NCBI GenBank assembly: GCA_018648645.1
Contig: JABGQS010000019.1
Location: 1 to 47,682 of the forward strand
Reading direction: 5' to 3'
DNA: 47,682 bases
From: Clostridia bacterium
Lineage (GTDB): Bacteria > Bacillota > Clostridia > Christensenellales > SZUA-584
Below the pieces are notes generated by a model. It saw only the letters and a program-made list of their open reading frames with translations, made no database searches and had not been told where the DNA came from. Positions 1-47,682 of this stretch are shown here, piece after piece (positions within the stretch are counted from its first letter, which is position 1; the number at the start of each line of letters is the position of its first letter). A program made the translations under genes and the position numbers.

Positions 1-2445
1 TTGTTAAAGCTTATTTATTATTTTATACTAGGGAATTTTGTTTGCCATACATTGTCCATTTTAGTTTACCAGTTACAACTAATTGCAGAAAACTCTAAGG
101 ACAACTTAGCAATCAACGTGTCTAGTAAGCAACTACAAATACTTCATGTACATGGTACATACAATTTTTATGATTGCTGTAATTTAGAATGCGAAATATC
201 AAATACAACTCAGGAAACTGGTATAAAGAGTGCTTCAAGAGTCATACACGAATACTTAAAACATCAGGCTCCAATTGTTATCGGTTATAGCGGTTGGGAA
301 AATGACGTTATTATGAAGTGCTTAGAAGAGAGATTGTCATATCCTGTACCTTATAAAATAATTTGGTTTTGCTATAATCAGGATGCATTTAATACTCTAC
401 CAAAATGGTTGATTAAGCACAGCGATGTTCTATTTGTTTTGCCAAAAGAGCATATCGAAACAAACGAGTTAGAAGAAAGCGAGGCAGGTAAGCTATTATC
501 TGCTATCGATATTAATAGAAACGTATTACCTGCAAATGAGATATTTAGAAAAATGATTGACGAGTTTAGAGTTGAGAAACCATTGATATTCGAAAATCCA
601 TTTAAGTATTATATGGATATTATGGAGCAATATATCACTGAGATTAATGAGGAGTATCAGTTCAAGAAATGGGTTAATCAGTTTCGTCGTTTTAATGAAA
701 CCAAGAATAAAAGTGAACAAATTTCTGACAGTATTGAGAAAGCAATGGGGGATGGCAAGTATGGAAGTATAAGCAAACCCTTAGATGAATTGAGTAGAAT
801 CGAGGATGCATTTATTGAGATAATTGAGTATGTTCTTTTCGACTCTCTGCTACCAATACTGGAAAAAAGTTTTGAGAAGGAAGGTATTGACATATCTGAT
901 GACGATTTAAATAGTATATGCGACAGTATCTTATCTGTATTAGAATGCAAAATTACCAAATTAAGAATAAGTTACAAATTGGAAAGATTACTGATATTCT
1001 TAACAGCTTCTAGAAACATAACTACAGAAAGTGCTACGATCAATTATTATAACAGAATAATTGAGTTGTGTTGCATTGATAAAAAGCTTATTGAGCCTAA
1101 GATTGCCGCCATGAACTTTAAAGCTTTAACAACGGAGAAGTATGAACCAGAACTTTTGAAGGAAATAGTAGAGATTGGGCTCAATAATAGGAAAAATGGT
1201 TTAATAGTCTATGTAAGTCTATCTGCACTTGAGCAACTGATGCAAAATGAAGATGATAATGCGTTAAAAACACAATGGTTTAACAAATCAAAAAAACTGG
1301 CTAGCGCGTTTCCTGATGATATCTTGATTATGAATAACTTCTACTCTTGCAAGTTGTTATATTTATATGATGTATTATCAGATCCTACTAAAATTGATAA
1401 ATTGATTAAGGAAGTTGCTAATAGAGAGAATAAGGAACTAGATGGGGTTTTATCTTCTGCCTATCAATTTAAGATTCTCCTAGAAACCAGCGACAAGAAG
1501 GTTTTGGAATCATTTAGAGAACTATCAGAACTCGCAGTTGCTCCTGAAGCTTTACATACAAGTACGTATATAAGGCTGAAGGTATTAGAGAAAACCTTAC
1601 CCTTATGTAATACTGAAGATGAATTAACCGCTTTTAAGAAGTTCTGCAATATCATTATACAAGATTTACAAGAATCTCAGCAAGACGCAGATACCTTTGA
1701 GTACATGTTCTACACAATTTTAATGTTGTTTAGAGCTGACCAAGTTGTTGATAGTGACGCAGAAGAGTACATCATGTATCTAGAGAGTATTGATTTCGAT
1801 TTGGTGGACGAAAAACTGCATGCTCTCCTAGGAGGACTAATTAATCGTATTATTGAACTAAACAAGGATAATAGAAATCAACTATATAAAATAAAAGGAT
1901 TTGTTCATGACTATATTTGGTATCAGGATGCACAAGAAAAAGCTTATAAGCTATATGTAGATAACAAAATTGACAAGTCAGTAAATCTGTATCTAAAAGC
2001 TAGAGAGATGAGTATAAAATATAGTCAATTATCAAAGTCATCTCTTGTCGATGTTAACTTAGCATTTATTAAGCGTAAACACAGTTGTCCACAAATTCAA
2101 CTAACTTTTAAAGAGTTACTTGTAGAGAATGCATTAAATATCACAAGTGATTACAGATGCATAAACTTGGCTTTATGCTATTATTACGGTATTGAATTTA
2201 ACAAGAATATCGCTAAAGCAATTGAAACAATTGCTAAGATGAATTATTGTGATGCCTTAAGCTGGTGGGAGAAAATAGAATATGTTGGCGAGGAGGAAAG
2301 TCTAGTAGTTAAATTCCTGCTATACATAACAAAAAAAATTAAGATATCTGATACAGGACTTACAAAAAAGGATTTGTTAGCAAAAATGAGGAAAACTCGT
2401 AAATTACCTAAATCAGTTGTCGAGAAATATAATAATATTAAATAA
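1..2445 (+). CDS. SIR2-domain protein with long helical C-terminus, 5' end outside the window
   Basis: The reading frame is open from the first base and the window starts inside the gene, so the true start is upstream. Residues about 48-150 resemble the C-terminal half of a SIR2-like domain: an HGTY motif at 51-54 and a GYSGWENDV motif at 95-103, followed by a short strand ending near VLFVLPKEH. The N-terminal half of that domain, with the NAD-binding and TTNYD-like motifs, should lie upstream. The remaining 650 or so residues are predominantly helical, without membrane segments, and could be a TPR-like sensor. SIR2 proteins of this layout are known anti-phage NADases that deplete NAD on infection; that role is inferred here. 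The gene is far richer in A and T than the genes from 2515 onward and has very few CpG codons, suggesting horizontal acquisition. It has no visible partner gene to its right; any partner would be to the left. Confidence 0.75.
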   Translation: MLKLIYYFILGNFVCHTLSILVYQLQLIAENSKDNLAINVSSKQLQILHVHGTYNFYDCCNLECEISNTTQETGIKSASRVIHEYLKHQAPIVIGYSGWENDVIMKCLEERLSYPVPYKIIWFCYNQDAFNTLPKWLIKHSDVLFVLPKEHIETNELEESEAGKLLSAIDINRNVLPANEIFRKMIDEFRVEKPLIFENPFKYYMDIMEQYITEINEEYQFKKWVNQFRRFNETKNKSEQISDSIEKAMGDGKYGSISKPLDELSRIEDAFIEIIEYVLFDSLLPILEKSFEKEGIDISDDDLNSICDSILSVLECKITKLRISYKLERLLIFLTASRNITTESATINYYNRIIELCCIDKKLIEPKIAAMNFKALTTEKYEPELLKEIVEIGLNNRKNGLIVYVSLSALEQLMQNEDDNALKTQWFNKSKKLASAFPDDILIMNNFYSCKLLYLYDVLSDPTKIDKLIKEVANRENKELDGVLSSAYQFKILLETSDKKVLESFRELSELAVAPEALHTSTYIRLKVLEKTLPLCNTEDELTAFKKFCNIIIQDLQESQQDADTFEYMFYTILMLFRADQVVDSDAEEYIMYLESIDFDLVDEKLHALLGGLINRIIELNKDNRNQLYKIKGFVHDYIWYQDAQEKAYKLYVDNKIDKSVNLYLKAREMSIKYSQLSKSSLVDVNLAFIKRKHSCPQIQLTFKELLVENALNITSDYRCINLALCYYYGIEFNKNIAKAIETIAKMNYCDALSWWEKIEYVGEEESLVVKFLLYITKKIKISDTGLTKKDLLAKMRKTRKLPKSVVEKYNNIK

Positions 2446-2463
2446 CTAGATAGAAAAACCACC

Positions 2464-2491
2464 AAAAAAGGCTTTGAGTCCCCTCAAAGCC
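2464..2491 (-). terminator. Intrinsic terminator of the lepB operon
   Basis: A perfect 9-bp stem (GGCTTTGAG with CTCAAAGCC, four-base loop) is followed on the minus strand by six T residues. It lies 23 bases past the lepB stop and also separates this operon from the convergent SIR2 gene. Confidence 0.9.
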
Positions 2492-2514
2492 TTTCACATA
2501 TCCTATACTCCGTC

Positions 2515-3093
2515 CTACTTCAGCCCATGCACCATATTAAGCGGCCAAAGCACAAACTCCGCGCGCCCGTGTATCATGTCCTCGCTCAGCACGCCAACGC
2601 CGCTGTTGGACGAGTCCATCGAATGGTTGCGGTTGTCGCCCATCACAAACACAGAATCCTGCGCTACGGTAAGCTCGGCCATGTCGTGGTCAATGCCCAC
2701 CGCCTTGTCATAGTGCTCATAGTTTGCCACGTCGTTTATGTACAGCGTGCCGTTCGTGATGCGGATAACGTCGCCCTCCACGCCCACAACGCGCTTAACA
2801 AACGTCTCGGTGCGGTTAGGGAAGCTGCATATCACGATATCGCCATACTTAGGGCTGTCAAAATAATATAATACCTTCTGCATAAATACATACTCGTTGT
2901 TAATGAGCGTCGGTTCCATAGACTGCCCTTCAACGCGTATAAACTCAAACACAAAGAACCGCAGCGACAGCGCAATCACAACCGCCAAAGCCATAGAGAT
3001 TATCCATCCCTTCGTTTCGCGTTTCTTATACTCCTTCTTACGCTTCACTCTCGAATCGCCGGTCTGCTCAATCTCTAGCGGTTTTTCTGCCAT
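2515..3093 (-). CDS. lepB: Signal peptidase I
   Basis: This 192-residue type I signal peptidase cleaves signal peptides from exported proteins at the outer face of the membrane. A single membrane segment lies at about 31-48 after a basic N-terminus. The catalytic serine is in SMEPTL (Ser58), the general-base lysine in FVKRVVG (Lys100), and the conserved GDNRNHSMDS box is at 152-161. The chosen ATG is preceded by GGAG with a 7-base spacer; an in-frame GTG six bases earlier sits too close to that site. The gene overlaps the end of the DUF951 gene by 26 bases, so the two are probably translationally coupled. Size and motifs are those of Gram-positive SipS-like enzymes. Confidence 0.95.
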   Translation of the reverse strand: MAEKPLEIEQTGDSRVKRKKEYKKRETKGWIISMALAVVIALSLRFFVFEFIRVEGQSMEPTLINNEYVFMQKVLYYFDSPKYGDIVICSFPNRTETFVKRVVGVEGDVIRITNGTLYINDVANYEHYDKAVGIDHDMAELTVAQDSVFVMGDNRNHSMDSSNSGVGVLSEDMIHGRAEFVLWPLNMVHGLK

Positions 3094-3274
3094 CTTCACT
3101 CTCCAGTATCTTCTTCAGTCTTTTTACAAATGTCTCGTGCGGCATCATAACAATATGAGCGCAGCCAATACACTTTATTTTCACATCCATTCCCACGCGA
3201 ATAATCTTCCACTCGTTCGCTCCGCAAGGGTGCGGCTTTTTCATTTGCACAACGTCGTTCAATGCGTATTCCAT
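3068..3274 (-). CDS. DUF951 family small protein
   Basis: This 68-residue protein matches the DUF951 family of Bacillota (YyzM-like) by the segment MKKPHPCGANEWKIIRVG and the pattern C-x2-C (CIGC) followed by a basic C-terminus. The cysteines suggest metal binding. The family has no established function that I can name. It lies between mscS (7 bases away) and lepB (overlapping), in one operon read from the promoter at 4179-4207. Its start has no strong ribosome-binding site, which fits translational coupling to mscS. Confidence 0.85.
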   Translation of the reverse strand: MEYALNDVVQMKKPHPCGANEWKIIRVGMDVKIKCIGCAHIVMMPHETFVKRLKKILESEDGRKTARD

Positions 3275-3281
3275 AACCGCG

Positions 3282-4151
3282 TCAACCGTTTATAATGACT
3301 CTGTGCGGATACGGTATATCGATGCCGTTCTTGTCAAACTCCTCTTTAATCAGCATCATAACTTCGCGCTCAGTCACCCAGTGCGTCAGCGGCTTCACGC
3401 GCATAATCATCTTAATCACCATGTCCGAGTCACCAAGCTCCGTAACGCCCAGCACCTGCGCTTCCTCAATCACGTTGTCGTGGCTTTTTTTATACTCGTC
3501 GCCGACCGCCTTCATAATCTCGCTCGCTTTTCCGGCGTCGCTCTCGTACGCAATCGACATGCTGATAATCGCAAGGTGGTCGCCCCGCGAATAGTTTATA
3601 ACTTTGTCAATCGCGCCGTTTGGTATAATCGCCGTCTCTCCACTAAACTTGCGAATTTTGGTCGTGCGTATTGTCACCGCTTCCACAGTCCCTTTTACAT
3701 CGCCCGCTTCAATATACTCGCCCACACTAAACTGGTCCTCAAACAATAAAAACACACCTGCTACCACGTCTTTCACCAAGCTCTGCGCACCAAACGCAAT
3801 GGCGATACCGCCAATCCCCGCCGTTGCCAACAGCGAAGTCACAGTCCCCCCCAGCCCCAGCGCGCTTAGAATCGACATAGCGGCAATAGCGTATATTACC
3901 ACTTTGCTGACAGACTTTGCGACAGACTCAATAGTGTCGCTCTTTATCGCCAACTGAGACTCCGGCTTTTTCTCTTTTCTGCGTTTAAGCGAGCGAACAA
4001 TAACCCGCCGCACAATCACCGACGCCAGTTTTGCAACGACGATAATAACGATAATTTTAACAAGACCAATCAATATCTGGTCCGCGTTGCTACCCAGATT
4101 AGTGAAATATTCGACTATGCTGTCCCATATGTTCGTAAAAAACTGACCCAT
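3282..4151 (-). CDS. mscS: MscS-family mechanosensitive ion channel
   Basis: This 289-residue membrane protein belongs to the small-conductance mechanosensitive channel family, which releases solutes during hypo-osmotic shock. It has a hydrophobic segment near residues 24-45, a second near 80-97, and the glycine/alanine-rich pore helix near 105-135 (AGIGGIAIAFGAQSLVKD) that is the signature of the family. This is followed by the beta domain with GEYIEAGDVKGTVE and a C-terminal alpha/beta domain ending in PYPHRVIING. Length is close to YkuT-like channels. The start is preceded by GAGGG at 10 bases. It is the first gene of the mscS-DUF951-lepB operon. Confidence 0.93.
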   Translation of the reverse strand: MGQFFTNIWDSIVEYFTNLGSNADQILIGLVKIIVIIVVAKLASVIVRRVIVRSLKRRKEKKPESQLAIKSDTIESVAKSVSKVVIYAIAAMSILSALGLGGTVTSLLATAGIGGIAIAFGAQSLVKDVVAGVFLLFEDQFSVGEYIEAGDVKGTVEAVTIRTTKIRKFSGETAIIPNGAIDKVINYSRGDHLAIISMSIAYESDAGKASEIMKAVGDEYKKSHDNVIEEAQVLGVTELGDSDMVIKMIMRVKPLTHWVTEREVMMLIKEEFDKNGIDIPYPHRVIING

Positions 4152-4178
4152 TGCTTATCTGCCCTCATTTTTTGTTTC

Positions 4179-4207
4179 ATTATATCAGAAATGAAAAATA
4201 CTATCAA
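4179..4207 (-). promoter_or_regulatory. Sigma-A promoter of the mscS-DUF951-lepB operon
   Basis: On the minus strand TTGATA and TATAAT are separated by exactly 17 bases, and the start of mscS lies about 28 bases past the -10 box. Confidence 0.75.
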
Positions 4208-4352
4208 CCTAAGCAATATTGTTTTAGTCACCACAAAAACAGTATCAGCGCCGCATATGCCCGCTATATTTACAAAAAGTTCATTCGATAATGTTGTAAT
4301 TGCGACGTTTTTATGCAAGAATAGAGTAATTAAAGATATGGAGGATCATGTT

Positions 4353-5615
4353 TTGAACAAGAAAATTACATTATTGATATGTACAATATTAGTAGTCGCG
4401 TTTGTATTTGGAGCGTGCGCAAAGACAGATGGGCTCACAGTGCCCGAGCAACACGATAACGCAGACGTTCCGGCTCTTGCGTCACCCGGCCCGCTGCCAA
4501 ACAACGACGCTTCAATTGTTGTAATGGAGGTAGGCGGAAACAAGGTCTACAAAGATGAGTTTGACTTTGCTTACTCATCTATATGCAGCCAATACGGCGT
4601 TGCCGAGGACGACCCGTCTCTCATGGGTCTGCTGCAAGACGCGACATTAGACCAGATGCTCTCACAGCAAGTTATTCGCGTCAAACTCGAGGAACTGGGG
4701 TATATGGACCTGTCGCCCGAGGATGCAGCCGCTGTTGCCACGCAGGCTCAGGCCGAGCTTGACTACACGACAGCCTATTCTCTGCCGGAAATCACAGCGG
4801 ATCTTGGCGAAGACTACACCGATGAAGAACTCGCCGCAGCAACTATAGCATTCGAGGATGACTTGCTTGCAGAATACGGACTGACAAGAGAAACCTTTAT
4901 GGATTTCTTCATCGAAACAAAAGCACTCGACAACGCAAAAGCCGAGCTTTTGAAAGACCTCGTGCCAATAGAAGAAAGCGTGATCACCCAGTACAACAAC
5001 GCCGTAGAAACTGACAAAGCAACAATCGGCGACGACCTTACAGTCTACGAAGCATACATAAACCAGAACGGTATGTCTCACTATATACCGCAAGGTATTC
5101 GGTTTGTGCGTCACATACTCATCAGACTCGACGACGAAGCTACGAATGAAATCGCTACATTAAGACAAAACGGAGATAACGAAGCAGCAGACGCCGCGCT
5201 TATAAAGGCGCTTGAAGCAATTCAGGAGGAGACTGATGCGATACTTACTCTACTAAAATCTGGCGACATCACGTTTACCGAGGGAATAGAAACGTATAAC
5301 GAGGACCCCGGAATGGCAAGCAACCCGGACGGTTACGAAATATACGAAGGCAACAACATCTATGTCGAAAGCTTTTCGCAGGGCGCAATGTCGCTGACAA
5401 CTATCGGCGATTTCACCGATCTTGTAGCGTCCGACTACGGTTATCACATCATTGAATATACTTCTGATAAACCTTCCGGCGCAATCCCGCTAGAGGACGT
5501 ATACGACCAAATCTATAACGCGCTTTTAACCAACCTGCAAGACAGCGGATGGGCGGCGCAAATTGCACAATGGAAAGAGGAAGTACCCTATACCATATAT
5601 AAGGACGTGCTCTAA
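4353..5615 (+). CDS. prsA: PrsA-like foldase lipoprotein (parvulin-type peptidyl-prolyl isomerase)
   Basis: This protein of about 420 residues helps exported proteins fold outside the membrane. The chosen start is a TTG preceded by GGAGG with an 8-base spacer; the frame is open further upstream but without such a site. It begins with two lysines, a hydrophobic stretch and a lipobox-like FGAC (Cys22), so it should be a membrane-anchored lipoprotein. Residues about 50-230 are an acidic SurA_N-like helical region. A parvulin domain follows at about 245-375, starting GIRFVRHILIR and ending with YGYHIIEYTSDKP. The protein is strongly acidic. It stands alone, divergent from mscS, and ends at its own terminator. 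Confidence 0.88.
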   Translation: MNKKITLLICTILVVAFVFGACAKTDGLTVPEQHDNADVPALASPGPLPNNDASIVVMEVGGNKVYKDEFDFAYSSICSQYGVAEDDPSLMGLLQDATLDQMLSQQVIRVKLEELGYMDLSPEDAAAVATQAQAELDYTTAYSLPEITADLGEDYTDEELAAATIAFEDDLLAEYGLTRETFMDFFIETKALDNAKAELLKDLVPIEESVITQYNNAVETDKATIGDDLTVYEAYINQNGMSHYIPQGIRFVRHILIRLDDEATNEIATLRQNGDNEAADAALIKALEAIQEETDAILTLLKSGDITFTEGIETYNEDPGMASNPDGYEIYEGNNIYVESFSQGAMSLTTIGDFTDLVASDYGYHIIEYTSDKPSGAIPLEDVYDQIYNALLTNLQDSGWAAQIAQWKEEVPYTIYKDVL

Positions 5616-5635
5616 ACGTCAGAGGCACAAACATA

Positions 5636-5663
5636 AACCCGGCAGTTTCCGCTGTCGGGTTTT
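5636..5663 (+). terminator. Intrinsic terminator of the prsA-like gene
   Basis: A 10-bp stem (AACCCGGCAG with CTGTCGGGTT, one G-U pair, six-base loop) runs into TTTT and then A/T-rich sequence 20 bases after the stop codon. Confidence 0.88.
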
Positions 5664-5699
5664 AATATGAAAAAAAGCTGCATATAAGGCAAAGCAACA

Positions 5700-5728
5700 T
5701 TGACCGTGTTTTTATATTGTGTTATATT
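5700..5728 (+). promoter_or_regulatory. Sigma-A promoter of the DUF1015-aspartate kinase pair
   Basis: TTGACC and TATATT are separated by 17 bases, about 58 bases upstream of the DUF1015 start. Confidence 0.7.
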
Positions 5729-5786
5729 GGCTTTGTGACAAACAAAATGCAGACAGTGTATTTTGGAGCTTTTTTAGGAGGACACA

Positions 5787-7304
5787 ATGAGCAAATCAAA
5801 GAACCTCGGAATACTTTTTCCGGAAATACTGATTCCGGACAAAAAGGTAAACAAGAAAAAGTGGCCGGTAATCGCCTGTGACCAATATACTTCGAACATG
5901 TCGTATTGGCACAAAACATCAAAAATTGTCGGCGGTGCACCTTCCACTTTGCATATTATGATACCGGAAATCTACTTGCACGAGGACGACATAAACGAGC
6001 GTATTGCCCACGCCAAAGAAACAATGGTCACATATGTGCAAGAGGGCGTTTTTGTAAGCCTTCCGCAAGGCGTGATGCTGGTAGAGCGCGAAACGCCGTT
6101 TGGCACTAGGGTCGGCGTTATGCTTGCTGTTGACCTCGACCGGTACAACAGCGACCATCGCAAGAAGCCGCTTATCCGCGCAACCGAGCAAACGGTAGCC
6201 GAGCGTCTCCCTTCGCGCATGAAAGTTCGAGACGGTGCGGTTCTTGAAAGCCCACACGTCATGTTGATGCTAAATGACCCAAGCGACAGCGTTCTAAAAG
6301 AGCTTTATCGCGCAAGAGGCGACTTTGCCAAAGTATACGACACCTCGCTCATGCAGGGCGGCGGGCACATCAAAGGATGGTTTGTAGACGATCCGAAAGC
6401 TTTGGACGAGCTAACCGACTCGCTTGAAGCTCTGCTGAGCCAATCAGACGACAACATGCTTTTTGCAGTAGGCGATGGAAACCACACTTTGGCTTCCGCA
6501 AAGCAGGTATGGGAAAACCACAAACAGGAAATACCAAAGTCCGAGTGGGACACAAGCCCGCTAAAGTACGCTTTGGTAGAAGTCGTTAACTTGTACGACA
6601 AAGGCATATCCATGCACCCGATTCATCGCGTGCTGTTTAATGTAGAAACCCCAAACTTTTTGCGCATGCTTGTGGCACAGCTTAACGACATGGGTCTGGA
6701 TGCGCGCATGATGTACACCAGAGGCACTTCGGCACAAAACTCAAGCAGCGACCAAAACGTGTTTTTCGAATCGCAGAAAGCGAAAGGTCGCATAGAAATC
6801 GGTTCTCCAAAACACAAATTGACAACCATTCCGCTAACGCAGGCGCTCGATAAATTGCTGGCATCGATGCCAAAAGCAAAAATCGACTACATCCACGGCG
6901 ATGAAGAGTTTGACGAGCTGACACAATCGCACGGGTGTCTTGGGTTTCGTATGGAGCCTATGACAAAAGATCAACTTTTCAGCCTCGTCAGCGAATACGG
7001 AGTGCTCCCAAGAAAAGCGTTCTCTCTTGGTGAAGCACAGGAAAAACGGTATTACTACGAGTGTCGTCTCCTTGTAGACTCACAGAGCGACGAAGAAGAA
7101 CCGGAACCTGAAGAAGTCGTGACAGAGGCTGCCGAACCGGAACCTGCTGATTCAAAGACCGGCGAGGCGGAAACAGCCGAACCTGAAGCTGCTGATCTGA
7201 AGACCAGCGAACCGGAAACATCTGACCCTGAGGAAACAGAACAAACACCGGAACCTAAAAAGTTCGGAATATTTAGAAAGAGAAAGAAAAATGAAAGTTT
7301 GTAA
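5787..7304 (+). CDS. DUF1015 family protein with acidic repeat tail
   Basis: This 505-residue protein belongs to DUF1015, recognised by WPVIACDQYTS at 26-36, by VGDGNHTLASAKQVW near the middle, and by HGCLGFRMEP late in the domain. The family's biochemical role is not established; members often sit near amino-acid or one-carbon genes. The start follows AGGAGG at 7 bases. From about residue 432 the protein departs from the family and carries a proline/glutamate/threonine-rich tail with two 15-residue repeats, ending in a basic patch (FRKRKK). The tail's last codons overlap the aspartate kinase gene by 14 bases, so the two are co-translated and may work in one pathway. Confidence 0.88.
   Translation: MSKSKNLGILFPEILIPDKKVNKKKWPVIACDQYTSNMSYWHKTSKIVGGAPSTLHIMIPEIYLHEDDINERIAHAKETMVTYVQEGVFVSLPQGVMLVERETPFGTRVGVMLAVDLDRYNSDHRKKPLIRATEQTVAERLPSRMKVRDGAVLESPHVMLMLNDPSDSVLKELYRARGDFAKVYDTSLMQGGGHIKGWFVDDPKALDELTDSLEALLSQSDDNMLFAVGDGNHTLASAKQVWENHKQEIPKSEWDTSPLKYALVEVVNLYDKGISMHPIHRVLFNVETPNFLRMLVAQLNDMGLDARMMYTRGTSAQNSSSDQNVFFESQKAKGRIEIGSPKHKLTTIPLTQALDKLLASMPKAKIDYIHGDEEFDELTQSHGCLGFRMEPMTKDQLFSLVSEYGVLPRKAFSLGEAQEKRYYYECRLLVDSQSDEEEPEPEEVVTEAAEPEPADSKTGEAETAEPEAADLKTSEPETSDPEETEQTPEPKKFGIFRKRKKNESL
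7131..7220 (+). repeat. Two 45-bp in-frame tandem repeats in the DUF1015 tail
   Basis: Copies at 7131-7175 and 7176-7220 encode AEPEPADSKTGEAET and AEPEAADLKTSEPET. They differ at several bases, so the duplication is not recent. Confidence 0.85.
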
Positions 7305-8598
7305 ATTTGGCGGAAGCTCTCTCGCAAATGCAGAGCAAATTAAAAAAATTAAACAGATTGTCGAGCTGGACAGCGAGCGCAAGTATGTCGTTCCCTCAGC
7401 CCCCGGCAAGCGAACCAACGACGACATCAAAGTTACTGATTTGCTGATCGCGTTTCACAGCGCTGTCACAAACGGCGAGGATTATACAGCGATTTACAGC
7501 GATCTATCAGAGCGATATGTGCAAATCCGCGATGGTCTCGGGCTAGACACAGATATTGAGACGCACCTGGCTAATGTGAAAGCAGACGTGCTGAATTCCG
7601 CAGGTTATGACTACACAATCAGCCGCGGCGAATTCCTAAACGGACTGCTCATTGCCGACTATCTTGGATACGATTTTATTGATGCGGCAGACGTCATTTT
7701 CTTCGATTCTGACGGCGAATACAAGTCGGAGAAAACCCGAACGGTACTGCGCGGTCGGCTAAGCCACTCAAAAACAGCCGTTGTTCCCGGTTTCTACGGC
7801 AGTATGCCAAACGGCAAGGTAAAAACCTTTTCGCGAGGCGGCACAGACATCACCGGCGCTATTGTAGCACGCGCCGCACGAGCAGAGGTCTACGAAAACT
7901 GGACAGATGTATCCGGCTTTTTGATGGCGGACCCGCGTATCGTAGACAACCCGCAGCCAATAAAAAAACTCTCTTACAGAGAACTTCGGGAGCTGGCCTA
8001 CATGGGCGCGACGGTACTGCACGAAGACGCTATTTTCCCGGTGTTCAAAGCAAACATACCAATCAACATAAAGAACACCAACCAACCCGACGACGAAGGT
8101 ACGTTCATACTCCCTAAAGTGGATAACAACGACGGGCATATCATCACCGGCATAGCAGGGCGAAAAGGCTTCTCCGTTCTCGCAATCGAAAAAACAAAGA
8201 TGAACGCAGAAATCGGCTTTGGCAGAAAGGTGCTCTCCGCGCTCGAGAACAACGGTATGAGCTTCGAGCACATGCCCTCCGGTGTAGACACACTCAGCAT
8301 CGTGCTGGCAAACAGCGAAATCGAAGGCAAGCAGCCACAGCTTCTCGACGACGTGTACAACCAGTGCGAACCCGACTCACTCGAGGTGTTCAAAGGTCTT
8401 GCGCTCATCGCAACGGTTGGTCGCGGCATGATCCACAACATCGGTGTTGCGGCAAGGTTGTTTGCGGCTCTCGCCAAAAGCGGCGTCAACATCCGCATGA
8501 TCGACCAGGGCTCAAGCGAAATTAACATCATCGTCGGCATCGACGAAGAGGACTTCGAAGTCGCCATCAAAGCGATATACTCCGAGTTCTGCAGCTAG
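7291..8598 (+). CDS. lysC: Aspartate kinase
   Basis: This 435-residue enzyme phosphorylates aspartate, the first step to lysine, threonine and methionine. The kinase domain begins with KFGGSS at 5-10 and contains SRGGTDITGA and the regulatory-site segment ENWTDVSGF. Two C-terminal ACT domains follow, one starting near GIAGRKGFSVLAIEK and one near GLALIATVGRGM. The second ends with MIDQGSSEINIIVGI, the usual feedback-binding core. It is monofunctional, with no homoserine dehydrogenase part. The start codon overlaps the DUF1015 gene by 14 bases and has only a purine-rich leader, which fits coupling. Which amino acid inhibits it cannot be told from sequence alone. Confidence 0.93.
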   Translation: MKVCKFGGSSLANAEQIKKIKQIVELDSERKYVVPSAPGKRTNDDIKVTDLLIAFHSAVTNGEDYTAIYSDLSERYVQIRDGLGLDTDIETHLANVKADVLNSAGYDYTISRGEFLNGLLIADYLGYDFIDAADVIFFDSDGEYKSEKTRTVLRGRLSHSKTAVVPGFYGSMPNGKVKTFSRGGTDITGAIVARAARAEVYENWTDVSGFLMADPRIVDNPQPIKKLSYRELRELAYMGATVLHEDAIFPVFKANIPINIKNTNQPDDEGTFILPKVDNNDGHIITGIAGRKGFSVLAIEKTKMNAEIGFGRKVLSALENNGMSFEHMPSGVDTLSIVLANSEIEGKQPQLLDDVYNQCEPDSLEVFKGLALIATVGRGMIHNIGVAARLFAALAKSGVNIRMIDQGSSEINIIVGIDEEDFEVAIKAIYSEFCS

Positions 8599-8611
8599 TT
8601 TAAACGCATAT

Positions 8612-8646
8612 AAAAGAACGCAGTCAATATCGGCTGCGTTCTTTTA
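8612..8646. terminator. Bidirectional intrinsic terminator
   Basis: A 12-bp stem, AAAAGAACGCAG with CTGCGTTCTTTT around a 10-base loop, gives a T-run on both strands. It serves aspartate kinase on the plus strand and the GNAT gene on the minus strand. Confidence 0.85.
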
Positions 8647-8686
8647 TATTGCACATATTTCGTCCTGTAATTTTCTATTTACAACC

Positions 8687-9637
8687 TCACTGCTCTATTT
8701 CCAAAAGCACCATTTCACCCATATCCGCACCCGCATACCGCTCTTTCTCCACAAACCCCAACGACTCAAACACCGCCAACTTCTCAGTATCCTGCGCCGC
8801 AACCCGCGCTTGCACATCTCCTCGGCTCTGCGCCCACTTAATCGCTTCACGCAAAAGTTCCGGCTCGGTCTGTTTATGGTTTGGATACGTAAACCCGTCC
8901 ACGCAGCACTGACTTTCTGCGCATACAACTGTCGACAGTCCCACAAGCCTCCCTTTTTGGCTCACAGCGCAAAACCAAGCACTCTGCCCGTCACTTTCAT
9001 ATTTCGCATACTTTGGATACAACCCCAAGCACATTTCCTGTATCTTGAACTTTGTTGAGCATATCTGCGTATTGAAATCCAGCACCGCCGTTTCATGCGG
9101 GTACAAAATCAACGGCACAAGCGCAATCCGCTGTGCCGCACTTCCTCTTACAATAGTGACACCATCTGCCTTTGCAGAATGGTCCGCATAAAAATCATCA
9201 ATCGTATCGAAGTGCAGCAGATTAACGAATACGACCGAATTGCCCATTCTCTGCCAGCCCAAACGCTCATAAATCCGCGCAGCCGCAGGGTTGCCTGTGC
9301 CGAGGAACAACGCCCTGCCTCCCCGCGCCTCAAAATCACAGAGCGCCTGCTTGCACAGCCACCCCGCAACGCCCCTGCCTCGATGCGGCACGCTCGTCGC
9401 AACTTCGCCCAGCCCGCCAAGCTCGGGATTGCCTCGCGGTATCGTCAAATGGCACGTGCCAACAAGGTCATTGCCCTCTCTTGCGACGTAAACTATATCA
9501 GTGTTATGCTCCGTTTCATCGCCCTCAAATATATGGCGAAACCCATCGTAGCAAAACCCATATGTCGCTTCCCAAAACGCCGACAGCTCGTCGATCAAAT
9601 CCTTTCCCAGCGGCGGTTCATATCTCCTCAGCTCCAT
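8687..9637 (-). CDS. GNAT family N-acetyltransferase, two-domain
   Basis: This 316-residue protein has a GNAT acetyltransferase fold in its N-terminal half: GNDLVGTCHLTIPR and the acetyl-CoA loop motif VPHRGRGVAG, followed by ARIYERLGW. The C-terminal half looks like a second, degenerate GNAT domain (KGRLVGLSTVV, then AVFESLGFVEKER) without a clear pyrophosphate-binding loop. The chosen ATG is preceded by GGGAGG with a 7-base spacer; the open frame begins 12 codons earlier without support. The substrate is unknown. It is a single gene between two terminators. Confidence 0.82.
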   Translation of the reverse strand: MELRRYEPPLGKDLIDELSAFWEATYGFCYDGFRHIFEGDETEHNTDIVYVAREGNDLVGTCHLTIPRGNPELGGLGEVATSVPHRGRGVAGWLCKQALCDFEARGGRALFLGTGNPAAARIYERLGWQRMGNSVVFVNLLHFDTIDDFYADHSAKADGVTIVRGSAAQRIALVPLILYPHETAVLDFNTQICSTKFKIQEMCLGLYPKYAKYESDGQSAWFCAVSQKGRLVGLSTVVCAESQCCVDGFTYPNHKQTEPELLREAIKWAQSRGDVQARVAAQDTEKLAVFESLGFVEKERYAGADMGEMVLLEIEQ

Positions 9638-9685
9638 GCTCACTCCTCCCAAACTCGCCTTATTATACCACACACTTTCTCAACC

Positions 9686-9720
9686 AAAAAAAGAACGCAA
9701 CGCTATACACGCTACGTTCT
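9686..9720 (-). terminator. Intrinsic terminator of the SIS-domain gene
   Basis: An 11-bp stem with two G-U pairs is followed on the minus strand by seven T residues, 26 bases past the stop of the SIS gene. Confidence 0.85.
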
Positions 9721-9746
9721 CTTTATTTCTCATATCAGTATTTCAC

Positions 9747-10778
9747 CTAAACTGTAATCGTCACCTTTTTAAGCCCCCTCGGCGTATCGGGCGTCAATCC
9801 CTTGGTCAGCGACGTATAGCACGCAAACAGCTGAATCACCGGCGCGATATACAACGGCGAGAGTATTTCATGACAAACGCTAGGCAGCTTGATGCCTTGG
9901 TCAGCTAGGCTTAGCAGCGTCTCGTCGTCCGACACCACCGTGATGTCTGCGCCCACTTCCCTCAGCCTGCCGATAACATCGCTCATCTCTTCGCTGAAGC
10001 GCCCTTTGCTCAAATACACAAGGCACGGAGTGTCCCTCTCAATCATGGCAATCGGACCGTGCATAAAGTCAGAAACGCTGTACGCCTTCGCCTTGATATA
10101 CGCGCACTCCTGCATTTTCAACGCCGCTTCAAACGCCATGCAATAGTCGTACCCGCGCGAGAGCGCAAAGCAAGCGTCCATAAATCGATACCTTTTTGCT
10201 GCCTCTTTTAGTACAATGTCGAGCTCCAACACTTTGCTGATCTCTGCCGGCATCTTGTCAATCGCTTCTTTTAACTCTTTGTTTTTCGCACAAGCGGCGG
10301 CAATCTGCACCAGCGCAAACAATTGCGACGTAAACGTCTTGGTCGCGGCAACACTTTTTTCGCTCCCGGCGCAAAGGTGAATGTGCGCATCCGCCATATT
10401 CGCGATTTCCGAGTTCTCGTCGTTCGTAATCGCGACCACATACGCGCCCGTCTTTTTCGCACTTTCCAGCACCAGCAAAACGTCCTTAGCCTCGCCCGAT
10501 TGCGATATGCCAATCACCACGCTGCCTGAGTAATCAACGTCCTTGCCATACACCGTCGTAACAGACGGCGCCGCCAGCCCCACAGGAATACCGAGCAGCG
10601 TTTCAAACACGTACTTTCCATATATCGCGGCATGGTCGCTCGTCCCCCGCGCCGCAATAAATATATTGCTTTTTGTGCCTAGGTTCCCTGCAATGCTCCT
10701 CAGCGCATCTGCATTGTAGCTTATCGATTCGCCAAGCACCTGCGGCGTTTCGAAAATCTCTTTTTGCATCAGTGTCAT
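9747..10778 (-). CDS. SIS-domain sugar isomerase/deaminase, probable NagB-II-type glucosamine-6-phosphate deaminase
   Basis: This 343-residue protein has two SIS domains and resembles the isomerase half of GlmS without the glutaminase part. Motifs include ARGTSDHAAIYGKY, GISQSGEAKD and GSEKSVAATKTFTSQ, and the C-terminal loop ending TPRGLKKVTIT. Stand-alone proteins of this type deaminate glucosamine-6-phosphate or deglycate fructosamine-phosphates. The upstream regulator, ten bases away, and its NagR-like operators favour an amino-sugar substrate, so a NagB-II role is the best inference. The start follows AGGAGG at 6 bases. Confidence 0.82.
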   Translation of the reverse strand: MTLMQKEIFETPQVLGESISYNADALRSIAGNLGTKSNIFIAARGTSDHAAIYGKYVFETLLGIPVGLAAPSVTTVYGKDVDYSGSVVIGISQSGEAKDVLLVLESAKKTGAYVVAITNDENSEIANMADAHIHLCAGSEKSVAATKTFTSQLFALVQIAAACAKNKELKEAIDKMPAEISKVLELDIVLKEAAKRYRFMDACFALSRGYDYCMAFEAALKMQECAYIKAKAYSVSDFMHGPIAMIERDTPCLVYLSKGRFSEEMSDVIGRLREVGADITVVSDDETLLSLADQGIKLPSVCHEILSPLYIAPVIQLFACYTSLTKGLTPDTPRGLKKVTITV

Positions 10779-10788
10779 GTTCTGCCTC

Positions 10789-11490
10789 CTAATTTTTAGA
10801 TGAAATTCTTATGTTATATTCGTACATATCTGCACGATATAAAGCGCGTTCATAATACAGCGGTTCTCCGCTGACGCTGTAGTACAAGCTGTCTATTTTA
10901 AGCACGGGCGTGTTTCGCGATATTCGCAGGTACTCCTGCTGCTTTGCGCTTGGGTGCAATGCGCTAACTCTGCTGTCCGCGCTGCCGATGTTGCGCCCGA
11001 ATGTTTCGTTTATCAGCTTATACAGCGACTCTTTCAAATCAACCAGCTTTAGCCCCGGCGCAATGTTCAGCGGTAAAAACACCTCTTCAATCGCCACAGG
11101 TATGTCGTCCGCAAGCCGCAGCCTAAGCGCTCGATACACCTTGCCCTGCACCATCAGCTTGCCCGCAATGTCTTCGGGCGGCGGCGTTACAGAAAACTCG
11201 ATTATCTTGGTGCTTGGTTCAAACCCCATCGCTCTCACCGTCTCGCTAAAGCTCGCGATGTTGCTTTGCTTCATCTTTCGCGCCGACACAAACGTGCCTC
11301 TGCCCTGCTCGCGATAAAGCGCCCCTGCCGACACCAGCTCACTCAGCGCCGCGCGTACAGTCATTCTCGAGAGTCCAAACCGCTCTGCCAGCGTCCGCTC
11401 CGAAGGCAGCGCGTCACCCGGCACAAGTTCACCACTCTGTATCTTTTTTTGTATACTTTCTTTCACCAGAATATACGTTGGTTTTGACAT
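10789..11490 (-). CDS. GntR-family regulator with UTRA domain (NagR/DasR-like)
   Basis: This 233-residue repressor has an N-terminal winged helix (GDALPSERTLAERFGLSRMT, about residues 22-41) and a C-terminal UTRA ligand domain from about 90. The UTRA domain binds phosphorylated sugars in this subfamily (NagR, DasR). The chosen ATG follows AGGAGG at 9 bases; the frame is open 24 codons further upstream, but that stretch crosses an operator and a hairpin and is leader. Two palindromes containing TGGTATATACCA, the NagR/DasR type of site, lie in its own promoter and leader, so the operon is very probably autoregulated. It is followed by the SIS gene after ten bases. Confidence 0.9.
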   Translation of the reverse strand: MSKPTYILVKESIQKKIQSGELVPGDALPSERTLAERFGLSRMTVRAALSELVSAGALYREQGRGTFVSARKMKQSNIASFSETVRAMGFEPSTKIIEFSVTPPPEDIAGKLMVQGKVYRALRLRLADDIPVAIEEVFLPLNIAPGLKLVDLKESLYKLINETFGRNIGSADSRVSALHPSAKQQEYLRISRNTPVLKIDSLYYSVSGEPLYYERALYRADMYEYNIRISSKN

Positions 11491-11508
11491 AGTGATCGTC
11501 CTCCTTAT

Positions 11509-11520
11509 TGGTATATACCA
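11509..11520. promoter_or_regulatory. Proximal NagR-like operator
   Basis: The perfect 12-bp palindrome TGGTATATACCA lies in the untranslated leader of the GntR gene, about 18 bases before its start codon and just upstream of its ribosome-binding site. Its centre is 54 bp from that of the distal copy. Confidence 0.75.
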
Positions 11521-11531
11521 CCATCCCCCAC

Positions 11532-11553
11532 AAAAAGGCTCTGCAACAGAGCC
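11532..11553 (-). terminator. Hairpin with short T-run in the gntR leader, possible attenuator
   Basis: On the minus strand a perfect 7-bp stem (GGCTCTG with CAGAGCC, three-base loop) is followed by five T residues. It lies between the promoter and the coding region of the GntR regulator, so it could end transcripts early. The T-run is short and I see no competing antiterminator helix. Confidence 0.5.
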
Positions 11554-11560
11554 ACCGTTC

Positions 11561-11576
11561 ATTGGTATATACCAAT
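11561..11576. promoter_or_regulatory. Distal NagR-like operator overlapping the transcription start
   Basis: The perfect 16-bp palindrome ATTGGTATATACCAAT overlaps the edge of the -10 box and the expected start of transcription of the GntR-SIS operon. A bound repressor would block polymerase. Confidence 0.82.
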
Positions 11577-11603
11577 TATATCATTATCCCATTCGTTTGT
11601 AAA
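11575..11603 (-). promoter_or_regulatory. Sigma-A promoter of the GntR-SIS operon
   Basis: TTTACA and TATAAT are separated by 17 bases on the minus strand, immediately before the distal operator. Confidence 0.85.
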
Positions 11604-11955
11604 GAATAAGTTGCCTTTGTGACCATAACATAATTGCAAAGCATACGATCGAATCCTATTCACTTGCATCTATCAAAAGAATATGCTAGCATTAAAGTGC
11701 TTATCTGGTGTTAACATAGCAGTCTGTGTTTGTCGTCGTTTCGGGTCGCAACATAATCTATTAGCAATTATCTTATTTTACTTTAGCATATGAGAATCAA
11801 CAAGCGACTCTCTTATGTACCCTCTGCGAAATCAGGCAACTCTATTCTCTACTTAACAATTGGATACGCATATGTTTTTTTATCATGCCTTAATAGCCGC
11901 GCATGATTAGCAATTATTGTTCCAAAAAAACCTGCACCAGATATGGAGTAGCTAT
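11604..11955. other. Intergenic region without identified gene
   Basis: This AT-rich gap of about 350 bases lies between the divergent GntR operon and the acyltransferase. I see no convincing reading frame, hairpin with T-run or repeat in it. It should hold the acyltransferase promoter, which I could not place with confidence. Confidence 0.5.
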
Positions 11956-12768
11956 ATGAAAAGCAACAGTTTTGAAATGCACTACAATTACCCCAACAGA
12001 TATGATGAGCACATGATCCATGTCCCAAGCAAAGTAAAATCACCAAAGCTGGATGCGAATTATCCATACAGGGATAAAAGACTCCCAATTAGATTTTTGA
12101 TGACGGTTCTGCATATTACCATACAAACCGTGATTTTCGTAATCCTGAAGCTCTTAACCGGCGCAAAAGTTAAAAACAAGAAGGTACTAAAACAATTTGC
12201 CGACTCACTAAGCAACGGCGCAATCACTGTTTCTAACCACGTCCACATGTGGGATTTTCTCTGTATACTACTAGCTGTTAAACCAAAACGGCTATACTAT
12301 CCCGCCTGGGCGACAAACCTCAAAGGACCAAATCGCCATTGCATACGGCTTACCGGCGGCATCCCTGTTCCAAACACGCTGGCCGGATTGCGGCGGTTCT
12401 CTAAAACGATGGACGAGATTTTGCAGGAGAAAAGATGGCTTCACTTCTTCTCTGAGGGCAGCATGTGGCACTACTATGAAGGTGTCCGACCTTTTAAACC
12501 GGGTGCGTTTAAGCTGGCAGTAAAGCACAAATTGCCGATTATACCAATCGCTATCAACTACCGACATGCCAAAGGTCTTGCGAAACTAATTCGCAGAAAA
12601 CCTTTGCTGACCGTCAACGTCGGAGAGCCGATTCCCCCCATCAATGAAAACGGGAGCTCCAAAACCAATACCGAAATGCTAAAAATTACTCGGCAAGCAA
12701 TCCAAAAGCTGGCGGGTTTCGACCGAATAATTCCACAGACCGACACACATCGCGTTGCCAACTCATAG
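11956..12768 (+). CDS. 1-acyl-glycerol-3-phosphate acyltransferase family protein (PlsC-like)
   Basis: This 270-residue protein carries the acyltransferase motif I NHVHMWD at about 94-100 (the NH-x4-D catalytic pair), an FSEGSMW motif near 165-171 and PFKPGAF near 179-185, then PIIPIAINYR. It has a hydrophobic segment near residue 50-70. Such enzymes add the second acyl chain during phospholipid synthesis at the membrane; some homologues acylate other lipids, so the substrate is open. The chosen ATG follows GGAG at 7 bases; an ATG 13 codons upstream lacks a site. It is a single gene. Confidence 0.85.
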   Translation: MKSNSFEMHYNYPNRYDEHMIHVPSKVKSPKLDANYPYRDKRLPIRFLMTVLHITIQTVIFVILKLLTGAKVKNKKVLKQFADSLSNGAITVSNHVHMWDFLCILLAVKPKRLYYPAWATNLKGPNRHCIRLTGGIPVPNTLAGLRRFSKTMDEILQEKRWLHFFSEGSMWHYYEGVRPFKPGAFKLAVKHKLPIIPIAINYRHAKGLAKLIRRKPLLTVNVGEPIPPINENGSSKTNTEMLKITRQAIQKLAGFDRIIPQTDTHRVANS

Positions 12769-12804
12769 TGCCACTGCCGTGAGCAGCGCATGTGACACAA
12801 GGAG

Positions 12805-12985
12805 GGAACTCTTCTTTTCTTAAAGAAAAGAAGCAAAAGAGTTTAGGTATGCCACTCCGCGACATGCCATATGTTACATTCGTGCACAACCATCCTCTCC
12901 CCCCGCGTGCGCGCAGCTCACGCGGCCGCTTTTTTCCCTTCTTTTTTTAAAAAAAAGAAGCGGGTGCACGAGGGCAGCGCCCTCG
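12805..12985. repeat. Hairpin-rich intergenic repeat block A
   Basis: This block holds two 23-bp perfect palindromes of the same design (CTTCTTTTCTT and CTTCTTTTTTT arms around one A) at 12811-12833 and 12938-12960. Between them is a GC-rich hairpin segment at 12846-12868, and a GAGGGC/GCCCTC hairpin follows at 12969-12985. The segment at 12846-12868 recurs, with few changes, at 37864-37888. The block lies between the convergent acyltransferase and alanyl-tRNA synthetase genes and may also slow or stop transcription from either side. I saw no transposase. Confidence 0.65.
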
Positions 12986-13018
12986 TAATATCCCCACTCC
13001 ATAAAATCTTTTTATTTT

Positions 13019-14812
13019 CTACTCGTCTATCAGCACAGCCTTGATACGTCGCACACCGGCAGAGCTGCTTTGCTCTTTCTTTATCTTGAACCGCCCAAGC
13101 TCGCTGGTGTTATTCGCGTGCGGACCGCCGCAAATCTCCTTGCTGTACCCGTCAATGCTGTACACCTTTACGACATTACCGTACTTGCTGTCAAACAACC
13201 CAATCGCGCCTGCGTCCTTCGCTTGCTCCACGCTCATCTCCTCGCACACAATATCCACGCCGGCAGCAATCGCCTCGTTCACGATTCGCTCAACTTCGTT
13301 CTGCTCTTCCTTTTCTACTTTCCTACCAAACGCGAAATCAAACCGCAACCGCTCTGCTGTGATGTTGCTGCCCTTTTGCGCAACTTCTTCGCCCAGCACC
13401 TTGCGCAGAGCCGCCTGCATCAAATGCGTCGCTGTGTGTAGCTTAGCCGTGGCTTCGCCGTTGTCAGCCAGACCGCCCTTAAACCGCTGGTCTGCCCCCG
13501 CACCGCTCACTTCCTGATGCTTAGCAAACGCTTCGTCAAACCCTTTTTGGTCAACTTCGAAACCCTTCTCATGCGCAAGCTCCAAAGTAAACTCGATTGG
13601 AAACCCAAACGTATCATACAACCTAAACGCGTCTTTTCCGCTAATCAGGTTACCTTCCATCCGCGCCTCTAGCTTATCAAACTCTTTTAACCCCTGCTTA
13701 ATAGTCCGCTGGAACCGCCCTTCCTCAAGGTTCAGCTCCTTTATAATATGCTCCCTGCTTCTGCCAATCTCGGGATAAACCTCGCCGAACTGACCGATAA
13801 CCACCTGCGCAATTTTTTGCAGCGAGTTCTCAGGTATCCCCAACCGCAGCGAGAACCGCACCGCACGTCTTATAAGCCGCCGCAGCACATACCCTTGGTC
13901 AACGTTACTCGGCGTAATGCCGTTGATGTCCCCAAGCATAAACGTCGCGCACCGCACATGGTCGGCGATAATACGGAACGACTTGGTCGTGTCCATATCG
14001 GCGTCATATTTTTTACCCGAAAGCTGCGCAATCTTTGCCAGCACATCTACAAATATATCCGTGTCATACACCGACGATTTTCCCTGCAATATCGTAATTG
14101 TCCTGTCCAGCCCCATACCCGTGTCCACGTTCTGCTGGCTCAGCGGCTCAAACGTGCCGTCCGCCTTCTTGTTATACTGCATAAACACGTTGTTCCAAAT
14201 CTCCAGATACTTGCCGCACGAACACGACGGATCGCATCCTGGTCCGCATGGCTCGCCACCCATATCCATAAAAATTTCCGTATCCGGTCCGCAAGGTCCT
14301 GTCATTCCGGCAGGTCCCCACCAGTTATCTTTCTTACCAAGGTAATATATATGGCTTTCGTCTACTCCGTGACTCATCCAAAACGCTGCAGACTCGGTAT
14401 CCTTCGGCGCGTCCTCGTCGCCTTCAAAGCATGTGAAAAACAGCGAGTCCTTCTCCAGCCCAAGCCACTTGTCGTTGGTCAAAAACTCAAAACTGTACGC
14501 GATAGACTCTTTCTTGAAATAGTCACCAAGCGACCAGTTACCGAGCATCTCGAAAAACGTCAAATGCGACGCATCGCCAACCTCGTCAATATCGCCCGTC
14601 CTCACGCACTTTTGCACATTTACCAAACGCTTTCCTTCCGGGTGCTTGGCGCCCAGCAAATATGGCACCAACGGATGCATACCCGCAGTCGTAAACAAAA
14701 CCGTCGGGTCGTTCTCTGGTATCAACGACGCCGAAGGTATAATTGCGTGGTCTTTTGACGCAAAAAAATCTAAATACAATTGCCTAAACTCAAAGCTTGT
14801 TAACTCTTTCAA
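13019..14812 (-). CDS. alaS: Alanyl-tRNA synthetase, short form lacking the C-terminal domain
   Basis: This enzyme charges tRNA-Ala. The catalytic domain is clear (FFEMLGNWSLGDYF, GPCGPDTEIF, NVDTGMGLDRT), as is the editing domain with its zinc ligands HTATH near 458-462 and CGGPH near 561-565. The protein is 597 residues, against roughly 870-880 usual, and stops right after the editing domain, so the DHHA1/C-Ala part is missing. An extra cysteine cluster (CGPGCDPSCSCGKYLE) follows the GPCGP motif. Short forms like this occur in some Clostridia and candidate-phyla bacteria. The chosen TTG start follows GAGGAG at 7 bases; a TTG five codons upstream overlaps that site. The gene appears intact, not truncated by a frameshift. 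Confidence 0.92.
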   Translation of the reverse strand: MKELTSFEFRQLYLDFFASKDHAIIPSASLIPENDPTVLFTTAGMHPLVPYLLGAKHPEGKRLVNVQKCVRTGDIDEVGDASHLTFFEMLGNWSLGDYFKKESIAYSFEFLTNDKWLGLEKDSLFFTCFEGDEDAPKDTESAAFWMSHGVDESHIYYLGKKDNWWGPAGMTGPCGPDTEIFMDMGGEPCGPGCDPSCSCGKYLEIWNNVFMQYNKKADGTFEPLSQQNVDTGMGLDRTITILQGKSSVYDTDIFVDVLAKIAQLSGKKYDADMDTTKSFRIIADHVRCATFMLGDINGITPSNVDQGYVLRRLIRRAVRFSLRLGIPENSLQKIAQVVIGQFGEVYPEIGRSREHIIKELNLEEGRFQRTIKQGLKEFDKLEARMEGNLISGKDAFRLYDTFGFPIEFTLELAHEKGFEVDQKGFDEAFAKHQEVSGAGADQRFKGGLADNGEATAKLHTATHLMQAALRKVLGEEVAQKGSNITAERLRFDFAFGRKVEKEEQNEVERIVNEAIAAGVDIVCEEMSVEQAKDAGAIGLFDSKYGNVVKVYSIDGYSKEICGGPHANNTSELGRFKIKKEQSSSAGVRRIKAVLIDE

Positions 14813-14891
14813 TGTGTTTCTCCTCAATGTTTATATTATTCTACCGATTATACAGCAAAAGTCGCCTGCCAGTCAATCCGTGAAACGAAAT

Positions 14892-15158
14892 TTAAAGCAG
14901 CCAAACCACGATAATCACGACGTGCGCAATGATCAGCAGCGGCACAAACACCATGAACTGCCAATGGCGGGTCTTATGACGCACCAGCAGCATACCCGCA
15001 AGCATACCCGCCGCACCGCCAATAACAGATATCGCAAACAACGCCTTCTCGCTTATTCTGCGTCGCCTTTGTATCGCGGCACGCTTGTCATAAACGCACA
15101 TAATAAGCGCAATCACGTTCACCGCCGCCAAATACACCCACAAAATATTTTCCTGCAT
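14892..15158 (-). CDS. DUF1294 small membrane protein
   Basis: This 88-residue protein has three likely membrane segments and the DUF1294 signature YDKRAAIQRRRRISEKALF followed by a glycine-rich helix (VIGGAAGMLAGM). Function is unknown. The chosen ATG has GGGAG at 5 bases; a GTG 15 codons upstream lacks a site and lies against the terminator of the neighbouring gene. It sits between alaS and the flavodiiron gene. Confidence 0.8.
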   Translation of the reverse strand: MQENILWVYLAAVNVIALIMCVYDKRAAIQRRRRISEKALFAISVIGGAAGMLAGMLLVRHKTRHWQFMVFVPLLIIAHVVIIVVWLL

Positions 15159-15205
15159 TTCCGCTCCCGTAAATTCTATCTCTTCCACAAACTCGTTCGG
15201 CACAT

Positions 15206-15239
15206 AAAAGAATACAGCACAGATTACTCCTGCTGTATT
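15206..15239 (-). terminator. Intrinsic terminator of the flavodiiron operon
   Basis: A perfect 9-bp stem (AATACAGCA with TGCTGTATT, 11-base loop) is followed by CTTTT on the minus strand, 25 bases after the flavodiiron stop codon. Confidence 0.82.
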
Positions 15240-15264
15240 ATCATTTCTTTATTTGCTCTCTGCC

Positions 15265-16461
15265 TCAGCCTTTTAGCGCGTCAACAATCTGCTTGCCGAG
15301 CTTCTTGGCTTCTTCAATCTCTTTGTCGTCAGGGCGTAATCTCGCACTGCACGTGCCTACAACATCCGCACCCACACATCTTAATCGCTCCGCCAAATAC
15401 TTCACCGACTCGCCGCTCCATCCGAACGATCCAAACACAGCCGCCGTCTTGCCTTTCACGATATAAGTCGATATGCTGGTCAACACATCCCAAACCGGCT
15501 TCAGCGCATCTCGGTTCAGCGTAGGCGAGCCTATCGCAAACGCGTCGCTTGCGTGTATCTTTGCCGCGCTGACTTCGGGGTCAACAACCGAAACATCTTC
15601 GACCTCCACATCCAGTCCTGCTTCTCTCGCAACCTCCGCTATCGTCATTGCCAATGTCTTGGTATACCCGTAACACGACACATACCCGACATAGACCTTC
15701 TTTATCTCGTTAACTTCCAAAATATCTTTAGACCAAGCTTCGTATCTGTCCACAGCATCCCAAGGCGCTGCTCTTAGCACCGGGCCGTGCGACGGGCCAA
15801 TCACATCAATGTGCAGCCCGCGTATCTTTGCAATCGCGTCCAGCACATACTTTTTGAACGGTCCCATAATCACATCAAAATAATACTTTTGCGAAACAAC
15901 CATTTCCGTACTTAGCTCTGTCAAATCGTCAAACACATTCTCCGCACTAAAGTGATACCCAAACACATCGCCAGAAAGCAACACAGCGTCCTGCACCACA
16001 TACGTAAACATAGAGTCCGGCCAATGCAAAAACGGTGCAGAAATAAACTTCAACGTCTTGCCGCCAAGCTCAAGTGTGTCGCCGTCCCCTACTACTATGC
16101 ACTCAAAATCTGCGTTGAGTATATTGTGTAAAAATATGCTGGCAGACTTGCTGCACACAACCACCGCATTTGGAGCCAGCTCAAGAATCCTCTCAAGCGA
16201 GCCGCTGTGGTCAGGTTCAGTGTGGTTGCAAACGATATAGTCGATTTTCGAGATATCGCCAACCTCGCCGATGTTGCTAAGAAGCTCGTCAACAAACGCC
16301 GCCTTCACCGTATCCACAAGCACAGTTTTCTCGCTGCCCTCAATAAAATAGCTGTTATACGACGTTCCCCACTGCGTGTTCATGATAACATCAAAAACAC
16401 GCAGGTCAGGGTGTCTGGCCCCGACCCACGAAACGCCTTTTACAATTTGTGCTGCTCCCAT
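15265..16461 (-). CDS. fprA: Flavodiiron protein (A-type flavoprotein), oxygen/NO reductase
   Basis: This 398-residue protein reduces oxygen to water or nitric oxide to nitrous oxide in anaerobes. The N-terminal beta-lactamase-like domain holds the diiron ligands in NHTEPDHSGS (His80, Glu82, Asp84, His85), with later ligands in LHWPDSMF and GPSHGPV. The C-terminal flavodoxin domain from about 250 binds FMN (YVSCYGYTKTLA, GSPTLNRDALKP). It has no fused rubredoxin; the gene for a rubredoxin-containing protein ends only three bases upstream, and that protein is the likely electron donor. Confidence 0.95.
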   Translation of the reverse strand: MGAAQIVKGVSWVGARHPDLRVFDVIMNTQWGTSYNSYFIEGSEKTVLVDTVKAAFVDELLSNIGEVGDISKIDYIVCNHTEPDHSGSLERILELAPNAVVVCSKSASIFLHNILNADFECIVVGDGDTLELGGKTLKFISAPFLHWPDSMFTYVVQDAVLLSGDVFGYHFSAENVFDDLTELSTEMVVSQKYYFDVIMGPFKKYVLDAIAKIRGLHIDVIGPSHGPVLRAAPWDAVDRYEAWSKDILEVNEIKKVYVGYVSCYGYTKTLAMTIAEVAREAGLDVEVEDVSVVDPEVSAAKIHASDAFAIGSPTLNRDALKPVWDVLTSISTYIVKGKTAAVFGSFGWSGESVKYLAERLRCVGADVVGTCSARLRPDDKEIEEAKKLGKQIVDALKG

Positions 16462-16464
16462 TTT

Positions 16465-16833
16465 CTATACCGCTTCAAACATGTCTTTTTCTGCGCCACA
16501 AAGCGGGCAAACCCATTCGGCGGGGACAGCTTCCCAAGCGGTTCCTGCAGCAACGCCGTTATCCGGATCGCCCTCTGCCGGGTCATACACGTATCCACAC
16601 ACTGTACATTCATACTTTTTCATATCAATCTCCTCAGTCGTAAAATGATCGTTTAATTTCTTCATAAGCGGATCAATTTCCAATCCGTGTACAGCGCATG
16701 CCTGCTCCAAGCTCTCGCCGGAAGAAGACGGGCACCCCACGCAATGCATTCCGCTCTCCATAAAAATCTGTGCAGTTGCCATATCCATGTTTAGTATCTG
16801 CGCAATTGTCATGTCTCTTGTAATCTTCGCCAT
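16465..16833 (-). CDS. DUF1858-rubredoxin two-domain protein
   Basis: This 122-residue protein joins a DUF1858 domain (1-65, with Cys31 and Cys34 in [11 protein letters not shown]) to a complete rubredoxin (71-122, iron ligands Cys76, Cys79, Cys109, Cys112). The start follows GAGAGG at 8 bases. Immediately before Met71 there is a second strong ribosome-binding site, GAGGAG with a 6-base spacer, so a separate 52-residue rubredoxin may also be made. Rubredoxin carries single electrons; its position directly before fprA suggests it feeds the flavodiiron protein. DUF1858 occurs in proteins linked to hybrid-cluster or sulfur-redox systems, but its role is not established. Confidence 0.88.
16624..16635 (-). 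promoter_or_regulatory. Internal ribosome-binding site before the rubredoxin part
   Basis: GAGGAG followed by six bases precedes the in-frame ATG at 16623. It encodes Glu-Glu-Ile-Asp at the end of the DUF1858 linker. Confidence 0.6.
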
Positions 16834-16856
16834 TAATTTTACCTCTCTTGTTTTTT

Positions 16857-17231
16857 CTAGGTTACTTTTGTAATCTTGTGCCCACACTTGCTGCACCGGA
16901 TTAAAACCTTGCCTTTTCCTCTTGGCACACGCAGCTTTTGAAAACATTCAGGGCACTTGAACACCTTGTATATCTTCCTCTGCTTATGCCTAACCTTACA
17001 TTTATAATACCACGTTTTCGGCTTGTTCACCACTCTTAAAAACGCGAAATTTTCTTTTCGTCTCTGCTCAATATTTTTGCTGAACATGCGCAGGATAGCA
17101 AGCACTATTATCAATATCCAAATGATAAACATATACGGCCACTGAATAAAGCTCAGTATAAAAGCCAATATCATCAACCCAAACGATAAGTGATCGGGGC
17201 CATTGCGTCCTATAAACATCTTTCTAAACAT
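16857..17231 (-). CDS. Zinc-ribbon membrane protein of unknown function
   Basis: This 124-residue protein has a hydrophobic region at about 14-50 that can form two membrane segments, a basic linker, and a C-terminal zinc ribbon with Cys93-x2-Cys96 and Cys113-x2-Cys116. The ribbon should face the cytoplasm. I do not recognise a named family. It lies 23 bases before the DUF1858-rubredoxin gene and 31 bases after the PHP gene, so it probably belongs to the same transcript as fprA. AAGGAT lies 9 bases before the start. Confidence 0.7.
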
Positions 17232-17262
17232 TCTCGCTTATCCTTTTAATTGTCATTTTCCC

Positions 17263-17952
17263 TCATATCCCATAAGTTATGATTAGCTCTGGTGCTTCTA
17301 CCTCTTTGTAATAATCGACAAAATCCTGCGTGCTGCCGATGCTGCCGGGAAGCATAATCCCGCTCTTGCCGATGTCGCTCATCACGTGCACATCACTTCC
17401 CGCAATCGTGAGTACCTTGTTTCGCTTTGCAAACTCCAGCGCCCGTTTGTTTCGGCTGTCGTTTCTCTCCTGCGAGTTCACAATCTCGATACCGTCATAA
17501 TACTTCGGGTTCTCTGGCGACAGTCCAAATCGAAACGGGTGTGCCTGAAACATCAAAAACCCATTGTCGTGCATCAGCGCATAAAGCTCTGGTGTAGACA
17601 GCTTATAAAACGGTCCGCTGCGCTTGATAAACGCTTCGTCAGGACCATACACCAAATACTCAAACGGCGAATCCTCTGCCTGCACTTCCATTCCAAGAAA
17701 CACCTTAAAGTCAATCTCGTCGCCTCGACTCGCTGCTGCTTTGTACCCTTCAAGATAACAATCTACCTGCACTTCCCAATCCAAATGTTTAAGTTTCCTC
17801 TTGTTGAAAAACCGCGAGTAGAAATGGTCGGTGATAAACGTTCCTATATATCCGGCTTGCTTCATAGCGTCCACAGCCTGCGCCCCGGGCACAGCTGCGC
17901 AATTGCTTGACTCAGCTGTATGACAATGCGTCTCAAACTGATACAACCTCAT
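17263..17952 (-). CDS. PHP-domain phosphoesterase-like protein
   Basis: This 229-residue protein has the PHP metal-binding pattern: THCHT (His9, His11) at the N-terminus, ITDH near residue 41, FQAHPFR and a late GSDVH. PHP proteins hydrolyse phosphoesters such as histidinol phosphate, nucleotides or exopolysaccharide-kinase phosphotyrosines. The substrate cannot be told here, and no histidine-biosynthesis genes adjoin it. The start follows GAGGT at 5 bases. It is first in a likely operon with the zinc-ribbon, rubredoxin and flavodiiron genes. Confidence 0.82.
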   Translation of the reverse strand: MRLYQFETHCHTAESSNCAAVPGAQAVDAMKQAGYIGTFITDHFYSRFFNKRKLKHLDWEVQVDCYLEGYKAAASRGDEIDFKVFLGMEVQAEDSPFEYLVYGPDEAFIKRSGPFYKLSTPELYALMHDNGFLMFQAHPFRFGLSPENPKYYDGIEIVNSQERNDSRNKRALEFAKRNKVLTIAGSDVHVMSDIGKSGIMLPGSIGSTQDFVDYYKEVEAPELIITYGI

Positions 17953-18023
17953 AACTTACCTCGTTAACATAATACTAAATAATTGTGTCGAAATCTTTAA
18001 TACTCGGGCGTATTAACATTTTG

Positions 18024-18052
18024 TTTACAAACAGCGCGCGACTTTGTAATAT
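18024..18052 (+). promoter_or_regulatory. Upstream promoter candidate of the NlpC/P60 gene
   Basis: TTTACA and TAATAT are separated by 17 bases. Confidence 0.5.
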
Positions 18053-18107
18053 TACGCGAAATCATGTACAAATCGGCATGAGCTCCGCAATGTTTACAAC
18101 TGTTATA

Positions 18108-18136
18108 TTGCATTTCAAAAAGAGAAACGATACAAT
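18108..18136 (+). promoter_or_regulatory. Proximal promoter candidate of the NlpC/P60 gene
   Basis: TTGCAT and TACAAT are separated by 17 bases and lie 27 bases before the start codon. Confidence 0.6.
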
Positions 18137-18163
18137 ATGTGCATATCACAGAAAGGGTTTGGT

Positions 18164-19303
18164 ATGAAAGACAACTTTGTACTCATTAAAGTAAAACAAG
18201 TATTATCGAAGATTAAAAACGGCTTCACTCGTTTTTTTCACACGCTCTCGCGGCTTAACTGGCTTGGTCGCGGCATACTGCTCGGCTTCGCATTGACGGT
18301 AGCTGCCGCAATCACTCTGCCGCTCGTTTTGACAAAGCAAGCCCCCGCAGTTTCAGAGCAGCTTGCCACGATTCCAACGGCAACGGCTATCCAAACGATT
18401 GCACCAATTGAGCCGATGCCAACGCCAATACCCACAACGCAGCCGGCGCCGACTATCGACCCTGTTCTCGAAAAGGGCGATGAAAGCATCTATGTTCAAG
18501 CGCTGCAAGATCGGTTGATGGATCTAGGCTATATGGAGATCGACGAGTCTACGCTATACTTTGGTCCTGCCACCAAATACGCTGTAGAGCTTTTTCAGCG
18601 GCAGCACGGTTTGCAGCAGGATGGCATCGCCGGCTACGAAACACTAAATGCAATTTTTACGGACGGCGCAAGACCATATACACTGCTTGAGGGCACCAAA
18701 GGCACAGATGTCGACGGCATGCAGCAGCAGCTTGTCGATTTAGGGTATATGAGCCTCATCACAGGATACTACGGCACCGATACAGTCTCTGCAGTCAAAG
18801 ACTTTCAAACGCGCAACAAACTGACTGTAGACGGCAAGACGGGCGAGCAAACTCTAGAGCTGCTATACTCACCGGACGCCATCCCCAGCGCGAGTTTTAT
18901 AATACAAGAGCGGCGAAGCGCCAACATCAGCGAAATGATCGCCATCGCGCAGGCACAGCTGGGTAAGCCATACATTCTCGGGCGCTCCGGCCCAAATTCG
19001 TTCGACTGCTCCGGACTGGTGTACTACTGCCTCAAACAGGCCGGCAGCTCGCGCAGACGATACAACGCCTCCGGGTATTCAAACGTTTCCGAGTGGGAAA
19101 AAATCATGTCTTATGACGACTTGCAAAAAGGTGACTTGCTGTTCTTTTGGATCAGCAGCCGCGGCAAAATAGGTCACGTCGGCATATATGTCGGCGACGG
19201 CATGATGATCGATGCCTCGTCGTCCAACGGAAAAGTCGTACACCGCTCAATTCATTCACCCTACTGGGTAAAGTGGTTCCGCTGGGCGCGCCGCCCGTGG
19301 TAG
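18164..19303 (+). CDS. NlpC/P60 cell-wall endopeptidase with two peptidoglycan-binding domains
   Basis: This 379-residue protein cuts peptide stems of peptidoglycan. It has one membrane segment at about 36-57, a proline/threonine-rich linker, two PG_binding_1 repeats (about 105-165 and 178-240, each with LGY and AVxxFQ-type motifs), and a C-terminal NlpC/P60 domain from about 262. The catalytic cysteine is in FDCSGLVYY and the histidine in IGHVGIYVGDG. It is anchored in the membrane and acts outside. The chosen ATG follows AAAGGG at 6 bases. It is transcribed alone, divergent from the PHP gene. Confidence 0.92.
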   Translation: MKDNFVLIKVKQVLSKIKNGFTRFFHTLSRLNWLGRGILLGFALTVAAAITLPLVLTKQAPAVSEQLATIPTATAIQTIAPIEPMPTPIPTTQPAPTIDPVLEKGDESIYVQALQDRLMDLGYMEIDESTLYFGPATKYAVELFQRQHGLQQDGIAGYETLNAIFTDGARPYTLLEGTKGTDVDGMQQQLVDLGYMSLITGYYGTDTVSAVKDFQTRNKLTVDGKTGEQTLELLYSPDAIPSASFIIQERRSANISEMIAIAQAQLGKPYILGRSGPNSFDCSGLVYYCLKQAGSSRRRYNASGYSNVSEWEKIMSYDDLQKGDLLFFWISSRGKIGHVGIYVGDGMMIDASSSNGKVVHRSIHSPYWVKWFRWARRPW

Positions 19304-19316
19304 ACTCTATAGCAAT

Positions 19317-19357
19317 AAAAAAGAGCGAAGCCGCGTTTTGCTGCTCCGCTCTTTTTT
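19317..19357. terminator. Bidirectional intrinsic terminator
   Basis: AAAAAAGAGCG pairs with CGCTCTTTTTT (11 bp), giving six T residues on each strand. It separates the convergent NlpC/P60 and lipoprotein genes. Confidence 0.9.
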
Positions 19358-19373
19358 ATTTCAAACAACGTTA

Positions 19374-19790
19374 CTAAAAAAACCTATCAAAGCTCTCCCC
19401 CGTGATTCGTTCAATAGTTTGTCTCATCTCGTCCGCATCAAAACTCCCATAGTACTCATCACCATACTTGATATCACCGCAGCCGTCCGTACTCAAGCGA
19501 ATCGTATACGTTCTGTTTTGATCTGTAATCTTAAGTATTAGCCCAAACGGACACGCAGGAGTTCCCAACACGCTTTCCTCTTCAACATACTCAATCAAGC
19601 TAACAATAGCTTCTATGTCTCGTTCTCCCTCTACAACGCTGACCGGCTCATCAAAAGAATGCGCATATATCTCTATCCGCTCCACACTGTAAAAATCAAT
19701 CGGCAGCTTCCTTGCACTCATATGCACCGGCGCACACCCTGCCGCCGCCAATAATACCAAACACAGGATAATCATTACAGTCTTTTTCAT
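19374..19790 (-). CDS. Small lipoprotein of unknown function
   Basis: This 138-residue protein begins with a lipoprotein signal (MKKTVMIILCLVLLAAAGC, lipidated Cys19), so it should be tethered outside the membrane. The mature part is small, acidic and mostly beta/alpha mixed, with two further cysteines. I do not recognise a family. The chosen ATG follows AGGAGGG at 5 bases; the open frame upstream overlaps the end of dinB. It lies 31 bases after dinB and probably shares its transcript. Confidence 0.75.
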   Translation of the reverse strand: MKKTVMIILCLVLLAAAGCAPVHMSARKLPIDFYSVERIEIYAHSFDEPVSVVEGERDIEAIVSLIEYVEEESVLGTPACPFGLILKITDQNRTYTIRLSTDGCGDIKYGDEYYGSFDADEMRQTIERITGESFDRFF

Positions 19791-19821
19791 GTTCGCCCTC
19801 CTAAGCATCGCTCGAATTCTT

Positions 19822-21042
19822 CTAAATTGTATCATCTTCCTCATTTTTATCGTCATCTTTATCCATGCTGACTCCGAGCGAAATCGCGCGCTTGCCGTAC
19901 TTTTGCCTTATCCCATCCACCGCATGCTCGATCTTCTCCCATTTCGCTCTGCTTGCCGTTTCATCAATATCAAAAATGCTCAGCTGGCCGGGCTCGTCCC
20001 CCGACACAAGACTTATCCCGGTTATGGTCAGCATTCGTATGGGCGCATCCATATCCCACTGACTTTCCAGTATATCTATTGTCGCTTTCACAATATCGTT
20101 TTTCAAATGCGTTGGCTGATGCAGCTTCCTCTGCCGCGTAATCGTTTTAAACTTCGGGTCGCGTATGGTCACTTGCACCGCCCCGCACTTTTGCCCGCCT
20201 TCCCTGAGTCGCACCGCGACATCTTCCGCCAGCGGCAGTATCGCCGTTTTAATGTCTTCGATACCAACCAAGTCTCGCCCAAACGTCATCCCCCGCCCCA
20301 CCGATTTAGCCTCGCTCAAAGCATCGGCATACTGCACCTCGCTGTTGTCAAGCCCATTTGCGTTGTCGTGCATCACCGTGCCGTGTTTACCTAGCAAGTC
20401 TGCTATCATCGCCCTGTCCGAACTCGCCAGCTGCCCTATCGTCGTTATCCCAAGCTTGTCAAGCATCGCCGTTGCCGACTTTCCAACAAACAACATCGAG
20501 TTCGCTTTAAGCGGAAACAGTATTTTTTTATAGTTGTCCCTGCTGATAATCGTGGTCGCGTCCGGCTTTTTATAGTCGCTGCCAAGCTTTGCAAACACCT
20601 TGTTAAACGAGACGCCCACAGATATCGTCAGCCCCGTTTCGCTCTTCACAGTCTCTCGAATCGAATCAGCGATTTGCTTGCCGCTGCCATACTGATTCAT
20701 GCTCCCCGTCACGTCCAGCCACGCTTCGTCGATGCCAAACGGCTCCACCCTGTCGGTATACCGCTCATAAATCGCACGCACAATCCTTGAGTATTTTGAA
20801 TACCTATCTCTGTGCGGCGGCACAAGCACAAGCTCCGGACATTTTCGTTTTGCCTGCCACACCGTTTCCGCCGTCACTATGCCAAAACCTTTTGCCAGCT
20901 CGTTTTTCGCCAAAATAATACCGTGACGGTTTTCTACATTACCGCCCACCGCCATCGGCACATTTTTCAGCTCCGGTCTGTACAGGCATTCTACCGATGC
21001 GTAAAAGCCGTTCAGGTCGCAGTGCAATATTGTCCTATCCAT
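19822..21042 (-). CDS. dinB: DNA polymerase IV (Y-family)
   Basis: This 406-residue translesion polymerase starts with the catalytic motif HCDLNGFYASVE (Asp9) and has the second acidic pair in GIDEAWLDVTGS near 106. The helix-hairpin-helix region (LDKLGITTIGQLA) and the little-finger domain with VGRGMTFGRDL follow. The start has AAGGA at 7 bases. The C-terminus is charged and I see no clear beta-clamp motif there. No LexA-type site was identified in front of it. Confidence 0.92.
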   Translation of the reverse strand: MDRTILHCDLNGFYASVECLYRPELKNVPMAVGGNVENRHGIILAKNELAKGFGIVTAETVWQAKRKCPELVLVPPHRDRYSKYSRIVRAIYERYTDRVEPFGIDEAWLDVTGSMNQYGSGKQIADSIRETVKSETGLTISVGVSFNKVFAKLGSDYKKPDATTIISRDNYKKILFPLKANSMLFVGKSATAMLDKLGITTIGQLASSDRAMIADLLGKHGTVMHDNANGLDNSEVQYADALSEAKSVGRGMTFGRDLVGIEDIKTAILPLAEDVAVRLREGGQKCGAVQVTIRDPKFKTITRQRKLHQPTHLKNDIVKATIDILESQWDMDAPIRMLTITGISLVSGDEPGQLSIFDIDETASRAKWEKIEHAVDGIRQKYGKRAISLGVSMDKDDDKNEEDDTI

Positions 21043-21074
21043 AAATCAGTCCTTGTTTACCGATATATTTACAA

Positions 21075-21821
21075 TCAATCTCGCTCCAAATATACATTCA
21101 TAAATCTTGCAATCTTCTCTTCACCAAAACCGTTGTCCAGCAGATAATCCCTTGCTCCATTATACTTGTTATGCAAATGGCTCATAAAAGCTACGATTGA
21201 TTCGCGCCGCGCTTCAAGCAGATACTTTGGCATTTCTCTTCCGGTCGAGTCTTTATAATGCTTCATTACGCTCTCAAAAACAGGCTCCATAAGCTGCTGA
21301 GTCGCTGTATAATTCTCAACAATGTTATGATGACTAACCCCCATCAAATCCAGAATAAGCGCCGCAATCACACCCGTGCGGTCTTTGCCGGCGGTACAGT
21401 TAAACACCACACCGTTTGCGCTTCTTCTAAGTATTGTATCAAAAATCATAATAATCGCTTCCGCAGAATTATCCAGTAAATCTAGATAAAGCGCTTTCAT
21501 TGATTTGGGCATTTTTTTCTCGAAAGAAGCGTAATCGTTCGAATGCACGTTGTCCATCAGCGAAATATTATAATACGTCGCACCGTCCGCGCTTTTCAGT
21601 CTGTTTTCCCCCCGTGATGTTTCAAAATCCGTCCGCAAATCAATCGCCGTCCTAATACCTTTGCCGATTATTATATCAATATCCGCGTCCGACAAATTAG
21701 CCAGCGAGTCAGACCGAAACAGCTTGCCGCTTTTAACAGTCCCCCCCAGTGAGGATTCATATCCGCCGAGATCCCTAAAGTTCAGCGCCTTTTCCAGTTT
21801 AACAATGTTGTGGTTGCTCAT
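21075..21821 (-). CDS. Tyrosine-protein phosphatase (dual-specificity-like)
   Basis: This 248-residue protein carries the C-x5-R phosphatase loop in NCTAGKDRTG, with NFRDLGGYES near the start, as in the bacterial tyrosine/lipid phosphatase family that includes LipA and MptpB-like enzymes. Members dephosphorylate phosphotyrosine or phosphoinositides; the substrate here is unknown. The chosen ATG follows GAAAGG at 10 bases; the TTG six codons earlier overlaps that site. It lies 32 bases before dinB. Confidence 0.88.
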   Translation of the reverse strand: MSNHNIVKLEKALNFRDLGGYESSLGGTVKSGKLFRSDSLANLSDADIDIIIGKGIRTAIDLRTDFETSRGENRLKSADGATYYNISLMDNVHSNDYASFEKKMPKSMKALYLDLLDNSAEAIIMIFDTILRRSANGVVFNCTAGKDRTGVIAALILDLMGVSHHNIVENYTATQQLMEPVFESVMKHYKDSTGREMPKYLLEARRESIVAFMSHLHNKYNGARDYLLDNGFGEEKIARFMNVYLERD

Positions 21822-21903
21822 AGATGTTTTGCCTTTCAAAGTTACATGATTAATCCTCTAATCAATTCTATAATTTATTACGGAGAAAGTCTATATGTTA
21901 AAT

Positions 21904-21938
21904 AAAAAAGTGGAGGTCCAGCTCGGACTCCCACTTTT
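21904..21938 (-). terminator. Intrinsic terminator after the decayed gene
   Basis: An 8-bp outer stem (AAAAGTGG with CCACTTTT) and an inner GTCC/GGAC stem are followed by six T residues on the minus strand. It lies 26 bases past the stop of the gene remnant at 21964. Confidence 0.8.
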
Positions 21939-21963
21939 ATTAATGTCGTTAATCTTCTATTTC

Positions 21964-22262
21964 TTACAGCTTCTTCGCCTGCTCTGCAATGTTCTGCATG
22001 CTGTCTAGCGCTTCTTTTGGAAGCTTGTCATATCCGCCTCTTGCAGTGTCTTTGCTCTTGATGAACTCTACTCTGTCTTCGATTCTGCTTACAAACTGTG
22101 CTTTGTAGTCTGCGTCAGTGAAGTCCATGTCATAGCCGTCAACAGCAAGTGTGCTTTGTAGTCTGCGTCAGTGAAGTCCATGTCATAGCCGTCAACAGCA
22201 AGTGTGCTTTGCACATAAAATCTTCATCAATGCCAACATAAGCTTGTGCATGATACCTAAAT
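21964..22262 (-). pseudogene. Remnant of an unidentified gene, broken by a 53-bp tandem duplication and a frameshift
   Basis: On the minus strand 61 codons and a TAA stop form a plausible protein C-terminus (LAVDGYDMDFTDADYKAQF, then ARGGYDKLPKEALDSM, ending EQAKKL). Upstream of it a 53-bp unit is duplicated; 53 is not a multiple of three, so the frame breaks. Further upstream, residues reading YHAQAYVGIDEDF lie in another frame, and one missing T in a TTTT run would explain that shift. No ribosome-binding site or full-length frame remains, but a terminator follows. I could not identify the family. The fragment has the base composition of the surrounding genome rather than that of the PEP carboxykinase gene next to it. 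Confidence 0.65.
22097..22202. repeat. Exact 53-bp tandem duplication
   Basis: Two identical 53-bp units (22097-22149, 22150-22202) are followed by nine bases of a third. They lie inside the gene remnant; identity of the copies points to a recent event or to an assembly artefact. Confidence 0.9.
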
Positions 22263-22299
22263 TCTGTTTTGCTTTTTTTATTAGTATATCAGCAGTTTT

Positions 22300-22335
22300 A
22301 AAAAAAGAGCCGTTCTGATTAAGAACTGCCCTTTT
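22300..22335 (-). terminator. Intrinsic terminator of the PEP carboxykinase gene
   Basis: A stem of about 12 bp with one mismatch, closing with GTTCT/AGAAC, is followed by a T-run of seven on the minus strand. Confidence 0.8.
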
Positions 22336-22362
22336 ATTTAACGTTTGTTATGTTGTTTGAAG

Positions 22363-24258
22363 CTAACCTAATTGATCAGGTGTAACAATAGCCCCTTTAG
22401 CTGCTTTGAGTTCTTCTAAGCGAGCTTTTTTGGTAACTTGTGTTTCAAAGTAAATGTCTGGGACATTTGCTTCTTTTTTGTAAGCTTCAACTTGCATATC
22501 AATTCTATCAATAAGTTTATCTACATAAAGTGAGAATTGCTTATTATATAGCTCTTTGGAATATCCTTTATCTGGCATCAATTCATCAAAAATGCCTTTG
22601 ATTTCTTCAAATGTCGGGATAATTCCTAGAGCTGTTTTGATTCCTGTGACTTCACCTTTTGCCAAACGTGCAAGCCATGTTAACCATGAGCGAACATCAC
22701 GTTTTTCACCGATGAGTTTATTTGAATCTCCACCACGAGCTGCTTCTGTAAGGAAGTAATTCAAAGATGCTAAAACAGGCTTTGTTGTGATCTTTGGATT
22801 TTTGAAGAACTTAAATTGACCATCCATATAATCACCCAATGCACCTAAGAAGAAAGGAGCATTTGCCCAAGGAGATCTTTTGATATCGCCTTTAGCGCCA
22901 ACTTCTGTTGCTGTTGTTTGAGATGTAATATCAGCACCGAATGTTACACCTTCTTCAGGAGTCAAACTAGCCACGACTGGAGGCATTGTATCGGAATCAC
23001 GTCCACTGTATGTAAATACGAGTGTATCTACACCATTTGGATCATCTGCTGCTGCTTCATTAAAGTTGCTCAATTGATTAGAGCGAATTGTGCATCTGGA
23101 ATTCGGATGTGAAATAGGAATAACGTTTCCATTAGCATCTGTTTTTCCTTCTGTCCATTCGCCTTGGAAGTTTGTTCCACTCTTTGGTGTTTCTTCATCA
23201 GAGCCTTCCCAATAAGGAACGCCATCAGAAATACAAACATTTGTCCAAATGATTTCTGAACCAGGATTTCTCAATCTTTCCATGAGAATTGGATCACCTT
23301 CTTTGGTAACGTCTTTAACGATACCAAAGATTCCGATCTCAGGATTGACCGAACGGATTGTTCCATCATCTGCAATCCAGATTTGAGCAAGATCATCACC
23401 TATGAAAGTATCACCAGCCATAGCTGTTGTTGTTTTACCACAGCCTGATGGTGCAGCGCCATCGATCCACACGATAGAACCATCTTTCATCTCAACACCA
23501 GTGATGAACATGTGCTCTGACATGTAATCACCTCTGTGATTATAGATTGCATCATCATTCGCCAATCTGTGATGACCCTTTTTAATTAAAGCACAGTTGC
23601 CTAAGTAGGATACGTTCCATGCCCAAGTTTCAATATTTTTTCTGTCTGTTAAAACATAAGCATTAGGCGTGTCTAATGTGCCTTTGCTATGTGTATTTGT
23701 AAAGAAAACACCAGTTTTTTCAACTTGCTTTTCAAAGCCTTCTGGAGAACATCTATAAAGATTGTTTTGCTGATGTCCAAGATACCATGTATCTGAAATT
23801 GTTAAAGATGGATAAGATGTTGGTGCACCAACAGGTCCACGGAGAAAGAAACCAACGAGCATTGTTTTTCCATCCATAATATTTTTCATGTTGGTTTGGA
23901 TAAGCTCATCAGCTTGCGCTCTTGGCAGAGCTTTTGCAAGGGAAGATGTGAACACGCCTTCATCTTCAATCGCATATGTTTGGTTAACAATGCGGCCTTG
24001 CTCTATTGGCGGGTCAAAATGAATCGTATGGCCTTCCATGGCCAAAGGTGACTCTTCGCCTGCCTCTAAAGACATCTTTTTGATATAGTCGCAATCTTCT
24101 TCACTGCCTGAGTGAATGAAAATATCTTTAGGATTGCAAAGCTCAATTTTGCTTGCAATCTTGTTTAAGATATCAGCGTTGCTGATCAGTTTGATTTTTT
24201 CTTGGCTTTTTTCATCACATTTGGATAGGATGAGTTCAAGCGCTTTGTTTTCTGACAT
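22363..24258 (-). CDS. pckG: Phosphoenolpyruvate carboxykinase, GTP-type family
   Basis: This 631-residue enzyme interconverts oxaloacetate and PEP. The kinase-1 motif reads APSGCGKTTTAMAGD, with the cysteine typical of GTP-dependent enzymes rather than the GxSGTGKT of ATP-dependent ones. It is followed by GDDLAQIWI, and SRCTIRSNQLSNF lies later. The start follows AAGGAG at 7 bases. The gene is a single transcription unit with its own terminator. It is clearly richer in A and T and poorer in CpG-containing codons than its neighbours (compare rsmA just upstream), which suggests acquisition from another lineage. In anaerobic fermenters the enzyme often runs towards oxaloacetate; direction is not visible here. 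Confidence 0.9.
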   Translation of the reverse strand: MSENKALELILSKCDEKSQEKIKLISNADILNKIASKIELCNPKDIFIHSGSEEDCDYIKKMSLEAGEESPLAMEGHTIHFDPPIEQGRIVNQTYAIEDEGVFTSSLAKALPRAQADELIQTNMKNIMDGKTMLVGFFLRGPVGAPTSYPSLTISDTWYLGHQQNNLYRCSPEGFEKQVEKTGVFFTNTHSKGTLDTPNAYVLTDRKNIETWAWNVSYLGNCALIKKGHHRLANDDAIYNHRGDYMSEHMFITGVEMKDGSIVWIDGAAPSGCGKTTTAMAGDTFIGDDLAQIWIADDGTIRSVNPEIGIFGIVKDVTKEGDPILMERLRNPGSEIIWTNVCISDGVPYWEGSDEETPKSGTNFQGEWTEGKTDANGNVIPISHPNSRCTIRSNQLSNFNEAAADDPNGVDTLVFTYSGRDSDTMPPVVASLTPEEGVTFGADITSQTTATEVGAKGDIKRSPWANAPFFLGALGDYMDGQFKFFKNPKITTKPVLASLNYFLTEAARGGDSNKLIGEKRDVRSWLTWLARLAKGEVTGIKTALGIIPTFEEIKGIFDELMPDKGYSKELYNKQFSLYVDKLIDRIDMQVEAYKKEANVPDIYFETQVTKKARLEELKAAKGAIVTPDQLG

Positions 24259-24407
24259 TTTAATTCTCCTTTATGTTTCACATTTTTTATAATAGTTTTT
24301 AATACCTTACAACTATAATGAAAGAGCGTCAATCTCGACTTGCAATAATAAACAAATCGCAACCTTGCCCATTTTAGACTATTCTACATATAATCCTATA
24401 TTCCTTT

Positions 24408-25283
24408 TTAATTTTCAATGTTTTTTTGAATATTCACGATTTCTTCACTAATTCGCGCAAAATCATTGACATTCAGCGTTTCCGCTCTTGCGTTTTCATC
24501 AATTTGCGCCTTTTGTATTATAGCATTCGCTTGGCCTATCGTCAGCTCAAAACTTTGCCGCAAATTGCTTCTCACAGTTTTGCGCCGTTTAGCGAACAGC
24601 CCCCTAACGGTTTTGCTATATTGCTCCGCTTTTTCCGCGTCATACTGCTTCATCTCAATGCTGAGCACAGCCGAGTACACATCCGGCTTTGGATAAAAGC
24701 AGCTCGGTGACACACTAAACAGCATCTTCGCATCCGCAAAGAACCCAATCGCAGCACTGATGCTGCCATACTCTTTGCTTCCCGGCATCGCGCAAATCCG
24801 CTGCGCCACTTCCTTTTGTATCATCACGGTAATGCGCTTAATGTTCAACCCCGACTCAACTAGTTTCATGATGCACGGCGAGGTAATATAATACGGCAGA
24901 TTCGCAGCCACATAAATGTCCGCTTCGCCAAATATCGGCGTAAGCTCTTTCTCCAAATCAGCCTTCAGAAAATCCTGGTGAAACAGCGAAAAATTCTCCA
25001 CTCCCTCAAACGTATCTTTAAGCGAGCGCACCAGACCCGCGTCAATCTCATATGCCGCTACTTGCGCTGCCCGGGTGGTCAGCCTTTGCGTCAACCCGCC
25101 AAGCCCCGGACCAACCTCAATAACCGCCGCGTTCCCTGCATCCTGCGGCAGAGCGGCGTTTGCAATCTTGTCGGCAATATTACCGTCCACAAGAAAGTTC
25201 TGTCCAAATTTTTTAAGCGGCGCAATGCCATAGCTGCTCATAAGCTCTCTGGCCACTTTGGGTGACGTAATATTTATACTCAT
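24408..25283 (-). CDS. rsmA: 16S rRNA dimethyladenosine transferase RsmA/KsgA
   Basis: This 291-residue methyltransferase dimethylates two adjacent adenines near the 3' end of 16S rRNA. The motifs are in order: KKFGQNFLVDGNIADKI, the SAM-binding EVGPGLGGLT, and NLPYYITSP, the catalytic NLPY. The C-terminal helical domain contains LFAKRRKTVRSNLRQ. The start follows GAGGA at 4 bases. It lies 30 bases after a GNAT gene, probably in one transcript. Confidence 0.95.
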   Translation of the reverse strand: MSINITSPKVARELMSSYGIAPLKKFGQNFLVDGNIADKIANAALPQDAGNAAVIEVGPGLGGLTQRLTTRAAQVAAYEIDAGLVRSLKDTFEGVENFSLFHQDFLKADLEKELTPIFGEADIYVAANLPYYITSPCIMKLVESGLNIKRITVMIQKEVAQRICAMPGSKEYGSISAAIGFFADAKMLFSVSPSCFYPKPDVYSAVLSIEMKQYDAEKAEQYSKTVRGLFAKRRKTVRSNLRQSFELTIGQANAIIQKAQIDENARAETLNVNDFARISEEIVNIQKNIEN

Positions 25284-25313
25284 AATGTCCTCACATCATA
25301 CTCATTCACGACT

Positions 25314-25808
25314 CTATTCACCAACAACACATTCCATAAACCCAACCGTGAAGGGCAGATGGTCAAACTTCCTCGTCCCCATATGTTTGAATCCATTAGC
25401 TGCATACCAATCTTTCAGCACCGCATTCTCCTCAATAATCCCAATTTCAATAACTTTGCCGCCAAGTTCCAACACCTTGTCTTTTGCAAAACAGAGCAGC
25501 GCGACTCCAAATCCCATATGCCGTTGCTTAGAAGCAATCGCCACATTCTTGAGGTTGTAGTGCCCTGCCTCACCGCGTTCCAACTGCATAAAGCCAACAA
25601 TTTTCTCGCCAGCTACCAACACATACATCCTGTTGCCTTTTTCAAAGTCTTCCTGCAAATGTATCTTTTCGATAAAAGCCCGGTTTGTTGGACAGTTTTC
25701 CTTCGTTATATGAAACTCCCTCGCGACCGTTCCAAAGGCTTCGCGAATCACTCCAACACACTTATCTAAATCTTCATTTGATGCACGCCTTATTTCAAAT
25801 TGACTCAC
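25314..25808 (-). CDS. GNAT family N-acetyltransferase
   Basis: This 164-residue protein has a single GNAT fold: EKIVGFMQLERGE (central strands), VAIASKQRHMGFGVALL (acetyl-CoA loop) and DWYAANGFKHMGTRKF near the C-terminus. The start is a GTG preceded by GGAGGAG with a 5-base spacer. The substrate is unknown. It lies just upstream of rsmA on the same strand. Confidence 0.85.
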   Translation of the reverse strand: MSQFEIRRASNEDLDKCVGVIREAFGTVAREFHITKENCPTNRAFIEKIHLQEDFEKGNRMYVLVAGEKIVGFMQLERGEAGHYNLKNVAIASKQRHMGFGVALLCFAKDKVLELGGKVIEIGIIEENAVLKDWYAANGFKHMGTRKFDHLPFTVGFMECVVGE

Positions 25809-25943
25809 GTTTTCTCCTCCAAACAGTTCAGCCCTTTTTCAACAGTCCTGCACCTTTTTCGCTCAAGCAATCAAACGCCAATTATTCTGAAAGTACTATC
25901 CGCTTAAATATCATATCATAAAAGCAGCGCGCACAAAACAAAT

Positions 25944-25972
25944 AAAAAAAGACACCCATGAAAGAGTGTCTT
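25944..25972 (-). terminator. Intrinsic terminator of the small membrane protein gene
   Basis: A 7-bp stem (AAGACAC with GTGTCTT, 10-base loop) is followed by a run of seven T residues on the minus strand. Confidence 0.85.
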
Positions 25973-25987
25973 GTTTGGTTGCTACTG

Positions 25988-26188
25988 CTACTTATTAAAA
26001 AACCATAAGAACGCGCCGCCGATGAACAACAGCCCCAGGATAAGATTCGCAATCCTCAAGGTCTTAACACCAAGCTTTTCTTCAGAATGCTTTCCACGTT
26101 TGGTGTTTTTCCTTATCCGAAGCCCCGCCTCAAAAATAATCATGTACGCTCCCGCTGCTATAAAAACCCAAAATGCTATTGACTGCAT
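25988..26188 (-). CDS. Small membrane protein of unknown function
   Basis: This 66-residue protein has two membrane segments (about 4-22 and 45-63) joined by a short basic loop (RIRKNTKRGKHSEEKLG). It should be a hairpin in the membrane with a cytoplasmic loop. The start follows AGGAG at 5 bases and a good terminator lies downstream, so it is very likely expressed. I do not recognise the family. It is 75 bases downstream of the ceramidase-like pair and may be read with it. Confidence 0.72.
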   Translation of the reverse strand: MQSIAFWVFIAAGAYMIIFEAGLRIRKNTKRGKHSEEKLGVKTLRIANLILGLLFIGGAFLWFFNK

Positions 26189-26263
26189 AAAATCTCCTTA
26201 CGTAATTTACTAAGCTCATTATACACGCATTGCTAAAGATAATCCATACTTATAAACTACTAC

Positions 26264-27580
26264 TCACAACAGCTCGAGTAAATTGCCCGCCACGCTCTTG
26301 ATTCGCTCGCACGAGTCCGTCTCAAACTGCGACCCCGCGCCAATCCTCGTCTCATACCCGCCCTCAAGAAACGCTTTCTCGTCGGGTATATAGCCGCTGC
26401 TGCCAAGCGTCAGCCCCATAACAGCCGTTTTCTCGTGTGGCGAGTTTCGCTTTATATCGAGCGCAACGCTGCTGAATATCTCGCCCGGCAGCGACACAAA
26501 CGCCATATCGCCCAGCTTCACAGCCGCCATCGGGAAAATATACTTGTCGCCCTGCTGCGATTCCATCGCGATTATCTCTTTTGCGTAAAACTCGCTCGGG
26601 ATGCCGTGCAGCAACTCTGGAATCTCTCCCTTGCAATGCGCCCACTTCGCCTTCGCCCATTTGGTCCACTCCCGCGGTATAGTCCTCTTATACAGCGCAA
26701 CCGCGCCGCCCGCTACCTTTAGTTTGTCCTCCGCCTTGCAAGAGCCGTCAATCGCGCTCACTACATGCTTAGCCAGCGCATATCCATATCTTTCCGCCTC
26801 AGGAAACGCATCCAAACAAAACTTCTCAAAGTTGAGATGGTTCACATCGCCCTGCGCACCGTTGATAAAATGTACAATTGGTTTTTCGGCGTAAGTGTTC
26901 CGCAAAGACTCACGCAAATAATGCACCCAATCCGCAGACCACAGCCAATCGCGCCCCACACAAATTGCAGGATGCAGCGCGAAGTTCACCATAATTGTCT
27001 GCCACGTCCCGTCCGCTCGTTTAAACCCAACAACGCTCATCTGCTTGTCCGGCTTGCCCGTCGCGCATACAACGTCCGTCGGGTCAACCTCGTTCCAGTT
27101 CATGACCACTTTGCCGTCCGCCATCCTTAGGCGTCTACAAAAGCTAAGCCCTTCCACGTGGGTTTGCGCGCTCCATAGGCTGACCTGCTCCATCGCATCC
27201 GGCAGCTGTGCAACAGCCTGCGCTATTTTACCTGTAGAATCAAGTATGTAATCGCGCACCTTATCGCTTTCCTTGGCATCGTCCATCATCTCTATCGTGT
27301 AAGGTCCCGAGTGCGTATGCGTCGCAGAAACAATAACGTTCTCGCTCGGAATGTTAAGCTCGTCCGCCATACGTTCACGGATAGCTTTTGCGTCTTTCAC
27401 CTCGATACCCGCCCAGTCCATAACGAGGAATAAAACGGTGGTTTCCTCATGCTCGCACAATATCGCGTTGCAAACAAGCGGATCATGCACCCCTCTGCTG
27501 ATATTGTCTTTGCGGATATTACCGCATATCGCCATCCCAATCGGCGGTGTAATCTCTATCATGGTCGATGCAGATTTCAT
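26264..27580 (-). CDS. Neutral/alkaline ceramidase-like protein, downstream paralog
   Basis: This 438-residue protein resembles the N-terminal catalytic domain of neutral/alkaline non-lysosomal ceramidases. It begins MIEITPPIGMAICGN and has the metal-binding motif SATHTHSGP (His88, His90), plus HPAICVGRDWLWSADW and FINGAQGDVN. No signal peptide is visible, so it acts in the cytoplasm, unlike secreted ceramidases, and the eukaryote-like C-terminal domain is absent. The substrate is probably not ceramide but another N-acyl compound. It is the same length as, and colinear with, the gene at 27611-28927, from which it is separated by 30 bases; the two arose by tandem duplication. Confidence 0.82.
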   Translation of the reverse strand: MKSASTMIEITPPIGMAICGNIRKDNISRGVHDPLVCNAILCEHEETTVLFLVMDWAGIEVKDAKAIRERMADELNIPSENVIVSATHTHSGPYTIEMMDDAKESDKVRDYILDSTGKIAQAVAQLPDAMEQVSLWSAQTHVEGLSFCRRLRMADGKVVMNWNEVDPTDVVCATGKPDKQMSVVGFKRADGTWQTIMVNFALHPAICVGRDWLWSADWVHYLRESLRNTYAEKPIVHFINGAQGDVNHLNFEKFCLDAFPEAERYGYALAKHVVSAIDGSCKAEDKLKVAGGAVALYKRTIPREWTKWAKAKWAHCKGEIPELLHGIPSEFYAKEIIAMESQQGDKYIFPMAAVKLGDMAFVSLPGEIFSSVALDIKRNSPHEKTAVMGLTLGSSGYIPDEKAFLEGGYETRIGAGSQFETDSCERIKSVAGNLLELL

Positions 27581-27610
27581 AAGCGTCTCCTCCTAATTAT
27601 AGATAGTCTA

Positions 27611-28927
27611 TTATAACAGTTCGAGTAAGTTTTGCGCAACCGATTCTATTTTATCGCAAGAGTCCACCTCGTACCTGCTTCCTCTGCCCGTTCTCTGCTC
27701 ATACCCGCCTTCGGCAAACGCCTTTTTGTCGGGTATATATCCGCAATAGCCCTGCGAGAGCCCCAACATAAACGTTTTGTCAAACGGTGACTTGTCTTTG
27801 ATGTTCAGCCCAATTTGGCTGAATATCTCGCCCGGCAAGGTGACCGCAGCAATGTCGCCGACCCGCACAGCCGTCATGGGATAAATGTCCTTCTCTCCCG
27901 CGAACTGTTCCATGTTGATAATCGCGTGCGCGTAATACTCGCTGGGTATGCCATGCAGAAGCTGCGGTATTTCACCACCACATGCCTCCCACTTCGCCTT
28001 TGCCCACTGCGACCACTCCTGCGTAATCTCTCTGCGATACATAGCAACTGCGCCGGTAACACAGTTCAGCTTGTCGCTCATCTGCTCGGCATCACCCAGT
28101 ATCTCCATCGCGTGGTCAGCAAGCTCCCTTCCGTATCTCTGCGCCTCCGGGAACGCCTCCAGGTTAAAATTCTCATAATCGAGCGCGTTCACATCGCCCT
28201 CTGCGCCGTTGCTGAAATGCACAACCGGCTTTTCGGGCAGCGCCTCCCATATCCTCTCGCGCAGATAGTTCACATAATCCGCAGACCACAGCCAATCGCG
28301 CCCAACGCAAATCGCCGCGTGCAGCGTAAAGTTGACCATCAGCGTCTGCCAAGTATTATCCGCGCGCTTCATACCAACCACGCTCATCTGCTTGTCGGGG
28401 TCTCCCGTCGCACAAACAACGTCGGTAGGGTCAACCTCTATCCAGTTCATAACCACCTTGCCGTCCGCCATGCGCAATCGCCTGCAAAAGTTGTGCCCTT
28501 CGATATCGGAAACTGCGCCCCAAAGGCTCACTTCCTCAAGCTCACCGGGCAGGCTTTTTACGCCCTCCACAATATCGTCAAACGCCTTGTTTAAATACTT
28601 TTCCTCTTCATCGTTTCGGTAATCAAACCCCGACCGCGTGATAATCTTCGGTCCCGAGTGCGTGTGCGTAGCCGACACTACCACATTTTTCTTAAGGATC
28701 CCGACCACCGCGCCTGCACGTTTTCGCAGAATCGTGGCTTCAGCTTCGTCAACACCCACCCAATCCAGCACCAGAAACAGCACGCTGGTCTCCTCGCTTT
28801 CCATCAGCACTGCGTTGCACAGCAGCGGATCGTGCGTACCTCTTGCCAAGTCGTCGTCCCGCACATTCCCGCAAATTGATATCCCTATCGGCGGTGTAAT
28901 GTCAATCATAGCAGACGCTGATTTCAT
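27611..28927 (-). CDS. Neutral/alkaline ceramidase-like protein, upstream paralog
   Basis: This 438-residue protein is the paralog of its downstream neighbour and has the same length and motif positions (MIDITPPIGISICGN, SATHTHSGP with His88 and His90, FSNGAEGDVN). By eye about 60 percent of the first 70 residues agree. The start follows AAGGAG at 8 bases, and a sigma-A promoter lies at 28997-29025, so this is the first gene of the pair. It has no export signal. Divergence of the two copies suggests different substrates or a hetero-oligomer; neither can be decided from sequence. Confidence 0.82.
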   Translation of the reverse strand: MKSASAMIDITPPIGISICGNVRDDDLARGTHDPLLCNAVLMESEETSVLFLVLDWVGVDEAEATILRKRAGAVVGILKKNVVVSATHTHSGPKIITRSGFDYRNDEEEKYLNKAFDDIVEGVKSLPGELEEVSLWGAVSDIEGHNFCRRLRMADGKVVMNWIEVDPTDVVCATGDPDKQMSVVGMKRADNTWQTLMVNFTLHAAICVGRDWLWSADYVNYLRERIWEALPEKPVVHFSNGAEGDVNALDYENFNLEAFPEAQRYGRELADHAMEILGDAEQMSDKLNCVTGAVAMYRREITQEWSQWAKAKWEACGGEIPQLLHGIPSEYYAHAIINMEQFAGEKDIYPMTAVRVGDIAAVTLPGEIFSQIGLNIKDKSPFDKTFMLGLSQGYCGYIPDKKAFAEGGYEQRTGRGSRYEVDSCDKIESVAQNLLELL

Positions 28928-28996
28928 TTTGTAAGCTCCTTAAATAATTAATTATGGGTTGACTTAAAAGTATTCTTTCTATTATGTTACCAGCAC

Positions 28997-29025
28997 ATTT
29001 TATCATTATCAAATGCACAAAGCAA
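28997..29025 (-). promoter_or_regulatory. Sigma-A promoter of the ceramidase-like pair
   Basis: TTGCTT and TAAAAT are separated by 17 bases, about 70 bases before the start codon. Confidence 0.55.
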
Positions 29026-29187
29026 GCCTTTGCACTAAGCATATCGGCACTATTTATGATAATTGGCAACGACACACAAATCCCCTGCGCACATCGCAAG
29101 AAACACCACCAAATATGGCGAAATGCCCTAATATTTGTAGTATTCTTTACGAATAGTTCTTTTTTATTACTTATTTGTTACAAATGT

Positions 29188-29216
29188 TTGACAAAGCGAG
29201 GAATGTGTTGTATAAT
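29188..29216 (+). promoter_or_regulatory. Perfect consensus sigma-A promoter of an orphan small RNA
   Basis: TTGACA and TATAAT are separated by exactly 17 bases. No gene follows on this strand. Confidence 0.85.
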
Positions 29217-29221
29217 GACCA

Positions 29222-29309
29222 TGGTTTCAAGAAAACCACTTAAACAGCCACCACTACCAATAATATATTTAGCAAAAAGGCCTTTGCGATTTCTCGCAAG
29301 GACCTTTTT
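29222..29309 (+). ncRNA. Candidate small RNA of about 88 nt, family not recognised
   Basis: A transcript from the perfect promoter at 29188-29216 would start near 29222 and end at the strong terminator at 29274-29309. It would begin with a small hairpin (GGTTT with AAACC), continue through about 35 bases of C- and A-rich single-stranded sequence with two ACCAC/CCACC runs, and finish with the terminator stem. The only frame through it has no stop before the terminator, so it is not a peptide gene. I do not recognise it as 6S, SRP or tmRNA. It faces the reverse rubrerythrin gene tail to tail and shares the terminator region with it. Confidence 0.6.
29274..29309. terminator. Bidirectional terminator of the small RNA and reverse rubrerythrin
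   Basis: A stem of about 15 bp with one mismatch and one G-U pair (AAAAAGG outer arm, TTTC loop) gives five T residues on each strand. Confidence 0.88.
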
Positions 29310-29377
29310 GCATATGAGTATATTTGGTATGAGTTTTAGAGTATATATGTATCAAATATTAAAATCATTATTGTTTT

Positions 29378-29920
29378 TTAGAAATATCTCTTCAGCAATC
29401 CGGCAAACGCTTTTCCATGACGGGCTTCGTCTCTAGCCATTTCGTGAACGGTGTCGTGTATTGCATCCAAGTTCTGCGCCTTGGCCAACTTAGCAATTTC
29501 AAACTTGCCTGCTGTTGCGCCATACTCCGCTTCCACTCTTGCTTCAAGATTCGCCTTCGTGTCCGCTTTTAGAACTTCGCCCAGCATCTCGCCAAATCTT
29601 GATGCATGCTCTGCTTCTTCGTATGCAATGCGCTTATACGCTTCAGCAATCTCGGGATACCCTTCTCTGTCCGCTTGACGGCTCATTGCAAGATACATGC
29701 CAACTTCTGTGCATTCTCCGGCAAAATTGTTTTTGAGTCCCTCAACGATTACAGGATCTACTCCATCAACGATACCAATCGTATGCTCTGCGGCCCAAGT
29801 CTTTTCAGCTCCGCCCATTTCCTTAAACTTCTCTTTTACCGCGCCACATTGTGGGCATTTGTCTGGTGCCGAGTCTCCTTCATGAACATAGCCACAAACC
29901 GAACAACTAAACTTCTTCAT
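29378..29920 (-). CDS. Reverse rubrerythrin (rubredoxin domain first)
   Basis: This 180-residue protein has a rubredoxin-like iron site at the N-terminus (Cys6-x2-Cys9, Cys22-x2-Cys25) followed by a ferritin-like four-helix diiron domain with Glu ligands in [21 protein letters not shown] and ARDEARHG. In classical rubrerythrin the order is the opposite. Reverse rubrerythrins of clostridia reduce hydrogen peroxide and oxygen with electrons from NADH via rubredoxin. The start follows AGAGGT at 6 bases. The gene lies 51 bases downstream of perR and should be in its transcript, so it is probably derepressed by peroxide. Confidence 0.93.
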
Positions 29921-29971
29921 AATGTTACCTCTTTCATTTTTATAGTATGTACTCTCCTGAGCACTTTCTTA

Positions 29972-30361
29972 CTAATTAACTTTGCTCTCACATTTGCTGC
30001 ATTTGCCGTAGCACACCAGCGAGTGCGAGCTCACGTTAGCATCTAAATCGCTTACCAGCTTATTAAGCCGCTCATCCGCCCGGTTGTCGTGCACATCGCT
30101 AACGCTGTTGCAGCTTTTGCAATAGTAGTGGATGTGCGGCTCTGTTGTCGCATCATACCGCTCCTCCGCGTCACCGCACGATATCTTTTGGATGAACCCC
30201 TGCGCTTCCAGTACGCTTAGGTTCCGGTACACAGTTCCCAGACTTATGCTCGGTATTACACTTCGCACTTCGTCATATATAGAGCTTGCTGTCGGGTGCG
30301 CTGTTGTCGATTGCACAACCTCAAGTATTCTATTTCTCTGTTCCGTGTTCCTGTAATTCAT
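29972..30361 (-). CDS. perR: PerR-like Fur-family peroxide regulator
   Basis: This 129-residue repressor has the Fur-family winged helix (HPTASSIYDEVRSVIPSISL, recognition helix LGTVYRNLSVL) and a C-terminal metal domain with HIHYYCKSCNS and a final CSKCES pair, the structural zinc site. The short length, the anaerobe context and the downstream reverse rubrerythrin favour PerR over Fur or Zur. A near-palindrome covers its transcription start (30374-30394), so it probably controls itself and the rubrerythrin gene. Confidence 0.88.
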   Translation of the reverse strand: MNYRNTEQRNRILEVVQSTTAHPTASSIYDEVRSVIPSISLGTVYRNLSVLEAQGFIQKISCGDAEERYDATTEPHIHYYCKSCNSVSDVHDNRADERLNKLVSDLDANVSSHSLVCYGKCSKCESKVN

Positions 30362-30373
30362 ACCGGCTCCTAT

Positions 30374-30394
30374 CAGTAATAATAACTGTTACTG
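30374..30394. promoter_or_regulatory. Probable PerR operator
   Basis: A 21-bp near-palindrome with arms CAGTAA and TTACTG and an AT-rich centre lies directly downstream of the perR -10 box, over the expected transcription start. Eight of ten base pairs are symmetric. It differs from the Bacillus Per box in its outer bases. Confidence 0.65.
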
Positions 30395-30396
30395 TT

Positions 30397-30425
30397 AGTA
30401 TAGCGCCAGTCTGCATATTTGTCAA
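30397..30425 (-). promoter_or_regulatory. Sigma-A promoter of perR-reverse rubrerythrin
   Basis: TTGACA and TATACT are separated by 17 bases on the minus strand, 36 bases before the perR start. Confidence 0.82.
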
Positions 30426-30448
30426 GCCCTTTTCCAAAAATAAATTAT

Positions 30449-30480
30449 AAAAAAAGAAGCCGCCCGTTTTGGACAGCTCC
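30449..30480 (-). terminator. Intrinsic terminator of ftsH
   Basis: A 10-bp stem with several G-U pairs is followed by seven T residues on the minus strand, 13 bases past the ftsH stop. Confidence 0.75.
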
Positions 30481-30492
30481 TGTCTAATTTTT

Positions 30493-32490
30493 TTATCCGC
30501 CAATCGGGGGTTCCTCCCCGACAATCTTGCCTTCCGGCGTGATGGTCTTTGCCCTCTCGTCCGGTTTCTCTTCGTCCGATTTCTCGTCTTCAGACTTCTC
30601 CGGCTCCTCGCTCTGCTCCGGCTCTGCCACAACAATCGGCGGCAGCTCCTCGCCGTTAAACAGCATTTCAAACTCGTCGCCGTCGATGCGCTCGCGCTCT
30701 ATAAGCACGGCAGTAATGCTGTGCAGCAGTTCCTCGTTGTCCTTGAGTATACTCTGCGCCTTTTTATACGCTTCATCAAGGATACGCTTAACCTCTTCGT
30801 CAATCTTGAATGCAAGCTCGTCGCTATAATCTTTGGTATGTCCAATCTCTTTTCCAAGGAACAGCTCCTGACTGCCGCCAAGGAACATCAACCCCACCTC
30901 TTCGCTCATCCCGTATTTTACAACCATGTTTCTGGCAATTTCGGTAGCGCGCTGAAGATCGCTAATCGCACCCGTGCTGATGTCGCCAAGCACAAGCGCT
31001 TCTGCTGCTCTGCCACCAAGCGTCATTGCGATATCGCTGAGCAGCTTGCTTTTGAACACATGCATATCGTCTTCGTCGGGCAGCGTCAGGGTATATCCGG
31101 CCGCCATACCGCGCGGTATAATCGAAACCTCGTGCACCGCGTCGCAGTCCGGCAGCGCCTTTGCGCAAATCGCGTGCCCCACCTCGTGATACGCTGTGCA
31201 TCTCTTGTCCTTGTCGGTAATAACACGGCTCTTCTTTTGCGGCCCTGCAATCACGCGCGTAATCGCTTCTTCAATTTCAATCATGCCGATCTTAAGTTTC
31301 TTCGCTCTGGCAGTTAAAATCGCGGCTTCATTAAGCACGTTCTCTAAATCCGCACCGATGAACCCCGGTGTACGCTTTGCCAGAACATCCAGCTTCACGT
31401 CGTCCGCAAACGGTTTGCCTTTGCTGTGAACTTTGAGAATCTCTTCTCTGCCCTTCACGTCAGGGAAGCTGACATATATCTGTCTGTCAAACCTGCCCGG
31501 ACGTAGAAGCGCCGGGTCTAATATATCTTTTCTGTTGGTTGCCGCGAGAATAATGATTCCTTCGTTCACTTGGAACCCGTCCATCTCCACAAGCAGCTGG
31601 TTTAGCGTCTGCTCACGCTCGTCATGACCGCCGCCCATGCCGCTGCCTCTCTGGCGTCCAACAGCATCAATTTCATCTATAAATATTATGCATGGCGAGT
31701 TCTTCTTTGCGTTCTCAAACATATCACGCACTCGCGACGCACCAACACCTACGAACATCTCAACGAAGTCACTGCCGCTGATCGAGAAGAACGGTACGCC
31801 CGCTTCCCCTGCAACCGCCTTCGCCAGCAGCGTTTTGCCGCCGCCCGGAGGTCCCACTAGCAGCACACCTTTTGGTATGCGCGCTCCCAGATCAATAAAG
31901 CGCTTAGGGTTCTTTAAAAATTCAACAACCTCTGCAAGCTCTTCCTTCTCTTCGTCCGCGCCCGCAACGTCTGCAAACGTCTTTTTGTTTTTAGTGCTAA
32001 CCTGCATACGAGCTCGCGATTTGCCAAACGACATCGCTTTGTTGCCGCTGCCCTGCTGCTGACGCATAATGTACACAAAAACAATTATAATAAGCCCAAC
32101 GGGCAAGAGTATCGGCCAAATCTGTGACAGGAACGAAGGCTCCGGGGCCGGAGAATACTTAATTGGTATACCGTAACCCGCAGTATCTGTGCCGCCCGTT
32201 CTGCTTTCCATATCTGCGTTAAACTGCTCAAAATCCGGAACGTATGTATAATAGTCATACTCTTTGGGGAACTTTTCAATGTCGATCTCTGTTCCAGACT
32301 TTATTGCATACAAACCTTTATCAATAAACTCAATTTGAGTAATTTGGCCGGCTTCAACCTCTCTCATAAACGAGTCGTAATCAATCTCGCTTTCATCCGG
32401 TCCTGTATCAGCTGTAAGCCAAAAGATCAGTAAAAAAACAATAACGATTCCAAATATATATATCAGCGGTCCGCGTGCTGATTTCTTCAA
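30493..32490 (-). CDS. ftsH: ATP-dependent zinc metalloprotease FtsH
   Basis: This 665-residue membrane AAA+ protease degrades misfolded membrane proteins and short-lived regulators. It has two membrane segments (about 8-26 and 124-142) around an extracellular loop, a Walker A motif GPPGGGKT at 213-220, IIFIDEIDA, the arginine-finger region RPGRFDRQ, and the zinc site HEVGH. The usual reading is HEAGH; the zinc-binding pattern H-E-x-x-H is kept. The C-terminus ends in an acidic, proline-rich tail of about 50 residues. The TTG start follows GGAGGG at 7 bases. The tilS-hpt-ftsH order is typical of Bacillota. Confidence 0.96.
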
Positions 32491-32588
32491 TATGCTACCC
32501 TCCTAGACAGTTACTTTGATTGCCATTCTACCATAACACAATGGCCTTTTCAATCTTTAGGCTGTGAACTTAATTTGAACAAATACCC

Positions 32589-33125
32589 TTATTCGTACAC
32601 TTCCGGCTTAAGTTCGCCTATATATCGCAGGTTTCTATAGTTCTCTGCATAGTCAAGCCCATAGCCAACAATAAACACATCCGGTACATCAAACCCAACA
32701 TAATCCGCCTTAAAATCGACTCGGCGCCGCTCCTTTTTATCAAACAGACAGCAGGTCTTCAGCGATTTTGGGTTTCTTGATTTCAGCGTCTTGGTGAGGT
32801 ACGCAAGCGTCAATCCCGAATCCACAATATCCTCGATTATTATTACGTTCTTGCCCGTGATGTCTTCGTCAAGGTCGTACTGTATGCGCACGACACCGCT
32901 GCTCTGCGACGAAGCACCATAGCTTGACACCGCCATAAAGTTCATGTGAAGCTGCATGTCCATCTCTCGCACAAGGTCTGCATAAAACATGACCGCGCCG
33001 CGCAATATGCCCACCATCAAAATGCTTTCACCTTCATAATCGTTTTTGATGTCTGCGGCAAGCTCGCTCACCCGCTTTAATATCTGCTCTTCCGTATACA
33101 ATACTTGTTTGATGTCGTTTTGCAT
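32589..33125 (-). CDS. hpt: Hypoxanthine phosphoribosyltransferase
   Basis: This 178-residue purine-salvage enzyme converts hypoxanthine or guanine with PRPP to IMP or GMP. It has VGILRGAVMFYADL, the flexible-loop SYGASSQSSG region, the PRPP-binding motif VIIIEDIVDSGLTL, and DYVGFDVPDVFIVGYGLDY near the end. The start follows GGGAG at 7 bases and lies one base after the tilS stop, so translation is coupled. Confidence 0.95.
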   Translation of the reverse strand: MQNDIKQVLYTEEQILKRVSELAADIKNDYEGESILMVGILRGAVMFYADLVREMDMQLHMNFMAVSSYGASSQSSGVVRIQYDLDEDITGKNVIIIEDIVDSGLTLAYLTKTLKSRNPKSLKTCCLFDKKERRRVDFKADYVGFDVPDVFIVGYGLDYAENYRNLRYIGELKPEVYE

Positions 33126-33126
33126 A

Positions 33127-34452
33127 TCAACTCTCCCAATACTTTATTTTATAAACCATACTACCTTCGTCAATTTTCGAGCTCTCGGACACACCGACGC
33201 CAACCACCCAAAACACTTCGCTGCCGCGTGCCATCACAATGAGATCGTCGCGCTTATAGCGCGGCACTTTTCTGTCCGACAGATAGTCGGAGAGGCGCTT
33301 TTTCCCGCTCATTCCAAGCGGCACAATATAGTCGCCCTGCGCACGTCGCCTCATCGCGCAATGCTCTATAGCGCCAAAATCAAAGTACTCTGTGCCCTTC
33401 TCAAAATCGCTGGGCATGGGCCCCTTAACTATAGCTCCTTCAAACTCAACTCCAGCCAGCCGCCAGCCACCGTTCTCTGGCAGCGACACTAAACTATAAT
33501 TATACATCTTATTGTTCTGTTTGCCAATAATCAATTTACCGTAGACAAACGTCGCAAACAAACCGTATTTGAGGTCTATGCTTTTGCCGCTCTTGCCGGT
33601 TTGCACAAGCCGCAATACGTTGTCGATATGCACATTTTCTACATCGACCATGTCATATTTGCACCCTATTGCCAGCCGCAGAATACGCTTTTGTATCGCC
33701 GCCGCCTGTGCATTAAACAGCGCGATGTCTATGTGCACCCCATTGTCGCAAACCTCTATGCAGTCCACTTCCTTCGCCATGTCATCCAGCACCGCTTCGT
33801 CCTCACGCAGCAACCCTGCCGACCTCGCCATGTTCGCGACAGCACCGTCATTGATCTGCCTCAATCGCGGTATAATCTCTTTCCTTATATAGTTGCGTGT
33901 ATGCACAGTATCGTCGTTTGTGCTGTCCGTCACATACTCAATATCATTATCGCGCGCATACCTTTCGATTTCGTCCCGACTTACTCCCAGCATCGGACGA
34001 ATATACTTGCCCCGCCGCTCCGGTATGCCACACAGCCCACTCATTCCGCTGCCGCGCGTCAGGTTCATAATCACCGTTTCCGCCATGTCGTCCATGTGAT
34101 GCGCCGTTGCGATATGCGCCTCCTGCGCCTCGTCCAAGAACTCATACCGCGCGCTCCTCGCCGCCGTTTCAATCGACACACCCTTTTCCTTCGCGAGCTT
34201 TGGCACATCCACGCTTTTGGTAACGCACTCGACATTAAGCTTCTCGCACTGCGCTCTCACAAACGCCATGTCGTTTATGCTTTCCGCTCCTCTTATTCCG
34301 TGCTCCATATGATAGACTGTGACAGGTATCTTCATATTATATAGGCAGCGCAAAAGCACCATAGAGTCCACGCCACCGCTTACGGCAACGCCAAGCTCAT
34401 GGCTCAAGGCAATCCCAAGGTCAATTAACTTTTGCTTAATCGTTGTTTCCAT
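33127..34452 (-). CDS. tilS: tRNA(Ile)-lysidine synthetase
   Basis: This 441-residue enzyme converts the wobble cytidine of the CAU-anticodon tRNA-Ile to lysidine. The PP-loop AVSGGVDSMVLL lies at 23-34, followed by HMEHGIRG and ATAHHMDDMAET in the synthetase domain. TilS substrate-binding domains fill the C-terminal half, with KKRLSDYLSDRKVP, typical of full-length forms. It heads the tilS-hpt-ftsH run. A purine-rich GGAAGA lies against the ATG. Confidence 0.94.
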   Translation of the reverse strand: METTIKQKLIDLGIALSHELGVAVSGGVDSMVLLRCLYNMKIPVTVYHMEHGIRGAESINDMAFVRAQCEKLNVECVTKSVDVPKLAKEKGVSIETAARSARYEFLDEAQEAHIATAHHMDDMAETVIMNLTRGSGMSGLCGIPERRGKYIRPMLGVSRDEIERYARDNDIEYVTDSTNDDTVHTRNYIRKEIIPRLRQINDGAVANMARSAGLLREDEAVLDDMAKEVDCIEVCDNGVHIDIALFNAQAAAIQKRILRLAIGCKYDMVDVENVHIDNVLRLVQTGKSGKSIDLKYGLFATFVYGKLIIGKQNNKMYNYSLVSLPENGGWRLAGVEFEGAIVKGPMPSDFEKGTEYFDFGAIEHCAMRRRAQGDYIVPLGMSGKKRLSDYLSDRKVPRYKRDDLIVMARGSEVFWVVGVGVSESSKIDEGSMVYKIKYWES

Positions 34453-34474
34453 TCTTCCATTTTATCAATAAATT

Positions 34475-34510
34475 AAAAAAGGCGCAACTTATGGAAAATC
34501 AAGCTGCGCC
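34475..34510 (-). terminator. Intrinsic terminator of mnmE-mnmG
   Basis: A 10-bp stem (GGCGCAACTT with AAGCTGCGCC, one mismatch) is followed by six T residues on the minus strand, 14 bases past the mnmG stop. Confidence 0.87.
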
Positions 34511-34523
34511 TGCGATAGTGTCG

Positions 34524-36383
34524 TTAATGTTTGTTTGCGCTAAAGTACACCGTCAGCACAGAAATGTCCGCCGGCGATACGCCCGATATTCGGCTTGCCT
34601 GACCGACGGTCTCTGGTTCAATATCGTTCAGCTTTGCCGCCGCTTCCAGCCGAAGTCCTTTGATTTGCTTATAGTCAAAACCGCTCGGCAGTTTTCGCTT
34701 TTCCAGCGATGCGAACCGCGCCACTTGTCTGCTTTGCTTATCTATATAGCCTTGATAGCGTATCTCGGTCTGCACGCTATGCTGCACATCGCGCTCAAGC
34801 TCTATGCCGCATATCGGCTTTATATCGTCATACGTCACGCCTTGTCGCACCAGCAGGTTTGTCGCTCTCACCGACACTTTCAACGGAGTCAGTCCTTTGC
34901 TCTCCAGCATACCGTTCGCTTGAGCAACGCTCACGCTCGTCTTGCTAAGCCGCTTTTTCTCCGCGTCCACAGCCTCGCGCTTTTTCATAAACTTATCATA
35001 CCGCTCGTCCGTTACCAGCCCCACATCTCTGCCTATTTGCGTCAACCGTTCGTCTGCGTTGTCTTGACGCAGCAGCAGTCTGTATTCCGCTCGCGAAGTC
35101 ATCATGCGATACGGCTCGGGTGTGCCTTTGGTCACAAGGTCGTCAATCAGCACGCCTGCATACGCGTCGCTACGCCCCAATACCATCGGCATCTCGTCCT
35201 TCAAATACTGCACAGCGTTGATGCCCGCAACCACGCCTTGCGCTGCGGCTTCCTCGTACCCTGATGTTCCGTTTATCTGCCCTGCGCAAAACAGCCCACC
35301 GATGCTTTTGATCTCCAGCGATGCCTTTAGCTGCGTCGGCTCGATACAGTCGTATTCAATCGCGTAAGCCGGGCGCATAAACACCGCGTTCTCGAGACCG
35401 GGCACAGTCGCGTAAAGCGCTTTTTGCACGTCCTCCGGCAACGAGCTGCTCATGCCCTGCACGTACATCTCGTTCGTCCAAATGCCTTCGGGTTCTATGA
35501 ATATCTGGTGCCTGTCTTTGTCAGGAAACTTAACCACCTTGTCTTCTATCGACGGGCAATACCGCGGACCGGTGCCGTCAATCTTGCCGCTGTACAGAGG
35601 ACTTCTGTCTATGTTGTCGCGAATAATCTCGTGCGTTTTCTCGTTGGTATACGTCAAATAACACGGATACTGCTCTCTTGCCGCGCTGCTTGTCATAAAC
35701 GAAAAATGAATCGGATTCTCGTCGCCGTGCTGCACAATCATCTTATCCAAATCTAGCGTGCGCTTGTCCACCCGCGCGGGCGTTCCCGTTTTGAATCGCT
35801 GTATCTCCAGCCCCAGCTCGCCTAAGTTCAAGTTGTCTGCACCAAACAATCCCGAAGGTCCCGAGCTTATGTTGTGCTCGCCGATAATCACGCGGCTTTT
35901 GAGGTACACGCCCGTGCACAGCACCACCGCATCGGCAGAAAACACTGCGCCAATCGTCGTCATTACACCAGAAACTCTGCCGCCGCTCGTTTCGACTTTG
36001 CAAACCTCGCCCGTCGAAATGTGCAGGTTGTCCGTGTTCTCCAACGTCCATTTCATGTTGCGCTGATACAGCGTCTTGTCCTGCTGAGATCGCAGGCTCT
36101 GCACCGCTGCGCCTTTGGACGTGTTCAGCATCTTAATTTGCATGTACGCCGAATCTGCACACAACCCCATCTGACCGCCGAGCGCGTCTACCTCGCGCAC
36201 CAAGTGTCCTTTGCTTGTGCCACCCACGCTCGGGTTGCACGCCATCAGCGCGATTCCGTCAAGGTTCAGCGTCAGCAGCATCGTTTTTTTGCCCATTCGC
36301 GCGCACGCAAGCGCCGCTTCACACCCTGCGTGACCGGCTCCCACAACAACTACGTCATATTTTCCTGCATTATACTTGTCCAT
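34524..36383 (-). CDS. mnmG: tRNA uridine-5-carboxymethylaminomethyl modification enzyme MnmG (GidA)
   Basis: This 619-residue FAD protein works with MnmE on wobble uridine 34 of several tRNAs. The FAD-binding motif [10 protein letters not shown] starts at residue 15, followed by [20 protein letters not shown] and the conserved DVVLCTG-like and [12 protein letters not shown] segments. The C-terminal helical domain that binds MnmE ends in [11 protein letters not shown]. Its ATG directly follows the TAG stop of mnmE, so the two subunits are translated together. GGGG six bases before the ATG, inside the mnmE end, can serve as its ribosome-binding site. Confidence 0.96.
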
Positions 36384-37727
36384 CTATTTCCCCAAACAAA
36401 ACTTGTCGAATATGTTATCAATAATCTCCTGCGTCACCGTCACGCCGGTTATCTCGCCAAGCGCGTCCCACGCTTCTTTGATGTCGATGGTCACGCAATC
36501 CAAATCCGCAGTGTCAAACGCAGCCATGCCGCTTTTCAAGCTCGCCTCTGCGTGCGCCAAAATGTTTGCGTGCCGCTCGTTCGTGATAACAACGTCCTGC
36601 ATTTCGCTAATCTCTGGTGGCTGAATGCAAACGAGAACTTCGTCTGCACCCTTACCGGAAATCGCACAGACACTTCGTGTCTTTTTATCAAATACCGCTT
36701 CAATCTGCGTTATCGTCATCTTCTGCGGCAAGTCGCTCTTGTTGACGATTACAACCGTGTTTTGCCCTAGCTTGCCAAACACTTTTTTGTCCTCACTCGT
36801 CACGCCTTCAGAGCCGTCGATGACGAACAGCGTCATGTCCGCCGTTTGCGCCGCCGTTTTCGCGCGCTCGATGCCGATGTGCTCCGCTTCGTCTCTGCCT
36901 TTGCGAATGCCCGCAGTGTCCATCAGCCGTATCAGCACGCCATTAATAATGAACGTGTCGTCCACAGTGTCGCGCGTAGTTCCCGGCGCGCTCGTCACTA
37001 TCGCGCGTTCTTTCTCCAGCAGCAAATTAAACAGCGAGCTTTTCCCAACGTTCGGGCGTCCCGCTATCACAACGTTATATCCTTCGCGCAGAAGCCGTCC
37101 CGATGCAAACGTGTCCGCGATTTTGCTAATCTGCCCCAGCGCGCTTTCCATAAGCGGCATCGCGTCGCGCCGTATGTCCGCTTCGATGTCGTCCTCGGGG
37201 TATTCTATCCCCGCTTCGATAATCGCCAATGCGTCTGTCAGCTTGCCCTGCACCGCCGATATTTTGTCGAACAGTCCGCCGCCGAGTTGCCTCAGCGCCG
37301 CGCTTGCTCCGGCTGCGCTGTTCGCCTCAATCAGCTCCATCACCGCGCCCGCCGCCGACAAATCCATTTTCCCGTTCAAAAACGCCCGTTTCGTAAACTC
37401 GCCCGGCTGCGCTATCCTCGCGCCCGCTCCGCTAAGCGCATTCAGTACGCCCGCCACGCTCACTCGTCCGCCGTGGCTGTGTATCTCCGCCATGTCCTCG
37501 CCGGTGTACGAGTTCGGTGCGTCAAACCGTACCGCCATAACGTCGTCCGCCGCCTTGCCGTCCTTAACCACCTGCCCGTGCGTCAGCCGCGCGTGTTCCA
37601 GTCTTTCAGCGCAGTTAAACACACGCTCAAGTATCTCGTGCGCATTTTCTCCCGATATTCGTATCACGCATATCGCTCCGCCGCTCGGTGCAGCAGGCGC
37701 GTATATCGTGTCTTTGTCAAAACTCAT
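36384..37727 (-). CDS. mnmE: tRNA modification GTPase MnmE (TrmE)
   Basis: This 447-residue protein is the partner of MnmG. It has an N-terminal folate-binding domain (TIYAPAAPSGGAICVIRISG), a helical domain, and an inserted G domain with GRPNVGKSS at about 223-231, APGTTRD and NKSDLP. The C-terminus ends in FCLGK, which carries the catalytic cysteine of the family. The chosen ATG follows AAGGAG at 6 bases; the frame opens 11 codons earlier without a site. The usual upstream neighbours jag, yidC, rnpA and rpmH are not here. Confidence 0.95.
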   Translation of the reverse strand: MSFDKDTIYAPAAPSGGAICVIRISGENAHEILERVFNCAERLEHARLTHGQVVKDGKAADDVMAVRFDAPNSYTGEDMAEIHSHGGRVSVAGVLNALSGAGARIAQPGEFTKRAFLNGKMDLSAAGAVMELIEANSAAGASAALRQLGGGLFDKISAVQGKLTDALAIIEAGIEYPEDDIEADIRRDAMPLMESALGQISKIADTFASGRLLREGYNVVIAGRPNVGKSSLFNLLLEKERAIVTSAPGTTRDTVDDTFIINGVLIRLMDTAGIRKGRDEAEHIGIERAKTAAQTADMTLFVIDGSEGVTSEDKKVFGKLGQNTVVIVNKSDLPQKMTITQIEAVFDKKTRSVCAISGKGADEVLVCIQPPEISEMQDVVITNERHANILAHAEASLKSGMAAFDTADLDCVTIDIKEAWDALGEITGVTVTQEIIDNIFDKFCLGK

Positions 37728-37834
37728 AGCTTTCTCCTTCAGCGGTAATAATAATACCATAAAACTTGAGGTTTTGACATAGGTGGGGTATTTGAAGGGA
37801 AAAGAGGGAACGAAAAGAAGGAACGGGGGAACGC

Positions 37835-37888
37835 CAAAGGGGTGACCCCTTTGGAAACCCCTTGGCTATGCCGCTGCGCGACATAGCT
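37835..37888. repeat. Hairpin-rich intergenic repeat block B
   Basis: A 21-bp perfect palindrome (CCAAAGGGGT and ACCCCTTTGG around one G) at 37835-37855 is followed by a hairpin segment at 37864-37888. The latter shares 16 of 18 central bases (TATGCC-CT-CGCGACAT) with the segment at 12846-12868. The region lies between mnmE and the DUF2007-like genes and has no reading frame of interest. Confidence 0.65.
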
Positions 37889-37946
37889 GGTAGCTTGGTT
37901 GTTAGACTTCAAAATAATTATCGTTTATGGTAAATGAGGATGTTTG

Positions 37947-38408
37947 TTATGAAAGGCGTTGAATAATTGAATATACGTAAACAATCAAAATTAGCAACAG
38001 TCCTAATCCAATAATAATGCCTGCACCAATAAGTACTGTGCGCAGAATTCCTCTTTTCATTCTCCATATCGCTTTTTCTTGATAACCAATTCCCTCGTCA
38101 TCAATCTGCTCCCTTAGTTGTGCCGCGTCTTGCGCGTCGCTCGAAAGTTCGTCACACTCAAACTGCTGCGTCTCCAATGAAGTTAACAACTCTCTTGCTT
38201 CCTCCAGCCTGTTTTGGTCAACATATATGCTTATTCCTGCAGGGTTTTGGCTGTGCATTGAGACGAACTGCTCCGCACCCACCTGCACAGCTTTATAAGC
38301 AATGCCCATTTCCCTAAGCATACTCGTAATGTAATCAAGCTCAATGAAGTCGGTTGTTTTAACCAAAAAAGCTTCATCGTATATTGTCTCTACCTTTTCA
38401 AAACTCAT
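37947..38408 (-). CDS. DUF2007-like protein with C-terminal membrane anchor
   Basis: This 153-residue protein has an N-terminal domain of about 75 residues resembling DUF2007, a putative signal-transducing family. It contains FLVKTTDFIELDYITSMLREMGI and ISIYVDQNRLEEARELL, followed by a charged linker and one membrane segment at about 124-146. It is a paralog of the two genes upstream: the pattern ELDYITSML / ELNYITSML and YVDQ / YIDQ is shared with the gene at 38679. Function is unknown. It is third in a likely three-gene transcript and has no visible terminator. Confidence 0.65.
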   Translation of the reverse strand: MSFEKVETIYDEAFLVKTTDFIELDYITSMLREMGIAYKAVQVGAEQFVSMHSQNPAGISIYVDQNRLEEARELLTSLETQQFECDELSSDAQDAAQLREQIDDEGIGYQEKAIWRMKRGILRTVLIGAGIIIGLGLLLILIVYVYSIIQRLS

Positions 38409-38442
38409 GATGTTCTCATTCCCTCAGTTAATTCTGATACAA

Positions 38443-38664
38443 TTAAATTACTCCTACAGAAAGCATTATTATCATAAGAATTATTATTACCACAGATAAC
38501 GCAATTGCTAGTTTCCCCCTGGTTCCTGTCCTCTTCTCCTTTGGTATATCCAGCTCATCTTCCACTTGAATATCTGCATCGTAAGAATCAACAATCTCTT
38601 TGGCACTTTCGTAGTTGCTGTCATCAACATAAACACCTTTACCAAAAAGCTTCTTCCTAGCCAT
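38443..38664 (-). CDS. Short DUF2007-like paralog, N-terminal part missing
   Basis: This 73-residue protein matches only the second half of the domain in its neighbours: KLFGKGVYVDDSNYESAKEI aligns with the SFLGKNIYIDQSRFEEAREV stretch of the upstream gene. A charged linker and a C-terminal membrane segment (about 50-71) follow. The first half of the domain and the zinc ribbon are absent. It may be a decayed copy or a working short form; the ATG has GAGAG at about 9 bases. It lies 14 bases after the gene at 38679. Confidence 0.6.
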   Translation of the reverse strand: MARKKLFGKGVYVDDSNYESAKEIVDSYDADIQVEDELDIPKEKRTGTRGKLAIALSVVIIILMIIMLSVGVI

Positions 38665-38678
38665 TCCCACAACTCTCT

Positions 38679-39290
38679 TTAGTCAATAGCTTCTTCTATT
38701 ACATCAACAATCGTTGGTCGGGTATTGTTATCAAACGATCTAATTATCATTCTTATTGCAGAGAACAAACCGAGCACAACAATGGCAGCAGCTATAGCAA
38801 TCACAACTATTTGAAACGCTTTCTTAAACGGCTTTACTCCTTTTATCGGTTCGAAAGATTCGTCCTCACCCACCTGCTGATTTTCTATTTCCGTTTCAGC
38901 TTCCGGAGTCTCTTGCTCAACTATTAGTGAGTCTAGCACCTCTCTTGCTTCCTCAAACCTACTTTGGTCTATATATATGTTTTTTCCTAAAAAACTTTTG
39001 CCATGTAAAACGGAAAGATAACTCCCCGAATCAGACTCCAAAACTCTATAGCCAATATCCTTTTCATCAAGCATAGAGGTTATGTAATTAAGCTCAACAA
39101 AGCTGTTCGTGTTAACCAGAAATACTTCTCTGTACCCTTCAAGCTCCTGCTTCAATTCTCGTATTTTCTGACGGCGTCTCTTTCTTAAATCCCTGCCCGT
39201 CTGCGACTTGTCCGTCAGCTCAGCGCCACACTTGTCACACATGGTAATTCCGTCAACATATTCCCCGCCACACTTTTCACACCAAGCCAT
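38679..39290 (-). CDS. Zinc-ribbon plus DUF2007-like membrane protein
   Basis: This 203-residue protein starts with a zinc ribbon (CEKCGGEYVDGITMCDKCG), followed by a basic helix, a DUF2007-like domain (VFLVNTNSFVELNYITSMLDE, NIYIDQSRFEEAREVLDSL), an acidic linker and one membrane segment at about 156-180. It is the most complete of three adjacent paralogs and probably the ancestor copy. The chosen ATG follows GGGAG at 8 bases, and a promoter lies at 39322-39349. Function is unknown; a regulatory or sensory role is only suggested by the domain's name. Confidence 0.7.
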   Translation of the reverse strand: MAWCEKCGGEYVDGITMCDKCGAELTDKSQTGRDLRKRRRQKIRELKQELEGYREVFLVNTNSFVELNYITSMLDEKDIGYRVLESDSGSYLSVLHGKSFLGKNIYIDQSRFEEAREVLDSLIVEQETPEAETEIENQQVGEDESFEPIKGVKPFKKAFQIVVIAIAAAIVVLGLFSAIRMIIRSFDNNTRPTIVDVIEEAID

Positions 39291-39321
39291 TCGCAACTCT
39301 CCCTTTTCGTATGATAGTTAA

Positions 39322-39349
39322 ATTATACCATAAGTTTAGTCGTTTACAA
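39322..39349 (-). promoter_or_regulatory. Sigma-A promoter of the three DUF2007-like genes
   Basis: TTGTAA and TATAAT are separated by 16 bases, about 31 bases before the first start codon. Confidence 0.65.
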
Positions 39350-39373
39350 AATAGTGTTCTTTTTTCGACAATC

Positions 39374-40654
39374 CTACAGATTCCCCCGCCGCTTCTTCGG
39401 CCGCTTGATAAACAGCAACAGCACGCCCGTGACAAACGGCAACAGCGCCAACACCATCAATATCTCTTTATACCCGCCAAACATCTCGAACGCAAGGCCA
39501 AACAGCACGGGTCCCAGCGCGCTTCCGCCCGACCACGCCACCAAAAACACACCCGACACGCTGCCGATGAAGCGCCGCCCAAACATGTACGGTTTGATAA
39601 CATCGTGCATCAGGAAAAACATCGACATCGTGAGTCCGTTTAATATCATATACACTATCGCGCCCGCTCTGCTGCTTAGGTTCGCCAGCACAACAAACGA
39701 TATCGCAATCATCACGGAAATCACCGCAAGCAGTATCTGCGGTTTTTTTAGTTTGTTGATATACAGCCCGCTCGTCAGCATCGCCGCCAGTCCAATCAGC
39801 GGCGCTAGTGACATCATGGTCGTGATGAAGTTTAGATCAGCTATTCCGCCCGCATTAAATATCGAAACGTAGTTGAGCCCAATGCCTGTGCCAATCATCG
39901 AGTACTGCGTGGCTGACACAAACATCAGCCAAAACACGACGGTTCGCAGCGTCTCGCCCTGCGTCAATGACGTCGCATGGTCCTTCTCTACTTCTTCGAG
40001 GTGCTCTTCCTCGTGGTCGACGTCCGCGATGCCGTCCGGGTGCTCTCCAACATCCTCTGGTTTGTTTATCATAAATATCGCGCACAGCGGCACAAACACC
40101 ACCAAAACAAATATCCCCAGCGCGCCGAACGCGGTCTGCCACCCCAGCGTCTCGATAAGATACGCGTTCAGCTTTGGAAACACCATGTTGCCCGCAGTTC
40201 CGCCAAGGCTTACCAGCATTATCGCCAGCCCGCGTTTTTTCACAAACCATCTTGGCGCAACAGTACCAGTCGCCAGCATCAGCGAGCTCTGCCCGGAAAA
40301 TCTTCCTATCAGAAACCCGACAAACAGCATGAACGTGCTGCTAAGAAAGCTGAACCAAAACATTGACGCCGCAAGCAGCAGCGCCGCTATAAGCATCACA
40401 CGCTTTGCGCCCTTCTTGTCTACATACCGCCCCACCAAAAACATGGACAACCCGGATATAAGCGAAGCGATAGAGTACAGCGAGTTTACCAGCACCCTGC
40501 TCCACCCAAAGTCCTCTATAAAATGGTCGATGAACAACGAAAAGCTATACGTCTGCCCCGGTCCGGTAAAAAAGTACCCAAGCCCGGCGATAGCAATCGC
40601 AACCCAACCATAAAAAAACGGAATCCGTTTTACTAATTTTTTTGCACTATACAA
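39374..40654 (-). CDS. MFS transporter, OFA/monocarboxylate-type
   Basis: This 426-residue protein has about 12 membrane segments and the major-facilitator fold. FYGWVAIAIAGLGYFF at the start and GRYVDKKGAKRVML in the loop after the second segment resemble oxalate/formate and monocarboxylate transporters. A long acidic, histidine-containing loop (DVDHEEEHLEEVEKDHA) separates the two halves. The substrate is probably a small organic acid but cannot be told. The TTG start follows GGAGGG at 8 bases. It is transcribed alone from the DnaA-box region. Confidence 0.88.
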   Translation of the reverse strand: MYSAKKLVKRIPFFYGWVAIAIAGLGYFFTGPGQTYSFSLFIDHFIEDFGWSRVLVNSLYSIASLISGLSMFLVGRYVDKKGAKRVMLIAALLLAASMFWFSFLSSTFMLFVGFLIGRFSGQSSLMLATGTVAPRWFVKKRGLAIMLVSLGGTAGNMVFPKLNAYLIETLGWQTAFGALGIFVLVVFVPLCAIFMINKPEDVGEHPDGIADVDHEEEHLEEVEKDHATSLTQGETLRTVVFWLMFVSATQYSMIGTGIGLNYVSIFNAGGIADLNFITTMMSLAPLIGLAAMLTSGLYINKLKKPQILLAVISVMIAISFVVLANLSSRAGAIVYMILNGLTMSMFFLMHDVIKPYMFGRRFIGSVSGVFLVAWSGGSALGPVLFGLAFEMFGGYKEILMVLALLPFVTGVLLLFIKRPKKRRGNL

Positions 40655-41222
40655 TATTATGCCCTCCTAAAAGCCTTGCATATTATAGCACAATACAGCC
40701 AATAAACAGAGCTTTTTTTAACATCGCCCATCCGGCTGCGAAATATCGCTCAATCCCGCCCCATGCCGCCGTAGTGCCAAAAATGTATATTCGCCCCGGC
40801 TAATCGCATATCGGCTCTCTGCACCGGCGCGCTTTTGCCCATTTTTATCGCGCTCATGAATATTTATCATACGAATTAGAATAATTATATTTTAATCAAT
40901 ATTGACGCGACTTTGAAAAACAGGTTTTTTACTTATTATTTTGCATATTTTACGGGGTGATATACATAAAGTTGTCCACTTTATCCACATTGTTGTCCAC
41001 AAGTGCCGAAAAACCGAGCATATGCGCAAAAAACGGAGTTGTGCAAATTCCTGCTAAAAAAATAAAATGAATAAATAAAAATTGTTACGTTTATGTAATG
41101 TTTCGTTATGTATAAATATTCATTTTATCAGTTTCCTGCGTTTCAAAAAGTCTTGCACTTGTGATATACTGATATTAGATAAAACAGCCCGAAAACACGC
41201 GCAAACAGAAAGTGACCTGAGT
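40655..41222. other. AT-rich intergenic region with DnaA boxes
   Basis: This gap of about 570 bases holds the MFS ribosome-binding site at its left edge, a GC-richer stretch at about 40735-40855, then very AT-rich sequence on both sides of a DnaA-box cluster (about 40856-40960 and 41050-41130). A -10-like TATACT near 41167 may serve the small gene at 41223. I see no RNA gene. Confidence 0.6.
40972..41001 (+). promoter_or_regulatory. Cluster of three same-direction DnaA boxes
   Basis: The nonamers TTGTCCACT (40972-40980), TTATCCACA (40981-40989, perfect consensus) and TTGTCCACA (40993-41001) follow each other almost without gaps. AT-rich sequence flanks them on both sides. This is the layout of a replication origin or of a DnaA-regulated or DnaA-titrating site. 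Confidence 0.75.
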
Positions 41223-41378
41223 ATGAGCGAGCAGAAAAGCAAATTCAAAGATGCGCTTGAGCGCTATCGCAACCGAGAAAAAACGCAAGCGGACAAAAAC
41301 CTATGGAAAACGCGTCTGCTGTTTCTCGCACCGTTTATAATCGCCGCCATCATTTTTTTGCTGCTGTCGCTCGACTAA
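41223..41378 (+). CDS. Small membrane protein of 51 residues
   Basis: The frame from this ATG encodes a charged N-terminal half (EQKSKFKDALERYRNREKT), which can form an amphipathic helix, and one C-terminal membrane segment (about 33-50) ending LLLSLD. The open frame extends upstream into AT-rich non-coding sequence, but codon use and composition change at this ATG. The ribosome-binding site is weak. No family is recognised. It is the only plus-strand gene after the DnaA-box cluster for 1.3 kb. Confidence 0.55.
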   Translation: MSEQKSKFKDALERYRNREKTQADKNLWKTRLLFLAPFIIAAIIFLLLSLD

Positions 41379-41424
41379 TTGCTTATCATCGATCCTATGC
41401 TCTCCTTCTCATTTGCCGGAGAAA

Positions 41425-41487
41425 TAAAAAACCCGCCTAGTGGAGCACTCCTATGATAATCATAGCATCGCGCTCTGGCAAAACGGG
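41425..41487 (-). terminator. Multi-helix terminator of the phospholipase C-like gene
   Basis: Read on the minus strand, nested helices (CCCG/CGGG with GCC/GGC, GAGC/GCTC, and CTATG/CATAG with a five-base loop) close into one long hairpin followed by seven T residues, 17 bases past the stop codon. Confidence 0.75.
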
Positions 41488-41503
41488 ATTCTGTTAGAAT
41501 GAA

Positions 41504-42358
41504 CTATACGGTGCGCTTTGAAGCGTTACCCGAGAAATCGACATCTCCAAACCAGTCGGGCAGCTCTGCGGTTTGCTCACCGTCAAAACACCCAATCGCA
41601 TAAGCAATCATCTGTGCCGCTTCGTCCACGCCTTTTGCGATCAGTCCCTTCATCGACTGATACTCCTGCTCGCTATAGAGCGAGAAGTCGCGCTCCAGCG
41701 GATACTTAAGCGAGCGTGTATCAAACTTCATTACCCTCGTTGCAAACTTCAGCAACAGCCTTACACCAATATTCAAGTTAGAAAGCGATTTTTTCACCTT
41801 CGCATAGTGCTTTTGCGCCTGATGCATCAGCTTCGGTGTTATCTCAGTGTCATATATTTTCTTTGCGACATCACAATACCAGTCACAAATACCGTCGCCC
41901 AGCAGCGCGTACTTAATCTCTGCGCTAAAATCGTAATGATCCGCCTCGATATCCCAAGTCTCTTTGGCAATCATGCTGTCCCACATAAACTCAATCTTGT
42001 TGTGCACCGCGCTGTCTTCCCCTGCTTTGCCAAAAACAAATGGATGCGCGTTTTTATCAATCGCATAGTGCGTAATCATTCCCGCAATATACGACATAAG
42101 CTCCTGCAAATCGTCACCGATGTAATCGCGAACATACCCTAGCGCATGTTCAAAGAACTCGCGCACCTTATTATAATGCATCGCGACACCAAGCATTAAA
42201 CTTACTCGCGCGCTCTTCCAAGGCTGATAGTTTCTAAAAAACAGTATATCGGGACCTTGGCACCCCAAATAAAACGCTTTCTTGTGTGGTATCGCATCCT
42301 CACCCAGCTGATCTAATACCATATCTCCTGCTATCCTGTGTGTTAAGTATGCCGGCAT
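41504..42358 (-). CDS. Zinc-dependent phospholipase C-family protein
   Basis: This 284-residue protein resembles the zinc-dependent phospholipase C/S1-P1 nuclease-like family. It has the N-terminal pattern MPAYLTHRIAGDMVLD, then YLGCQGPDILFF, HYNKVREFF, and MITHYAIDKNAHPF, whose histidines and aspartates are the expected metal ligands. No signal peptide is visible, so a cytoplasmic role is likelier than secretion. The chosen ATG follows AAGGAG at 9 bases; the open frame 33 codons upstream has no support. It is a single gene. Confidence 0.83.
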   Translation of the reverse strand: MPAYLTHRIAGDMVLDQLGEDAIPHKKAFYLGCQGPDILFFRNYQPWKSARVSLMLGVAMHYNKVREFFEHALGYVRDYIGDDLQELMSYIAGMITHYAIDKNAHPFVFGKAGEDSAVHNKIEFMWDSMIAKETWDIEADHYDFSAEIKYALLGDGICDWYCDVAKKIYDTEITPKLMHQAQKHYAKVKKSLSNLNIGVRLLLKFATRVMKFDTRSLKYPLERDFSLYSEQEYQSMKGLIAKGVDEAAQMIAYAIGCFDGEQTAELPDWFGDVDFSGNASKRTV

Positions 42359-42529
42359 TTTCCTGGTCTCCTTTAGTAAAAAAATATAATTGCTTAAATA
42401 ATGTGTTGCGCAGTAAAAAACAGCGCTTATCTTTTCAGACGTACAATTGTAACACATTAACGCAAATTTGTGTTAATTATTTTTTTAAACTATGGTATGA
42501 TAAGGTGAGTAATAGTCAGGAGGAGTATC

Positions 42530-43579
42530 GTGCCAAAATATCTCAGCCGGAAAGCCAAGAGCATCACGCCATACACGGCAGGTGCCCAGCCAAAGGCGAA
42601 AAACATCATCAAGCTTAACACCAACGAGAACCCGTATCCACCCTCGCCGGCAACTCTTGAGGCGCTTAGCGGCTTTGACGGCGCTGCGCTGCGCCTATAC
42701 CCGCGCCCCGACGGTGGCGAGCTTAGGGCGACCATCGCGCGCACATACAACACGGACATCTCAAACGTGTTCTGCGGAAACGGCAGCGACGAAGTCCTCG
42801 CCTTTGCGTACGACGCGTTCTTTGACGGCGACATCATGTTCCCCGACATCACATACAGCTTCTACCCCGTGTGGGCAGACTTGTTCGACATATCGTATAA
42901 GCTGCTTCCGCTTCGCGACGATTTTACAATACCAATTGAGCAGCTCAAAGCGAACGGCATTGTTCTCTCCAACCCAAACGCGCCCACAGGCATTGCAATT
43001 GGTCTGTCGGAAATCGAAACGGTGCTGAAGAGCAACAAAGACTACGTTGTCATAGTAGACGAAGCGTACGCCGCTTTTGGTGCAGACAGCGCCGCGCCGC
43101 TCGTGGCAAGCTATCCAAACCTGTTAGTCGTTAATACGCTGTCAAAATCGCACTGCCTCGCCGGACTGCGAGTCGGGTATGCGCTCGGTCAGCCGCACCT
43201 CATCGACGCATTGATGAGCATCAAAGACAGCTTCAACTCGTATCCGCTTGACTCATTGGCGCAGAAAATCGCAAGCGCCGCCATAAGCGACTCGCAGTAT
43301 TATGAAAGCATCGCAAAAAAAATAATCGCCACTAGAGAGCGAGCAGCCGAAAAGCTTTCTTCATTTGGATTTAACGTCTTGCCCTCCGGCGCAAACTTCG
43401 TGTTTGTCTCGCACAGCGCATTTGCTGCAAAAGACATCAAGGCTTATCTTGAATCGCAAGGTATATATGTGCGTCACTTCGACTTGCCAAGAATATCAAA
43501 CTATCTGCGCATAAGCATCGGCACAGACGAGCAGATGGACGCTCTTATAAAAACCGTCGACGAGTTTCTATCCAAATAA
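42530..43579 (+). CDS. hisC: Histidinol-phosphate aminotransferase family protein
   Basis: This 349-residue PLP enzyme is of the HisC type: LNTNENPYPPSP near residue 27, FCGNGSDEVLAFAYDAF, LSNPNAPTGIA, VIVDEAYAAF and the PLP lysine in LSKSHCLAGLRVGYA (Lys206). It ends with the arginine motif NYLRISIGT. HisC transaminates histidinol phosphate and often also aromatic keto acids. No other histidine genes adjoin it, so an aromatic or broader role is possible. The start is a GTG preceded by AGGAGG at 6 bases. Confidence 0.92.
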   Translation: MPKYLSRKAKSITPYTAGAQPKAKNIIKLNTNENPYPPSPATLEALSGFDGAALRLYPRPDGGELRATIARTYNTDISNVFCGNGSDEVLAFAYDAFFDGDIMFPDITYSFYPVWADLFDISYKLLPLRDDFTIPIEQLKANGIVLSNPNAPTGIAIGLSEIETVLKSNKDYVVIVDEAYAAFGADSAAPLVASYPNLLVVNTLSKSHCLAGLRVGYALGQPHLIDALMSIKDSFNSYPLDSLAQKIASAAISDSQYYESIAKKIIATRERAAEKLSSFGFNVLPSGANFVFVSHSAFAAKDIKAYLESQGIYVRHFDLPRISNYLRISIGTDEQMDALIKTVDEFLSK

Positions 43580-43604
43580 CGCATACGTAAATAGAATCAT
43601 GCAA

Positions 43605-43633
43605 ATAAAAAAGAGCCGACATGGCTCTTTTGT
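43605..43633. terminator. Bidirectional intrinsic terminator
   Basis: A 9-bp stem (AAAAGAGCC with GGCTCTTTT, five-base loop) gives T-runs on both strands between the convergent hisC and phosphoglucomutase genes. Confidence 0.9.
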
Positions 43634-43651
43634 TTTGTTTCCCATAAGTAT

Positions 43652-45307
43652 CTAGTTGCCGACCAATTCTTTCGCACTTGTATCCAGCGCACCAAGCAGC
43701 TTTGCCGACTCTTGCTTTATTTCACCGCAAACGCCGTAGTACACTTTCAGCTTTGGCTCTGTTCCCGATGGGCGTACACAAATCCAACCGTTTTCCAGCG
43801 TGAAGAACAGCACGTTCAACTCCCTTTCATCGTTTAGATAATCCTTTAATTCGATAACCTGCTGACCGCCTATCATCCTTGGCGGGTTGTCTCGAAGCCC
43901 CTTCATAATCTGACCGACCCTGTCCATTTCGCCGTCCAGCATAACCGTGAGCAGCTTCTCCATGTGCCAGCCATACTCCTCATATAGCGAATCGAGCCGC
44001 TCATACATCGTCACGCCTTGCGCTTTGCACTCGCACATAACCTCTAGCAGCAGCATCGCTGCCATAATGCCGTCTTTGTCCGCCACAAAATCGCCTGCCA
44101 AAAAGCCGCAGCTTTCCTCGAACCCAAACACGAACCCCTTCGGGGCATATTGGTTGTGCACCACATCCGACACATACTTGAAACCCGTCGGCACAGTCAC
44201 GCACTCGATTCCAAATCGCGCCGCCATGTCGTCCGCCATGCGCGAGGACACAAACGACTTGATAATGTAATCGCTTGGCTTAAGCTTTCCCGCCTGTTTT
44301 TGCTGCCTTAGCAGATAATCGATAATCACGCACCCGATTTGGTTGCCCGACATCAGCACAAACTCGCCGTTCTCGTTCGGTATTGCTGCGCCAAGTCGGT
44401 CTGCGTCCGGGTCTGTCCCTAGCGCAATGTCCGCACCTATGCGCTTCGCCTGCGCGATTGCCAGCGCAAGCGTTTTTTCGCTTTCGGGATTAGGCGAGCT
44501 AATCCCCGGGAATTCGGGGTTTGGTTTTTCTTGCGTTTGCACCACACTTGTCATATACGGCATCTTCACTATGGTTCCTTCAAACGTGCGCATCCCGGTA
44601 CCAAACAGCGGCGTATAAACCGCCTTCACGCTGCCTGCGTGCTTGCCTATCATCTCTTGGTTTCGTGTCATGCCGAGCAGCCGCGCATAATATTTCTCAT
44701 CCATGTCCGCGCCAAGCATAGTCAGCATTCCTTCATCAATCGCGCATGTCCCGTCAGCGCATTTCACTTGGCTCAAGTCTGTTTGCTCGCCGATATATTG
44801 CGCAATCTGCTCGCAATCGTTCTCCAACATCTGTCCGCCCCACGGCGCGTACACCTTATACCCGTTATAGTCCTTTGGGTTGTGGCTTGCCGTGATAGCG
44901 ACACCGCCGTCGCACTTTAGATCGCGGATCGCGAAGGAGAGCTCGGACACACTTGTCGCGCTGTCAAACAGATATACCTTGATGCCGTTGGCTGCAAACA
45001 CAAGCGCTGCGCTGCGCGCGAATACGTCCGAGTTATGTCGCGTGTCGTAAGCAATCGCAACGCTTTTGCCGCCATTGGCTCTCATATAATCGGCGATGCC
45101 TTGCGTCGCCATTTGCACCGTGTATATGTTCATGCGGTTTGTCCCCGCGCCAATCTTTGCGCGCATCCCCGCCGTGCCGAACTCTAGCGCGCCGGAAAAC
45201 CGGCTCTCTATCAGCTCCTCGTCGCCGCTCATTGCGACCAGCTCCGCGGCAATTTGCTCGTCTCTCGCAAACTCTATCCACTTTTTATATATCGCTTTGC
45301 TATCCAT
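43652..45307 (-). CDS. pgcA: Phosphoglucomutase/phosphomannomutase (alpha-D-phosphohexomutase family)
   Basis: This 551-residue enzyme interconverts glucose-1-phosphate and glucose-6-phosphate. FGTAGMRAKIGAG lies near residue 43, the phosphoserine motif TASHNPKDYNGYK has its active Ser141, the metal loop reads GTDPDADRLG, and the sugar-binding loop reads FGFEESCGFLAGD. The C-terminal phosphate-binding loop is VRPSGTEPKLKVY. Length fits the PgcA-type mutases of Bacillota. The start follows AGGGTGATAT directly. Confidence 0.94.
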   Translation of the reverse strand: MDSKAIYKKWIEFARDEQIAAELVAMSGDEELIESRFSGALEFGTAGMRAKIGAGTNRMNIYTVQMATQGIADYMRANGGKSVAIAYDTRHNSDVFARSAALVFAANGIKVYLFDSATSVSELSFAIRDLKCDGGVAITASHNPKDYNGYKVYAPWGGQMLENDCEQIAQYIGEQTDLSQVKCADGTCAIDEGMLTMLGADMDEKYYARLLGMTRNQEMIGKHAGSVKAVYTPLFGTGMRTFEGTIVKMPYMTSVVQTQEKPNPEFPGISSPNPESEKTLALAIAQAKRIGADIALGTDPDADRLGAAIPNENGEFVLMSGNQIGCVIIDYLLRQQKQAGKLKPSDYIIKSFVSSRMADDMAARFGIECVTVPTGFKYVSDVVHNQYAPKGFVFGFEESCGFLAGDFVADKDGIMAAMLLLEVMCECKAQGVTMYERLDSLYEEYGWHMEKLLTVMLDGEMDRVGQIMKGLRDNPPRMIGGQQVIELKDYLNDERELNVLFFTLENGWICVRPSGTEPKLKVYYGVCGEIKQESAKLLGALDTSAKELVGN

Positions 45308-45351
45308 ATATCACCCTGCTATCCTGTCGTTACTCGCCCAAAACTATATAC

Positions 45352-45373
45352 AAAAAGGCGTCTTATCAACGCC
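45352..45373 (-). terminator. Intrinsic terminator of rho
   Basis: A 5-bp GC-rich stem (GGCGT with ACGCC, seven-base loop) is followed by five T residues on the minus strand, 23 bases past the rho stop. Confidence 0.7.
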
Positions 45374-45395
45374 CTTTATATTATCCATGTTTGTA

Positions 45396-46922
45396 CTAAT
45401 ACCTTTGCTTCGGCGCAAAGTTATACCCTTCTTTGTCCCACACGTTCAACCAGCTTTTCAGCTTGTCGAGGAAAACATCGTTGGTCGGTGTCTTGTTAAG
45501 CATGCTTATCAGCTGCTCTGTAACCTCGGCAGTGTTGCCGCCCGACATAACTTTTCGTATCGTCCAAATGCCGTCAAGCTCTTTCTTGGACAGTAGCAGC
45601 TCTTCGCGTCTCGTGCTGCTTTTTTGCAAATCGATCGCCGGGAATATACGCTTTTCAGACAACCTTCTGTCAAGATGCAGCTCCATGTTGCCCGTGCCCT
45701 TAAACTCTTCGTATATAATCTCGTCCATGCGCGAGCCGGTGTCAATAAGCGCCGTCGCGATAATGGTCAGGCTTCCGCCAAACTCAACTTTTCTTGCCGC
45801 ACCAAAGAACCTCTTTGGTTTATACAGCGAACCCGGGTCCAGCCCGCCCGACAGCGTTCTTCCCGTCGGCGGTATGATAAGGTTATAAGCGCGAGCCAGC
45901 CTCGTAATGCTGTCGAGCAGCACTACAACGTCTTTGCCAAGCTCGACCAAACGCTTTGCGCGCTCGATAACCATCTCGGAAACGCGTGTGTGGTTCTCCG
46001 GCTTCTCGTCGAACGTCGAGTACACAACTTCGCCGTCGATGCTGCGCTGCATGTCGGTTACTTCCTCCGGGCGCTCGTCAATCAGCAGCACAATCAAATG
46101 CGCTTCGGGGAAATTCTCCGTAATGCTGTTGGCGACCTTCTTTAGCATAATCGTCTTGCCTGCCTTTGGCGGCGATACGACCAGCCCACGCTGTCCTTTG
46201 CCAATCGGCGCAATCAAATCTATCAAGCGTATTGCCAAATCTTTCGTTGCACCCGGACGCTCCAGAGCATATCTTTCTTCCGGGTGAATCGGGGTCAATT
46301 TTTCAAACGGCTTGCGCTTCAAACATTTCTCGACAGACCCATCGTTGACAAACTCGATATACAGCAGCGCGTTTAATTTTTCTGCATCCTTTGCCGGACG
46401 CGTTTTGCCCTGCACCTTGTCGCCCGTCTTCAGGCTAAACTTTCTAATCTGCGCCATCGAAACGTACACGTCTTTGTTGCCGGGCAGATAGTTCTCGCTC
46501 CGCAAAAATCCATAGCCCTCGGGCAGCACTTCAAGAATGCCGAGCGCGTCTCCGCAGTCGCCCTTGTTGAGTATCTCGTTTACGGCGTCATTGCCCGCGA
46601 CATACTCGATGTTTTTCTCGCCCTCACTCGCATCTTCGCCTTCGTCCTTAATGTCCTGCTTGCGCGGCCGCTCTTTGCGCTTATTAATAACATCCTGTTG
46701 ATACACAGGTATGATAGAATCTTCCTCTGCACTCTCAGTCTCAGGCGCTGCCGGCTCAGGCGCACCATTCTCCTGCTGCTCCTGCTTTGCCTGCTTGTCC
46801 ATGTCGTAAAGCATGTCCAGCAGCTCGCCTTTACGGTATTTCGTGACAGACGTAATACCCGCCAACTTAGCGATCTCGCGCAAGTCCATCAGGCTCTTTT
46901 CTTTCAACAAACTAATATCCAA
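45396..46922 (-). CDS. rho: Transcription termination factor Rho
   Basis: This 508-residue hexameric RNA helicase ends transcription. It has an N-terminal Rho_N domain (SLMDLREIAKLAGITSVTKY), then an acidic insertion of about 80 residues (about 45-120) not found in the E. coli protein. The RNA-binding cold-shock-like domain follows (LEVLPEGYGFLRSE), then the ATPase core with Walker A in SPPKAGKT, LLIDERPEEVTDMQR, LLDSITRLARAYN and the SGGLDPGSL loop. The TTG start follows GGAG at 8 bases. A 125-nt leader separates it from its promoter. Confidence 0.96.
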   Translation of the reverse strand: MDISLLKEKSLMDLREIAKLAGITSVTKYRKGELLDMLYDMDKQAKQEQQENGAPEPAAPETESAEEDSIIPVYQQDVINKRKERPRKQDIKDEGEDASEGEKNIEYVAGNDAVNEILNKGDCGDALGILEVLPEGYGFLRSENYLPGNKDVYVSMAQIRKFSLKTGDKVQGKTRPAKDAEKLNALLYIEFVNDGSVEKCLKRKPFEKLTPIHPEERYALERPGATKDLAIRLIDLIAPIGKGQRGLVVSPPKAGKTIMLKKVANSITENFPEAHLIVLLIDERPEEVTDMQRSIDGEVVYSTFDEKPENHTRVSEMVIERAKRLVELGKDVVVLLDSITRLARAYNLIIPPTGRTLSGGLDPGSLYKPKRFFGAARKVEFGGSLTIIATALIDTGSRMDEIIYEEFKGTGNMELHLDRRLSEKRIFPAIDLQKSSTRREELLLSKKELDGIWTIRKVMSGGNTAEVTEQLISMLNKTPTNDVFLDKLKSWLNVWDKEGYNFAPKQRY

Positions 46923-47052
46923 TTATACTTCTCCTTCGGTTTTTAAAAAAAAATGATTTTTTGAACAATAAAACGGCAAATTAGGTGATATTCATTTTAA
47001 CGAATAGGAATAAATGCACACAAAAAATTTCAAGTTCCTTAAATCTAGTGCT

Positions 47053-47082
47053 ATTATATAGCAATTTAGCCCGTTTTGTCAA
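47053..47082 (-). promoter_or_regulatory. Sigma-A promoter of rho
   Basis: TTGACA and TATAAT are separated by 18 bases on the minus strand. The transcript would start near 47046, leaving a leader of about 125 nt before the rho start, often a site of autoregulation. Confidence 0.75.
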
Positions 47083-47195
47083 CACCAGCGCCCTTTGCGC
47101 GCCCTCAAAACGCGCCGTATTCACAAAACATTCATAAAAACTGTTTCGCATCGACATTTGCGGGTTATATATCAATCGAGCAACAAGCATTGGCA

Positions 47196-47288
47196 ACTCG
47201 CCGATAATGGCAAACCCGACCGAAAGGCGGGGACGCAAAGCTAGAGGTCTAAATCGAAGAGGCTTTCGACATGACAGCTCGGCCGCCG
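47196..47288 (+). ncRNA. Cyclic di-GMP-I (GEMM) riboswitch aptamer
   Basis: The class signatures GGCAAACC (47209) and GGACGCAAAGC (47231) flank a P2 helix capped by a GAAA tetraloop (CCCG-A-CC with GG-CGGG). The second arm is closed by AGCT/AGCT, carries a receptor-like CTAA/CATG pair of strands, and has a TCGAAG/TTTCGA end helix. GCCG/CGGC can close the basal stem. It binds c-di-GMP, or possibly cyclic GMP-AMP, which some GEMM-I members bind. It points away from rho; no gene follows in the window. Confidence 0.9.
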
Positions 47289-47553
47289 AAGATGAGGAGT
47301 TTTTTTCTCTCCCTTTGGCACCAAACATGCGCCGTACCCTGATTTGCAGGGTAGAAAATATGGGGAGGGATCCAATACACACACAACGTTCACGCCAACA
47401 TACACACTACTCGAAGGCACTTGTGCCCTCGAACTCACACTAAAATTTACAGAAAAGATTATACCACGGTTTATAAGCTGATTTACGCTTTATTTAAAGA
47501 ATTAAAACAGCAACGCCGTCCCCAGCATAAATGTTTTCAGCCGAAAAGGCGAA
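47289..47553 (+). other. Structured leader after the riboswitch, without a gene
   Basis: This stretch has a T-run at 47300-47306 and a possible three-way junction at about 47307-47369 (CTCCC with GGGAG enclosing a GGC/GCC hairpin and ACCCT/AGGGT). A further hairpin lies at 47411-47432 (TCGA and GGCAC arms). I see no reading frame with a ribosome-binding site. Confidence 0.45.
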
Positions 47554-47588
47554 GGAGAGCCGCATCGTGAGATGTGGCTTTTCCTTTT
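47554..47588 (+). terminator. Intrinsic terminator or attenuator at the end of the riboswitch leader
   Basis: A 9-bp stem (AGCCGCATC with GATGTGGCT, one G-U pair, GTGA loop) runs into TTTTCCTTTT. It lies about 265 bases past the aptamer. Confidence 0.75.
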
Positions 47589-47682
47589 GTGTTGGTGTTG
47601 GTTGGGGTTTTGGCGGGTGATGGGGAGTGGATATTGTGCAAAACTTTTGCTTCAATAAATTTAAGTTGAACATAAATCACAT

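Follow-up and report, generated by a model that had tools for sequence, protein, structure and literature searches.

Does a consensus promoter followed by a terminator, with no gene between them, mark a regulatory RNA, and if so, of which kind? We met this question in a 47,682-nt stretch of DNA from a Clostridia bacterium of the order Christensenellales (the window hereafter), where a first-pass annotation had proposed an orphan small RNA (sRNA) next to a peroxide-stress operon. Herein, we examine the transcript and its conservation, and afterward move on to its possible mode of action, its gene neighbourhood, its coding potential, and its control. Finally, we describe a second C-rich RNA that came to light in other families of the same order.

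Promoter and predicted transcript

The promoter at 29188–29216 agrees with the consensus in all 12 positions, as had been claimed, and is the sole 12/12 site in the section of the window from 24 to 36 kb. The accompanying remark that perfect promoters are rare was overstated, as a 431-kb sample of the genome holds 13 of them (spacer 16–18), the window included. What is unusual is that the promoter is perfect in all five examined genomes of the window's family, with 17 bases between the two hexamers in each, even though the sequence of the spacer itself has drifted. The 5' end of the sRNA would lie 6–8 nt past the −10 element, and the 3' end within or right after the T-run (Table 1).

The 5' hairpin, the unpaired C/A-rich middle (the linker, 29239–29271), and the strong terminator that had been described are all present in the predicted fold, which has a minimum free energy (MFE) of −28 kcal/mol versus −11.7 ± 2.6 for shuffled sequences (z −6.4); the RNAs of three relatives reach z-scores of −4.7 to −6.9. 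The A-run of the terminator may make the hairpin usable on the opposite strand as well, and the suggestion that it is shared with the reverse rubrerythrin gene (stop at 29378) is plausible, judging from the A5 and T5 flanks of the hairpin.

Table 1. Positions of the putative sRNA, its parts, and its neighbours in the window
Feature	Position	Strand	Basis or remark
WalR-box-like half-sites TATTAC-N5-TGTTAC-N5-TTTGAC, 11-bp spacing	29165..29192	+	Reach into the −35 element; position conserved in five genomes
−35 element TTGACA	29188..29193	+	Promoter scan; identical in 5/5 family genomes
−10 element TATAAT	29211..29216	+	Spacer 17; identical in 5/5 family genomes
Putative sRNA, about 88–90 nt	29222..29311	+	Fold; covariance model matches 5/5 family genomes
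5' hairpin UGGUUU-CAAGA-AAACCA	29222..29238	+	Predicted fold; compensatory changes among relatives
Unpaired conserved core CCACCACTACCAATAATATATT: proposed seed and AAUAAU (possible Hfq distal-face) segment	29248..29269	+	Five-genome comparison and predicted folds
Intrinsic terminator hairpin	29272..29311	+	T-run 29305–29309; A-run 29274–29278
rsmA (ksgA), conserved divergent neighbour	24408..25283	−	Parted from the sRNA by inserted genes in the window
Rubrerythrin gene, convergent neighbour, window only	29378..29920	−	Not beside the sRNA in relatives
Fur-family regulator gene, window only	29972..30361	−	Missing from the relatives' loci
ftsH, conserved neighbour	30493..32490	−	Gene-order comparison

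Elsewhere in the window, near the contig end, lies a c-di-GMP-I riboswitch (47199–47290, + strand, 72 bits), with a perfect promoter on the opposite strand close by (from about 47082).

Conservation in the family

The sRNA sequence is single-copy in its own genome. BLASTN found it in three of the four other genomes of the family (G001, G002, and G004), and a covariance model built from these three and the window matched it in the remaining one (G003, E 2e-12). The first-pass annotation had made its orphan sRNA depend on whether close relatives keep the promoter and the hairpins, and 5/5 genomes have both. Pairing in the 5' stem is kept by way of changes between A-U and G-C, between U-A, G-C, and U-G, and between U-A and U-G; these pairs were read from a hand-placed alignment of the five sequences, which is supportive evidence and no formal covariation test. 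A core of about 22 nt (CACCACCACCACCAATAAT..ATA, in the window CCACCACTACCAATAATATA) is highly conserved and less variable than the first stem. It is unpaired in the predicted folds, bar two weak pairings. In G004, the 3' part of the core is predicted to form an A/U stem; in G001, the MFE structure, though not the centroid, pairs the 5' end in an alternative way.

Beyond the family, the exact pattern TATAAT-N18..48-CACCACYAMYAATAATA was scanned across about 85,000 species, yielding 37 matches. Three are family genomes (Christensenellaceae bacterium AS01afH2WH_49, Eubacteriales bacterium STB_2, and Clostridia bacterium SZUA-584). We read the other 34 as chance matches, since they lack a TTGACA-like −35 element and, with one exception, a terminator. 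A covariance match in G077 proved to be a tRNA-Met gene, a false positive, and Rfam holds no relevant match to the window RNA, either at the gathering score or at E≤5. Because the RNA is kept in all five family genomes, we regard it as a real, conserved clostridial sRNA and as a new family, probably of the ordinary, base-pairing regulatory kind.

Possible mode of action

The RNA has its own promoter and an intrinsic terminator, lacks a conserved coding frame, varies in ways that preserve its structure, and keeps a conserved stretch unpaired. These are traits expected of a trans-acting intergenic sRNA. It probably stands alone, depends on sigma-A, and uses its CACC repeat as a seed, possibly together with Hfq, a reading to which we give a probability of about two in three. 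Sigma-A transcription from the perfect promoter would give an RNA of about 88 nt, and its CACC repeat would pair with GGUG-type sites in mRNAs, resulting in a translation block or a change in stability. The AAUAAU segment and the U-tail may bind Hfq; an hfq gene is present in the genome (E 2.8e-31).

The target searches gave no signal that would point to particular mRNAs. Tested against 370 sampled ribosome-binding regions, the linker pairs no better than shuffled linkers (mean −9.05 vs −10.0). The best useful candidate of the sample, ispG (−24.1 kcal/mol), was discarded: its site is absent in relatives, and shuffled linkers reach similar energies. No long perfect antisense complement is common to the five family genomes, and the matches stay at control level. 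The organism usually has AGGAGG as its Shine–Dalgarno (SD) sequence rather than GGUGG, and the CACC repeat is therefore no general anti-SD element; with the linker pairing no better than its shuffles, a general sequestration of SD sequences by the window RNA is not supported.

The missing mRNA signal and the short tandem repeat within the unpaired linker would also suit a protein-binding or sponge RNA, whose repeat titrates a protein or another RNA instead of pairing with mRNAs. No partner is known, however, and the architecture is the same as that of ordinary base-pairing sRNAs, so we consider this unlikely.

Comparison with known small RNAs

Well-studied sRNAs offer a precedent for pairing through a C-rich seed, as both RoxS/RsaE (PMC5419742) and IsrR (PMC9410917) bind G-rich sites of their targets through single-stranded stretches rich in C. 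Like RoxS/RsaE of Bacillus and Staphylococcus, the window RNA is small and stands alone, with unpaired C-rich sequence for pairing. Those RNAs have several C-rich regions, whereas the window RNA has one CACC repeat, no clear Rex site, and a different neighbourhood. It is not matched by the RoxS/RsaE family of Rfam at the gathering score, and even up to E 5 neither L022 nor L026 gives a match. The sequence TTGTTA-N8-TGACAA at the sRNA promoter, from which G001 and G003 deviate, was considered as a possible Rex operator, but its spacing appears to be wrong for one.

With IsrR of Staphylococcus, which is found genus-wide (PMC9410917), the window RNA has in common conserved single-stranded C-rich sequence and an intrinsic terminator. 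IsrR is 174 nt long, with three stem-loops and Fur boxes. In the window RNA there is a single stem, and no Fur box was recognised, although a fur-family gene lies nearby.

Gene neighbourhood

Where the contigs allow a comparison, the gene order mnmG-tilS-hpt-ftsH-sRNA-rsmA is kept, with the sRNA convergent with ftsH and divergent from rsmA. The window has extra genes on both sides of the sRNA. On the ftsH side these are fur and the rubrerythrin gene, and on the rsmA side a GNAT gene and two ceramidase-like genes. The latter two are tandem paralogues of 438 aa (26264–27580 and 27611–28927, − strand), present at this place in the window only, and they score just below the Pfam cut-off for Ceramidase_alk.

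The expected synteny with reverse rubrerythrin did not hold up, as the relatives have ftsH and rsmA for neighbours and neither rubrerythrin nor fur adjacent to the sRNA. The rubrerythrin/fur neighbourhood is thus private to the window, and the proposed link to peroxide stress, which was drawn from the window alone, is therefore not supported. No Fur or PerR box was recognised by eye at the sRNA.

With its bidirectional form and its place between convergent units, the terminator could simply insulate ftsH from rsmA. Promoter and terminator would then be real, and the RNA a by-product of transcription with no regulatory function. Termination alone, however, accounts neither for a core that is better conserved than the stem nor for the compensatory changes in the 5' stem, and we hold this explanation to be quite improbable.

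Coding potential

The five family genomes share no reading frame with a common start or an SD sequence, and the RNA is therefore taken to be non-coding. The core nonetheless reads CAC CAC CAC CAC CAA TAA (His-His-His-His-Gln-stop) with a terminator after it, as a histidine leader-peptide attenuator, or a relic of one, would; the four relatives have HHHHQ-stop in frame, and the window, in which a His codon has become Tyr, has HHYQ-stop. This frame lacks a start codon in the window and in G004 and an SD sequence in the other genomes. No same-strand gene follows, ftsH or rubrerythrin being convergent, so that a translatable leader open reading frame (ORF) before a same-strand operon, the mark of amino-acid leader-peptide attenuators, is not found here. 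Nor was any antiterminator pairing seen, and we give an attenuator slightly less credit still than an insulator.

The earlier description of this interval as having no stop-containing frame and no gene stood up in part. One frame is open across the entire RNA in the window, starting from an ATG at 29221 (MVSRKPLKQPPLPII...). This ATG lies about 5 nt past the −10 element, at or ahead of the start of the RNA, and has no SD sequence. That a small protein is made from it can practically be dismissed, for the frame, which in the window runs through the terminator without a stop, is closed in the relatives (e.g., MVLINH-stop in G002).

A WalR-like box upstream of the promoter

The half-sites upstream of the promoter (Table 1) read TGTTAC-N5-TGTTAC-N5-TTTGAC in G004. 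They resemble the WalR box, whose consensus is given as TGTWAH-N5-TGTWAH in a study that also describes WalRK as occurring in all Firmicutes (PMC9210968). The box at the sRNA promoter scores 12/12 in G004, 11/12 in the window and G002, and 10/12 in G001 and G003. The 11/12 of the window is not significant alone, as 5 of 68 sampled background promoters score as well. The promoters of the WalR regulon and that of the sRNA are alike in the 11-bp-spaced repeats beside them, but the box at the sRNA is perfect in G004 only.

The strict form TGTWAC-N5-TGTWAC is found at just six distinct sites in the five genomes. One is the sRNA promoter of G004; three stand before a Hydrolase_2/PG_binding gene, once each in G002, G003, and G004; one precedes an NlpC/P60/PG_binding gene in the window's genome; and the last, also in G004, falls within a ChW subtilase gene. 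The Hydrolase_2 assignment comes from Pfam for the G003 and G004 copies, and the G002 copy is treated as an orthologue of these because its sequence aligns with theirs. That the strict boxes mostly stand before genes for peptidoglycan hydrolases suggests that the sRNA may be under cell-wall control. An OmpR-family regulator, most likely WalR, would then act at the repeats beside the −35 element. We put forward WalR control of the putative sRNA only tentatively, at well below even odds. An approximate response-regulator query returned two OmpR-type regulators in the genome sample, with partner kinases unlike WalK, and identified no WalR.

Two further observations concern this motif. TGTTAC-N5-TGTTAC precedes NlpC/P60 and Hydrolase_2 peptidoglycan hydrolase genes at G000:C6:68112 (L245) and at L228, L233, and L237. 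Within the window, a match to the WalR consensus (TGTTACGTTTATGTAAT, 41083–41099, + strand) is intergenic, upstream of a possible ORF near 41.2 kb.

A second, order-wide C-rich RNA

Two weak covariance matches in other families (G096 and G020) led us to a wider RNA. Other families of the order have an analogous sRNA with a near-invariant core (GCTCATMATTTTCCCCCTTATCATATA) that is the complement of an SD sequence plus AUG. An unpaired core, GCTCATMATTTTCCCCCTTATCATATAWT, lies between promoter and terminator at L115, L117–L126, L128–L134, and L144–L149 (G011, G020, G040, G055, G096, G274, and others) and is not in Rfam. Among the 297 genomes sampled from the order, 30 match its 17-base heart, compared with one control match; 20 loci were fetched, two of which were judged spurious. 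In a class-wide search, the CCCCC core gave only chance matches without promoter plus terminator outside the order. Within the window's family (G000–G004), the CCCCCTTATCATATAAT core has no match at up to one mismatch.

The complement of the core, GATAAGGGGGAAAATKATGAGC, is an SD sequence with AUG at normal spacing. Two ribosome-binding sites that are full or near-full complements of the core are candidate targets: AAGGGGGAAAATGATGAGC, of a 14-codon ORF after a hairpin (L142, G022:C144:15135-15152), and AAGGGGGAAAAACTATGAGC, of a cytidylate-kinase-like gene (L139, G282:C17:37654-37672).

The order-wide RNA (L115–L134) resembles the window RNA in how its parts follow one another, from a promoter and a 5' hairpin that may be missing to an unpaired C-rich core, an ATCATATA-like segment, and a terminator, and in G003, too, the ATCATATA segment follows the C-rich part. 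It differs in having CCCCC where the window RNA has a CACC repeat, in a complement that spans a full SD sequence plus AUG, and in a locus that is not beside ftsH or rsmA. The two RNAs were never met together in one genome. Given the differing gene neighbourhood, their homology is possible but unproven. Both could belong to a single sRNA of the whole order. In the window's lineage, its seed would have shifted from a general anti-ribosome-binding-site sequence (complement of AAGGGGGAAAAUKAUGAGC) to a CACC repeat, and its promoter would have come under the cell-wall regulator WalR. We find this improbable, about on a par with a sponge; if true, the regulon of peptidoglycan hydrolases would include an sRNA in that lineage.

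Perspective

Neither the literature searched nor Rfam yielded an sRNA of Christensenellales. Genetics is almost lacking in this order, and a conserved sRNA whose candidate seed is defined would offer a handle on post-transcriptional control, and the WalR-like box at its promoter a specific, testable tie to cell-wall remodelling. The order-wide C-rich RNA, whose core is the complement of an entire SD-AUG unit, adds a second candidate RNA family.
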